NCBI GenBank assembly: GCA_963920765.1
Contig: OY987245.1
Span: forward strand, 7,766,727 to 7,830,726
Direction: 5' to 3'
Source of the DNA: Ulota crispa
Taxonomy: Eukaryota > Streptophyta > Bryopsida > Orthotrichales > Orthotrichaceae
Length of the DNA stretch: 64,000 nt
Under the pieces are notes generated by a model. That model did no database searches. It worked only from the letters and a program-made list of their open reading frames with translations, and was not told the origin of the DNA. The position numbers and the translations under genes are program-made. Positions 1-64,000 of the stretch are shown here, one piece after another (position 1 is the stretch's first letter; each line of letters starts with the position of its first letter).

Positions 1-168
1 ACCCTAAAACTGAATTTCTCTAGACTTCAAAATTCTAAATCTGCGATGTCGTATGCAAAAAGACAAATTGAAAGCAGGGGAAGACTAGGGTCTAGGGTTT
101 AAAGTTTAAAACCGCAGTGGAAATGCTTTTATTGTCAATGAATTTTTCTGCTCTTTTATGCAACAGTA

Positions 169-474
169 AGGTAGGAGTACCCATAAGCGTGATTTTAAGG
201 TTTTGAACATGATAAATATTACTAAACGTCTCGCAAGTTATAAGTTCCTATTATCAATAGAAAAATAATGAGTTTGCACTTTTGAATTTATTATTTAGAT
301 ACTGTGAGAATAAGTTGTGAATTTTTAAAGAGCAAATTGCCATTATACCCATAACTACTATTAAGATTTCATGTTCACGTGTTGTACATCCTTATTATTA
401 CATGTATCTACAATTTTTCAAGATTTCAGAGGTCACGCTTATGGAGACCCTCACAAGGATGGGTGCTCCTACCT
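169..474. mobile_element. AGGTAG-type MITE, copy A1
   Basis: A 306-bp element lies between two TA dinucleotides (167-168 and 475-476), as expected for a Tc1/mariner-type target. The left end reads AGGTAGGAGTACCCATAAGC and the right end is its imperfect inverse, ending GGGTGCTCCTACCT. The right arm carries a short insertion that repeats part of the terminus. There is no coding capacity. Other copies with the same end and core are at 4320-4627, a right half at 36688-36908, and the intron of the protease gene at 43.5 kb. Confidence 0.75.
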
Positions 475-664
475 TAAGTTAATTTGGCGTGTTCTCTTCT
501 TTTTTTCCTAAGTTATTGAGTTTGAAGAAATGAAAAGTTGTGATTATGAAAGGAAAAATATACAAAAATAGGTCATTTAAAAAGATATATTAACCAATCA
601 TAGGACCAAGTAAATAATTAGGTAGAAATACATCGACAAGAAATATTTAATAGCTTGATGTCAA

Positions 665-1573
665 CCACTAAAGGACCAAGCAAGGTTTTTGCCAAAAACT
701 CTTCAAAATTGTCATTTTTATAGTATGAAGCAAATTTGGAAGCAAAAACAATCTTATGCATACATAATCGTAGAATCTTGTAGAAGGAAAGTTGGAGAAG
801 ACTTGGAAAAAACTTCAGAATTATACACCTTGTGGATTGGAGGATACAACGGTTTGAGTACTCAAAAGCATCTCGTGAAAAACTAGGCAGCTATCCTTTA
901 GAAGGTAAAATTCTTACGGAAAGAAAGCCATGTGGCTAGTGCTTTTCTAGAGTACTTATTCCATCTAATTAGGGTACATGTCAAAAAATGATCAAATCAA
1001 TTGGAACTATACAACACATGGGGGAATATGGTAAGTAAAAAGAAGTAGAGAATGAGTCAAAATACTAAATTGTTAAGAATTTGATTATTGAAATGAAAAA
1101 TGCAAATCCCAACGATTATAATGCTCCAATAAGCAATCTACTTCCTTAGGTTTTTTTTTTTTCCAAAATTTTTTGAAAATTGAGTAAAATAAAGGACTTC
1201 AAAGTTTATTTTAGAGTAAAGAATCCATAACTGCCCTCAAATAAAAACTCCTCATAACTTTCATCTCATTGATTGAAAGAGAATGATTCAAAGCTTCTCA
1301 CTTATAAAAAAAATCCAAAATTTCATTTTAAAAATAAGTAATTTTTAAAGAAGTTTTTGGGCTGCCCAGACGGGTAGTCCTTTCCAAATTTTCATAAATT
1401 TGTGCATAAATTCTTCATCAATTGTCGGAATGAAGAAAAAATTAGATGCCCACTTAGATCTTTGAATTCCCCACTTTTGATAAAAGTTTCAGCAAACCAC
1501 ACAAAGTAGTTTAGCCATAAATACATGCCCAAAGTCCAACTTGTCCCCCAAAGGGACAATAGTCATTTAGGGG
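665..1573 (-). mobile_element. TTAA-type non-autonomous element, ~0.9-kb family
   Basis: The ends are CCACTAAAGGACC and, on the right, TTTAGGGG followed by TTAA. The interior matches other copies at 1791-2705, 3530-4194, 26133-27051 and 46570-47496, including a conserved stretch around TTGTCCCCCAAAGGGACAA near one end. Each copy is about 910-930 bp, AT-rich and without a transposase. The TTAA flank with CCC-type termini resembles piggyBac-type elements. Orientation is given relative to the 26-kb copy. Confidence 0.6.
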
Positions 1574-1790
1574 TTAAATATGTATCTTTCAGTTATGTGC
1601 TTTATGAAATTACAAATACATTGATAAGGTTTGACACAAGACTTTGGAAAATAAAAGGGGTTCTACCTAATAAAGATTGTGGCATATGAGTAGAAATATC
1701 ATTATCAAGCTTTATAAATTGGTAGGGTTTGGATCTACAAAAAATTAAGTTACTTGATGTAAGTCATACTATGCAAAAATTCTTACTTAA

Positions 1791-2705
1791 CCCCTAAAGG
1801 ACTAGACCCCCTTTTTTAGAAACATAGCAATTTTGGGCAGGTACATGTAATTGGAACTTTTCATATTTTAGGCTGAAATTTTAATAGAATGTGGGGACAA
1901 GGTTTATCTTTCATATGCACTAAACTTCATGACATTTGGAGTTATGAGTAAAAAGTTATGGCCTAATATGTTGTTTTTTATGTTCAACGGGCAGCTCGGG
2001 AAAATTTTTAAAAATCGCTTTTTCCAAAAACAAAAAATTTAAATGGGTTTAGGAGACTTATGTGAATGTAGGAAGCTTTTAATCATTCTATCTAGATCAA
2101 CAAGATGAAAGTTATGAGGATTTTTTGTTTGCAAGCAGTTATGGATTCTCTACTCCGAAATAAACTTTGAAGTCCTTTATTTTACTCAATTTTCAACATT
2201 TTGGAAAAAAAACAAAACCAAAGGATGAATATTGTTTATGACAACATTATGGTCATTGGGATTGGCATTTTTCATTTCCATAATATAATTCTTAACAAGT
2301 TTAGTGTTTTGAATCTTTGTCTACTTCTTTTTCCTTACTAAATATTTTCCATATGTTATACAACTCCAAATGATTTGAAACTTTTTTGGCATGTACTTTA
2401 CTTAGGTGGGATAAGGAATTTAGAGAAGCACCACCCACATGGCCTTTTTTCCTTAGGAATTTTGCCTTCTGAAGGGTAGCTGCCCGGTTTTTCACAAGGT
2501 GTTTTTGAATATTCAAACCATTCTATCTTCCAATCCACGTGGTGGAAAACTTTGAATTTTTTTCCACATCTTCCAAAACTATACTTCTACAAGATCCTAC
2601 AATCACATATGCATAAAAACATTTTTGGTTTTCAATTTGGTTGATGCTCTAAAAATGGCATTTTTGAAGAGTTTTTGGTGAAAACTTTGCTTGGTCCTTT
2701 AGGGG
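1791..2705. mobile_element. TTAA-type non-autonomous element
   Basis: TTAA at 1787-1790 precedes CCCCTAAAGGACTAGACC. The right end is GGTCCTTTAGGGG followed by TTCA, a decayed TTAA. It belongs to the same ~0.9-kb family as 665-1573. Short ATG frames inside it are not coding. Confidence 0.6.
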
Positions 2706-3337
2706 TTCAGAATGGACACTTCTAAAGGGCCGGGGTGAATTGACCCCTCATTGCCCCTCACCAGGATGAACCAGGGATGAGAGGGACGGCTCAATCACTG
2801 GATCTCGTCCCTCTCGTTCCCACTCACTCAACTGTTCCCATCAACCGTTTCCATTAATTTGGAAGCTGCCCCTCTCTGCCAACCCTCACCCTATTCCAAC
2901 TCCCCTAGCTCATATTATTGCACATACGTATGTTGATGTGGGGCCAAGGTGGAAAAGCACTAAAAAATGTGAGATTTTAGATTTGTACCATAAGGAAATT
3001 GAGTTTGAGAATTTCAAATTCATATTTGGATTTAGAAACCTTGCTTTAGTCATAGACCCTGGAGGAAGATACAATTGAACAAAAAAAAATAGGGGCAAAT
3101 TATTATTAAGGAATTGATACATGTATCACCCCTTCTTGACTATTCTACCATGCCCTACTATATATGGTCAAGTTACAATATTAAAATAGGTGTGGACCAT
3201 GGGAAAAACATCAGTAATTTGAAAATACAACTTGACATAGAAGATGCAGTTTTAATTTTGTTCTTCAACTCTTAATCCTGCACATAGTTTCAACTTTAAA
3301 AACCAAAATTAAACTAAATATAATCGAGATCTTTTAA
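2706..3337. other. Repeat-derived intergenic DNA
   Basis: There is no gene here. Part of it (about 2960-3130) matches one arm of the foldback MITE family found at 20.8, 29.1 and 59.2 kb, with TTTAGATTTGTACCAT and CAATTGAACAA motifs. The remainder is a short GC-richer patch with no recognised feature. Confidence 0.4.
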
Positions 3338-3530
3338 GGGGATTGATATGTGCACACCGGGGGTTGATATATGCACATCCCTTTGGGGGGTTAATTATAG
3401 ATTTGTACCATGAAAAAGTTGAATTTGAGAAATTTGAATTCATATTTGGACTCAAAAATTGTGATTTAGTCTAGAACCATGAAAAATGTTGCAATTGAAC
3501 AACACCTAATGAAAAAGCTTATCTTTTTTT
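3338..3530. mobile_element. Half copy of the foldback MITE
   Basis: This starts GGGGATTGATATGTGCACA and continues through the arm motifs (TAGATTTGTACCAT, CTAGAACCAT, ACACCTAATGAAAAAGC) of the family seen whole at 20759-21171. The second arm is missing. The break falls against a TTAA-type element, which suggests one truncated the other. Confidence 0.5.
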
Positions 3531-3957
3531 ACAAACAAACCAAGTTAGGTATGTGTGGGAGAATTTTCAAATGAATTGGACATCTGGATCATACTTTGTA
3601 AAATCCTGCAATGCCGGAAGGTTTAGAATTTTACAAATACCCTAGGCAAAATTGGAGGATTTATGTAAAATTTAGAAATTTGAGTTACTTTGATCCAAAT
3701 GGTGAAAACCAAGGAATCTTAGTCTACTACAACTTGGAAAAAAAAGGTAAAAAAAAAAAAACACAAAGATCTCAAAAAAGTAAAGCAACAAGTTCTACAA
3801 GGGGGAAAAGGAATGGAGGTTTGTAAGTCCCATACCTACTCGCAAACTAAAACTTTTCATAACTTTCATCTCATCTATCAAAATTGAATGATTCAAAGCT
3901 TCCCACATATATAAAAATCTAAGGTACCAATTTCAAATTTTTAATTTAAAAAAATGA

Positions 3958-3988
<31 letters not shown>

Positions 3989-4194
3989 GGCTACCTGATT
4001 CTCTCCTATTTTTCAGTACTTCATGCATAACTTCTTCAATAACTGTTAGAATGAAGAAAAAATTAGATGCCCATGTAGATCTTTGAATTCCCCATCTTCA
4101 ATAAAAGTTTCAAAAAATCATAAAAAGTAGTTTAACTATAAGTACATGCCCAAAATCCCATTTGTCCCCCAAAGGGACAATGGTCCTTTAGGGG
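3530..4194 (-). mobile_element. Truncated TTAA-type element
   Basis: The intact right end TTTAGGGG sits next to TTAA at 4195-4198, preceded by the family motif TTGTCCCCCAAAGGGACAA. The left end is lost at the junction with the foldback MITE. A T homopolymer of nearly 30 bases lies inside at about 3958-3987. Confidence 0.55.
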
Positions 4195-4319
4195 TTAAAC
4201 ATGAACTCAAAATTTCCAAATTCAATATTTAGATGGTAAACTTCTATTTTCTTACAATTTTTGTTATGTGAAAAAATTGAGCATTTCCACTTTTGCCTTA
4301 CAAACATGTATGTGCAGTA

Positions 4320-4627
4320 AGGTAGGAATACCCATAAGTGTCAGTGTCTTGATAACCGTCACCTTTGAAATCTTGGAAAATATGTAAAAATAAATAGATG
4401 TAATTACAAGGATGTACAACATGTGAACATGAAACCTTAATGTTGGTTATGGGTGCAATGGCAATTAGTTCTTTAAAAATTCACAACTTATTCTCACAGT
4501 ATCCAAATAATACATTTGAAAGTGTAAACTAATTTTTTTTCAGTTCCTAATAAGATTCTTGCTAGTTGTTTATTAATAGTCATCATGTTGGAAACCCTTA
4601 GTTTGACGTTTATGGGTGCTCTTATCT
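4320..4627. mobile_element. AGGTAG-type MITE, copy A2
   Basis: A 308-bp element between TA dinucleotides at 4318-4319 and 4628-4629. The left end is AGGTAGGAATACCCATAAGT and the right end the inverse form GGGTGCTCTTATCT. The interior matches A1 in inverted orientation (for example ATGTAATTACAAGGATGTAC). Confidence 0.75.
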
Positions 4628-4629
4628 TA

Positions 4630-6370
4630 CATCAAGCACTACCAAAGGACTAAAATTCAATCTGTTCTTTGTATACCTTATGATTAGCAGATATAGATTT
4701 GTCAAAGTTTGTCATTTCTAGATTATAGCAAATGAACGTGCGCTTTGGAAAAATCATAGCAACCTGGTTCAGGGCATTCACACCTCTTGCTCTCCAAGTT
4801 GATTTGCTAAGAGTGTACGTCTGTTTTCGGAGAATCATCAAATTCTTGTTTCCATCATTTGCTCACAAATGTGGCCCATAAGAATCTCGGAGATGTTCAA
4901 GAGTTTCACAATTAAAACAGAAATCGTCTACAAAGTGGCTTGCAATGATCAACGCCTCAGTGGATCGGAACGAACCTGCAAAGTAGCTCTGAAAGAAATT
5001 AAGAGCCAGCAATACCGAAGTAGAAGGCAGGCAAGAGCAAGTTAACCCCCAAAGGATGTTCCCTACCAAAAATGTTGGTTGTTTTCATGCGAGGATCATT
5101 TAATATTTGAAGAAATGATTTTAAAACAAATGTCAAAAAATTTCCAAATATTTTGAGTTGGTTGTTAATATGTTTGTGACTTGGCTTAAAATTTACTCCA
5201 ATATGATTCATGTGAAATCCAGCAATCCCTTCATATACAATACATGAGAGTGTATACAATACAACAACATTCTTTAGTGGTTAAGCAGTGCATCAGCTAC
5301 TGCTTCAAAGATGTTTGACCTGTCCCAATCAATCCATGGCATGGCTCTTGTGCCTCCTCAGCAACAACCATGCCACAATCTACAATTGCTTTCTAGTCCA
5401 CACAATCACTACTTTAGAGACTAGGAAACCATGATTGAACCTACAAAAAGTTAATAAAGGTTGTGACCTGATCTACAATGTACCATAGATTAGGTCACAA
5501 TCTTTGTCAATTGTTTGTAGATTCAACCATGGTTTCCTTGTCGTGAACTACTAATAAAGTAGAACAACCCATTCCCAATTGGGCCCCATTTTTGCACTCT
5601 ATATAAACTACATTTGGGGTGTTCTCTATGCATCGTTGAACCCAAAGTGGAGTAGTGATGCCCCTTCACAAGTAAACCCTGTCACATGTTAGCTTAGGAG
5701 CTAGTTTGAGAGGGTTGGAATTGGAACCGTCAAGTACATGTATAGAAACACACCCAAGCACTTTCAAGGTTAGTCTAGAGTTGCTAGTAAGAACTAGGGT
5801 TTTTTTTTATGGCCGCACGCAGCCAAATTTGAATTTACTTATTCAATTGCAACCCTTGAATTTGTTTCCCTCTCAAAATTCTTCATACCCATGCTGGCAC
5901 ATAGGCTTCCTACTATTCTTGAACAATGCTACAAAAAATGCTGGTAAGAACCTTATGAGATGCAACTTTGCCCTTTAATATAAAATAATCTACAATACTT
6001 TTTTCCACAAAAATTACAATTCATGCTATTGTAGCTTGTTGAAAGATTGATCACAATGATTTTTTTCCTAAATTTTCCAAGAACTTGAGATACCCCAAAC
6101 TCTTAACCGGTTGGATATGGGTATGTCTACCTTATTGCCCAGTCCCGCAAGCAAGCGTGCATCGCTGCCTCCGTCGCATGTGTGTTGACAAAAGACTCAG
6201 GCTTTGGTTTAGCCAAAGCGGAGCCGCTAGAGTCATTAAGCCCTGCCACGTTTCTCACCTTTACAAATAACTTGTTTAGCCTGGCAGCAAAAAATCTTAA
6301 TCGTGCGTTACATGATTAAGAACTTAATGGTGCATCGCATTGTTAAAGAATGCACATAAGCAGAATCATA
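4630..6370. other. Gene-poor stretch with weak coding-like remnants
   Basis: I find no gene I can defend. On the minus strand, 4863-5069 reads as an open frame ending ...HFVDDFCFNCETLEHLRDSY..., with codon-like character but no recognised family or start. The segment 5150-5270 matches 44830-44960 in inverse orientation, so part of this is repeat. From 6080 the sequence becomes more GC-rich up to the tRNA-like fragment. Confidence 0.3.
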
Positions 6371-6437
6371 TGGAATCGAACCCGCATCGGAGAGAAACCC
6401 GCCGAGCTTAACGTCGGCCTAAACCTCGGAACTCGCG
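6371..6437 (-). pseudogene. tRNA-like (class II) fragment
   Basis: On the minus strand there is a perfect B-box-like GGTTCGATTCC. Upstream is TCCGAGGTTTAGG, resembling the D arm of Ser/Leu tRNAs, and a stem GCCGA...TCGGC that could be an anticodon arm. The decisive flaw is that the 3' half of the T stem does not pair (TTCCATATG instead of CCCGC) and no acceptor stem closes. It is therefore a tRNA relic, a tRNA-derived SINE head or chance similarity, not a working tRNA gene. Confidence 0.3.
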
Positions 6438-6445
6438 CATCTACG

Positions 6446-6487
6446 GTATTAAACGCCCTCGGGCTTTCGCCGTCAGGCGTTTAATAC
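6446..6487. repeat. 12-bp perfect inverted repeat (hairpin)
   Basis: GTATTAAACGCC pairs with GGCGTTTAATAC across an 18-base, GC-rich loop. It lies 9 bp beyond the tRNA-like fragment. Its function is unknown; it may be the centre of a decayed foldback element. Confidence 0.6.
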
Positions 6488-6609
6488 ATCGGGGCCTTAA
6501 CCCTATAAGTCAAATCTGAATTCGGAAGGGAATGTCACCGAAAGATGGTTGCACACTCAGCCCCTCTTTAATGGGAGCATCTCCAGCCGACCTGTAAGGT
6601 AGCACAGCA

Positions 6610-7035
6610 GGGTTTTTTTTTGGTTTTGTGACCAATGGTTATGTACTTATGTGGCATTTTTTGAAAGTGGTTCGTATCTTGCACGCTCCATCCCGTATTT
6701 TGGTTGGAATTGAAGGTGGCTCCCATGCATGGATTTTTGCAGCATCATAGGTTTTTCTTTTTGGCAAAAAGTATTTATTGGCCTTTTTTTGAAAATATCC
6801 AAATAACCATAGACATTAGTTTATTATTGCATGGAAATTGATTAAAAAATATCCCAAATAATTTTAAAATGATGGCATAAATTTTCAATTTAATAAATTT
6901 TGTATGAAAGCCTAGGCTGCAATGCGATTTTCATTATTGCAATCTAGCATTTTTTTAATTTTTTCCTCCTTTTTTTCTATAGGCTTGAAGCTCGCCTTTT
7001 CTTTTGAGGCAATTGGGTCTTAAATTGCCCAAAGA
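6610..7035 (+). repeat. Dispersed repeat R, copy 1
   Basis: About 430 bp similar to 33018-33466: an AGGGTTTTTTTTT start, the shared core TATTTTGGTTGGAATTGAAG, and an ending with GGCTTGAAGCT and a GGCAATTGGG/CTTAAATTGCCC hairpin-like pair. It has no coding capacity. Confidence 0.55.
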
Positions 7036-8081
7036 AAAACATTGGAAGCACCTTATATGGACATTTTTGTGTAATCAATTTAGGAGGAAGGTGCACTGAG
7101 ATTTTGAAATCAAATTTTTGTTAGCAAATGAGCACATATGGGCAGAAAATTGCCATCCTATTATTTTGCAATTTTATACATAAGATATGAACTTTTGAAG
7201 ACAAGGTTGTAAATACACTTATTGTGGCCCTTAGACTTGTTGTAAACCAGTCATGAACCTTAAGAAAACAAACAAGGAGAAGACCAAATGAGTGAATCCA
7301 AGAGTCTGTGAAAAAATCACATTTTAGTGCTTAAAAAAGGTCACCTTGACTTGAATACAGAATAGCATTTGTCACATTTACATGCAACAAAGGTTAGATT
7401 TACATGTAACAAGGGTATGCTTTGGGGGGAATTCTAGGGATTTGAAAACAACTAGTGTCCATGTAAGGTGCTTCTACCTTAGTTAACCATCTTGTGCGAG
7501 GAGATTTAGAGCTTCTTTGACAAAATTCCTACATTTCTAATTTTCAATTGGTTTTTTAGTGCAAACATCAGATATTACCTATGTATTTACCCTATAATTA
7601 TATTTATTTTGAAAAAATAGTGGGAATTTAGTCAGTATGTTTAGACTTTAATCGATTCTTTTCACCTTTTATTTGGATGGATTTTTTTTATTTTGGCTCT
7701 TTCTATACGTTGATTCTAGCAAATTGTAGTGTTTTTTGTTTGAAGAGTTGAACAATAATTTCTCCTACCCATGCAATTAGGTAAAATAGTGTTTAGCCAA
7801 CAATAATCCTCCTTGTTTGAAAAAGTATATAGATTTTACATCATTGCTTTACTCAACTTATTAATAGATTAAAAGAAAAGTAGTATTTAGAAGAGTTCTC
7901 GTGTACTAGGAAAATACAAAATTTGCAGAGCAAGAAAGAATAATTTGGCAGGTCTAAGCATTACTGTTCTCCTATTCATCCAAAACTGCACTTAACAAAA
8001 TATTTTACTGTGCGAGTGGGGATGTTCTAAAACCATTAGATTTTAGAGCTGTCATAAAGCAATTTGTAGGGTTACTCAACC
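7036..8081. other. Unannotated AT-rich DNA
   Basis: I see no gene, clear inverted termini or tandem repeat here. Confidence 0.3.
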
Positions 8082-9430
8082 CAAGGTTGCTAGCAGGCAA
8101 GCCTATGAGCGGGAGCCCATGAGCATGTGAGCCTGTGAGCAGTTATTTCAGACCTTGAAATTTACAGAGACGTTCTATTACCATGGGTTTAGGGTGACCA
8201 AGATCATAAGCTGCACACCTATTACTGTGGAATAAGCAATGGGGTGGCCCTTCACAAACGGTATGTATTCCGTGGCCCCACCATCTCAAATGATTAATTT
8301 TTGCTTCTTTGTATGTACTGCTTGATGTATAAATGTAATTCATATTGGTGCAAACTTGCTTGTTTTGGGACCTCTCATATGTTGTTTAAATTGTTCTTTG
8401 TTCAATTAGTACCAAAGACTAGGTTATTTTTCTAAACATTTGTCGAAGAATGATCTCAAAGATAGTGTAGTGTCCATGAAAATAAATTACAAATTTCCAC
8501 TAGAAGTTCCTTCTACATTGGTTCTATTATTTGAACATTCTTCCAATAATGATGTCCGAGGATGGCTATTGTCCGCAAAGAAATGGACTTGAACATTCTT
8601 CCAAGATTGATTTTGTAAGGTGCCCTATGTCCGTGAAGAAATGAACTTGAACATTCTTCCAAGAATGATGTCCTAGGGAGGCTATTGTTCACAAAGAAAT
8701 GCACCTCACTCCATTGAAGTTTACTACAAGTGAACATTATGCCAAGAATGATGTTCTAGGGGTATCACTGCCCATGAACATTTTCAGCATATTTCTTATA
8801 GAGTAACAAAACTTCTACTGTGTAATGTATGTAGAACTTCAACCTAGAAGAGCTGGTGGATATGCCTACTTGCAATTTGTCAAAGACTGTTTACAACAAG
8901 TGGCTTTAGATGTCTGGTAATCGTGGAGGTAATATACTTGAAGCTACTTGTGACAACGGATGTTTTGTTCTTCTCTGTTTGTGACCAAATAATAATACCC
9001 AAAACTATGCACTCACTACTGCTCATCATACTTGAACTCCCTCTTTGACAACCCGCGTATTACACTACCAAGTCATGGCAAATCAAATTCCCTCAATTTT
9101 TGCACTTACTTTTCTTTTTCTTGAGTACTACCTATTTTGTTTTATTAATGCCCTATCATGTGCTACAACAATTTAGAAAACCTCTAAAACATTTGGCTTA
9201 ATCTGCTTCAACTACACAATCATGGGTGCAGCCCAATATCCATGGTAATAGGACCCCATTATTAATTTGAGAACTATTTTCATTTAATTACTACAAGTGT
9301 TTAAACTCATCACTATAAATTTTCATTTATACTTCAAATGTTTAGGATTTAGGCTCCATGCTCATGACTTTCCCGCTCCCGACTCACAAGCTCACTGCTC
9401 ATCGCTCGCCACTCCTCCAGTAGCGTCGAT
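8082..9430 (+). mobile_element. 1.34-kb repeat, left copy (hAT-like ends)
   Basis: The segment is almost identical to 17648-18983. It aligns at a constant offset of 9563 bp for most of its length, with a 7-bp length difference near the right end and a handful of substitutions. Its outer ends are loosely inverted: left GGTTGCTAGCAGG, right inverse GACGCTACTGGAGG, with repeated GAGC motifs near both ends. No transposase is present. The termini (CAAGG.., CAATG.. at the right copy) fit the CARNG pattern of hAT elements, but loosely. Confidence 0.55.
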
Positions 9431-12400
9431 GACATTGAAAGCGTGTGTGAAGTGTCTCTACCTTGTATGACTTTTCTATTGTACATCACAAAAACTATGA
9501 ATAGAAAATGGCAATCTAGTACTATGTCACAATTTCTTAATTATTCTCCTACTATTGTACAAAATCATAACTGATGTAACCCTCACAAGTACTAGGTTAA
9601 AGGTTTTAATATAAAGAAAAATGACCATGGTAATATGTACATGTAATTGTGACGCCCAATGAAAATTGGACATGCCAATGTGAGCCATGATTCTACTCAA
9701 AGGCATAGTAGGGTGTAAGGAATTTATTTTGTCCCAAAGTACAAATTAAAACAATTAAGGAGACCCCTTGCTTTTATTGTACCAAGTCTAGGCCCAATAA
9801 ATGTTAAGAGAGACCATTCTTAAGGACCTTGTGGAGAGTTCATATTTTTTCTAATGAGACTCTAATTATTGTTTGACCTAATTGTTGTCTACATGCTTGC
9901 AGCATTGAACTTTGTGGTTATTTGCTAATTGTGTTTGTACTAGAGGGCTCATTGTGCTTCAGCACTAGGAAAGTTGGTTAGGTCTTGGGAGAGTTGGCAA
10001 TCCACATTGCCGTCGTCGTCAAATTGTTACGCAATTTCAGATTGCTGTATTGAAGAATTATGGTTTAAAGCAACGACACTTTGTACGTCGAGCACTATTA
10101 CAATGCTCAAATTTATATGTTATTATTAGCAAACCAAAGAAGATTCCAGTGCACCAAGGAATGTTTTGTTTGAATGGCTTATGCAAAATTTATCAATGTT
10201 CAAAGCTTTGCTAGTAGATGATCTAAATCTTGCATGAATTCCAATGTTTAGGTTCTCATGTTAGGTTTGTATGCCGGTTTTGCAAAAGTTTAGGGTGTCA
10301 TGTTTTGGGACATGTCACAATTAGGTTCCTTTGCCTTAGGTTTTGGTAAATTGAGTAGACTGGCTGTTGTATGGGAGGAAATCCGCCTATAGTTTTGGTC
10401 TCAACAAGTTTCTTGTGTTGTGCACATTTTTACGAGTTGTAGCAAAGAGTTAGCTTTGCTCAATTTGCAAAAAGGCTACTTTGAGGTTCACCATGCTTTC
10501 CGTGTAAATCAAATCCAAGGCCACGCTGCAAAGCTAGCAAATCCCTTGCAACAGCATTTGCATTCCTCACATTCTTTCCAAAACCATGAATTCTCCTTAT
10601 TAACATCATCACAACTCACCCTACATTCCTTTGTCAGGTCATCATCTTTGGGTTCCAAATTCTCCCACTTTGAATGTCATACGTTTTTGGAAAATAAGCC
10701 TTAAGCCTTTTCCAAGTTGTAGTTTTGGGATTCATAACAACAACAAAATTCAAGAAGAGGATATTTATCAAAGTTTCTAGCAAAAACACTTACAAACAAA
10801 AGCAAGCATTGGCAACAACAAAATTGCAATGGGAATGAAGCAATGATGGTGGAGCTAAAGGGATTTAGATTAGCTTGCCGGATAGAATGGTGATTGTGGG
10901 CAAAGTTGAAGGGGTGGTGAGTTGTTCACTAGGATGTGGATATTTGAATGAGTGAACAAGGGGACACGAACGATGGCTTGGCTAAGTTGTTCACCAAGTT
11001 AATTCACATGAATGAAATTGGTGGTAAATGGCATATTTGAAACCCCCTATTACTTATATATGTCCTACTCACGCAAAGCGTGTGTATGTACACTACTAGC
11101 TAATAGCTCTATGTAAACTTGACAATGGTCACCATCACATATTGGCACTTTTGAGTGAATTGTCACTATACATTGAAAATTCATGCCTTAGATTGGTTGT
11201 CAAGGGCCAAAGGCACTTGTAAACTTTATCATATTCATATGTTCGTTGATTTTTGGGGAATTTCATAAACACGTATGCTCAATAAGCAACATATACATGA
11301 ACCTATTACATGGCACAAAAAAATTGTTGTGCTTCTCTACATTCAAGAGACATTAAATAATCATATTTTGTTACAAAGGCAAAGTGTTTTAGATTTATAA
11401 AATAGAGTGCTGAGGAACGGCTAACGTCACCGGTACAACGTCTTACATACACTGGCTTGGTGGCTTAGAGTAAGACGCTGAAAATTGCTCTCTCAGGACA
11501 CTAGTGGCCATTTGTATCAAATGAGGATGGACAACAATATTGAAAGACGTACAAGAAAATGTCATGGGATAGCTGATGGCAGACGGCGGCTTCCAATGCA
11601 TACGCCAACTCTTGAAGATGGACGGATGTGTGTGGAGTGTAAACGCCGAGCCTGACCCGCATGGATATGAATTCATATAGATGAGTGGAGATACAGACAG
11701 GACAGGGCATGATACTAGAGCCATTGAAAGCTATCTCGGACTCTTTCTCGGAAATCGAGTGCACTACTTGTTCTCATCAAGTCAACAATTTCTACGTGAC
11801 TTACGATGTTGATGCTACTCTTCCACGGACGACGCTCCCTCAGGCATTGTGCAGCGCGGAATTGCGTGGGTGGCCGATCGGGTAATGCGCTACCTCCTGA
11901 GCAGGGGCCTGGCAGCCCCACTTACTCTTCATTGTCCACATAAACGAGCACACCCAGGGAAACTCTCAACCGGATGGACGCTGCCAAGGACAAGACACAC
12001 CGAAATAACAAATAAACCAATGACACCGTCACTGACTCGCCTTTGGAAAGAGAACATAAATTAGGGCAAATTCTCCATTCGAGAGAACACTCAAATTTAT
12101 GGCGCCACAGTGGGCGAAAGAATAATGGTGTCTCAAAACATCCACACAAATAAAATGGTTGTGCAACTCTTTTGCGCACCACCTCACTCAGCTAAGACAC
12201 AATACGTCAACGTACTAGCGCTGGCTGCTACACCTGATCAACTCTAAAAATCCAGGATGGGATTTTTCACTCAGTATAAGGAAAAACTGGAGCTGCGGCT
12301 GACTACAGTGCTCGCAAACGAGGAATGATCCAATTCAACAAGATCACACACGTTCCAGCTACAACCAGGTACGCTGCTCATAGCCAAATCCTTCAATTTT

Positions 12401-12597
12401 TCTACTCATGCTGAAATGCGGTTGCATGTACTCATCAATGGCCCCCCGCAATTGCCGTTGCCATCTATGCTCCGCCAGCACCTCACTTCAAAGGTTCAAT
12501 CGTCCCGCTCGCCGTCCTCGACAGATTCCTACTAGCTGCATTCCATGGCGTCCACTCCGCAAAAACAAGGTCCAACGACCTACTCTGAGGCCTTCAC
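9431..12597. other. Unannotated DNA 3' of the germin-like gene
   Basis: I see no gene I can support. The first 2 kb is AT-rich. From about 11400 the composition becomes balanced, but the open frames there overlap on both strands and have no recognisable motifs. The last few hundred bases probably include the 3' untranslated region of the germin-like gene. Confidence 0.3.
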
Positions 12598-13269
12598 TCA
12601 AGCCTTGAAGCTGGCCTTGATGTGTTGCACGGCCCGCTGGTTGAGCTTGAACGCCTTCTCCAGCACCTCGTCGCTGATGGCCGGGTTGGCCGCGAACAGC
12701 GCCGGCGCCACCTGCTGCACGCCCGGGTTCTGGCTGCTCAGCGCCGCCAGCGCCACCGCCGCGCCCTTGCCCACGTTGAGCTGGAAGTGCACCAGTCCCT
12801 TGGGGAACACGAACACGTCGCCCGCGCTCACCGTCGCCGCGAACAGCTGGTTGGCCGTGCTCACGAACCCCACGTATAGCTCGCCCTCCAGCACCGTCAG
12901 CACCTCCGTGGCGCGCGGGTGCGTGTGCGGCACGTTGATGCCGCCCTTGGCGAAGTCCAGGCGCGCCAGGGCGATGCCCAGCGTGTTGAGCCCGGGCAGC
13001 TGCGCCGCGAACACGGGCGTCACAGCGTTGGCGGTGGGCGTGTTGGTGTTGCCGGGCTTGTCTAGGCCGCGGAAGAGGAAGTCGGACACCTGGGCGTCGG
13101 CGGCGCTCTTGCACACCAGGCCGTTGACGGTGATCTTGCTGGTGGCGTCGGCGACGCAGAAGTCCTGGAGGGGGTCGGCGTCGGCGGCGAGCGCGAGCAG
13201 GGGCATGAGGACGAGCAGGGAGGCTTGAAGCAGGAGCGCCGCCAGAGCCATGCGCTTGAAGGCGGCCAT
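12598..13269 (-). CDS. Germin-like protein (secreted cupin)
   Basis: A single-exon protein of 223 residues, the usual size for germin-like proteins. Residues 1-29 form a signal peptide (hydrophobic stretch ending ALA). Cys38 and Cys53 match the conserved N-terminal disulfide pair. Cupin motif 1 (GGINVPHTHPRATEVLTVLEG, residues 109-129) supplies the metal ligands His115, His117 and Glu122. Motif 2 (GDVFVFPKGLVHFQLN) supplies His161. Family members bind manganese in the apoplast and act as superoxide dismutases or, more rarely, oxalate oxidases; which one cannot be told here. The start ATG has good context (CCATGG). The gene is strongly GC-rich compared with its surroundings and lies between the two 1.34-kb repeats. 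The open frames overlapping it in other phases are composition artefacts. Confidence 0.93.
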   Translation of the reverse strand: MAAFKRMALAALLLQASLLVLMPLLALAADADPLQDFCVADATSKITVNGLVCKSAADAQVSDFLFRGLDKPGNTNTPTANAVTPVFAAQLPGLNTLGIALARLDFAKGGINVPHTHPRATEVLTVLEGELYVGFVSTANQLFAATVSAGDVFVFPKGLVHFQLNVGKGAAVALAALSSQNPGVQQVAPALFAANPAISDEVLEKAFKLNQRAVQHIKASFKA

Positions 13270-13617
13270 GGCTTTGGTGCTGTTTATGTCAGGTGTACTC
13301 CACGCACGTCGAGTGGACGTTTGAATAGCAGGCAGCAGTTAATCTTTGTCGATGGATCAGAAAGTGAGCTGGCTTCGTCCGATGGTCGGGAACGTTGAAG
13401 AGCAGTCGGCTGGCTGAGCAACGCACTTGCTGGAGCCGCGATGAATATATCTGTCCCTGGAAGTGGGCTTGCTGTTGTGTGTGAATGTCGATGTAGCTGG
13501 TCGAAGCAGAATGATGGCACTGCAGGCAGACGGTGGAAAGTTGAGAGAGCAAGCCAACAGAAGGCTCGAAAGCTGGAGTTGGTGATGAGATGAGTTACTG
13601 GGTTCCGCTCACAGTGA

Positions 13618-13625
13618 TTTATATA
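13618..13625 (-). promoter_or_regulatory. Probable TATA box of the germin-like gene
   Basis: TATATAAA on the minus strand lies about 350 bp upstream of the start codon. It would place transcription initiation near 13590 and give a 5' leader of roughly 320 bases without introns. The position is inferred only from the motif. Confidence 0.5.
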
Positions 13626-14055
13626 CTAGTATGCAGGAGTGAGGGCAGTCCGCAACCAGGAACGTGTCCCTCGCAATCACATGAGGTTAGTGGGGAGGTA
13701 GCCTCCGAGTTTGGATGGGTCAAAGCTTTGCTGACACGTAGAAACGTGGAAACGCGTTGACGATGAAATTGACGTTGCTCGGAGGTGGTCAATAGGCGAG
13801 GGGAATCTCGAGAGACGGAAGCGTCGGACGGGAGTTCTGATATCCGTGTTCTCGTCCAACATTCGTCGTCGTTGACCGTGTTAACTTGATTCAGTCGATT
13901 CCTTGGTGCGTTCCGCCATCCTCGCCACTTCTCCTCACAGACAAGTGAAGCCTTCTGAGAGCTGCAGCGGCCGCTCCATAGAAACAATCCGCAGGTCAGT
14001 TTTTCTTCGGGTGAAAGGCCAAGGTTGGCGTGTAGGGGTCACATAACATTGTTAA

Positions 14056-14422
14056 CCCTTAATGGACTGACCTTGAACCCGTGGCGAACTTGGGGCTCAG
14101 ACCGAGGAGAGTGCACTGGTCATGGGCAGTGAACAGCCTGTGGCATGTGTTCAAGAGAGATAATATTCTCCTCAAAAGAAGGAAAAGTCAATAATGTATC
14201 TTGCCCTCACAAAAAGGGCAGCAAGGACTTTGTACATCTCTTTACAAATTGGTGTTTTGAAAAATATGGAAGCATTGAAAGCAGCTATTTTTGGCATTTA
14301 GTGATGTGGCACATCTCTCTGACCACTTTCAAGAAAAAAATTGAAAAAGAAATCTTTTTCCACCCTTGGGGTGTGTTTTCAGCATTGAAAGGACGATTTT
14401 TGTCCTCTTGGACGGTTAGGGG
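14056..14422. mobile_element. TTAA-type MITE, 367 bp
   Basis: TTAA at 14052-14055 and 14423-14426 flank CCCTTAATGGACTGACC on the left and CTTGGACGGTTAGGGG on the right, which are partly inverse. There is no coding capacity. Its interior differs from the other TTAA elements. Confidence 0.6.
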
Positions 14423-14426
14423 TTAA

Positions 14427-15269
14427 CTTTCACTAGGGGGTACCCTTTTGCTCCCCACAATATGAGGATCCCCTAGCAAATGGCATGAGCTGGCTCTAGC
14501 CCTCACCAATCAACTCTCAAGATTTATAACTAAACTCTCCCCTCAAGTATCTAAAGGGGAATATCCTTCCACTACTAGGGGAGGAATATAGCCGGATTAA
14601 CAATGTTATGCATGGGGTCACGGCCCCAAACAAGTGGTTTAGTAACAAAAATGTGTGAAAAATGGAGGCGGGGAGTTGTGTCAATCCAACGCTAAATAAC
14701 TACATAGACGTTAAGGGCCGCTTCATTCTATGGCTGAACAAGTTGGATTGATGCTAGGGCTCACATAGGTTAAATTAGCTGGTTTGAAATTGATGAAGAA
14801 GTAACTTGTATGTTTGGAAAACTTGGGGATAATCACTTTTTCAAAATTTTGTCTAATGTTCTCTTAAAGATAACCTCTCCACCATTCTAGGGCAAGAAGT
14901 TTGAGTCGTTGGTTTTTGAACTCTCAAAAACGTCAGTTCTAGATAGACCAAAGAAGTGGGAGTAGTAAGAAGTCAAATAATCAGATTTTTCACACAAAAG
15001 TGATAGCCGCCACTTGATTTTTACAAAATGACATTTTGAAATGCCGGTTTTGTTTGGTATGGCCTGGCCTTGAGTGGCCACACTTTGTTCGGAGGCCAAT
15101 GAAATGGGCTGTAGGCAATGAAATATTTTTTTGACACCTTTGGCCTCCCTTAGTATCTAGCCTCCAAAGGTCATACTCTTGACAATGAACTCCCACAACC
15201 TTTGAACTTGAATGGCCATAGTGAGAAGTCTCCAAAGGCCAAGTCCAAAGTCCAACGCCATAACATTTA
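14427..15269 (+). repeat. Repeat H, interrupted by a CACTA element
   Basis: The segment 15040-15269 (AAAGGCCAAGTCCAAAGTCC and GAACTTGAATGGCCAT motifs) continues after the CACTA element at 17379-17440 (CCAAGATCTTGT). An uninterrupted relative lies at about 63290-63640. No gene is recognised in 14427-15040. Confidence 0.5.
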
Positions 15270-17378
15270 CACTAGTAGAAAATTTAATAATAAATCAACA
15301 AAATTTTAACTACAAATGGTTGATTCCATCTCTGTCTTTGGACATATTAGTTTGGATACTTTTATACTCTAGTTTGTCGTTTCTTCTATTGATTTCAACT
15401 GTTTTTTGTTGTTTCTTGTTTTTGTTTTCTGTTGCCACAGCCCAACTAGGAGCTGCCGGAGGTGGGAATCAAACCCTGCACCGCGAGGCACCCACTCACA
15501 CACCCTCCACAAGATGCTCTACCACCACACCACTTGCATTCACGCATGTGCACAAAGGAATGTAGTTTCTACTAGTACACTACACTTTGCAAAGCTAGTA
15601 AACTTTGGAGGCAATTTTGGCCAATTAGAACACTTGTTTTCAAAAAACTTAAAACTACAAATAGTTGGTTAATGTAGTGTACTTTCACCTCTAACAAACG
15701 TTTTTGGATTTCAATCTTATAATCAGAAGTTATAATCAAAAATCAGAGGAGGTGTTTAGAAATTTTAAAAGAATTCTTTATTTCCACCCTTTTGATTTTG
15801 TTTATAACTTTCAATGGCAATTCACAAATCTCAAAAATATTATTGTAGGTGAAGGTTGGCTTCATTTTTTAATGTGTTTTAGTGCTAATGTTTTTGAAAA
15901 CAAAAAACCTTATTATGTTAGAACGGCCTCCATAGTTTGCTAGCTTTAAAAAACATGAAATTGGGGAAAGCCATGGAAATAAAGCCTTGCAATTATAAAA
16001 TCAAAATTCTATAAACTTTTGAATAATTTTGAATATTTTTTAAAGGTTCTAAAAATATTTCATAAGAGTTTTTTTTTTTTTTTTTTTTTTTTGATTTGGT
16101 CAATAAAAGAAGGAAAAACAGCAAAAATGCTCTTCAATTCTTTCAAAATATCAAATTTACACCTCAAATATTTAAAACATCAAAAATACTCTTTACTTGT
16201 TGTAGGAGTATCAATCATACTCCTAGTGTTTTGGGAAAACATTAAAAATGCTCTTGTATTTTGAATTGTCAAATGTACCCTTGTGTTATTTGAAATGTAA
16301 AAATCACCTTTGGTTTTTGTAAGAATGTGAATTAAAATATACCCTTGGTTATCATATGACACAAAGATATTTGATATTATAAAATAATTGAGGAGCACTT
16401 TTAATATTTTCCCAGTATATTAGAGGCATTGTTGGTTTTTTTACAAAAAACCAAGGGTATTTTTGATACTTTTAATCTTTGTGGGACATAAATGATTTTT
16501 TGAAAGAATTGAGGAGCATCTTTTATGTTTTTTCATAAAGAAATTTTGGCATTTAAAACAAAAAGTTTTGTACTTTTTATATAAGATTTTGTTGATTTAG
16601 TGAAGTTGTGTCCAAAAGTGTCCAGATTAACAAAAAATGTTGATTTCTTTCTTGTTTTGGTCATGTTTTTAGTAGATTTTAAGGGTTACTAATGTTAAAT
16701 CATACCAAATTGTGAAAAATGAAGAAAAAAACCATTCAATGTACACTCAAAATTCTAAAAGATTCTAGTTTTCTTGAAAACTTTTTTTATTTTTTAAAAC
16801 TTCAAAACATTTTCATGTAGTCCAAAAAGACCCTAGAAAGATTTCAAAAACAACCCAAACTATTCTAATAGTTTTTTTTGAAATTTTTTATTAAGGTATT
16901 TTAATGAATTCTAAAAAGATTCTAAAACAACTCTAACAAAATCTAGAGATTGTATTCTTATAAAGATTTTGAAGTATTTAAACGAATTTCATAATTAGAG
17001 ATTTTCAAAGATTTCAAAAAAGATTCTCAAAGATTCTTTGAAGAGTCTAATAGATTCCCAATGATTCCCAAAGATTCTCAAAGATTCTCAAAGGTTCTCA
17101 AAGATTCTAAAAAAACTTGAAAAGATTTCCAAAGATTCTTAAAAACTTGAAATGATTCTCAAATATTCTTAAAGATTCTCAAAAGATTCTCAAAGATTCC
17201 AAAATAAGTTTTGGAAGATTCTAAAATTCCTATTGATTCAGACAATGGTGTCCAAATTAAAAGAACGTAGGTAGTTTTTTACAAGCTTCTGTTATATAGT
17301 CAATTAGCGTGTGCAAGTGCCTAAAACAATAAGAAACTATTGATTTTCAGTTGTTTTGGATGGAGTTTTCTACTAGTG
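15270..17378 (+). mobile_element. Non-autonomous CACTA element 1
   Basis: The element begins CACTAGTAGAAAA and ends TTTTCTACTAGTG, a 13-bp perfect terminal inverted repeat of the CACTA (En/Spm) type. Flanking triplets are TTA and TTG, an imperfect 3-bp duplication. The related repeat at 63.56 kb gives an approximate empty site. No transposase is visible. A subterminal array of AAAGATTCTC-like units lies near the right end. Interior segments match element 2 (27278-30389) in inverse orientation. Confidence 0.85.
16950..17220 (+). repeat. Subterminal AAAGATTCTC repeat array
   Basis: Degenerate 9-10-base units of AAAGATTCTC and AAGATTCCC type are repeated more than ten times. CACTA elements commonly carry such subterminal arrays as transposase binding sites. 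The inverse array is in element 2 at 27430-28260. Confidence 0.7.
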
Positions 17379-17644
17379 TTGTGAGACCTTCCAAATCTAA
17401 TGGCCAAGATCTTGTTGGCTTTTGATTATTTTATATAAAAATAATGATTGCCTTTCGAGTATAGTAGGCAAGTTTTGAAAAATGGTGCACAAATCTAAGC
17501 TAATGACAAACGGAGTTGAGCAAATAACGGACAGATCTAGGCGGATAACAATTGGAATAAAGCAAATCTATATTAATAAAAGAATGGCGTTCAGTCAATT
17601 TGGGCCTATCATATAACAGCATTTAATCAATTAGGGTCGGGCAT
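17379..17644. other. Right part of repeat H and short spacer
   Basis: The first ~60 bases continue repeat H across the CACTA insertion. The remainder up to the 1.34-kb repeat is unannotated. Confidence 0.35.
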
Positions 17645-18990
17645 CAGGGTTGCTAGGAGACGAGTCTATGAGCAGGAGCCCATGAGCATGTGAGCCTGTG
17701 AGCAGTTATTTCAGACCTTGAAATTTACAGAGACGTTCTATTACCATGGGTTTAGGGTGACCAAGATCATAAGCTGCACACCTATTACTGTGGAATAAGC
17801 AATGGGGTGGCCCTTCACAAACGGTATGTATTCCGTGGCCCCACCATCTCAAATGATTAATTTTTGCTTCTTTGTATGTACTGCTTGATGTATAAATGTA
17901 ATTCATATTGGTGCAAACTTGCTTGTTTTGGGACCTCTCATATGTTGTTTAAATTGTTCTTTGTTCAATTAGTACCAAAGACTAGGTTATTTTTCTAAAC
18001 ATTTGCCGAAGAATGATCTCAAAGATAGTGTAGTGTCCATGAAAATAAATTACAAATTTCCACTAGAAGTTCCTTCTACATTGGTTCTATTATTTGAACA
18101 TTCTTCCAATAATGATGTCCGAGGATGGCTATTGTCCGCAAAGAAATGGACTTGAACATTCTTCCAAGATTGATTTTGTAAGGTGCCCTATGTCCGTGAA
18201 GAAATGAACTTGAACATTCTTCCAAGAATGATGTCCTAGGGAGGCTATTGTTCACAAAGAAATGCACCTCACTCCATTGAAGTTTACTACAAGTGAACAT
18301 TATGCCAAGAATGATGTTCTAGGGGTATCACTGCCCATGAACATTTTCAGCATATTTCTTATAGAGTAACAAAACTTCTACTGTGTAATGTATGTAGAAC
18401 TTCAACCTAGAAGAGCTGGTGGATATGCCTACTTGCAATTTGTCAAAGACTGTTTACAACAAGTGGCTTTAGATATCTGGTAATCGTGGAGGTAATATAC
18501 TTGAAGCTACTTGTGACAACGGATGTTTTGTTCTTCTCTGTTTGTGACCAAATAATAATACCCAAAACTATGCACTCACTACTGCTCATCATACTTGAAC
18601 TCCCTCTTTGACAACCCGCGTATTACACTACCAAGTCATGGCAAATCAAATTCCCTCAATTTTTGCACTTACTTTTCTTTTTCTTGAGTACTACCTATTT
18701 TGTTTTATTAATGCCCTATCATGTGCTACAACAATTTAGAAAACCTCTAAAACATTTGGCTTAATCTGCTTCAACTACACAATCATGGGTGCAGCCCAAT
18801 ATCCATGGTAATAGGACCCCATTATTAATTTGAGAACTATTTTCATTTAATTACTACAAGTGTTTAAACTCATCACTATAAATTTTCATTTATACTTCAA
18901 ATGTTTAGGATTTAGGCTCCATGCTCATGACTTTCCCGCTCCCGGCTCGCAAGCTCACCGTTTGCCGCTCCTGCAGTAGCGTCATTGGAC
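17645..18990 (+). mobile_element. 1.34-kb repeat, right copy (hAT-like ends)
   Basis: This is the partner of 8082-9430, in direct orientation and near-identical. Left end CAGGGTTGCTAGGAG; right end, read inversely, CAATGACGCTACTGCAGG. Just outside the right end is ACTCAACCCA, the same ten bases that stand just outside the left end of the left copy, whereas the two inner flanks share nothing obvious. Confidence 0.55.
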
Positions 18991-20758
18991 TCAACCCATC
19001 TTAACACCAAATCTCAAGTATGTTGGGTTGTAAATGACAAAAAAAAACTAAACTAATCTAAATATTTGAAAACTTTGTACTAAGAGATGTTTGGTGGTTC
19101 TCAAGTTTGATTATCATTCTTGTTTGACTCAGATTTTTGAGCAAGGTTCCACCTTCTTGATGCAATAATTTTGCAAAATTGTTATCATGCACGTATTTCC
19201 AAGTGAACATGGATTTAGGACTTGGTCTAGTGTGAAGCTTGAAGACCAAATTTTCAACATTTCAAACAATTACGGAGTACATTTTGAGAAATCGATGACA
19301 CTTGGGATTAGGAAATAATGTGAACTATTCAAAAACTTCTTTGCATGCCAAGAACATATGAGTTGCAAAGTTGTTAGTATGAGTTGTTGAATTGAAGTCA
19401 AATTTTGTTTGGGTATCGAGAGTAGAGTAGAGATGGTATTTGATTTGTGTTGTTACTTACAACTATATCTTATACTCTTATGAAATGTTATGACTTTTGT
19501 CCAAGGATTTTGTAGCGAAGTATATTCTACATTTGGATGGATTCTACAATGTAAAACTTACCTCTTCTTTTGGAATTGTGTGATACTTCTTTTTTGTGGA
19601 GCAATTGTAAAGGTATTAGATCTATACATTTGTTGAAATTCAACATAAATAAATAGCAAAGCAAAATTTGAAAAACAACTTGAGTTAAATTGTCCTAATC
19701 TTAACCAAACACGATCCAAAACCAAAACAAAGAGAGATTTAACTTAAAAAGACATGGTTTGGGATCAAATTTCGTGCACTTGGAAAATGTTGTAGTGCTG
19801 TGCAGAAAAATTAATGTACCTAAAGGATGCAATAATTTGCTTAGTTTTCATCAAAGTTTTCAAACGTGCCATGCTCTTGGTGTTTATGATGATGCTGTGG
19901 TTCATGCTCTTGGTGGTTATGATGGTGCTATAGTTATGATGGCAAGCGGACATGCAAATCACAAATCACCACAATGTAAATTGCACTATTCAAGTATTCA
20001 ATTATTTATGAATACATGACCCACGATAGATGCAAAGTTGTGTGCACAACAATTAAATAAACGTATGTCAAAAAGTTGCAAGTGAATGAGAAATCTGTTC
20101 AAGATGTGGACAAAAAGATCCATTCTTTACTCAAACCCTTTCCATGTAATCAATTATTTACCAAATTTGAAATCAATTACATATACGTATTAAATTTTGA
20201 AAAGTAAAGTATCCAACTCCATGCCTTTAACCCATGCCTAAGTGTGATTTTGCACAATCAAATATGCTATACTCATTAGCTTTTAGTCTTTCATCAACAA
20301 TTTTTTTAGCTTTTAACCACCTTTTAGAGCTTAAAAACTACCTCAACTCAAATGAGCCTCTTGTAGATAGAAAGAGGGGCAAATGCACTAAAATTTGACA
20401 TGAATCAAATTAGAAGTGTTAATAAAAAAATTTATAGAAAATGCATCAAATTATGATTAAAATGATTTTAAAATCATTACAAGTCCACCTTCAATCTAAA
20501 ACCAATACATTCTCACCTCATTATTAGAGCTTTCAACATATGTAATTTTGAATTTTGAATTTTAGAGTTAATGAAGTATTCATTGTGTGAGAGGGGTGTG
20601 ATTGGGGAATGGATCTTTGTGTCCCCATCTCCATTTATTCGACAAAGGCTTTTGAAGCAATCAATGTGACTAAAAATGCACATAAAATGTTAATCAAAAT
20701 ATATATAACATATAGTAACAATACCATGTATGCAAATGTTACAATAAAGATATATTTA
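18991..20758. other. Unannotated AT-rich DNA
   Basis: No supported gene. A short frame at 19759-20019 contains a local duplication (GATGATGCTGTGGTTCATGC and a variant) and is not convincing as coding. Confidence 0.3.
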
Positions 20759-21171
20759 GGGAATTGATATATGCACACTCGGGATTGATATTTGCACACC
20801 CCCCCTCCCGGGTAAGTTTTAGATTTCTGCCATCATAAAGATGAATTTGAAAATTTTGAATTCACATTTGGACTAAGAGACCATGATTTTGTCTAGAACT
20901 AGAACAAAAGTTGCAATTCAACAACACCCAATGAAATAGTTTAGCTAAAAGGAAAAGTGCTACTTTTACTTTTGATTGTAAAAATAAATAAACTTTTTCA
21001 TTGGGTGTTGTTGAAAAGCAACTTTCGTTATGGTTCTAGACTAAATCATGGTCTCCAAGTCCAAATCTGAATTCAAAATTCTCAAATTCAATATTTTGAT
21101 GGTAGAAATCTAAAACTTACCCCAGGAGGGGTGTGCAAATAGCAACCCCCGGTGTGCATATATCAATTCCC
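20759..21171. mobile_element. Foldback MITE (near-complete palindrome), 413 bp
   Basis: The left end GGGAATTGATATATGCACA is mirrored by the right end TGTGCATATATCAATTCCC. The two arms of about 190 bp remain largely complementary throughout (TAGATTTCTGCCATC versus GATGGTAGAAATCTA, CACCCAATGAAA versus TTTCATTGGGTG). Flanks are TA on both sides. Relatives are at 3338, 29105 and 59235. Confidence 0.75.
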
Positions 21172-22304
21172 TATATTTGATGTCATACAAGTTGAGAAGA
21201 TGGCTTAGTCAAAATCACCCTTTTTCACTTGTCATATGCAACCGATATCAAGACTTGTGATAAAAAAGTAGTGTGATAATAAGAGTGCAGAGTGAATTTT
21301 GAACTGCAGATGTGCGTGTTCCCTAGTGTTTAATTAGAGTAAGTTACAGAGGATGTGATACTGAAGAGGTCTGCATGTATTTGATAATTACAGTGCAGAG
21401 CCCTTCATTAGCTCCATGCAGGGAATGATTATAAAACTTCGCTAACCTGCAGTTTTCCGCTGGAGATTTGCGGTTTGATTATTGATGGTTACGAATCAAT
21501 CCAGTTACAACTGAGACTGTGATAAGAAAACCACAGGTCTCAGATTAGCTGGCGATTTGCGTAATGATAAACCTGCTTCGCTTTTCAAAAACATCAGGGA
21601 CGGGAATCCAGATTTGTTTGACTTGCACTCTTTTGAAGAAAGCATCAATCTGAAAGCGAAACATTGAGCTCCTGTTCTGTACCTTTTTTTGTTACAACGA
21701 TTTCATTGCGAATATACGATGTACACCCTGGTTGTCCCGATGAGTTTCCTCAAATCTGGCGCAGGAAAGAATAATACCTAAGACTGCCTTCACAGGCATT
21801 TCAAAAAGAATGTTGCGCACAGTAACGCACATGATGCCTCTAGCTAGCCAGATGAACTCAAAAGTCTTCATTACAGATCCTGCCATATCCGGCCATTTAA
21901 GGATGAACTTTAGAGCCCTTGCCCATACTAGTTTTACATACTAACCTGGTCCAGACCATAACCTTTGATCAAAACGACTCTACCTTCCATCGCTGGGCAA
22001 AACGAATATTAATATTCCTTGATGACCACTACATACAGAGTGACCCCTCATCAATGATAATTAATCAACGTTTTCATGATAGAAACTCGCTTCAGCGGCT
22101 CAAGAAATCAATCATCGCAAAAGCCCAGAATGAAGTTCACCTTGCCCTCACGTAGCTTTGAGCGTTCACATAAGATTGATTCGATTCATGGCCCCATGGT
22201 AGAGCGAAGCTGGTTGGGCCTGATTCTGCGAACAACAGGTACATGTTAGGTGTCTTTCACATTGGAATCCAAAACCCGCTTCTAAGATATCAATTAAGTA
22301 AATA
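21172..22304. other. Possible remnant exons, unassigned
   Basis: On the minus strand, an AG at about 21888 is followed by an open frame to a stop at 21692 (GSVMKTFEFIWLARG... to ...IFAMKSL). It could be a terminal exon of the gene represented by the exon at 22992-23304. No family is recognised, and the link is only by position and strand. Confidence 0.2.
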
Positions 22305-22690
22305 CCCCTCTGTCCCTCTAATAAGCTCTAAAAGCTCCAAATCGACACATTTCTTGTACCACTAAAAAGCTCCCTTTTGCTAATTTCAAATGCTGAGAAA
22401 GCATTTGCCATGTTCAATGATTTCATGGAGAGCAAGTTAAGCAATTCCTGGGGAGCATTCCTCTCCAAGCAATGTTGGCCTTGCCCATATGAGGTACCAT
22501 TGTAGCTACTAATCTTTAAATCATCAATAACGAGCAGCTAGCGGCATGCACAAATAAGGTACTTTTTGCATGGAATTTGGGTGCCCAAACGGCGACATCA
22601 AAGCTAGAGATTTTGCATAAATTTGGTAGATGGTATATTGATTCTAAAACGCATGTGTTACTAGCACAAAGACTAAAACACTACAAGGGA
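22305..22690. mobile_element. Truncated Stowaway-like MITE
   Basis: It begins CCCCTCTGTCCCTC after TA and matches the element in the L11 intron (38958-39572) through GCCTTGCCCATATGAGGTAC and GGTGCCCAAACGGC. The right terminus is missing. Confidence 0.6.
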
Positions 22691-22694
22691 GCAG

Positions 22695-22795
22695 TGTCAA
22701 TTTGGACATGTTTTTGTCAATTAGGCCATGCTAATTTGGACACTTTTCTATCAATTTGGACATATTTTTGTCAATTCGGACATGTCATTGCGGAC
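22695..22795 (+). repeat. Short tandem repeat
   Basis: About four degenerate copies of a CAATTTGGACATGTTTTTGT-like unit follow each other. Confidence 0.6.
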
Positions 22796-22991
22796 AGTTT
22801 TTCTTGTAGTGAAAACAGGATTAATCCTTTTGCAAGGAAGCTTTTTGGACGTTTTTAGAGGAAAAGAGGTAGTATTGATCAAGGTCAACAAATACGAATA
22901 CTAGATACATACGCAGTATGAGCCTCTAGAAGAAGCAAACCCCGAGCAGTACAAGAAAATCACAGCAGGCATGTAATGGAGGTTCACGTAC

Positions 22992-23304
22992 CAGGACGAT
23001 CAACAGAAGCAACCGCATCTTCAGCAGCACTAACTATTTGGAGAGCGTCCTCTGGTCTCAGACCCGCGTTCTCAACCAAATCTTGTGCCGTGGCTAGCTT
23101 TAAAACACTAATGGTGTCATACTGCGCATCGAGAAGCAGTCCAAGGCATTCGGCAGCGCGATCGTTGTCGAAATCTTCAATTCCCTTCAGAAATGTCCAC
23201 ATTGGATTTCGGACTGGATTAGTAACTTCTCTTGGTAACTCCTCCAAGAGAGACTCACAGATCTGGAGCGTGTTCTTGTCTGCCATAACGAAAGCCTCTC
23301 TGTA
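22992..23304 (-). CDS. Probable internal exon, unknown alpha-helical protein
   Basis: On the minus strand TTTTCCAG precedes this segment and GTACGTG follows it, so it is bounded by good acceptor and donor sites. The 104 codons are open and protein-like, from YREAFVMADKNTLQ to AEDAVASVDRPG. The C-terminal half (LLLDAQYDTISVLKLAT.QDLVENAGLRPEDALQIVSA) has the spacing of a SAM-like helical domain, but I cannot name the family. An ATG at residue 7 (GTTATGGCA) could instead be the true start. A possible preceding exon lies near 24000-24044 and a possible last exon at 21692-21886; neither is firm. Confidence 0.45.
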
Positions 23305-24059
23305 CTGGAAAACCACAAAGAAATCACAAATAAGTCACGAAGAAATCACATACTAGAACGAGGACAGGGATAGGCTAAACAGAAAAATAAAAAATAAACA
23401 TTACTCTGAATCACTGTCCTACCAATTAAGGTCCAGCAAAAAATATACAGGGCACATTCAAGAATTTTGTATTCAAAATTTTAACCTTTGCACTTACTGA
23501 TTTTTTTTAATAAAAAAGCATTATTTTCTTTCAGTCCTAAAATAGAGGCTTTGGAGTATTCTGCGTATTGTATAAAAGTCATTGCCACTGCCAAGGCAGC
23601 CATGGTTAGATTAAACTGAATCATTTTTTAGGCACTATCTCGGATCTAAGATAGATTGGTATAAACCAATGAAAAAGGAGTCTCTACACACCGTAAGACA
23701 GAGGACTTTAGATTTTTCAAATATTTGAAAAAACGCAAACGACCGATCGACTTCTATCCTTCATTACTTACTCTAAATCCACCTGGATTTCACAATACAA
23801 GGATATCGCAGTACTCCCTCAACTATCTTCAATGTCCACTGAGCCTCCTCGAGTTCTCTAGACGAAGTCTATGTATCAATTTCAAAACCAAGCCTAACAA
23901 CGAACACGACGGGACCGCAAGTTTCAAGAAAAGCTTCTTAAAGAGAACAAGAAAGCAGAGCACACCGAGAAATTTGAGGTACAGAACCATACCGATAACA
24001 TTGTCATTGTAGATCGAAATATCGGATGCCTTGGACGTTCGCACTCGTAATTAACACAA
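23305..24059. other. Possible upstream intron and exon of the unknown gene
   Basis: On the minus strand 24000-24044 is open (...SDISIYNDNVIG) with a candidate donor next to it. If GGTATG|GTTCTG is used, it would join the 22992-23304 exon in frame. The remainder is AT-rich with no other signal. Confidence 0.2.
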
Positions 24060-24560
24060 GCGAGCTCTCTTCACGCTTGGCCTTATGCAATGAGCTTATA
24101 GTTGTGAAAGATTGAAACTAAGCTAACAGCGGCGAAATCCAGAAAAAGATTGAAGAACTAATTGAGAAAGGCGTCGATTCTCGAGCGAGCTCTCTTCACG
24201 CTTGGCCTGATGCACTGAGCTTACAACCGTAACAGCCGATAATTGATTTTCAAGTGACCTCTTCCTTGAAGAAACTAAAGCTCACAGGGGCGAAATCCAG
24301 AAAATGATTGAAGAACTAATTGAGGAAGGAGTCGATTCTCGAGCGAGCTCTCTTCACGCTTGGCCTGATGCACTGAGCTTACAATCGTAACAGACGATAA
24401 TTGATTTTGAAGTGACCTCTTTCTTAGCGAAACTAAAGCTCACAGCGGCAAAATCCAGAAAAAAGATTGAAGAGCTAATTAAGAAAGGCGCCGATTCTCG
24501 AGCGAGCTCTCTTCACGCTTGGCCTGATGCAATAAGCTTACAGTTGTGAAAGATTGAAGG
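24060..24560 (+). repeat. Tandem repeat, ~159-bp unit, 3.5 copies
   Basis: GCGAGCTCTCTTCACGCTTG recurs at 24060, 24185, 24343 and 24502, giving spacings of 125, 158 and 159 bp. The first unit lacks about 34 bp. Each full unit contains a stretch readable as GEIQKxIEELIEKGVDSRA, which resembles the segment before the reverse transcriptase core in Ty3-type elements. That likeness is weak. Confidence 0.8.
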
Positions 24561-25160
24561 AGCTAAATGAATAACGAAAATGACGACGATCACCAGATAT
24601 TATACATCAATGTAGCCATACGGTTACTTGTATTTTTTGCACTTTGGCTGTGGCAAGTTGTCAATCAACATTTTGTAATCTACAACGCGGCTGTACAATA
24701 CAATACGAAAAGTGAAGAAGTAAACTTAACACGCTAAAGGAGAATAGCCGTTATGTTCGGATTCCACGCGCCATAGCCGGACAGAAAATCAGAAAATCAT
24801 TCCAGAAAAACAGCGACTGCAGAAGCACCGCCCGTTCCGCTGTGACGTTGTCTGAGTGCATCCGTGCTGACTCCTCTGCAGGTTTGCTGCAGAAAGTAAA
24901 ACCGCAACAGCAACATCTGCAGTTGTCAATAAAGTGGTCGAGATGCTACGAAACACGAGGCCATGGCCACATGGCCCACTTCATCTCTCCCAAAAGGGTT
25001 GCTGAAGAGTTGAAGCTTCTCTTTTCATCCATGAAGTGGATGATTTTGTGGTTCTATGATGGATGTTAGTGCATCCCGCGAGACGTCTTAGTTAGGGCAT
25101 CTCCGTACTGGGACGAAAAGTTCGTCGGCAGCAACAGTCCGGGAAGTTCTGGAAGTTGTA
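24561..25160. other. Unannotated spacer
   Basis: No gene is supported. A single GGGCATCTCC end of a PIF-like MITE occurs near 25096. Confidence 0.3.
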
Positions 25161-25484
25161 AGGTAGTGTGCTCATAAACCGTCCATGTAAGGGCTGAAAC
25201 TGAATTTTGGGAGTTGAAACTTCTTAAAGCATTTTTCAGTAAGTTTTCCTTGAAAGACAAGAAGAATTGACGTTTAATTTAAGTTATTTCATATTTTTTG
25301 GAGTTTTGTGGAATTAGTTGTGAATTTTTGAAGTGGAAAGGCCATAGGTTTCTAAAACCATCCACCTCCTCAAATGTATATTCCTTTTACATTTGAAAAC
25401 CTATGAAAAAAAGCATGTACAACAAGGGTACATTTGAGAAGGTGGGCAGTTTTAATGCCTGGATGGTTTATGAGCAGACTACCT
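25161..25484. mobile_element. AGGTAG-type MITE, 324 bp
   Basis: TA at 25159-25160 and 25485-25486. The left end AGGTAGTGTGCTCATAAACC is matched by the inverse of TGAGCAGACTACCT on the right. The arms share sequence with the compound element in the SET-2 intron (AGGGCTGAAACTGAATTTTG). Confidence 0.8.
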
Positions 25485-25496
25485 TAGTTTAAGTTA

Positions 25497-25893
25497 GAGC
25501 ATCTCCACTCTTCCTCTCCAAACTGAGGAATATCAAGCCCGGGCTTGCTTGGCCTTGAGATTGAGGTCCACTCAGCACTCGCTAAACGGAATAATTTCCC
25601 AGGCCCCACCATGCACTTCCTCAAAGATTCCAAAGTCCAATGCATCTTGTAAATCTCACGCACTCAATTGTCGTGCGCAATACTCTATAAGAGACAAGCA
25701 ACACAGTGCTGTAGATGAAAAAATTTGCACAAATACCAGCACTTGACACTTGCAGTCCCACTCATTGCACTTAGCGTGCTTATTTTGAGAACAAGGGTGG
25801 AGGCCTTGACTGCAACAGCTCCCTTCCATATTTTTGAGGCACATTAAGAGCTCCTTAGCATGCTTTGTTTGGAGTACAAGAGTGGAGATGCTC
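25497..25893. mobile_element. PIF/Harbinger-like MITE, 397 bp
   Basis: Ends GAGCATCTCCACTC and GAGTGGAGATGCTC are perfectly inverse and are flanked by TTA on both sides (25494-25496 and 25894-25896). This fits the 3-bp TWA duplication of PIF/Harbinger elements. Confidence 0.8.
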
Positions 25894-26132
25894 TTAGTTG
25901 ACAAGTTGACAAGAGTCGGCAATTGTTTACATTCATTTGGTGTGAGTTCATTTTTTTTCTCAGTATAAATTTGTAGTTTTTATTTAACATTTGGCTAATT
26001 GCCAAGTTTTTGAATTTCTCCTTATCATATTTTCGAAAAGTGATGTGTATGATTGGATTTTTTTTCTTTCCTAAGTGATATTTTCAAAGGGGTTCATGTG
26101 TGATTTAGGGTTTCATAATTTAATGTTCTCAA

Positions 26133-27051
26133 CCCCGAAAGGACCATTGTCCCTTCAGGGGACAAATGGGATTTCGGGCATGTACCTATGGCTCAACTGC
26201 TTTGCGTGATTTTTTGAAACTTTTATTGAAAGTGAGGAATTCAAAGATTTACATGGGAATGTAATTTTTTCTTCATTCTGACATTTATTGAAGAAGTTAT
26301 GCATGAAAATCTAGAAAATGCTGCTCCTCGGGCAGCCAAAAACTTCTTTAAAAATTTCATTTTTTTCAAATACAAATTTGAAATTGGTTCTTTAGACTAA
26401 TATGGATGTGGGGAGCTTTGAATCATTCAATTACAATACATGAGATGAAAGTTATGAGGAGTTTATTTTGCGGGCAATTCTAGATTCTCTACTCTAAAAT
26501 AAACTTTGAAGTCCTTTATTTTAATCAATTTTCATTATTTTGGAAAAAAAACAAAATCAAAGGATGTAGATTGTTTATCACAACATTATAACCGTTGGAA
26601 TTTGCATTTTTCATTTTAATAATAAAAATCTTAACAATTTAGTGTTTTGACTCATTCTCTACTTCTTTTAACTTACTATTTTTTCCCATGTGTTGTATAG
26701 TTCCAATTGATTTGAAAATTCTCCCACACATACCTAACTTGGTCTCCTATATGGGAAAAAAAAACCTCAACTTTGTGTAGAGTAGTTTTTTTGCTCTAAG
26801 AGTGGTCAAAGCCTTCTGAAATTTCTGGGCAATAGCAAAAAATACTCTTTCCACAATTTAGATGTAAATATCTCACTCATTTTTCAGTAGATTGAGCTAA
26901 TTTTTTTACCACATGTACCTTTTGTAGTCTATTTTAAGATTTTACAATTGGATTCTCATAATAAACATTTTTCTTACCATTGTACTTGCTTCCCCAAAAG
27001 TGGTAGGTTTCTGTGTTTTCCACAAAAAAAAATGGCTTGGTCCTTTAGGGG
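26133..27051 (+). mobile_element. TTAA-type element, 919 bp
   Basis: Left end CCCCGAAAGGACCATTGTCC after a decayed TTAA (TCAA); right end GGTCCTTTAGGGG before TTAA (27052-27055). It is highly similar to 46570-47496. No transposase. Confidence 0.65.
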
Positions 27052-27429
27052 TTAAGAGGAGTTGAATTTGGCCAAGAACCCAACTTTTCAAGGCTAAGGA
27101 TGTTGCCTTTGGAAAATGTATGAATCCAAAAGAGAGTCTATGCATTTTTCAAAGGCTAGTTGGTACAACAAAATAACACTTGTAATTCAATTCAAGTCAA
27201 TGTTTTGAGAATCAAGTAAACCAAACAAACATGAAGGATTAATTAGACTAAGGTCAATTAAGAAAATCAAGTAATTTCACTAGTAGAAAACTCTTTCCAA
27301 AACAACAGAAAACCAACAGTTTCTTGTTGATTTGGGCACTTGCCCACGCTAATTGACTAATTTAACGGAATTTTGTAAACAACTAAATACGTTCTATTGA
27401 TTTGGATACCATTATCTAAATCAACAAAA

Positions 27430-28260
27430 AATTTGGAATCTTTTGAAGATCTTTTGGGAAATTTTTGTGAATCTTTAAGAATCTTCAAGAATCTTTTGAG
27501 AATCATGGAGAATCTTTTCAGGATTTTTAAGAATATTTAAGAATCTTTTTGAGATTTTAGAATCTTTGAGAATCTTTTAGGAATCTTCATGAATCTTTGG
27601 AAATCTTTTGGAATCTTTTCAAGTTTTTTTTGGAATCTTTGAGAATGTTTGAGAACAATTGAGAATCTTTGAGAATCTTTGAAAATCTTTTAGGAATCCT
27701 TGAGAATCTTTTGAAATCTTTGGAAATCTTTTCAAGTTTTTTTGGAATCTTTGAGAATGTTTGAGAAAAATTAAGAATCTTTGAGAATCTTTGAGAATCT
27801 TTGAGAATCTTTCTGGAATTTTCAAGAATCTTTGAAAATCTTTGGAAATCTTTTCAAGTTTTTTTGGAATCTTTAAGAATGTTTGAGAACAATTGAGAAT
27901 CTTTTTGGAATCTTTGAGAATCTTTTGGAATCTTTTCAAGTTTTTTTGGAATCTTTGAGAATATTTGAGAACAATTGAGAATCTTTGAGAATCTTTTTGG
28001 AATCTTCAAGAATCTTTGGAAATCTTTGAGAATCTTTGAGAATCTTTTAGGAATCTTTGAGAATCATTTGGAATCTTTGAGAATGTTTTCAAATATTTTG
28101 GAATCTTTGAGAATGTTTGAGAACAATTGAGAATCTTTGAGAATCTTTGGAAATCTTTTGAGAATCTTTTTTGAACTTCAAAAAATCTTTGAAAATCTCT
28201 AAGAATTTTCAAGATCCTTTTTGGAATCTTTGAGAATCTTTTTAAAATCTTTATGAAATT
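27430..28260 (-). repeat. Subterminal GAATCTTTGA repeat array
   Basis: Dozens of degenerate GAATCTTTGAGAATCTTTTGG-like units occur, the inverse of the array in CACTA element 1 but about three times longer. Confidence 0.8.
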
Positions 28261-29104
28261 TGTTAAAGTACTTCAAAATACTTATAGAAATAGAATCTCT
28301 TAGACTGAATTAGAGTCCTTTAGGAATCTTTTTGTAATTCATCAAAATACTTTCAAAAAAACTATCACAATAGTTTAGGTTTGTTTTTGAAATCTTTCTA
28401 AAATCTTTTTGGACCTCATTAAATTTTTTTGAAGTTTTAAAAAATAAAAGAGGTTTTCAAAAAAAAAAAAATCTTTTAGAAGTTTGAGTGTACATTGACT
28501 AGTTTTATTTTCTTTACTTTTCACAATTTGGTAAGATTTAAAATTAGCAGCCTTTAAAGTCAAGTAAAAACATGACCATAATAACAAAAAACTCAACAGC
28601 TTTTTGTTGATCTAGATACTTTTGGACACAACTTCACTAATTCAACAAAATTTTATATAAAAAGTACAACATTTTGTTGAATTAAATACCAAAATTTCTT
28701 TACAGACAAATATAAAAGATGCTCTTCAATTCTTTGAAGAAATCATATATGTCCCTGAAGGATTAAAAGTACCAAGAATATCTTTGTGTTACATGATAAC
28801 CAAGTGTATAGGTTAATGCAAATTCTTACAAGAAACCAAAGGTGATTTTTACATTTCAAATAATACAAAGATATATTTAACATTTCAAAATAGAAGAGTT
28901 ATTTTATTAATTTTCCAAAATAATAGGAGTATAATTGATATTCCTACAAAAAATAAGGACTATTTTTTATGTTTCACATATTTTTGGCGTAAACTTGATA
29001 TTTTGAAAGACTTAAAGGGTATTTTTAGTATTTTTCCTTCTATTACTAACCAAATGAATTAAAAAAAACAATCTTATAAAATATTTTTATAAGTTTTAAA
29101 AGAT

Positions 29105-29513
29105 GGGAATTGATATGTGTACCACACCCTTCCAATTACTATACCACACCACAAGGTAAATTTTAGATTTCTACCATCAAAAAGCTGAATTTGAAAATTT
29201 TGAATTCAGATTTGGACTTAGAGACCATGGTGTTGTCTAGAACCATAAAAATAGTTGCAATTCAACAACATCCAATGAAAAAGTTTAGTTAGGGAGAAAA
29301 TTGTTAATTTTACTTTCGTTTGTAAAAAAAGGTAAGCTTTTTCATTGGGTGTTGTTGAATTGCAACTTTTTTTATGGTCCTAGACAATACCATGGTCTCT
29401 AAGTCCAAATAATTCAAAATTCTCAAACTCAAATTTTTGATGGTAAAAATCTAAAATTTACCCCAAGGGTGTGGTACAGTAGTTCAAAGGGTGTGGTTCA
29501 CATATTAATGCCC
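29105..29513. mobile_element. Foldback MITE nested in CACTA element 2
   Basis: Left GGGAATTGATATGTGTACC and right inverse GGGCATTAATATGTGAACC close a 409-bp palindrome. It is the same family as 20759-21171, inserted after the CACTA element. Confidence 0.7.
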
Positions 29514-30389
29514 TTAAAAAATATTCAAAACTATTCAAAAGTCAATAGAATTTTGATTTTATAATTGCAAGGTTTTAATTCCGTAACTTTTCACGACTTC
29601 ATGTTATTTGAAGCTATTGAACTATGGAGGCTATTTTAACAAAATAAGGTTCTTTTTACAAAAAAACTAGCCTTGAATAATAATTATTAATGAATCCAAC
29701 CTTTGCCTGCAACAATCCTTATGAGATTTGTGAATTCCAAAAAAAATTTATCAACAAAATCAAAAAGATGGAAATAAACAATTTATTTAAAATTTCTAAA
29801 CACCTTCTTTGATTTTAGTTCATAACTTTTGATAAAAATATTGAAATCCTAAAAAAGTTGTTGGAGGTGAAAGTAAAATACGTTTACCAACTTTTCTTAG
29901 TTTTAAGTTTTTGGAAAAAAAATCCTTTAATGGGCGGAAATAGCGTCCAAAGTCTACTGGATTATTAAAGACATGAACATTTAATGTACAAATAGAATCA
30001 AGATACCAATGTATGCATGTGCATTTGCACATTCTCTAGTGGTTTTGAGAATGTGCTAAAGTTGTGGAGTGTGAGAGGAGAGGTGGAGGGTTCAAACTCC
30101 ACTACCAGCAGCTGTCTAGGGGTTTGGGCAGCTGCCCGTCCCTTAAAAAGTTCACATTTTTGTAAAATAAAAACAAATTCTATGAAAAAAAAATTTTAAA
30201 AATGAAAAGAAATAGAATTGAACAACATAAAATACATAATAAAAATCAACAACAAATTAACAGAAAACTGTAAATAATCAACAGAAAATCAACAAAAAAG
30301 TACCCAAATCAACTTGACCTAATTCACAGAAAAAATTAACAGTTTTTGGTTGAAATTCTGTTGATTTTGTGCTAAATTTTCTACTAGTG

Positions 30390-31051
30390 TTTGAAGGGTT
30401 AACATTTGAAAATTGATAATTGCTTTCATTTTTTCACAAAGGTATGGCGTAATCAATGATATGATCAAAGTGTTCATCTAACCCTTCTAAAGAGGTACAT
30501 AGCATGGCATTGAAAATTTGCACTCCAACTTTACAATAGTACAATTGTGCTTTTGCAAGTAAAATTCCTCGTAAAATTCAAGAACAATAAAAAGGAGAAA
30601 ATCAACTTTGGGCTTCTCTCACTTAGTTGCTACTTTGTGCCATCTCAAGCTCTAGTTTGATTTCAGTTACTTCACTAATTTATTTATTTTTACAAACTTT
30701 CCATCTCCTTGGCTTAAACCCCAAAAAAGAAAACATTAACAATAAATATTCTAAGTAATTGTGGAAATTTTGCGCCATTATTCCAAGATTTTTTTGTCCT
30801 TTGTCAGTTTCTTGGTTTCTCATTTTTGGGATTGGTACTTCATCCAAAAAAGTTAATGCTACCTAGAAATCTTAAATTTTTTTTGGCTAGGTTGTAACTA
30901 AACCTCAGTTTTCCTCATACAGTGGGAAGTAGCAACAATGTTGTTGTTGTATTGTTGCTGTTGGAATACAAGCTAGGCCTTTTATTTATCAAAGTACATC
31001 TTGCAAGTGGACTGTATAACTTATGTTAGCCTCAAACGTCCCATGCACACA
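30390..31051. other. Unannotated AT-rich DNA
   Basis: Nothing recognised. Confidence 0.3.
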
Positions 31052-31356
31052 CATAACATTTAGTAGCCTGAAGAGAGGCTATCTTTCCCTCTCTTCAAGT
31101 ATCATCCACGTACTTCACCCTTACAATTTATTTTTAATTTTTTTTTGACATGGCTGGCCCTCACATTGACGTATGTGCATTAAATTGAGCCTCTCTTTCA
31201 TAAATTGTCTGACAAATTCAGCCAAGTGTCCCCATAGCTAGAGATGGGTGTGGAATATTCCACACTATTTCATCTAGTGGGTGAAATGGTATGGAATATT
31301 CTACACCATTTCATATGGAGGGAGGGCAACGTCTAGTAGTGCTACTGAATGTTATG
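31052..31356. mobile_element. CATAACATT-type MITE, 305 bp
   Basis: Ends CATAACATTTAGTAGC and GCTACTGAATGTTATG are inverse. A second copy sits inside the SET-2 intron at 55671-55959. The interiors share GAGAGGCT, TTTCCCTCTCTTCAAGTATC and GCCAAGTGTCCCCATAGCTA. Confidence 0.7.
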
Positions 31357-32406
31357 CAATAGATACATTGTTGTATAATTGGCATTTACTATCATTAAGA
31401 AAATTTAAGTATGGACCTCAAATAGCTCACTAGGATTGCATTGATCTATATCACAACTTCTTTGTTAACCCTTTAGGGCTGCTTGCTTTCCAAGCTAGTC
31501 GTTCTTTTGGAGAAACTAATTGCTTCAGGCTTTTTAGCAATTAAGTCAAATGTAAAAAGCACAATCCAACCATACCAATATAAACTGCGGTCTTGGAAGA
31601 TAAGCACATAACTTTTTTGGACTTATCTATGTGTGACATGTGCTACATCGGTTAAGTGAAAGGTGGTGCATTGGATTGAGTTTGGATTGTATAAGTTGAA
31701 TGAATGGCTTCTACAAGCAACTACGGTAGAATTAGAATTTGAAAATGTGCACTTTTCTTCTATGTGATATGTTGAAGGGCTTGAATTTAGGATTTTGGGA
31801 AAAAGTTGTACCATTTGCTGTATTTGATGAAAGAAAGGCATAGGTGGGTATGGTATAGAAATTGTGGAAAAGGTCATGAAATTTTGATCATTTTTAGAAA
31901 AATGAGATTTGCATGGTTAGAAAATCCAACCAGACAAGTTATTTGCATAGTATTGATCTACGACCATGTGTTCTTTCAAAAGAATTGTGACAATATATAA
32001 GTAATTTTGACCGTGCAACACTAAAAGGACTGAAAAGCTCAAGTAGGGGGTACAAAGCCAAAGATTGGGTTGGCTATTGTCATGGCATTATTTACTTGGT
32101 CCCTAAAGATATTAGGTGAAGTCATCCTCTCGTTGCTATTTCAATGAGTGATTTGTACTAAACACTCAAATTTTCCGATACCCCTTCTGATGAATCACTT
32201 TCTTTACAACAAGATGTAATTCCAAAATTTGATCAAACAAGTGAGCATGAAAATAGACTTCATTCCTTGCATGTTTATAATTGGCCAACCCATGATCCAA
32301 AACTGGTAACATAGCCTATATTTCATTTCAAAACCTAAGAAGGCAGTTTTTGCCTCCTTTGGCCCTAAAGGATTAATCTCAAATGTAATAGAGGTGTGAA
32401 TTCATT

Positions 32407-32443
<37 letters not shown>

Positions 32444-33017
32444 ATTTTGTATTGACCATAGCTGCACGCTTTGATGTTTAAGGGTTAACTACCTTTTCCT
32501 TTCTCTCTACCTTTTAAAATTTTGAAGACATGGTGGATGAAAAACACCAAATGTTTAACACTTTATAATAGAGAACATTGAACCTATGGCATTAATAGAA
32601 ATTTTGGAATATTGCGTGAGAGACAGACAACTCACGCTTTATAATATACTTAGATAGCAAGTTCTCCCTAATTTCCCAAACATTGGACACGTCGCCTTCA
32701 TCTCAGATTTGGATGAGAAGTTTGAATAGAAATTAGTAAGAGAAAACGCAAGTGGCCGGGGTGCGGCATGGGTCTTTCAATGATTTTTGTCTAGATATCC
32801 CAGTCGTGATCAAATCTATGTGGGGTCGTGTGAACGGAAATTTCATGTGCTAGTGAAGCGTTGCAGCCTTTCAGACCTTTGATAGATTTTATTATTTCAT
32901 AGCTTGGTCCTCGTGCTCGAACTGCAAGCCAACACGCTTCCCCTTAGTAAAAGGCACTCAACAAACGAAAAACCAATAAATAAAACAAAAAAACACTGTA
33001 ACTCCCAAGGTACATTC
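31357..33017. other. Unannotated DNA with poly-A tract
   Basis: No supported gene. A homopolymer of about 33 A lies at 32407-32439. Confidence 0.3.
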
Positions 33018-33466
33018 CAGGGTTTTTTTTTTTGTTTTCCCACCGATGCTTGTTTGGCATTTTTTAAAAATGGTTTGTAGCTTGCTGGCTTCGTCCCTAT
33101 TTTGGTTGGAGTTGAAGGTGGCCCCAATGTATGGATTTTTGGAGCATCATGGGATTTTTTTTGTAGGTAAAAAATATTCATTGGTCATTTCTTGAAAATA
33201 TCCAAATAACCATTGCCATTACTTAAGTGTTATATTGAATTGGATTAGGCAAGACTTCAAAAAAAATTAAAATGCTCAAATAGTTTTAAAATGATAGCAT
33301 CAAATTTCAATTTGATAAGGATTTTATGAAAGCCGAGGTTGCAATGCGATTTTCATTATTGCAATCTCACATTTTTTGAAATTTTTTTCCCCCTTTTTTT
33401 CTTGTAGGCTTGAAGCTAGCCTCTTTTTTTGAGGCAATTGGGCCTTAAATTGCCCAAAAAAAAACA
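33018..33466 (+). repeat. Dispersed repeat R, copy 2
   Basis: Similar to 6610-7035 in the same orientation, including TATTTTGGTTGGAGTTGAAG and the closing CTTAAATTGCCC motif. Confidence 0.55.
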
Positions 33467-33571
33467 CTAGTACAATCATACCAAGGACAATAAATACACG
33501 AGGTGTGAAAGATAACTTTGTTAGTTTTAGAGGAGTCTAAAATATGACTCTCATGAGCATAATATATTGAA

Positions 33572-33893
33572 GGGAAAATTTCATGGATATCCCTTAAGTT
33601 TGCAATATTTACATAGACAACTCTACTTTTTCGGAAATTACACAAATATCCTTGGATAAAAAAGTTTAGACATTTTATGTGTTATGCTTGTACTCCCTTC
33701 ATGACCAATGTTGAAGAAGGGAATGTAATGAAACAAAAAAGAACAACACGCGTGTAAAGGCAGAAGGGAAGTGACATGCCCAACAAAACAAATGTCTGAA
33801 AATTTTGGTCCAAGGGTATTTGTGTAATTTCTGAAAAAGCATGGGTATTTTTGAAAATATTGCAAACTTCAAGGGTACCCATGAAATTTTCCC
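33572..33893. mobile_element. GGGAAAAT-type MITE, 322 bp
   Basis: Long inverse arms: left GGGAAAATTTCATGGATATC, right inverse GGGAAAATTTCATGGGTACC, continuing through AAGTTTGCAATATTT. A second copy of equal length sits in the first intron of SET gene 1 (52741-53062). Confidence 0.8.
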
Positions 33894-34546
33894 TTGAGTT
33901 TTTAAGCCTTAAACAACATACACAACTTCAAAGGTGTGGTATCTACAAAATATTTTCTTGTGCAAGAGAAGAACTTAGAATTCAATTCACACTACGTCCC
34001 AAGTCCCACATCCCAATTCAATGTGTTTTGTTTACACAACAGTACTTTATGAAAGCTTTGATGCCAAAGAAGGTGGAGTTTCACTCCAAAATTGGATTGA
34101 CCATTTTACTAAACTCAACTTTCAACCCACATCCCATAAATATTTTTGTACAAAATAATAATGGCTTTCCTTAGTACTTGCTTTGCACTTAATAACCCAA
34201 TGGAGGTAAGATCTTGTGTTGAGGGGGACTTTCAAAGATGGACTGCAAGGCATATTGCAAACTGCCCCTTAGTTGTGGTAGCATTGACAAAGGTTTTTCA
34301 ATTGAGCTCAATACAAGTTATACATTACACTTATTTGCAATATCAATTTTTTCTTGTGTGCTTGCAATGTATGTGTAAGAGGTTTGAAATAATCATTCGA
34401 TTCTTGCCCAAGTTTTGAATTGATTTCCTACGTGGTTATTTTTGTACTATGATTGATCATCCATCCATGCTTAGCACCTATACTTATTGCTTAATCTTTT
34501 TGCAAGCAATGCTTGAGGCTACCCCCCAGACCTAATCGTTGTTTAA
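33894..34546. other. Unannotated DNA
   Basis: No supported gene. Overlapping open frames at 33851-34418 have AT-rich, non-conserved content. Confidence 0.3.
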
Positions 34547-35193
34547 CCCCTAAATGCTCAAGGCACCCAATTTGGGTGTTTGCAAAACTTTGAAGATAAA
34601 TAAAATCTTACCAAATCACTATTTTTAGTATTTTCTTTTGAACACAAGTTTGTTTTGAAGTTTAATTTCAGTATCAAAAATCTGATTTTGAAAATGAATG
34701 TTCATGATTTTTCTTTTCAAGTTTTTGTACAAGGGTGTCCACTGCAATCTTGAGTTTTCTAGTGTTGAAAAATCTTGAAAATGAGCCTCAAATACACTAG
34801 AGCTTGGAGAAAAATCCACATTAGAAATCCATTTAAAAAAAGTACAGGAGTAGATTTTGAAAGCCGTAAATTGGTTGAGGTTAAACATGTAATGACCTTA
34901 AACCTTGTATTTTTTTAATGACCAACTTTTTTAGATTTGACATGTGAAATGAGGATTAGAAAACTTCAAGTTGCTTTTGTAGTTTTAAAACCCTCATGTT
35001 CAAACATTATAATCTTTCTAACTATAAGTGATATTGTTGTGTTTTCTTTTTCCATGTAATCTCTAACATGTCAAGTTCAAATTTGTACGGCTACAATTGA
35101 GAAAAACTTGATTATACTTATAAAAAGGTTGACTGATTGTTCATTTTCTTGAAAATACCAAGAAATTCAGAAAGGCCTTGGGCATTAAGGGGT
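34547..35193. mobile_element. TTAA-type element, 647 bp
   Basis: TTAA at 34543-34546 and 35194-35197 flank CCCCTAAATGCTCAAGGC and its inverse on the right, CCCCTTAATGCCCAAGGC. This 18-bp inverted repeat has only three mismatches. No coding capacity. Confidence 0.75.
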
Positions 35194-35197
35194 TAAG

Positions 35198-36032
35198 GGT
35201 TAGAACACCCTTAGGCTTTAGTTGTTGTTATAAAACTCTTTGCTTCCATTGTTTTCTTCGTCCTTTCAATTGCTCACTATGAGACCCCACTTGTGATAGA
35301 CTATTATTTTCAGAAACCAAAATAGAATTGGGTATTGTCTTAGATTAGTGTGTTTCTCTTTCATTTAGTTTGGGCAGAGTAGAAAAACAGTATTTGCTAG
35401 AGTGACAGAGCTATATATGTCCATGGACATGAATTTCATATGTAAAGTATAGATGAAAACTCATCTCTTTTTCAAGAATAGTCCACAATCATCCAAAAAG
35501 AGTGATATTATCTCAACTTTGTGGAGCATTTCAGCTGTTTCATCCACTAAAAAAGAAAGAATACATTCTCAAATATTATTTCAAAATAATTATTAAAGTA
35601 AAACTGTTTCTTGCAACAACCCTTGACCATACGCTTGCCTTTCAATTTTGTACAATGCACTTTTTATTAAACAAGGTTTGTCCAATTATAAAATGAGCAT
35701 TGTTAGATAATGTGAAGAATAAAGACAAAGTCAAACTATGTGTCGAAGGATGTCCACAACACCACAAACAAATCAACATTCACAAATTCGGAGTAGAGTT
35801 GGGACAAATGAATCCATTCTTTACTCATTTTATGGATGAACGTGCACATGTCATTGATTTGATCCAATGTCTCCTGGCCTGCTTGCATTGCATGGTTGGG
35901 TGTAAGTTACGTCGCTCTACCTCCGGAAAAACGAAATTTCAAAACTGCAAGGACCAGAAGGCTGAAATTGGACTTTTTTCTAACTAAGCAATATAAAATG
36001 GGTCATGTGGAGACTTTGCTTTCAATTTATTA
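35198..36032. other. Unannotated DNA
   Basis: No supported gene. The frame at 35700-35987 (MLDNVKNKDKVKLCVEG...) has no recognisable family. Confidence 0.3.
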
Positions 36033-36385
36033 CTCCCTCCGTTCCAAAATGATCTTCTTGTTGACCTTTATTTAGTGTTCCAAATGATCTTGTTGGAGGA
36101 GGAAGGGAGCTAGCAACACTTGCACATAGTCCAAAAGTATGTGCATGTTAACCAATCCCATGCCATCAAATGAGCGGCCATTGGTGCTCTTCAAAAATGC
36201 CCCAAATTTTCAATTTTCAAGCACTTTGAAATCACACCTTGAAAACTAATTTGAAACTCAAAATTTCAAAACAATAAGAGGACATCAAACTTTATTCATA
36301 GGTCATAACATTTGAAAAATGGTTAATTTCAAGTTTAATATATAACATTTTGTGTAACAAGAAGATCATTTTGGGATGGAGGGAG
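36033..36385. mobile_element. Stowaway MITE, 353 bp
   Basis: Ends CTCCCTCCGTTCCAAAATGA and its inverse TTTTGGGATGGAGGGAG, with TA on both sides. This is the classical plant Stowaway (Tc1/mariner) terminus. Confidence 0.88.
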
Positions 36386-36446
36386 TATCTATTTAAGGCA
36401 TTGTCAAGCAGACATTCAAATGCTCATTGTGAGGAGTTAGGTTTAA

Positions 36447-36687
36447 CCCCTGAGCGCCCTAGGACCTCAAAATGGGGCGCTCAAAAATGAAAAAGTTCTT
36501 GTTTGACTTGTTATAATCTTTCTATTGGTATGGTCAAACCATTTATCCTTTTCCTTATATTTTGGAGCTTGTCTCACCTACCATTCAATACGGTTAGATT
36601 TTGTGGATCTTGTTTATGATAACAATTTGGTTGGATTGAGTGTGAGTGGGTCTAGATTTTGGTGAATATGAGCTAAACGCTCAGGGG
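36447..36687. mobile_element. TTAA-type MITE, 241 bp
   Basis: CCCCTGAGCGCCCTAG on the left and the inverse CCCCTGAGCGTTTAGC on the right. TTAA precedes it; the right flank is TGCA. The same element, also 241 bp, is at 59460-59700 with TTAA intact on both sides. Confidence 0.75.
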
Positions 36688-36908
36688 TGCATTAGTGTCC
36701 CCATAACCGTCACTTTTAAAATTTAGGAATTTTTTTAAAAGTAAATAGATGTAATTACAAGGATGTACAACACGTGAACATGAAACCTTAGTGTTGGTTA
36801 TGGGTACAATGGCAGTTTGCTCTTTAAAATTCACAACTTATTCTCACAGTATCCAAATAATACATTCAAAAATGTTCAAAATCCTTAAGCTTATGGGTGT
36901 TCCTACCT
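36688..36908. mobile_element. AGGTAG-type MITE, right part (copy A4)
   Basis: Interior CCATAACCGTCACTTTT and the right end TTATGGGTGTTCCTACCT before TA match copies A1 and A2. The left end was lost where the TTAA-type MITE is inserted. Confidence 0.65.
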
Positions 36909-37365
36909 TAGGAAGTGTAATTAAGGTACTTTGAATGCTCTTTCAGATTCTCGTAAAGTTTGAGTGGCTCAAATTGAGGTCAAGGTCAAATGGTCAATAG
37001 GGTAAAAGTCAATTAGCGGGGACTAGTACAGTTTTCAGGCAATTCTTACGAAAAAGCACAGCCAAAGTTCACAGAAAATCTTCAAACTACTGACTTAAAA
37101 AGTTATTTAATACAGTTATGGTAAAAAATGACACCCACACATGCTCACGTCATTTGAACTCACTGTAGTTACCATCCATTTGAAAGTTGACGACTAAAAG
37201 CTTCTGAGAATTAATGTCAACACCACAACAATGGAAGAAGCAATGAAACAGCTGCCTGGCTTACTCAATGCTCAAGTGAAGTAAATTTAAAGGGGGAAAA
37301 AAAGCTCGAATGCGTTGCATAAACAACAGTTACAAATTGGAAAAAGTGAGAAACCTACTAACTAT
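36909..37365. other. Spacer 3' of the L11 gene
   Basis: No gene. The part nearest 37365 is presumably the 3' untranslated region of the minus-strand L11 gene. Confidence 0.4.
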
Positions 37366-39991
37366 TTAGAGAATGACTTTCTCCTTCTTCACGAGCAGAG
37401 GCGGGTCAATATCGATTCCCATGTTGGCTGCTGTTCCGGCAACAATCCTCATGGCTGACTCAATTGTCGTACAGTTCAAGTCAGGCATCTTCTCTTGAGC
37501 AATCACCCTAAGCTGGTCAATGGTGACCTTACCGACCTTCATTTTCTGTGGGTCGTTGGAGCCCTTGGCAGCACCTGCGTACCGAGAAAAAGATTATTGC
37601 CACAACAACATACATAATAGAAAACATGTTCTTATTACAGTCAAGACGCTACAGAAATGACCATAAAATTACCATCTTGTAGGTATTTTTACAGTATAAG
37701 TTTGTCTTTTCCTTACCCCACAACAAATACGAGGAGAGAGTAGAGGTGTCACTTTTTGTATGCTCACTAATGTTAAGCATAGGTAAAAGTTGAGAACTCA
37801 ATTTCTAGAGTGATTCGGAATTAAGTAAGATCATGAAAGCAAACTTTGAAGTATTCAAGGAGACGAAATGTGAAGAAACATACCTGCTGCTTTCAAGAGA
37901 AGAATTGAAGCTGGAGGCGTCTTCAAGACAAATGTGAAACTTCTATCCTGTAATCAAAATTCCAGATATCTAACCATGTTAGCGACACACTAGGCAATTA
38001 CAAGCATGAAAGTTCCTTCAAAAGAGTACATCGATTCATCTACAAATGTGCCTTGAGAACAATATTGATAAGAAAAGGGCCATAAGAGGAGCAAATCGTA
38101 CTAACAAGCACACAGTGGTAATTTGGTAAATACTACGATACTTAGGGAAATGCTTATCCATGGATTTAGGGTTTAGTCTAGCTCATTTATAAATCACAAT
38201 TTACAAAAGAACTGTCCGGGAAATGTGTTCATGACTTGCAGGGAGAAATGCATGCAGATTCCCTACAGGGGAGCCACTCCTAGACACAAGCTCTAGTGCA
38301 TCAGCATCCTTTAAAATGTATGAACACAAAATCATATTCAAAAACTTCAATTCTGATAAGAAATTTTCATCAAAATAGATGAAAGCCATAAAAGCAGCTT
38401 CCCTACTAGAAATCTAATTAGAACACCACAAGCATATAATTCAATAGTTTATCTCAATTCATTAAAAAAATTAACTGAAAAAGAAATTAAAAACAACGTC
38501 GATAATACATATTAAAAACACCGAGTCGTCGAAAATTGATGAGGTATTAGAGTCCATACATCGAAAACTGTCTATCTCAGTTCATCTAAAAAATTGACTG
38601 AAGAAAGCACTGAATACAACGTCGATAATGCATATTAAAAACACCGAGTGTGGAGAATTGATGAGGTATGAGAGTCCATACATCGAAAACTGTGATCTCG
38701 ACGGGAATAACGTAACCAGGCTTGTCAGCAGTCTTAGCATTGTACTCCTTGCAAAACGCCATGATATTGACACCCTTGGAACCAAGAGCAGGACCAACAG
38801 GTGGCGCAGGAGTGGCCTTTCCAGCTTCCAAGGCCAGCTTCACAATTCCAACCACTGCAAACATCCGCACCAAACAAAACCCCCGACAAGTAAGTCATAA
38901 TCAAAAGTAAACAAAGTTCTAGTATGAAATTACAAATCGAATTGCTAGTAAGTCATACTCCCTCTGTCCCAATATAAAGCTCCAAATTAGGCATAGTTCT
39001 TGTCCCACTAAAAAGCTCCCTTTTCCTAATTTCAATTGTTGAGAAAGCGTTTGTCATGTCCAATGATTTCATGGGGGTAAGTGTCATGTCCAATGATTTC
39101 ATGGGGGTAAGTTAAGCAATTACAGAGCATTCCTCTCCTAACAAGCTTGGCCTTGCCCATATGAGGTACTGTTGTTGCTACTAATCTATAAATCATCAAT
39201 AAAGAGGAGGAGCTAGTAACATGTACATATATGATATTTTTTGTATGGAATTTGGGTGCCCAAACGGCAACATCAAAGCTGGAGATTTTGCACACATTTA
39301 GTGGATGGTATATTGATTCTAGAACGCACGTGTCATTATAACAAAGACTAAAATAATGAGGTGTTGACAGCATTCACAAACTATGTACAAATGTGGTACT
39401 TTTAGCATGGAATTTGGGTGTCTAATCGACAACATAAAAACTGGAGATTTTACAGACATTTAGTAGGTAGTATATTGATTCTAGAATGCATTTGTCACTA
39501 ACATAATGACTAAAAATACAATTGATCCCTCATGAAGAAGTTTTTTGGAGCTTTATAATGGGACAGAGGGAGTAATACAGTAAACAAATGTTCTAGTATG
39601 GAATTACAAATCGAATCGCTAGTAAGTCACAACAAAACAAAACAAAGCTCTTAATTATGAAATTACAAATTGTAATTCAATTAATGACCTAAAATGATAA
39701 TGCAGTCAAGAACGGAGGAACAAGTTCAATTTTCTCATGACCTAGAAAGGCATGGAAATTCGTACCTTTCTTAGCCTTTCCGGAAGGCTTGGGAGGCGCC
39801 ATAGCGACGACGTGCAATGACTTGCGCAGGGGCATTGAAACCACGGCTCCAGTCCGGAATGCGCCATTGTGGAGTGCGCAGTAAGAGGAGGAGGACGAGG
39901 AGGAGAGTCCGGCGGTGCCAGGGAGGAAGGACGATGCGAGCTTCGAGTCCAACCTGGCGCTCGCAATGGCAGTACCGCAGGTGGCCGCCAT
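37366..39991 (-). CDS. RPL11: Plastid ribosomal protein L11 (uL11c), four exons
   Basis: A component of the chloroplast 50S subunit at the GTPase-associated centre, where L11 binds 23S rRNA. Exons on the minus strand are 39766-39991, 38682-38854, 37884-37947 and 37366-37574, all with GT/AG borders; joined they give 223 residues. Residues 1 to about 65 are a Ser/Ala-rich plastid transit peptide. The mature part contains [21 protein letters not shown], the conserved N-terminal RNA/thiostrepton-region motif, then [13 protein letters not shown], and a C-terminal domain with GKVTIDQL and [20 protein letters not shown]. The start at 39991 has a strong CCATGGCG context. An in-frame ATG at 40105 would only lengthen the leader. 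Intron 1 contains a Stowaway MITE. The gene is divergent from the protease gene 2.5 kb away. Confidence 0.95.
38958..39572. mobile_element. Stowaway MITE in L11 intron 1, 615 bp
   Basis: Ends CTCCCTCTGTCCCAATATAA and the inverse TTATAATGGGACAGAGGGAG, flanked by TA on both sides. It makes up two thirds of L11 intron 1 and contains an internal 30-bp direct duplication (GTCATGTCCAATGATTTCAT at about 39055 and 39085). The truncated relative is at 22305. Confidence 0.88.
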
Positions 39992-40317
39992 GGCTGGGAT
40001 CCGTCTCTGCGAACAAAATTGCACAGGATTGCAGTGCAAAATGTGGAGAAGGGCGAGGCGAGGGGATAAGCAACGGAAGTGGGAAGTTAGATAAGGCGAG
40101 CTCAAAGTATTGTGGTTGATATCCTTCCGGTGTTGGCCAGGTATGGGTAGCGGGTATATGCAGGTTCTTGGGGGGTCTCAATTACTATTTCGATCATTTT
40201 GGATTTGCGGTGGTCTGTTTTTCTCAACCGCCGACGATGAAACCGTGCCGACGAAAAGCAAGCATGCCAAATGTTCTCCACGACGGAGCCACTTATGAGT
40301 TTAGGGCATCATCAACG

Positions 40318-40353
40318 CATACACCGCATACACCGCATACACCGCATACACCG
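40318..40353 (+). repeat. Microsatellite (CATACACCG)4
   Basis: Four perfect 9-bp units occur in the intergenic region between the divergent L11 and protease genes. Confidence 0.95.
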
Positions 40354-41130
40354 AGATTGGGACGGGGATTGACTGGTCTTGGCTAGTCCTGAGTCTCTCC
40401 CCCCATACAAGTCAATTTGCTGCCCTTTTCATCGGACGGATTCTCCCAATCCTGACACAACTTTCATCGCAAATTTAAGCAAATTTAAGCATCAGAGAAA
40501 GATACTTGCTAATACTTGCAAATTGTTGTTAAGAAGTTGCAAGCTATTGCAAATAAATGTCATTCTAGCAACAAACGCAATGGAAGTCTCAAGAACACTG
40601 AAGAACAAGCAAATCTGCCATCTGAGGAGACCGTTTCAACATGGTCATCTCTTGGTTCTAAATTACCCTGGTTGGTTACGTTGAAGCCCTAAAAGTTCCT
40701 CATTTTGGCACACAACTGGCCCCACCAAGAGAAATGCAGTTACAGCCCCCATTCCCCGTCTTGGATTGATTGATGATGTTCTGAAGCCAATTAGGGTTAA
40801 AACGACGCTCTGAAGCGAGCTAGGGTTAGCACGACGTTGCAGCACTTTTAGTAGCAAAGTCGCGGGCGCAATGTCGCGTCTGCGCCACGAGACGTCCATC
40901 AATGGCCCGATGCCGATCGATTGAAACAACCCAAGGATGATGGATGACGTCCCGAGGGCGCAGACCCCACACTACCTGGCATTGGTGGAAAAAGCGTTAT
41001 TATCCCACCTTGGTGGCCGAATTTCGACCTGCCACGAGTCGTAGATTTGAGTCCGACCCATCTACCAGTTTGCACTTTTGGAAAAAGGAAGCCCAACTCA
41101 CGGGTGTGAGAGTGTGGTGTGTCTTCTTAT

Positions 41131-41173
41131 CGCTCTCTCTCTCTCTTTCTCTCGCTTCCACTCTCCTTTTCCT
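41131..41173 (+). promoter_or_regulatory. CT-rich promoter/leader patch
   Basis: A run of CTCTCTCT and CTTTTCCTTCC, typical of the pyrimidine patch at plant transcription start regions, lies about 1.3 kb upstream of the protease ATG. With the AAG|GTAGGT site near 41311 it suggests a short non-coding first exon followed by a leader intron reaching close to 42484. Inferred only. Confidence 0.4.
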
Positions 41174-42484
41174 TCCCTCGTTGCGGTTCCAGCCGAGCTT
41201 GTGATTGATCGCCGACGTGACAGTTCTGCAACGAAGGAGAGGCGTGGTGGGACTCTGCATCGAATTCTATCGAATTTTGGGGTTTAGGGCTCAAAAAATT
41301 CGGATATTTAAGGTAGGTCTCCCCATCATCATCATTGGCTTGTTCTTTTTTTCTTTTTTTCTGTTTGTATGCAATTTGAGGAGCTCTCGCACTTGGATTT
41401 CGGTGACACGAGTCGGCGATATCTCGCACTCCATAGACTTATTTTTGGATATTCAGTACTCGTTCGGATTTGTTTTTGCAAATTTTGATAAACCTTTTGG
41501 AGAATTTTGATGTATAGAGATTTGTGGTTGTCAGAAAGTTGAGAATTGTGATATATTGGACTTATTGTTGTTGTAGTTTGTCTTGATTTTCACGCTCGGG
41601 AATTCTAGAGCAGATATTTGTTAGAACCGGTTAATTTTAACTTCTAATTGAAATGGTTATGTGCAACCCTAATTAGGTGTGGTTTTAAATAAGTCGATGT
41701 CGATAATCGTAAGAATTGCTCTTATAGTTTGGTCATTTTGAAATTGCTACTACTCCGAAATTAAAAGTACCCTTGTAGCTTGAGTATGTAATTTTTTTGT
41801 AGTTTGTGAAAGTTATAAGGCGTTACTGTATAAACTTTTGTATACGTCTTATTGTTGAATCTTTTTCTCTTTTCTTTCACACTTTCAAGTCCTCAAGTAT
41901 CAGTGAATTTGAACAGAATCAGAATATTTTCTGTTGGCACTAACCCAGAAGTAAGAACAATTGGCTTTGTTTTGATTGTAAGATAAAGACAACTGTCATC
42001 GGCACTCTGGGGTCTCATACTTCCAGATTTTTTGGTTTCGATAAAGCTTTTGATACTGTTGCGTAATTCGTATTTTGAGTATTGCTGATGCAGCAACTCA
42101 CCTGCAAGGAATTTGCAAAAAGGAATCTAACTATGGTTATGCGGTTTATCTTATCGTGAAAAGTCTAATTCAGAGGTAGCCAAATTCCATATCAGTAGAA
42201 TCAGTGAAGAAAGTTGCACCCATGTTGGTCCAAAAAAAAGCTGCTAGAATGATAACTGGGGCCTCTTGGATTTTTAGCCATGATTTTAGGTGAGAATCTA
42301 TCTGATATTTGGGGGTGGATTTTTGTTTTAGATGAGAGTCTATCTGACATCTTGGTGGATCTTTGTTGCTGTACAGGAATCCAATCCACCCTTTTCTATT
42401 GTGACACCACACAAGCCTCCTGCTCCTTCTAGAACCATCAAACCATACATTTTTGTGGCTTTCTAGTAATACCCATAAGCATCC
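41174..42484 (+). other. Probable 5' leader and leader intron of the protease gene
   Basis: No protein-coding signal. A donor-like AAG|GTAGGTCT lies at about 41311 and the sequence after it is T-rich, like an intron. Just before the ATG, AATACCCATAAGC (42468-42480) repeats the inner part of the AGGTAG-type MITE terminus. Confidence 0.35.
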
Positions 42485-44660
42485 ATGGCGAATTGCTTAT
42501 GTCTTTCACCATCGTCCACGCTCCACACACACCTAATGATCCCTTCCCAATCCTCCTCCCCTCAAGCTTACTACCGAAATCCATCCTTGTATCCAAAACC
42601 CATCACTTCTACCAATATTAGGTCTCGTACTTCACCCTTGAATGTCACAAGAGTCATAGTATCTGCAAGCCAATCCAAAAACCCTGCAACCTCTTCCTTC
42701 TCCTCTCCAAACCTCAGTAGCAGTCATTCTCGGTTACAAATAAACCCTAGATCACGCCCTTTAGACCCATCAATCAAGCATGTCTTGCAAGACGACACTC
42801 CAACAGAGCTTGCACCACTCGAAGCAGAATTCATGGAAGCAGAATTGATTGAAGCAGAAGATATTGCCACGTCATCAGTAGCAACAAGCATTGAAACCTT
42901 CCAGAACGAAGCATGGAACCACAGGTTTTTACTGGCACTAGCCGGTTTACCGGGCATTTTTTCAGGCTTAGAGACCTCCGGATCGGTAATCCAATCCCTC
43001 GCAGTATTAGCAGCGGTGATCACCGTCCACGAGGCAGGCCATTTCTTCGCAGCGAGGCTACAAAGGATCCACGTCACCAAGTTCGCGATAGGGTTTGGGC
43101 CAACCCTAGCGAAGTACCAGGGGAAAGAGGTGGAGTACTCCCTTCGAGCGATCCCGCTCGGAGGCTACGTGGCATTCCCCGACGACGATCCGAATTCCGG
43201 ATTCCAACCGGACGATCCAGATTTGCTGAAGAACCGGGGCATTCCCGCGCGCGCTCTCGTCATCTCCGCCGGAGTACTCGCGAACATCGTGTTCGCGTAC
43301 TCGGTTCTCTTCGGGCAAGTGTTGTCGGTAGGGTTAGTCGAACAAGAGTATTTGCCAGGTGTCATCATCCCGGAGATCATCGCCAGATCTGCGGCGTCTC
43401 GAGGCGGACTCGAGGCGGGTGACGTTGTGTTATCCGTCGGTGGACGAACCCTAGAAAAGAACGTCGGCGCGGTGTTCGATCTCGTGGACACAATTAAGGT
43501 GTGTACACCCATAAGCGCCAGTTTATGGGTGCCGAAGTGATGGTTGTGGGTGAGGGAGTGATGGTTATGGGTGATGAAGTGATGGTTGTGGGTAACAAAG
43601 TGGTGGTTTTGGGTGACTAACATGATAATTTTGATTGCCTCATCTCACTACAGTAGTACCTGGCTAAGATGAACTTGTGTAAGAAAAATGCTTGGATAAG
43701 ATCACTGTCCCTGACATGGAAGTGGCCCAGCAGGTTCATTATTGGGGAGCTTCAAGGGGTATTTGACTACAATGAATGCTCTCTTAAGATGAAATGAATA
43801 TTTTGTCCAGATACCTTCATCTTAGCCAGGCACTACTGTATTTAAGAACCATTAATAAGCATTGTTGTTTTTAGCATCTTTTACACACAACTAAACAATT
43901 TTAGTGATTTTGGACTTGTGAAAAATCTTTGTGAACAAATGCTTGGAATTGGAACTTTGAAATTGATGCCAATTTTTTTGGGTTTCCTCTTCCTTCCTAA
44001 CTTGACAATATTATTTTCAAAGTTCATCAATTAATTTTCCTACTCCAAAATCCTTGGTTTGACGCTTATGGGTGTACATACATACCTCAGGACAACCCGG
44101 GGAGAACACTGGATTTCGAGGTTCGACGGCCGGGATTCTCCGACCTTTTGAACATTAGAATCACGCCGGATCTGGCCTACGATGGAGCTGGTAAAATTGG
44201 AGTGCAACTCTCGACGAACGCAAGGTTGCACAGAGTGAAAGCGACGAACATCGGCGAGGCGGTGAAGAAAGCGTCGAAGGAGTTCGTGAGGCTGACAACG
44301 ACGGTCACCGATGGACTGAAGCAGGTGTTCTTCAACTTTGCTCAGACGGCGGACAAGCTGTCTGGCCCCGTGGCGATTGTGGCCGTGGGTGCTGAGGTGG
44401 CGCGGTCTGACGTGGCGGGGTTGTTCCAGTTCGCGGCCATTGTGAATATTAATCTTGCTGTGGTGAACATCTTGCCGTTGCCTGCTCTTGATGGCGGCTA
44501 CTTGTTTCTGATTGTGCTGGAGGCTCTGCGTGGGAAGAAGCTCCCTGAGGGTGTGGAGAAAGGGATCATGTCGTCGGGGATTTTGTTGTTGCTTGCGGTG
44601 GGGGTGGTGCTCATGGTGCGTGACACTCTCAATCTAGGTATCGTGCAGCAATTGTTGTAG
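42485..44660 (+). CDS. Chloroplast M50 metalloprotease, ARASP/RseP-like (site-2 type)
   Basis: A zinc protease of the site-2 family, expected in a plastid membrane, that cleaves substrates within the bilayer. Exons 42485-43498 and 44091-44660 (phase 0) give 527 residues. Residues 1-100 look like a transit peptide, followed by a Glu-rich segment. HEAGH at 182-186 is the zinc/catalytic HExxH within the first membrane helix. PLGGYVAF at 224-231 and a membrane stretch at about 255-285 follow. A PDZ-like part (LPGVIIPEI, GGLEAGDVVLSVGG) spans about 290-375 and contains the intron. LPLPALDGG at 466-474 provides the second metal-ligand motif (Asp472), and further membrane segments end the protein. 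All catalytic residues are present. The start context CCATGG is good. The sole intron is a transposable element (separate entry), and the last codons plus 3' UTR are repeated downstream. Confidence 0.93.
43537..43618 (+). repeat. 21-bp tandem repeat, 4 copies
   Basis: GTGATGGTTGTGGGTGAGGGA and variants start at 43537, 43558, 43579 and 43600, just inside the left arm of the intron element. Confidence 0.85.
43651..43838. mobile_element. pogo-like MITE nested in the protease intron, 188 bp
   Basis: Ends CAGTAGTACCTGGCTAAGAT and the inverse CAGTAGTGCCTGGCTAAGAT continue for 23 bp with one mismatch. TA stands on both sides. CAGT-type ends with a TA target match pogo/Tigger-type Tc1/mariner elements. 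Confidence 0.85.
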
Positions 44661-44966
44661 TTTGTATTTTTATTATTACGCAATGGTGACATGGTTCGTT
44701 CCCCTCCACGTAGACTTGTACACTAAAACCTTTTACTTGTTTAGGGTTTGCGAAATTTGTAATTTTTTTTCTCCTATTCTATTCGTAAGGAAAGTCTCAA
44801 TTTCTTTGCCACTTAATCCCGAAAAGATGTTGCTGTGTATTGTGTATGCTCTCTTTGTGTTGTATATGGATGGGGTATTTGGTAGAGCACATGAACTCTA
44901 TTGGAGTTGTAAATCTTAAGCCAAGTCATAAACATGCTATTGGTTTATTAATATTTTTTGGGGAAC

Positions 44967-45152
44967 ACTCTCAATCTTGGCATTGTTCAGCAATTGCTGT
45001 AGTTTGTATTTTAATACGCAACGTTGACATGGTTCCCCCCTCCACGTAGACTTGTACACTACACTATGATTCTCACTTGTTCAGGGTTGTGAAATTTGTA
45101 ATTTTTTTTCTCCTATTCTATACGTAAGGAAAGTCTGAACTTCTTTGCCAAT
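44967..45152 (+). repeat. Duplicate of the protease gene's 3' end
   Basis: This segment matches 44628-44812. It begins with a second copy of the last eleven codons and stop (TLNLGIVQQLL) and continues through the 3' UTR (CCACGTAGACTTGTACACTA, TCTCCTATTCTAT.CGTAAGG). The two copies start about 340 bp apart. The spacer contains sequence related to 5150-5270 in inverse orientation. Confidence 0.8.
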
Positions 45153-46220
45153 CAATTTGAAGTTGAGTTGTCTCATGCGTTTGTGTTCTTCTCTCTTGGT
45201 TTTGACGTTGGCTTTCTTTTGTTGTTCTTCAAACTGTTCATGGGTCTAACTCCTTTTCTGCTGAAATTCTGCTTGCTTTTTGTCATGTGACTTTTTGCGT
45301 CTTGATGATGTTCATGAGTTTGCAAAACTTGTTATCCTGCTAGCATTTGTGCACCCGAGCCTCGAGTTTCTGCCAGAGTTTTCGTGTATACTTGCAAGTG
45401 GGTTCACTGTTCTAGTAATCTTCATTTCTTAGTTCCGCTATTTGAATTTGTGCATAGAGAATGTGTGGTACATCTTCGGTGCTAAGGTAGATGCTACCTA
45501 ATTGAAGACATACGCTCAAATAGGACGCTGTAAACTAAGTTTTGGCTGGAACTTCGGCCAGAAGATCGAAAAATCATAATTTTAGGTTAACCGATACCAA
45601 CTATGTCATTACAGATTCCTTATTCCAGCTTAATCGAAAAATCAGTGAAAGAGGTTGGGTTTGAGAATTTTCTTGGAGTTTGGAATCTTTTGGTTGAATC
45701 TCTCCTCTTTCACTAAACTAAAACAGACTACATTGTATAGCGCAAGACAACATAAAGCAGCAAAGACTTATCAAAGACTTATCAACCATATGAGATGTTC
45801 ATAGCACTCTTTAATAAGTTGAAACTCTTCGTATCTATAAACAAGGTCTTACGATAAAAGTTATAAAAACCAATTTGGAGCTATCGTTTGCCAAAAAAAG
45901 TTATTGACCTTTAAAGTTGGCTATGGTATCTTGCACTACATGTAGCTATAATTTCGTTTTGGATTTGGATGTGACTTATGCTACCCAAGAGTCTGGATGT
46001 GATATGTGTTACCCAAAAGTTACATCTTTGAAAGAAGTTTCAATCTCACGCCAATTTTTTTACTCCAAATTTCTTCACACCAGCGTAGCTTGTCACAACC
46101 AGGTTTGTGATCCCTACCTTGGTATTGAGGTTGAGGTTCACCTTAACACAAGAAATGCAGCATCTTCTAATAATCAATCACTTGGTGTATTGAAATATGA
46201 AATCCTCTTCACCATGTTAA
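45153..46220. other. Unannotated DNA
   Basis: No supported gene. The frame at 45917-46306 has a short internal duplication but no recognisable motif. Confidence 0.3.
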
Positions 46221-46565
46221 CCCCTAAATGTCGGCACGGACGAAAAAACGTCCATTGCCTCCAAAAAAAAACTCTGTATCCCAGAAAAATACCAATCTTG
46301 ATCTGATTTTTTTTCAGAAGTGATCAAAAAAGCGTAATGCATCATGGAAGGCAAAAATTCTTGAGATATATTCATTTTATTTTATAACCCAAATTGTGAT
46401 ACATGGTGTTAGCTCCCAAACTGCCCTTCTTGTAATTTTCATGAGGGCACCATGCATTGTTGACTTTTTCAACTTTTTGAAGCAATACTACTTGTGCCCA
46501 TGTGCATAATACTGTAGAATGCTACAATCAGGGCAAGCCACGGTGATCCATCGATCCTTTAAGGG
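46221..46565. mobile_element. TTAA-type MITE, 345 bp
   Basis: TTAA at 46217-46220 and 46566-46569 flank CCCCTAAATGTCGGCACG and GATCCTTTAAGGG. A relative is at 48759-49124, sharing TTCATGAGGGCACCATGCAT-type sequence. Confidence 0.7.
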
Positions 46566-46569
46566 TTAA

Positions 46570-47496
46570 CTCCTAAAAGACTGTTGTCCCTTCGAGGGAC
46601 AGGTGGGAGTTTGGGCATGTACCTTTGGATAAGCAACTTTGTGTGATTTTCTGAAACTTTTCTAAAAGGTGGAGAATTCAAAGATCTATGCGGGCATCTA
46701 ATTTTTTCCTCATTCCAGCAATTATTGAAGAAGTTATGCATGAAAATCTGAAAAGCAAGGGATTGCCCGCCCGGGCAGCCCAAAAAATTCTTTAAAAATT
46801 AATTTTTTTAAAATTAAAATTTGAAATTGGTTCTTTAGATTTTTTTTTAAGGTGAGAAGCTTTGAATCATTCAATTTCAATCAATGACATGAAAGTTATG
46901 AGGAGTTTTTGTTTGCGGGCAATTATGGAATCTCTACTCTAAAATAAACTTTGAGGTCCTTTATTTTAGTCAATTTTTATTATTTTGGAAAAAAAACAAA
47001 ACTAAAGGATGTAAATTGTTTATCACAACATTATGACTGTTGGGATTTGCATTTTTCATTTTAATAATTAAATTCTTAACAATTTAGTGATTTGACTCAT
47101 TCTCTACTTCTTTTTACTTACTGATTTTTTGTATGTGTTGTGTAGTTCCAATTGATTTGAAAATTCTCCCATACATAGCTAACTTGATCTCCTACATGGG
47201 AAGAATAAAGCACAAAGTTGTGTAGAGCAATTATTTTCATGTAAGAATGGTCAAAGGCTTCTGAAATTTTGCGACAGCATGAAAAAAAACTTTTCTTTTC
47301 ACTTTAGATGTAAATATCTCACTCATGTCCATTTGGAATGACATTTTTTTTTTCCACAAGTACCTAATCCAATCTAGGGCAAGATCCTACAATTGGATTT
47401 CCCAAATTTTCAAAAAAAAATTACCTTCTTACTAACCCCCCAAAAGTGGCAGTTTTGAGTGATTTTCACGGAAAAAATGGCTGAATCCTTTAGGGG
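46570..47496 (+). mobile_element. TTAA-type element, 927 bp
   Basis: Abuts the previous element, sharing its TTAA. Left end CTCCTAAAAGACTGTTGTCC; right end AATCCTTTAGGGG before TTAA (47497-47500). Closest relative 26133-27051. Confidence 0.65.
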
Positions 47497-47500
47497 TTAA

Positions 47501-48758
47501 CAAGTATATACAAAGATTGATCATAATATTAAGAGAACAATGTTCATCACGTGAGATTGTGACATTCATAGTACTACAAAAATGAAACTTTGTAAAGAAC
47601 AAAGGCAAGACACGAGTTGCCAATAATCAATAAGTTGATATCAAGGGAGAGACACTGAACCTCGCTTACATTAAAAATGTGATTGTACTTCCTCTAACTT
47701 TCTAAACATTAGGGGGTTTCAAACATCAAGTTTTTCAAGTGGCTCACTTTACGATTCACCTCAGTGAATTCACTAATGAACAGTGCGGTGACGCACCTCT
47801 AAAGTCACTCCTAACGTGATTCACTGAATTTCAAAAACTCACTTTCACGCAACTCATCCTCACGGGTGTTTAAAACGCTCAAACCCCCAACAAACCCTAA
47901 TCACAAACTCACAGATGTGTCAAACTTTGGGCATACAAGTGAATAAAAATAGTTCAATAGTGGGTTGAGTTGAGAAACTCGTAGACCATATTTTATGTTT
48001 GAAGTCCCCTACTAGATCAACTTGGACCAACTAGAAGAAACCACGAAATACTGTCTTAAAATCAAAATTCCAGGTAAACTATCAAGCAATATTTCAAACA
48101 ATTTCTTTTTACTTCAAACATAAGCAAATGAAGTAAATGAACGACCTCAATCAGAATCAACCAATTAACAATAGAAAATCACGAGTGGGAAAACCAATCA
48201 AGCATCCTGAAATAACACAAAATTAGGGTTATCGGCGAGATTCTCAAGACAGTTTGCCAGAACAATACTACCCGTACCGGAAGAAGAGAAATTGGAAATG
48301 AGGGTGCAGCAGTGAAATTGAATAATAAACGTGAAGGGACGCTCTGGTGATGGAAGCATGGATTTTCTGTTTAGTGTTTGGATTGGTGAGGGCCGCGCGA
48401 ACGCGAGCCCCCGCTGCCACAAATTATGACGTGTATGCCTCCCGTAGGAAGATACTAGAGCTCCCATGTCCGAAGTGCAATGGAGATAGTCGCCCTAGGC
48501 CATCCACCTTGCTGATCACGGATAGACCCCGCCCAGGTAAGTGAACAGAGCATGTCGACTCCGGGATTATATACTCTCCAGCCTCCTCTCCCCACGCCAA
48601 ACGATATGGGTTATCCAGGGAGTTTCTATTTTTCAATCCCTTCTCCAGCTTGCGGTGACAGCTGGACTGGAGTTAGCAGTAATTTTTTAAAGCAGCTGTC
48701 CGCTGCCCGCGCCAGCCTGGAGGGCTCTCATGATCCACGTCCGCGTCTCAACTTTGCA
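47501..48758. other. Unannotated DNA with a GC-richer patch
   Basis: No gene I can defend. The stretch 48380-48758 is less AT-rich and contains overlapping short frames on both strands without recognised motifs; it may be a gene remnant. Confidence 0.3.
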
Positions 48759-49124
48759 CCCTTAAACGTCGAGGACGAAAAACGTCCTCCGGCTCTGAAA
48801 AAAGATTCTGTGATTCAGAAAAAAGTTGTTTTCCATCTGATTTTTTTTCAGAAGTGACCATAAACACATGGTCCATCATGGAAGACAAAAAATCACCTTG
48901 TGAGATGCATTCATTTTTTTTTATAACTCAAAATTGTGATAATTGTGATAAGATTCAGAAACACGGTATTAGCTCCCAAATTGCCCTTCTTGCAATTTCA
49001 TGAGGGCACCATGCATTGTTGACTTCTCCAGCTTTTTGAAGCAATACTATTGATGCTCATGTGCAAAATGCTGTAGAATGTTACAGGCAAGGCAAGCCAC
49101 GGTGATCCATCCGTCCTTTAAGGG
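48759..49124. mobile_element. TTAA-type MITE, 366 bp
   Basis: Left CCCTTAAACGTCGAGGACG, right CGTCCTTTAAGGG before TTAA (49125-49128). Interior similar to 46221-46565. The left TTAA is not preserved. Confidence 0.65.
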
Positions 49125-49352
49125 TTAACCCTAATACAGACTACAGCAAATAGTGCATTTAGGTTGCCCCATACTAATTTCTTGACATTCCACACTATTT
49201 AAATATAAACCAAGACTATAATAATTTTTGTCAATAATTACTACAATAAACAATGGAAGAAGCAAGCAAAGAGTGGGCCCAACAAAAAGTGCCAAAGTCA
49301 AGGAACAAGAAAACTAGAACTTTAGATAAAATCAAGAATTATTGTAGTATAA

Positions 49353-49655
49353 GGGCATCTCCACTAGTGGCTTGAGCTCGTTGAAAGTGTCTAGGTCCCT
49401 CTCAAAAACCTCTCAAACTCTCTTATTTAGAGAGTCTAGCAAGCCACTCTTCAAGCCACTATTCATGCACTATTCACTTTAAGTTTAGTGAGCTTTATCC
49501 TTTACTTCCCTAGATAAGTGGTCACCCGCTTATTTATGGGGTGTGTTGGAGTGTAAGGCCACCTTTTCAAAAAACATGGGTGGAGATTGAGAACCTTCAG
49601 GCCTCGCCAATCCAATTGAAAAACTTTGAGCAAGCCTAAAGTGGTGGAGATGCCC
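49353..49655. mobile_element. PIF/Harbinger-like MITE, 303 bp
   Basis: Ends GGGCATCTCCACTAGTGG and the inverse GGGCATCTCCACCAC, flanked by TAA on both sides (49350-49352, 49656-49658). Confidence 0.82.
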
Positions 49656-50277
49656 TAAAAAGTGTTACATACCCTTCTAGGTGTCCGGGGGTGAGTCATA
49701 AGGTAACTTTACTCAGGTATGGCAACCTAATTGTTAAGGCAACCTAAACGCAATATTCAGTGTAGTGATTCTTGCTGGGACAATTGACATTAGTCTTGAA
49801 ATTTGGTTTATAAGGATGGGAAGTGGCAAAGACAATCAAATACCTTTCAATCTTTCCACATGGGTTTCCAAGTTTTCATTAGGGCGTGATCTGAATTTGT
49901 GGAGATAAACCCCATTAAACCCTAATTCAAATTCACGGAACTGCCATTCAACGACTCCAGAGGTGCTGAACTGGAGTTCGTCGAGTTTGATAATTTTGAA
50001 TTACTGCTTCTGTAGAGTTGCTGTAATTTCAGCTAATGATATTGTGGCAAGTTTGCTGAGATTTTAGTGTAAGCATCAATGCTGCCGTGGGCGGTTTAGG
50101 TTTTGGTGTATTATCAGTACACATCTTGTGAAGCTTTTGGCTCCGGTATGCTAGCTCTCAAAAGCTATCAAAACATGCTAATTGCTGGACAGATGGAATG
50201 TGCCGGCCGCATCACTGATTTCGGTGCAGAGATACTTGTAAAAGTACCACACCTTAGCATTGCCTTAGTACAATAAG
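49656..50277. other. Spacer, possibly 5' region of a micro-gene
   Basis: Nothing certain. Composition becomes less AT-rich from 50000, ahead of the short frame at 50278. Confidence 0.3.
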
Positions 50278-50442
50278 ATGGCCACAATCCTCGGCAGCGT
50301 ATTGTCAAGTTGGTCAAGGTTTTTCTCAAAAAGTACAACAGAGTTCCTCGTTACGGTCGTAGCATACACAATCTGGCGAATTCCTTCCTTGGACCAGGAT
50401 TTGCATGAGAAACGCCAGAGAATCTGCGCATGTTGGAGGTAA
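50278..50442 (+). CDS. Possible small protein, 54 residues, unknown
   Basis: ATG in very good context (AAGATGG), with an in-frame TAG ten bases upstream. The frame reads MATILGSVLSSWSRFFSKST, then a hydrophobic EFLVTVVAYTIW, then IPSLDQDLHEKRQRICACWR and a stop. The pattern of an amphipathic start, one short membrane-like segment and a charged tail looks like a small organelle or membrane protein. A donor-like AG|GTAAAA overlaps the stop, so the frame may instead be a first exon. I recognise no family. Confidence 0.35.
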   Translation: MATILGSVLSSWSRFFSKSTTEFLVTVVAYTIWRIPSLDQDLHEKRQRICACWR

Positions 50443-51076
50443 AAATTAGGGTTAGGGTTTCTGCAATTTGCGTTTGGATTGTGGATGGAGCAAACCAGAG
50501 TTGGGTGCTAAGTTCTGAGAGGAGGGAGCTGATTGAGAGGTCTTAACTGCAACTGATCAGTGTTTGCAAAAAAGCGATCGTCACTTGGAGCTGAAGGCGC
50601 CATGAAAGCCTTTTGCACACAAAGAGTTATGGCCATGACTTGAAGAGGTGCACACAGGGCACACATAGCTCGAGAGCATGAAAGGGTGGACGTGCAAAGA
50701 GGCATGAACACACACCCACCCACCCATGCGCGCCCAAAAGTCAACACCATAGAAACATCTCCAGAATGAAGGAAACTGCAACAACGAAATGATTAGGGTA
50801 AGTCAAATCTCATGACTAATGATGCGGGATGCGGGATTTTATTGCTTCTTCTCTAATTCGGCATCTAGCGATTGAGAGTCGAGATCTTGTCTCCAAAATA
50901 CTTGAGTTGGCTTAGAGATAGGTTAGAGTATTCTAGTCTCGGAACAGATAGCTCAGCATCTAAGAGCATCCACATCCTTGCACGCAACTTGGTCCTGCGA
51001 GAGCACTTGGCATGCCCGCACCCCTTGGTGCGCCTCAATAGACCTGCAACCGTAGTATGCTAGCTTGGGCTCACTC
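50443..51076. other. Unannotated DNA
   Basis: No supported gene. Confidence 0.3.
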
Positions 51077-51311
51077 AATTGTAGCTTGCACACTGCAACT
51101 GTCAGGGTTCAATGAATCCTTAGCACGCCCAAATACATGACAGTGGAAACTTTCAATTGTAGCTTGCGCATTGAAATGTTTAGGGTTTGATGATGAATCT
51201 TTAGTGTACCCAAATTTAGGACAATAGAAACTTTCAATTGTAGCTTGAACAGTGAAACCATTCAAGGTTTGACAAATCATTAGAGCGTCAAATCCAAGAT
51301 AATGGAAACTT
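51077..51311 (+). repeat. ~78-bp tandem repeat, 3 copies
   Basis: Each unit starts TCAATTGTAGCTTG and ends GTGGAAACTT or a variant. The units are degenerate. They lie about 400-630 bp upstream of SET gene 1. Confidence 0.75.
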
Positions 51312-51386
51312 GTTGATTGGTCGACACAAGAGGCCCACAACTGAAGCTCAACATCTGTCCTCTTTTGCAATATGCATTTAATACTT

Positions 51387-51504
51387 GCTTGTACCTAGCT
51401 GAGTGCAAGGGTGGGACATTTGAGATTTGAGCAAGCCTGTGATCACGAATTGCTTGTACCTGGTTGAAGGGTGGGTATCAGAGATTTGAGCTAGCCCACG
51501 ATTG
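51387..51504 (+). repeat. ~60-bp direct repeat, 2 copies
   Basis: GCTTGTACCTAGCTGAGTGC and GCTTGTACCTGGTTGAAGGG begin two units that share GAGATTTGAGC and AGCC..GAT. Confidence 0.6.
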
Positions 51505-51706
51505 TGATTGCGTCCTTGACACCTGCTTTGGAGAGCTGCAGGTTGCGTGCTCAGCAGATGCAGCAGCAAGAATGTAGCGAAGAATGTAGCGATCGATAGT
51601 GTGCATGGGTAGTACGGGTACACGCAATGTGCACAGAACGACGACGACCTTTAAGTAACGACCAAGAATGTAGAAACTAGAGGAATAAAATCGCTGTACC
51701 TGAACC

Positions 51707-54624
51707 ATGAAGGCGTTGAGCCAAGAGTGGAAGTCAACAGCACCAACAGACAGAGTCTCCTCCCGGGCAGAGCGCATCCCAAGGATAACCCCACAATGGA
51801 GCACCTCCACGGAGATCACGCGCCGCGGCGACGCCGACTCCCGAAACGCGAGGCTGGGGCGAGCACGCGCGGGTCTGGTAACCCTAAACGCGCGCTTCAA
51901 GGGCGACAAGAAACTCCTGCACGCCAGCCGCGACAACATGAGCCTGGAGCTGGCTGGATCCGCATGCAAGTGCAAGTCCAGAATCTGCTCCAGTTGTGCT
52001 TGCGTCACGAGGATGCGGAGCTGCGGGGTGGAGTGCGAGTGCCACGGCATCTGCTGCAACAGCGTGTTTCACACGCCCAAGCTTTGCATCCGCAGCGGGG
52101 CGCTCGGGGAGGAGCTCTACACCAAGGCCGACCTGCCCAAAGGCAAGCTCGCTTTCGTCATCTGCGGCCGAGTCATGACGGTGCCGGAGTTCTGGCGCTC
52201 CCTTGAAGTTATGAATCGACACTGTGTTGGCATGCGTCACTATGGATTCTCTGTGTCCTGGCTGGGGCTGGTGAAGTATGTGGTTGATCCGTTTGACGAT
52301 ATGACCGGCGCTGTCAACCATAGCTGCGAACCCAGCGTCATTGTGGAAGCATAGTAAGCATCTCTAGCCTTGCACTTCAAACTTGACACTTCAAGAGTTT
52401 ACATCGGCCCTCAAAATTCTTGCTCTGTAGTCATGCATTTCAAACATGAGCCTTGCGTGTCTCGTAAATAATCATTTGACCATTCATCAAAGGGAATATA
52501 GGATAAAACTCACTAAACTAAGGATGAATAGTGCTTTGAAGGTCATTGCTTTGCTCACTAGAATGGAGTGTCATGAGAGAATTTTGAGGGACCGTGAGCA
52601 TTTCTCATTTGTGCTTGGCGTGTGTCAGTACCAATGCAAGGCTGGAAAAGCCTAAGGTTGTGCATTCACTCCCTAGAGTCCTAAACCCTAACTTCATGAT
52701 TGTTACGCAGCCTTGAGTAGGCCATATAGATATTTTATGTGGGAAAATCTCATGGATACCCTTTAAGTTTGCAATATTTACATAGATATCCTTGCTTTTT
52801 CAGAAATTGCACAAATACCCTTGAATCAAAATTTTCAAGCGTTTGATTTGTTGTGCATGCCACTTCCCTTCTTCCTTTGTGTGCACGTTGCTTCTTTTTT
52901 GTTTCATTGCATTCCCTTTTTCAGCATTGGTCATGAAGGAAATACAAGCTCAACAAATAAATGCCTGAAAATTATGGTCCAAGGGTATTTGTGTAAGTTC
53001 TGAAAAAGCAGGGATATCTGTGCAAACATTGCAAACTTAAGGGGTATCCATGAAATTTTCCCTATTTTCTTCTGTCCCGTGTAAATGTTCTCATCTGATT
53101 CCGGTGCTATAAAATTTGGTCCCATCGATAAATCGAATTTGTTGTTTTCAAACGTTCGGTCCTTTTTAGGTTGATTCCTCCTTTTGACGATGATGAGTTG
53201 AGAGATGCTGCTCCATGTTTTTGATTGATGAGGGAGATTTGATGATTGCTGGTGCAGCTGGGCGAATGGGAAAATATACGCGGTGGGGCGGACGAGGCGC
53301 AATGTTACAGCAAGAGAGGCTCTCACAGTTGACTACAAGTGAGGCTTCGAATTGATTTTGAGCTGTAGCAATATTATCACCTCTAGGAATTAGTACCCAA
53401 CTAATGGTATATTCACAATTGGTGTTAGGAGGGGTATCAGCAACACAAATGCATTGTGAAGGTGAGTCCAAATGCATTTAAGTTTCCTTTGTTAAGGTAG
53501 TATGCTCTAATTGCAACCCTTTCATGTAAAGTAAAGCATGTCATAGGTAGCTCAAGACTAGATATAAAGTAGTTCTTGAATGGACCTCTTCAAGTCATAA
53601 AAAAAAGGTGTATTTTATTACAAGAGCCAATCACACTACTTAGTTTCTTCTCATCTCTTTACAAGTTGGAAGGGAATGGTTTATAAAAGGTCTAGAGTCA
53701 CAAATAGGTATGTACTACTATAGAAAACTTAAAAAAATCATCAACAATTCAATAATGCTTCAAAAAATATGAAAAAATTTATCTTACAATTGGCATCCAT
53801 TTCTCTTTGTTTGAAAATTAGACAATAAAAACCCTCATGTCTTGGAAGCCCATGAAAAGGCCGATCAGACCCTAAAGTAACGTTTTTGAGCATACTACCT
53901 TACTACCGCTCTTAACACCAAGTGTGAACTACTTGTGGCAAATTTTTGCAGATGGAAAGGAAGCACAAACCCGAAGGAATTCGCCGAGCTCTGTCGGTGT
54001 CGAGAAGCGGTGTGCCGGGGGCTGATAGCAGAGAAAGGCAGTAAGTTCAGCGAAGTGAGCACCGTGCATTACGAGAGCGAGATCGCACGGCTACAAGCAC
54101 AACACGCGGAGGCCGAGAGGGCACTACAAGAGCAGTACAAAGCGTTGTCGATTCTGGAGCGAGCTGGATCGACGGATGACGATGATGTCGGGGATCTGGA
54201 GATGGAGCTGATCCGGAGAGAGAACGAGAACGCGAAGCTGAAAGCTTACATCGAGACGATGGTGGCAGCCGTGACGCGCTCCAGGGCATCTATTTCGGAC
54301 ACATCATCCATGACGACGTACGTGGTGGAGATTCCGCAAGGGAGCCAGAATCAAGCCTCACCATTGCGAAAACTCATGCGCAGAATCCGGTCGCTGTTTT
54401 CTTCATCACGTAAGCAGGCCATGCTGAATGCACCGAAGACAGATGAGCTTCAGGCGGAGATCACCATTTCCTCGGCAACGAATCCTTGTTTTGCACCAGA
54501 TTCGCAACACGTTGTGACTGCCTGGTCGCCGAGGAGTTGTCCTTCCAGTGCTCGTGGACATCCTCCACCACCGTTGCCACGCTTTGGTCTGCAATCACGC
54601 CCACGCCTGCTGACAGTCCCTTGA
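51707..54624 (+). CDS. SET-domain protein 1 (putative protein lysine methyltransferase)
   Basis: Three exons, 51707-52353, 53258-53338 and 53952-54624, join in frame to 466 residues. Residues 87-118 form a Cys-rich pre-SET-like module (C-x-C-x4-C-x2-C-x-C, then CGVECECHGICCN). The SET domain runs from about 128 to 244: GALGEELYTKADLPKG (cofactor-binding region), VNHSCEPS at 203-210, and the catalytic-tyrosine motif LTVDYKW at 238-244. A post-SET ELCRCREAVCRG follows (Cys257, 259, 264). The tail has predicted coiled coil (HYESEIARLQAQHAEAERAL). SET proteins with these parts methylate lysine, usually on histones; the substrate is not knowable here. The usual Asn after NHSCxP is Ser. An in-frame TGA lies just upstream of the chosen ATG. 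Its paralogue follows 150 bp downstream with the same exon plan. Confidence 0.8.
52741..53062. mobile_element. GGGAAAAT-type MITE in SET-1 intron 1, 322 bp
   Basis: Ends GGGAAAATCTCATGGATACC and the inverse GGGAAAATTTCATGGATACC. Same family and length as 33572-33893. It makes up about a third of the intron (52354-53257). Confidence 0.8.
53495..53900. mobile_element. AGGTAG-type MITE in SET-1 intron 2, 406 bp
   Basis: TA at 53493-53494 and 53901-53902. Ends AGGTAGTATGCTC and GAGCATACTACCT are perfectly inverse for 13 bp. It fills two thirds of intron 2 (53339-53951). Confidence 0.82.
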
Positions 54625-54774
54625 TAGCAAAAACCCTCTCATTAACTACACCGATTAGATCGAAAAGGCGCGAGGTGATGAAGAGGTATAAGTGACGATC
54701 ACTCGTAGTACCAGAGTTCAAGACCACTCAGCTCACAAAAGCTTGAAGCTCATTGCGTAATTAAGGTTTTTGCA

Positions 54775-57700
54775 ATGAGTTTGATAAGGACAAACTCCGT
54801 AAGGAGTTCTGTGGAAAGTGAAGCATCGGGTGTGAGGATAAACCTGCGGTACTTGAAAGGAGAAATCGATCACGCCGTGAAAACGAATGTGGATGCGCAT
54901 ATGAGTGGCACGCCGCTTCTGTCTGTTCCTAGTGCTGAGACCAACCATGCCATGGCACAGCGTGAATGCGACTGCTATGTGAGAGGAAGGGAGACCTGCT
55001 CCGGTGCTTGTGCATGCCGAGCGACTATGAAGGTCTGTGCTGTCACGTGCAACTGCCATGGCTTCTGCTGCAACAGCCTCGTGACCATGCCGAAGCTGGA
55101 CGTGCGAGGGGGCGCATTGGGACAGGAGTTGTACACTAAAGATGACCTTCCCCAACAGAAAGTTGTGTTCGTTGTGTGTGGGCAGATCCTCACCGAAGCG
55201 CTGTTTCATGATATTGCCATGATCGACCCCCGGCGTTGTTACTACGGTGTGAGAGTCTCGTGGCCTGGGTTCACTAAGGACGTGCCAGGTGAGCCTGGCG
55301 AAGTCAAGTTTGTCGTGGATCCTTGGAGCCATTTCTCCGGAAGAGTGAACCACAGCTGCGATCCTAACACGGCTGTTAGCCCTTGGTAAGCAAACAAGTA
55401 AGCTAAGCAAGTTTATTTTCAGTTGATAAGGTAAGGTAGGAGGCTCATAAACCGACCATCTAAGGGCTGAAACTGAATTTTGGGAGGTGAAACTTCTTGA
55501 AGTATTTTTCAGTAAATTTTCCTTGAAAGACAAGAAGAATTGACATCTAATCAAAGTTGTTTCATATTTTTTGGAGCTTTGTGGAATTAGTTATAAAATT
55601 CTGAAGTGAAAAGGTCATAAACAATTCACCTCCTCAAATGTACTATGCTTGTATATTTTTGAGACCTACTCATAACATTTGATAGCCTGAAGAGAGGCTG
55701 CCTTTCCCTCTCTTCAAGTATCATCCACAAACTTCATCTTGACAAAAAAAAAAAAAAAAAAAAAAATCTTTTTTTTTCTTTTTTTTATTAATTTTCTGAT
55801 ATGTCTGGCCCCTCAACATGTGTGCATTGAACTAAGCCTCCCTTTCATAAACTCTGACAAATTCAGCCAAGTGTCCCCATAGCTAAAGAAGGATATGGAA
55901 TATTCTACATCATTCTCTTGGAAGGAGGGTAGCCTTTACTAGTGCTACTAAATGTTATGTATGAAAAAGAGCATGTACACATGAAATACATTTGAGAAGG
56001 TGGACGGTTTTAGAGCCTGAGCGGAATATGAGCCTCCTACCTTAGGAGGCTCACATTCCACTCAAGCTCTAAAACCATCCACCTTCTCAAATGCACTCTC
56101 GTACATGTTGTTTTTCATAGACTTCAATATCGTGCAAGTAGTGTATGTTTGAGGAGGTGGACGGTTTTAGAGCCCTACGCCACTTCAACTTCAAAATTTC
56201 ATAATTGATTCCACAAGCTCCATAAAATATGAAATAACTTGGATTAGATGCCAATTCCTCTTGTCTTTCAAGGAAAATTTACCGAAAAACATTTCAAAAA
56301 GTGCAGTTTCAGCCCTTAGATGGTCGGTTTATGAGCCTCCTACCTTTGCTTGCAATGTTTGAATGGGAGATCATTGATAGGTTTTATGACCATGAATGAT
56401 ACAACCAAGATTCTAGGGTTGATTGTTTACAATGTTTGAATGGGAGGTAAATGACTGGTTCATGAGCTTGATACATTGGAGGATTTGGGTTTGGAATTGG
56501 CAGATCACAAACCTTCAAGTATCCAGAGGTGCAAGCTGATGACAGTCTGTGGCTCATGCAGTTGGGCGGACGGCAAGGTATATGCTGTGGGTAGGACTCT
56601 CCGCAGAATCCTCTCCAAAGAAGCGGTAACAGTTGATTACAAGTAAGTCATTTGCAGAGACGCCTAGTAGATTAGGATTTCTGATTCTGCATCAAATAAC
56701 AGGGGTTTAGGAGTATGCACTGACATCCAATAGATAAGGGTTTAGGTCTCTGTATCAATGAGGGTTTAGGATTATGCACCGATATCCAATAAATTAGGGT
56801 TTCTGATTCTGCATCAAATAACAGGGGTTTAGGAGTATGCACCGACATCCAATAGATTAGGGCTTAGAATTCTGTATCAATGAGGGTTTAGGGTTCTATA
56901 TCAATGAGGGTATAGGAGTATGCACCGGCATCCAATAGGTTAGGGTTTAGGATTCTGCATGCACTAATGAGGGTTTACGATTATGCACCGACATCCAATA
57001 GATTAGGGTTTAGGATTCTGTATCAACGAGGGTATAGGATTTTGCATCAATGAGGGTATAGGATTCTGCATCAATGAGGGTATAAGATTCTGCATCAATG
57101 AGGGTATAGGATTCTGCATCAATGAGGGATTAGGATTCTGCATCAATGAGGGTTTAGGATTATGCACCTACTATACATCTAATAGATTAGGGTTTGGATT
57201 CTGTATCAATGAGTGCATGTAAGAACGGTGTACTTGAAAATGCCTAAGAAATTGGAAAACGGCATAACAAGGGACTCGTAGTGGAAACATTTGTGTAGAT
57301 GGACGGGAATCACCGACGGACCTGTCGCCGAGCTCTGTTTCTGCCGATCGAGTCGATGTCGTGGCGTCATTGCCGATCCCAGCAGCGATTTCATGGAGAG
57401 GAGCATCCGCCACTACGAGAACGAGCGAGACCGGCTGAAGGAGTTCCACGACGACGAAGACAAGTCGCTACAAGACCGAATCGAGACCATGGACGCCGAA
57501 ACGAAGAAGATACTCTCAGTACCCCAGCAACTGAGCCTCACTCGAAGTCTCGACAAGAACGACAAGCTTCAACTCGCCTGCGACAACATCACCGTTGCAG
57601 TAAAGAGAGCTACGGACGCCATGTCCATCGCTCGACACGCCAAGTGCGCGGAGAGAGCAACTCAATATGCAAGGAAGCTAAAGAACTTGGACTGCAATCC

Positions 57701-58478
57701 CCGCAAGATCTCCACCAAAGCACCAAACCCTAGCAAGCCCGGAAGAGTCTCAGCAGGTTACGGCTGGTTCGGGCAAGAGGTCGACGAACCAATCCAACCC
57801 CTGCCGCTCTCCCTGGTGTTCGCAAGCGGCGGATCCCTCCGCTACATCGCCACAAAACCCCCGTGGATCCCCTCGGGAAGCCGAAGCCGTGGAACCCTAA
57901 ATATCAAAAGATTTCCTCCATTGTCTCTTCCTTCCTCCCACCTCCCATCCCCGCGCATCATCCGCCCGCATCATCCTACTCCTAAGCCGCTCAGAAAACT
58001 CCCGGACGACATCACCGAATGGCCGGACTCCGGACTCCTGAGCATTGACGAGCGGAAGAAGCTCATGGCGTGGATTGAAGGTTGTATCAGTGCTCGTGGA
58101 AGTTCTCGAGGGGTTTATCCTCCCAATGGATCCCTCCTGTTCGCATTCTGGCTTCATACGCGTCTCCGGAAGCCTGATGAGAAGAAGATGAGGACGTTTC
58201 GGAGGCGGTGGTCGGGGATCACCACGCAGGAGCTTCTTGAGAGATTTGATGAAGAGAGTGAGGGGAAAGGAGGGATGTCGCGACGAGCTGTGCATTGCAT
58301 GCTGGCGGATGTGTTGACGTATACGCCATGGAAGTGGGACTTGCAGAATGAGGTCAGGCTCGTGGAGGATCGCGGTGACGGCGATCGGTGGCCGCTCCTG
58401 TGGATGGATCTGTTGAGCTTGCCGGGTGTCGTTCCGGAGTTTTCTGCTGATCGCGTCTGTGCAAGTCATCGAGGTTGA
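54775..58478 (+). CDS. SET-domain protein 2 (putative protein lysine methyltransferase)
   Basis: Paralogue of SET gene 1 with identical intron phases and an identical 81-bp middle exon: 54775-55385, 56562-56642 and 57299-58478, giving 623 residues. Cys-rich pre-SET at 65-100 (CDC..., CSGACACRATMKVCAVTCNCHGFCCN). SET core from about 110: GALGQELYTKDDLPQ, canonical NHSCDPN at 192-198 and VTVDYKW at 226-232. Post-SET ELCFCRSSRCRG (Cys244, 246, 251). The tail begins with a coiled coil like gene 1 (HYENERDRLKEF). It then has about 320 further residues, including a C-terminal globular-looking segment (LSIDERKKLMAWIEGC, VYPPNGSLLFAFWLHTRL) absent from gene 1 and not recognised. All catalytic motifs are present. 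An extra upstream exon cannot be excluded. Confidence 0.8.
55434..56345. mobile_element. Compound AGGTAG-type MITE in SET-2 intron 1
   Basis: Left AGGTAGGAGGCTCATAAACC and right inverse of the same sequence; the inverse arms exceed 100 bp. An internal junction CTCCTACCTTAGGAGGCTCA at about 56027-56046 shows two elements joined end to end. A CATAACATT-type MITE is nested at 55671-55959. Together they make most of intron 55386-56561. The last flank reads TT rather than TA. Confidence 0.75.
55671..55959. mobile_element. CATAACATT-type MITE nested in SET-2 intron
   Basis: Second copy of the element at 31052-31356; ends CATAACATTTGATAGC and GCTACTAAATGTTATG. Includes a homopolymer A tract at about 55742-55763. 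Confidence 0.7.
56665..57215 (+). repeat. Telomere-like minisatellite in SET-2 intron 2
   Basis: Mixed units built from GATTAGGGTTTAGGATTCTG and ATGAGGGTATAGGATTCTGC fill intron 56643-57298. A 24-bp unit is repeated five to six times at 57035-57160. TTTAGGG-like cores resemble plant telomere repeats but are not perfect arrays. Confidence 0.8.
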
Positions 58479-58599
58479 CATGGCCAAGTGCTTTGCCACA
58501 AACCCGAAGAATTGCACTAACTTATGCCAGAACAAACAAAACACAAGATACAAATATTTACTGTCCACACTGGCTCTCTCTGTGGTCGTAGCTTTGCTC

Positions 58600-58870
58600 T
58601 CTACATGTGGTTAGGGTTTATGATTGATCTCTGCATGTGCTTAGGGTGCTTAGGGTTTAGGATTGATCTCTTTTTGTGCTTAGGATTTAGGATTCATCTC
58701 TACATGTGCTTAGGGTTGAGGATTGATATGTACATTTGAGTTTAGGGTTTAGGGTTGAGTTCTCCATGTGTGTAGGGTTTGGGATCAATCTCTACATGTG
58801 CGTAGGGTTTAGGATTGATCTCTATATGTGTTTAGGGTTTAGGATTGACCTCTACATGTGCTTAGAGTTT
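58600..58870 (+). repeat. Telomere-like minisatellite 3' of SET-2
   Basis: About eight ~31-bp units of the type TTAGGGTTTAGGATTGATCT followed by CTACATGTG start about 120 bp after the SET-2 stop codon. Confidence 0.8.
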
Positions 58871-59234
58871 TGAATTGATCGCTCCTTCCGACTACACAAA
58901 CCTAAGAAGTGTCAAGGTTTGAGCTTTCCATAGTACAGTAAGCATGAATCATTCGCTACCTTGCTGTTGTTTAAAGAACTTCGCATAATACATAGTGAAA
59001 TTGGGATTTCGTTGCTCTAAATCATACATATTGATTCTCATGTAATCTCAACCAAGCTTACCGAATTTCGATTCCAACAAACCAAAACCGTAATTTTTGG
59101 TGAATTGTTTTGTATTAAATTCATGATTATACATGAAATTTGATTGAAGAAAATTGGTGATGTTTGAGGTATGATTGCATGGATGTGTAAGCATTCATTT
59201 GCACATCTTGCCTTCTAACAGGTATTTCCAAAAA
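58871..59234. other. Unannotated DNA
   Basis: Part of it (58950-59150) is inversely similar to 60260-60460, which suggests arms of an older inverted duplication around the foldback MITE. No gene. Confidence 0.35.
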
Positions 59235-59894
59235 GGAGATTGATATGTCTACCATAGCCTTTCAATTGTTCCACCGCCCTCTTGGGGTAAATTTTAGATT
59301 TCTACCATCAAAGAGTTGAATTTGAGAATTTGGAATTTAGATTTGGACTTATTGACCTTGATTTTGTTTTGAACCATTAAAAATAGGTTGTAATTGAACA
59401 ACACCAAATGAAAAAGCTTAGCTAGGGGAAAATTATTACTTTTGTTTTTTTGTTTTTAACCCCTGAGCGCCCTAGTGCCCCAAATATGGGCTCTCAGAAA
59501 TGATAAAGTTCTTGTTTGACTTGTTATAATCTTTCTATTAGTACGGTCAAACCATTTGTCCTTTTTCCTATACTTTGGAGCTTGTCTCATCTTTCATTCA
59601 ATATGGTTAGATTTTGTGGATCTTGTTTGTGATGGCAAGTTGATTGGGTTGAGTGTGAGTGGGTCTAGATTTTGATGAATATGGGCTAGGCACTCAGGGG
59701 TTAAAAAAAGATAAGCTTTTTCACTAGGTGTATTGTTCAATTAGAACATTTTTATAATTCTAGAGTAAATCACGGTCTTTGAGTCCAAATCTAAATTCCA
59801 AATTCTCAAATTTAGCGTTTTGATGGTAGAAATCTAAAATTTAGCATGTGGGTGGTAGAAAAGTTGAAAGGGTGTGGTAGACATATCAATCCCC
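59235..59894. mobile_element. Foldback MITE with a nested TTAA element
   Basis: Left GGAGATTGATATGTCTACC, right inverse GGGGATTGATATGTCTACC. The arms match the family at 20759-21171. The centre is interrupted by the TTAA-type MITE at 59460-59700. Confidence 0.75.
59460..59700. mobile_element. TTAA-type MITE, 241 bp, intact TTAA flanks
   Basis: CCCCTGAGCGCCCTAG and the inverse CCCCTGAGTGCCTAGC, with TTAA at 59456-59459 and 59701-59704. Same length as 36447-36687. It splits a foldback MITE, so the insertion boundaries are clear. Confidence 0.85.
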
Positions 59895-60591
59895 TTCCAA
59901 AAAATGCCTCTTAATTCCTTCAATAGTGATTTCAATCTTGAGATGAACTTGTTCAAATTTTGTAAAATAAATGTTTCTTTATGATAATCAATTTTTGTTG
60001 TTTGACTCATACATTATGACTAAATTTGTACTTTTGAATATGATTGTATATTTACTTAGCCAAAAGCTAGTTCAAAAATAAAAATATCTTTTTTACAACT
60101 TTTGATCTTACCACAACCCACATTGAACTCTTTGGCAATTGTAATTATGTTAGTGAGAGGTATTTGTTCTATCATGAAAAAGGCGCATATTGATGTTTCC
60201 ACATCCATGCAATCAAATCTCAAAAATTCATCACCAATTTTCTTCAATCAATTTTCATGTATAATCATGAATTTAATACAAAACAATTCACCAAAAATAG
60301 GGTTTTAATTTATTGGAATCAAAATTTGATATGCTTGATTAGGATTTGCATATGAATCAGATATCTATGATTCAAACCAACAAAATCCCAATTTTACTAT
60401 GTATTATGCAAAGTTCTTTGAACGGCACCAAAGAAGCAGATGATTCATGCTTGCTTGGTATTGCACAGTACATAGAGTTTGAAAAATGTGCTTGAAAAGT
60501 ACTTGAGGAATAATCTTCTTTGTCGAAATTGCAAAAAAGAGTGCAACGCACACCTTGTAGCATACCAGTGCTTGCAATGTGGCTAACTATA
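59895..60591. other. Unannotated AT-rich DNA
   Basis: No gene. Inverse similarity to 58950-59150 as noted there. Confidence 0.3.
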
Positions 60592-60993
60592 AGGTAGGAG
60601 GCTCAAAAACTGCTTAGGCATTTTGAACCGCCATACAGATTGTAATGAAATGGACATGAGGTGGTCCTTAAATCGACCTCTTACAGTCCTTGAATGCATG
60701 GAAGAAAAGTTGCTTTTAATTGCAGAGAGCCAATCATTCTCCTTGCTTCCCCAAATCTCTACAGAACTTGCAGGTGAACAAGAAAATTTAGGATCATAAA
60801 TAGGGACCTATAACACATGCACTTTGAAAATTCATAAGTACTTCAAAAATACTTCAAACAACATGAAACGACTTGTGTTACATTCCACATCTATTTCTAT
60901 ATGTCTATAGAATGAACTGAAAATCCTTCTATCCACGGAAATCAATAAAAAGGGGATGAGCCCTTAGATGGTCGGTTTTCAAGCCTCCTACCT
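60592..60993. mobile_element. AGGTAG-type MITE, 402 bp
   Basis: TA at 60590-60591 and 60994-60995. Ends AGGTAGGAGGCTCAAAAACT and the inverse AGGTAGGAGGCTTGAAAACC. The right border reads CCTACCTTAG, a good splice acceptor. Confidence 0.8.
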
Positions 60994-61460
60994 TAGCAAT
61001 TCTCTACCAACTTCATTTTAGGAAACCAAATCGAGATTATCGCAGCATTAATTATGCCTTTTCTGCTCGTATACAGTAGCAATATTTTTAGCCACTGCAG
61101 CTCATTATGAAATTCACACGTGGAATCATTATTGCTCCGTACTGAACCGTGGCAATCAAAGCAAAACCATGTATGTCCGTCAAAAGAGAGTAAAGAAGCA
61201 CGGCCAGTCTGCCATTTGTCACTCCACCAATGCACACCGTCATGTTCAAAAACCGACACCTGGCAAGGTCGGTGACCTAACTTAACGCGGGCGGTGTGGC
61301 TGTGCAACCCTCGACTTGCTCCCTTCAACCGGCCTTTCAAAAACTGCAAGTGCAATAGAAATCGAGAGAGCATTCAAAACTGCGTATTCTTGCGAGTTCT
61401 TGCGAAATCCGCGAAATCCGCGAAATCCGCGACATCAGTGTCTTGCTCTTGAGGCGTAAC

Positions 61461-62510
61461 GGTAAGTGCTCGTGGATGCATTAGATTGTCGATTTTTTCT
61501 TCTTCAGGTCTTAAGAATTTGAAAAGAATCGGAGTTACTTAAGTGGTGCTTGCTTTCCGCGACTTCTAGGTTTTGATCATCCGGTTTTTTCTCATGGATT
61601 ATGCGTACTCTTTCTGCGTCGTCTACATTAGGTTTAGTCTCGATCGTTTCTTGTCATAGCTCTCGGTTTCTGCTGGAGTCCGCGAAATTATTGCCCTGCT
61701 CTTGCGTCGCAACGGTAAGTGCTCTCGTGGATGCATTAGATTGTCGATTTTTCTTGTTCAGGTCTTAAGAATTTGAAAAGAATCGGAGTTACTGAAGTGG
61801 TGCTTGCTTTCCGCGACTTCTAGGTTCTGATCATACAGTTTTTTCTCATGGATTATGCGTACTGTACTCTTTCTATATCGTCTACTTTAGGATTAGTCTC
61901 GATCGTTTCGCTCTTGATTTCTGTTGCGCCTCTTTCTGCTTTGATCCTGCATAATGTCATCACTAACTCCTAAGTAGGATTTTCAAGTGTCTCTTAAGAA
62001 CTTCTACTTATTGAAGAGCGAGCTGGCGCTGTGACATCTTTAAATGTGTTTAGATGTTTGCATGGTTTTTCTCATGGATGCGTACTCTTTCAGTATCGTC
62101 TACTTTAGGTTTTAATCTCGATCGTTTTCCTGTCAGAGCTCTTGATTTATGTTGCGTCTCTTTCCCCTCTGATCCTGCGTAATGTCATTCCAGAAACACT
62201 AACTCCTAAGTAAGATCATCAATTCGCTCTTGAGAACTCCTTACTAAACAAGGAGCTCGCGGTGTGACATCTTTACATGTGTTTAGATGTTTGTGTTTTT
62301 CATGGTCAAGTTGGAAATACTAGACCAAGGCCCAGGGTTTTTTTCTGCGCAATTCTAAATAGTTTTGCCTAGATTACCATTAGGCTTAATCGTCGCAGTT
62401 TTTGATTACCCTGAGGCGTGATCGTTGCAGTTTTCGATTACCATGAGGCGTGATCGTTGCAGTTTTCGATTACCGTGAAGCTTGATCGTAGCAGTTTGTG
62501 ATTGATTCCA
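61461..62510 (+). repeat. Partially triplicated leader/intron region of the small membrane protein gene
   Basis: GGTAAGTGCTC donor-like sites occur at 61461 and 61714 within direct repeats 253 bp apart (each with GGATGCATTAGATTGTCGAT, AGAATTTGAAAAGAATCGGA and GTGCTTGCTTTCCGCGACTT). A third partial copy spans about 62065-62250. TTGATTCCAG near 62510 would be the acceptor of a leader intron. Introns in the 5' leader are common in plant housekeeping genes; this assignment is inferred. Confidence 0.55.
62372..62500 (+). repeat. 32-bp tandem repeat, 4 copies
   Basis: GATTACC followed by NTGAGGCGTGATCG and TTGCAGTTTTC repeats at 62372, 62404, 62436 and 62468, directly before the putative acceptor. 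Confidence 0.85.
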
Positions 62511-62571
62511 GGTGCTCTTCAACTTCGGCGAGAGAGTTTGAGCGTGGAATCGAGTTTAGTGAGCTTTGGCC

Positions 62572-62802
62572 ATGGCGTGCATTCCGATTCCGCTCTGCAT
62601 CGAGTGCGGCAACACCGACAACCCGTGCAGGTGCAAGATCATCGGCCCTACCCTGGGGTTCATCGGCTTCGTGGTGGCCGCCGTGATCGAGTGGCCCGTG
62701 GGAGCCATCGTGTGGTGTTGCAATCATAAGAAGGGCGAGCGCATCATGTCCCAGCCTGCCATGGTGGTTCGACTCAGCATCTCCAATTGCATACCTTTTT
62801 GA
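62572..62802 (+). CDS. Small Cys-rich single-pass membrane protein, 76 residues
   Basis: ATG in strong context (GCCATGGCG). Residues 8-21 form a compact Cys cluster (CIECGNTDNPCRC), possibly metal binding. Residues about 23-50 are one hydrophobic helix (IIGPTLGFIGFVVAAVIEWPVGAIVWCC), followed by a basic HKKGER and a C-terminus ending SNCIPF. The frame looks complete and codon use is like the other genes here. It has the look of a small conserved plant membrane protein, but I cannot name it. It sits downstream of a long leader with duplicated splice-donor-like sites. Confidence 0.65.
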   Translation: MACIPIPLCIECGNTDNPCRCKIIGPTLGFIGFVVAAVIEWPVGAIVWCCNHKKGERIMSQPAMVVRLSISNCIPF

Positions 62803-64000
62803 GGTAGAAACTCCAAAACCTTCACTTCTGTAATGGCCGGTTCAGGACATCCTAGTGGACAAAATGCTTTGTCCAGGGTTTTGTGTTTTGTCCACCTTCA
62901 TTTGGTGCAAAACTGCCATGCCATCATTTATTTTGTGTATCTGGTGGAAGGTTTCATACCAGGAATGGGACGTTTGGTGTAGTTTTGTTCCCACTTGACA
63001 TGCTTTTGTCTTTATCTCACACATGAAGTGAGAGGAGTTGACATGCTTTTGTCTTTATCTCACATGAAGTGAGAGGGAGTGTTTTATTTAGTGGACAAGA
63101 TTTGAGGTCACCTTGGGAGGTGCTCCAAATCTTGTCTACTACAATTGAACTCCTCTCCAATTTTGGCAAGAGTGAGTGATGATTTGGCTTTAACACCTAC
63201 TGGCCAAACAAAACCCTCCCACTGGCCAATGAGACGTTCTTAAATCTTGTCCTCTTCCCGTGGCCCATTTCACACTATGGCTAACTAAGTCAAGAGGTCA
63301 TGGGATTGAGTGGCCAAAATTTGTTGTGAACCCAAAGGAATGGCCTAATAGGCAATAATTTTTTTTGTTTTGAAACCTTTGGCCAACCTGAATGTGAAGC
63401 CTACAAAGGCTAAGTTCTAAGTTCAAAGTCCAAACTCTAAACTCTTGGTTATGAACTTCCATGGCCTTTTGACGTGGTAATGAACTTCCATGGCCTCTTG
63501 ACTTGAATAGCCATATTGTGAAGCCTCCGAAGTCCAAGCCCAAAGTCAAATCCATGACATTTATTTAACCTTCTAATCTAACGCCCAAGATCTTGTCAAA
63601 TTTGGACTATTTTATGAAAAGACTGACTACCCAACCATAGGTCGTGTCTCCATGTTTGCTTGACTCAAAACTTTTTGCAAGAGGTTGTTGTTTTGGCTGA
63701 AAAGTGATGCCATGTAGGTGATAGACTTTTGAACTTTGGCCTCTTGTGTGAAGGGTTGAGAGGCCAAAGTCTTGGTTCTTCCAATTTGATTGGTGAAAAT
63801 TGACTATCTTTGACTTTTGGTCGTAGTGTGAAGTGGCCCTTATTACTAGGCTAGTTTTAAAAATGACATAATTTGTTTGGACAATTGAAGAACCGATTCA
63901 ACGCATTGAAGAATGCATTTTATGATAACCGCATGAAATTATTACACAGAATCAAAGTTTGTTGGTACACGATTAATAACCATTTCTTTGGCTCTAGGTA
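62803..64000. other. 3' region and repeat H relative
   Basis: A direct duplication (TTGACATGCTTTTGTCTTTA, twice) lies at about 62996-63078. From 63290 to 63640 the sequence matches repeat H of 15040-15269 plus 17379-17440 without the CACTA insertion. No gene. Confidence 0.45.

Follow-up and report, generated by a model that had tools for sequence, protein, structure and literature searches.

A site-2 protease gene with a single intron in its coding sequence

The window, that is, the whole stretch of 64,000 nucleotides analysed here, comes from the genome of the moss Ulota crispa, in an assembly of 275 Mb whose eleven largest contigs together comprise ~271 Mb. It contains a gene for an ARASP/RseP-like M50 site-2 protease with matches to the PDZ domain in Pfam (Table 1); the top named match in a homologue search is a protein of the moss Ceratodon purpureus, at 75% along its entire length, and none of the proteins listed is near-identical. 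The two exons join in phase 0 to give a protein of 527 amino acids, the start of which resembles that of the Ceratodon protein, whereas the unspliced reading reaches a stop after 13 more codons past exon 1. At the join, DTIK^DNPG (the caret marks the join here and below), there is no gap within 6 residues on each side in any of the 120 homologues listed, the best 120 of 2188. The intron is poorer in G+C (38%) than the exons (52% and 55%).

Table 1. Coordinates of the features in the window and of the related loci elsewhere in the assembly (a slash marks an element, duplication or splice boundary)
Feature	Coordinates	Strand	Details
Window	Ulota crispa contig OY987245.1, 7766727-7830726		moss genome
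Exon 1, protease coding sequence	42485..43498	+	338 codons; Pfam Peptidase_M50, E 4.1e-58; from translation and homologues
Putative intron, GT...CAG, phase 0	43499..44090	+	from the frame and homologue alignment
Exon 2, protease coding sequence	44091..44660	+	ends at stop TAG; from translation
Candidate branch point, TTGAC	44059..44063	+	fits YTNAY, the branch-point motif rule; 28 nt upstream of the acceptor
TA-inserting MITE, termini AGGT...ACCT	43497..44087		591 bp; ~401 bp without the nested MITE
Left target duplication, TA	43495..43496		from sequence
Left terminal inverted repeat	43497..43520	+	bases 1-4, AG/GT, form the donor
Right terminal inverted repeat	44060..44087	+	extra ACAT near the end
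CAG acceptor	44088..44090	+	altered right target site, TAAG expected; from sequence
21-bp tandem repeats in the protease MITE	43526..43617	+	4.4 copies
Second MITE, nested, including its TA duplications	43649..43840		ends TA/CAGTAGTACC...ACTG/TA
Free MITE, related termini	169..474		TA/AGGTAGG...CCTACCT/TA
Free MITE, related termini	4320..4627		
Partial free MITE	36688..36908		right terminus ...CCTACCT/TA
Element in the protein kinase gene (L074)	C5	minus	425 bp; GK^VY
Element in the plastid-type ClpP gene (L075)	C5; positions 732-1414 of locus L075	plus	683 bp; CK^AD
Abutting element pairs	C1:22800405, C3:6874885, C4:2384638, C4:23815244, C7:2946208, C7:16390366, C9:13524410		

The protease intron consists of one MITE containing another

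An earlier note on this DNA described the only intron of the protease gene as a MITE whose inverted ends coincide with the splice sites, with the donor GT being bases 3-4 of the element, the CAG acceptor lying in the host flank just past its other end, and the exons joining in phase 0 into an unbroken protein. This description holds, with 'only intron' applying to the coding sequence, which is a complete frame of two exons; the ends of the element and of the intron are 0-3 bases apart, and the intron includes three bases outside the element on the right and none on the left. Positions 43497-43516 read AGGTGTGTACACCCATAAGC, the inverse of which is found at 44064-44083, followed by ATACCT up to the end of the element; with the extra ACAT, the right terminus reads ACATACATACCT. 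Complementarity between the two 22-nt end arms is 91%. The same note placed the insertion in ATTA/AGGAC, which fits on the left, where the TA duplication is kept, but not on the right, where CA stands in place of TA and the flank reads CAGGAC versus the expected TAAGGAC, a difference of one lost and one altered base, both of them within the intron.

The element belongs to a large family. The 20-base family end has 499 and 520 matches in the genome at up to 2 mismatches, compared with 0 for the reversed control, and a typical genomic copy reads TA/AGGTATGTACACCC...GGGTGTACATACCT/TA, with TA on both sides in 58 of the 68 copies that have both ends (the protease copy, itself TA/CA, is one of the 68). 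The family consists of many short copies with terminal inverted repeats and no coding capacity seen, that is, of MITEs; its termini presumably do not match the consensus ends of Stowaway elements. Without the nested element, the interior of the protease copy is 87-91% identical to fetched family copies in 25 of the 27 longer matches (77% and 82% in the other two). When up to 3 mismatches are allowed, the window contains 3 matches to the family end AGGTATGTACACCCATAAGC, two of them being the ends of the protease element, against 0.00 expected from shuffles. That the boundaries of the intron resemble MITE ends by chance is, given this family-wide identity of the interior and the empty control, exceedingly improbable.

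Compared with the majority sequence of its subfamily, the protease copy differs at 21 of 335 positions (6.3%), within the range of 22 other copies that were chosen by similarity to it (3.9-8.4%); thus, the protease copy is not fresh, although the exons stay open. The copies that match it internally lie elsewhere in the genome. The free copies in the window, which the earlier note took to match its termini, do share the AGGT...ACCCATAAG end scaffold but represent a different terminal subtype; they are relatives of the protease MITE and not its direct source subfamily.

The nested MITE shares 92-93% identity with three further copies in the genome and 70% with a fourth one. Given the family membership of the outer element and the presence of this second one, the intron is one MITE containing another. 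The CAGT...ACTG ends and TA duplication of the nested element are of the terminal type described for moss Tc1-like elements (PMC4054914).

Two more coding exons contain elements with the same termini

All 63 exact genomic ends consisting of GGGTGTACATACCT followed by TAAG were screened for coding sequence past the TAAG; the earlier note had suggested a search for exon-embedded copies with the same termini. Two of the 63 lie inside coding exons, one in a protein kinase gene and the other in a gene for a plastid-type ClpP.

In the kinase gene, the exons join as ...MIGQGAFGK^VYEALW..., in what we take to be the glycine loop; TA is present on both sides of the element, and the right side reads TAAG/GTTT. 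The joined frame consists of 200 + 153 codons and matches the Pfam kinase domain with an E-value of 8.8e-29, whereas the unspliced reading runs into stops. Homologues from Ceratodon and other sources are continuous at this point: among the 20 homologues used of the 120 listed, the join is gap-free over 4 residues on each side in 19, and the remaining one (P0124) does not cover it; at 6 residues on each side, none of the 20 is gap-free, owing to a gap in the alignment that lies 5 residues beyond the join. For this element, 39 other matches of full or nearly full length are listed, at 84-91% identity.

In the ClpP gene, the join is ...GMGIYDAMKLCK^ADVSTVCFGLAASMG..., presumably in the active-site region, again with TA on both sides and with TAAG/GCGG on the right. 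The joined frame encodes a complete ClpP of 318 amino acids with no other intron (Pfam CLP_protease, E 2e-70), and the join is gap-free in all 120 homologues listed, as well as in the two PDB alignments shown. Three successive versions of the right end are present in this element (...CATACTTTAAAACG, ...CATACCTGAAGGCG, ...CATACCTTAAGGCG), so that the ClpP copy has a history after insertion. One of the inner versions is similar to the edge of the exon, as though a later duplication had taken along the first exon bases.

The kinase and ClpP elements belong to a shared subfamily (76%, 89% and 86% identity over the three longest pieces); the ARASP copy was compared with them by its termini. Because both genes keep the TA duplications and the TAAG targets, predicted removal of the segment from AG/GT to TAAG/ restores each exon to the base. 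The uninterrupted target would be GGTAAGGTTT and TGTAAGGCGG at the kinase and ClpP sites. At the protease site, the conserved Ile-Lys-Asp codons suggest the target ATTAAGGAC; the alternative of ATTAGGAC with one transition makes the spliced frame one base longer, which the gap-free alignment opposes. When searched as DNA against their own assembly, neither the protease nor the kinase gene has a match other than itself; therefore, at the sensitivity of this search, there is no empty paralogous site.

Copies in coding exons are rare

Altogether, besides the window's own copy, 150 ends followed by TAAG or CAG were screened, 2 of which are in coding sequences, for a total of three coding-exon copies. 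In addition to the 63 exact ends, the screen covered 2 near-matches, 5 CAG ends (four of them in L089-L107, a set that also holds 15 TAAG or near-TAAG ends; the fifth is L174), 60 ends of a broader subtype and 20 of the 98 TAAGG[AT] ends. These 60 lie on contig C1 and come from 88 listed ends that were not part of the other sets; genome-wide, this pattern has 615 TAAG ends, 100 of which were listed. Among the near-match, CAG, broader-subtype and TAAGG[AT] ends, there was no further clear exon copy, nor was there one among nineteen copies in L001-L038 that were not chosen for TAAG. In these one-sided screens, most flanks were judged on the acceptor-side open frame and G+C alone.

A wider test, in which the donor could lie as much as 14 bases ahead of the element and the acceptor as much as 60 bases beyond it, was applied to 164 end pairs from the longer loci (counted on both strands, with the window copy included and some elements paired repeatedly) and yielded no additional case. 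Ranked next after the window and the kinase were L046 and L085; their shorter sides span 72 and 63 codons, and their acceptor sides are low in G+C.

An open frame of at least 99 codons follows TAAG in six of the 63 exact ends, and four of the six (L076, L083, L090 and L096) were judged not to be exon insertions. L090, L106, L120, L129 and L180 were rejected because inspection by eye showed no coding frame in the opposite flank, and L090 is, moreover, repeat sequence. L076, in a gene that is aminotransferase-like by eye, and L083 look intronic; L010, one of the nineteen copies not chosen for TAAG, proved on closer inspection to be in an ordinary intron; L170, in an NDUFS7-like gene (by eye), and L169 likewise appear to be MITEs within ordinary introns. 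Several of these five seem to be located 13-50 bp upstream of the acceptor of such an intron. L096 lies 25 nt upstream of the ATG of a gene that is FAD-oxidoreductase-like by eye and was rejected likewise; in both L096 and L108, TAAG adjoins the end of the copy, and the edge of a 5'UTR intron is possible or probable there. With three coding-exon copies in the whole screen, these insertions appear to be rare survivors, with no sign of a mass invasion.

A proposed route from MITE insertion to intron

We consider it very likely that the protease intron originated when a TA-targeting, Tc1/mariner-type MITE inserted into a coding exon, and that elements with the same termini gave rise to introns in at least two other genes, those for the kinase and the plastid-type ClpP. 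In the proposed scheme, the duplicated TA and the terminal AGGT together would read TAAG/GT, such that the element would supply its own donor. A TAAG target would be duplicated to give TA[element]TAAG, and splicing of AG/GT to TAAG/ would leave the original TAAG. A TA duplication next to an intact AGGT terminus generates an AAG/GT donor at either end and, hence, in either orientation of the element; this donor is close to the plant 5' splice-site consensus. In the protease gene, the duplicated TAAG would later have become CAG inside the intron, and ACAT and the nested MITE would have been gained, with the frame kept.

The birth of the protease intron from a MITE, as put forward in the earlier note, is well supported by sequence comparison, namely, a family with TA duplications, ends 0-3 bases from the splice sites, a gap-free join and uninterrupted predicted proteins in relatives. 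The accompanying claim, that splicing would restore the exon exactly, fits the kinase and ClpP genes without alteration; in the protease gene, where the right flank has changed, exact restoration at birth can only be inferred. The unaltered form that the rule apparently takes in the kinase and ClpP is a stronger result than the protease case.

Of the relatives, P0008 (from a 15,327-base metagenome contig) and P0012 (from a 12,429-base one) have predicted proteins that are uninterrupted at the protease join. Prokaryote-style names or first residues not encoded by ATG suggest that these genes were called without regard to introns, in which case the genomic frame is probably continuous at the join in these relatives. 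Judging from these predicted proteins, the intron may be absent in these relatives.

These proteins also bear on a different history, in which an older phase-0 intron was present at the same codon, a MITE inserted into it, and later deletions left the MITE plus CAG. Elements of the family do sit in apparently ordinary introns (by eye, for example, L010, L076, L170 and L169), and the right flank in the protease gene is altered. However, the relatives' predicted proteins, encoded on large metagenome contigs, read through uninterrupted; the protease intron has just 3 bases beyond the MITE on one side and none on the other, with no remnant of an older intron; and in the kinase and ClpP genes, the element edges match the splice sites with the duplication kept, leaving the TAAG target as the only possible remnant. 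We therefore regard such an older intron as unlikely, and insertion into an exon as the preferred origin.

The order of events is inferred, as is splicing in vivo, the latter from the frame and its conservation. Within the joined exons, constrained motifs are conserved, while the elements are mutated, duplicated or invaded. In the predicted RNA of the protease intron, the terminal repeats form a basal stem (z -5.5), and this modeled pairing could bring the splice sites together or, conversely, hide the donor. Slightly less probable still than an older intron is that the insertions are recent and disruptive, with no clean splicing, and that the genes are broken alleles. The kinase could be such a recently broken gene, given that its element has intact ends and TA duplications, with 9-16% divergence from the 39 listed relatives. 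Nevertheless, the joined exons are open and conserved in all three genes; the protease copy lies 6.3% away from the consensus and has acquired a nested MITE; internal duplications are present in the ClpP copy; and there is no second close DNA copy of ARASP or the kinase in the assembly that could serve as a backup.

Comparison with introners and other transposon-derived introns

Introners, transposable elements that make introns, were surveyed across thousands of genomes by Gozashti et al. (2022; PMC9860276), whose account of the survey reports none in land plants. According to the same account, some introner types provide one splice site themselves and recruit the other (their Fig. 2C), family sizes start at 5, and previously described families have target duplications of 3-9 bp. 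The moss elements resemble introners as described there in that the ends of DNA transposons coincide with the ends of introns in several unrelated genes (ARASP, kinase, ClpP), one splice site comes from the element and the other is co-opted at the insertion site, and the predicted mRNA length is unchanged in the two clean moss cases. Sequence outside the element, such as would be seen in an ordinary old intron, amounts to 3 bases in ARASP and to the TAAG target only in the kinase and ClpP. Unlike the introners of that survey, the moss family resides in a land plant, generates a TA duplication and has 3 intron copies, versus many non-genic ones, in a screen that took in TAAG ends with perfect termini, a portion of the broader subtype and 5 CAG ends; the smallest family in the survey has 5.

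Introns that arose by transposon insertion, including maize Ds (Giroux 1994), the rice catalase case (Iwamoto 1998) and examples from other hosts, are tabulated in PMC3443670. The single plant cases listed there are similar in that an element in a plant exon is spliced as an intron; in the moss, by contrast, the donor is set by the terminus together with the TA duplication, in both orientations, and one terminus family hits at least three genes. Stowaway and Tc1/mariner MITEs, and the Tc1-like PpTc1 and PpTc2 of the moss Physcomitrella as described in PMC4054914, share with the Ulota family the TA duplication, inverted repeats, short length and lack of a transposase. PpTc1 and PpTc2 have CAGT...ACTG ends, unlike the AGGT...ACCT of the Ulota family, and the nested MITE does share them. 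MITEs located in introns and creating new splice sites are described in PMC12595863, PMC8227079, PMC5454002 and PMC12550479, the relevant passages of which contain no new introns bounded by MITEs. A literature search, covering mostly papers outside subscription journals, found no report of introners in a moss or any land plant.

The recurrence of the same, untouched rule in two other genes points to an introner-like family of plant MITEs. We find it fairly probable that this Tc1/mariner-type family is a working land-plant introner, in which every intact insertion would provide a donor in both orientations, insertions into TAAG in exons would be exactly spliced, and neutral introns would be added to conserved moss genes. 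The origin of new introns is a long-standing question; if the proposal is correct, three intron births have been caught in a moss MITE family, two of them with the target duplications intact, and ordinary plant MITEs can be pre-adapted to splicing by a base-level rule that combines the TA duplication, the AGGT end and a host AG. Genome editing is routine in moss, and direct tests would be possible there.

Other elements and arrangements

Two more elements in the window, at 25161-25484 (with TA on both sides) and 55434-56345, belong to other families that have AGGT...ACCT tips and different inner termini GCTCATAAA; in the joined-flank test of the window scan, neither is in a reading frame. Two copies of the protease MITE family are 1.25 kb long (L001, 269-1520, and L019, 1499-2751). 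No transposase-like frame was apparent in them by eye, and the open frames of at least 60 codons number two, of 67 and 70 codons, both in one copy. These stretches are possibly intermediates between MITEs and an autonomous element or, alternatively, two elements side by side. At seven sites in the genome (Table 1), element ends of opposite strands overlap at ...ACCTTAAGGT..., where one element directly adjoins another and only one TA separates the two; this shared TA suggests that elements insert into each other's TA duplication.
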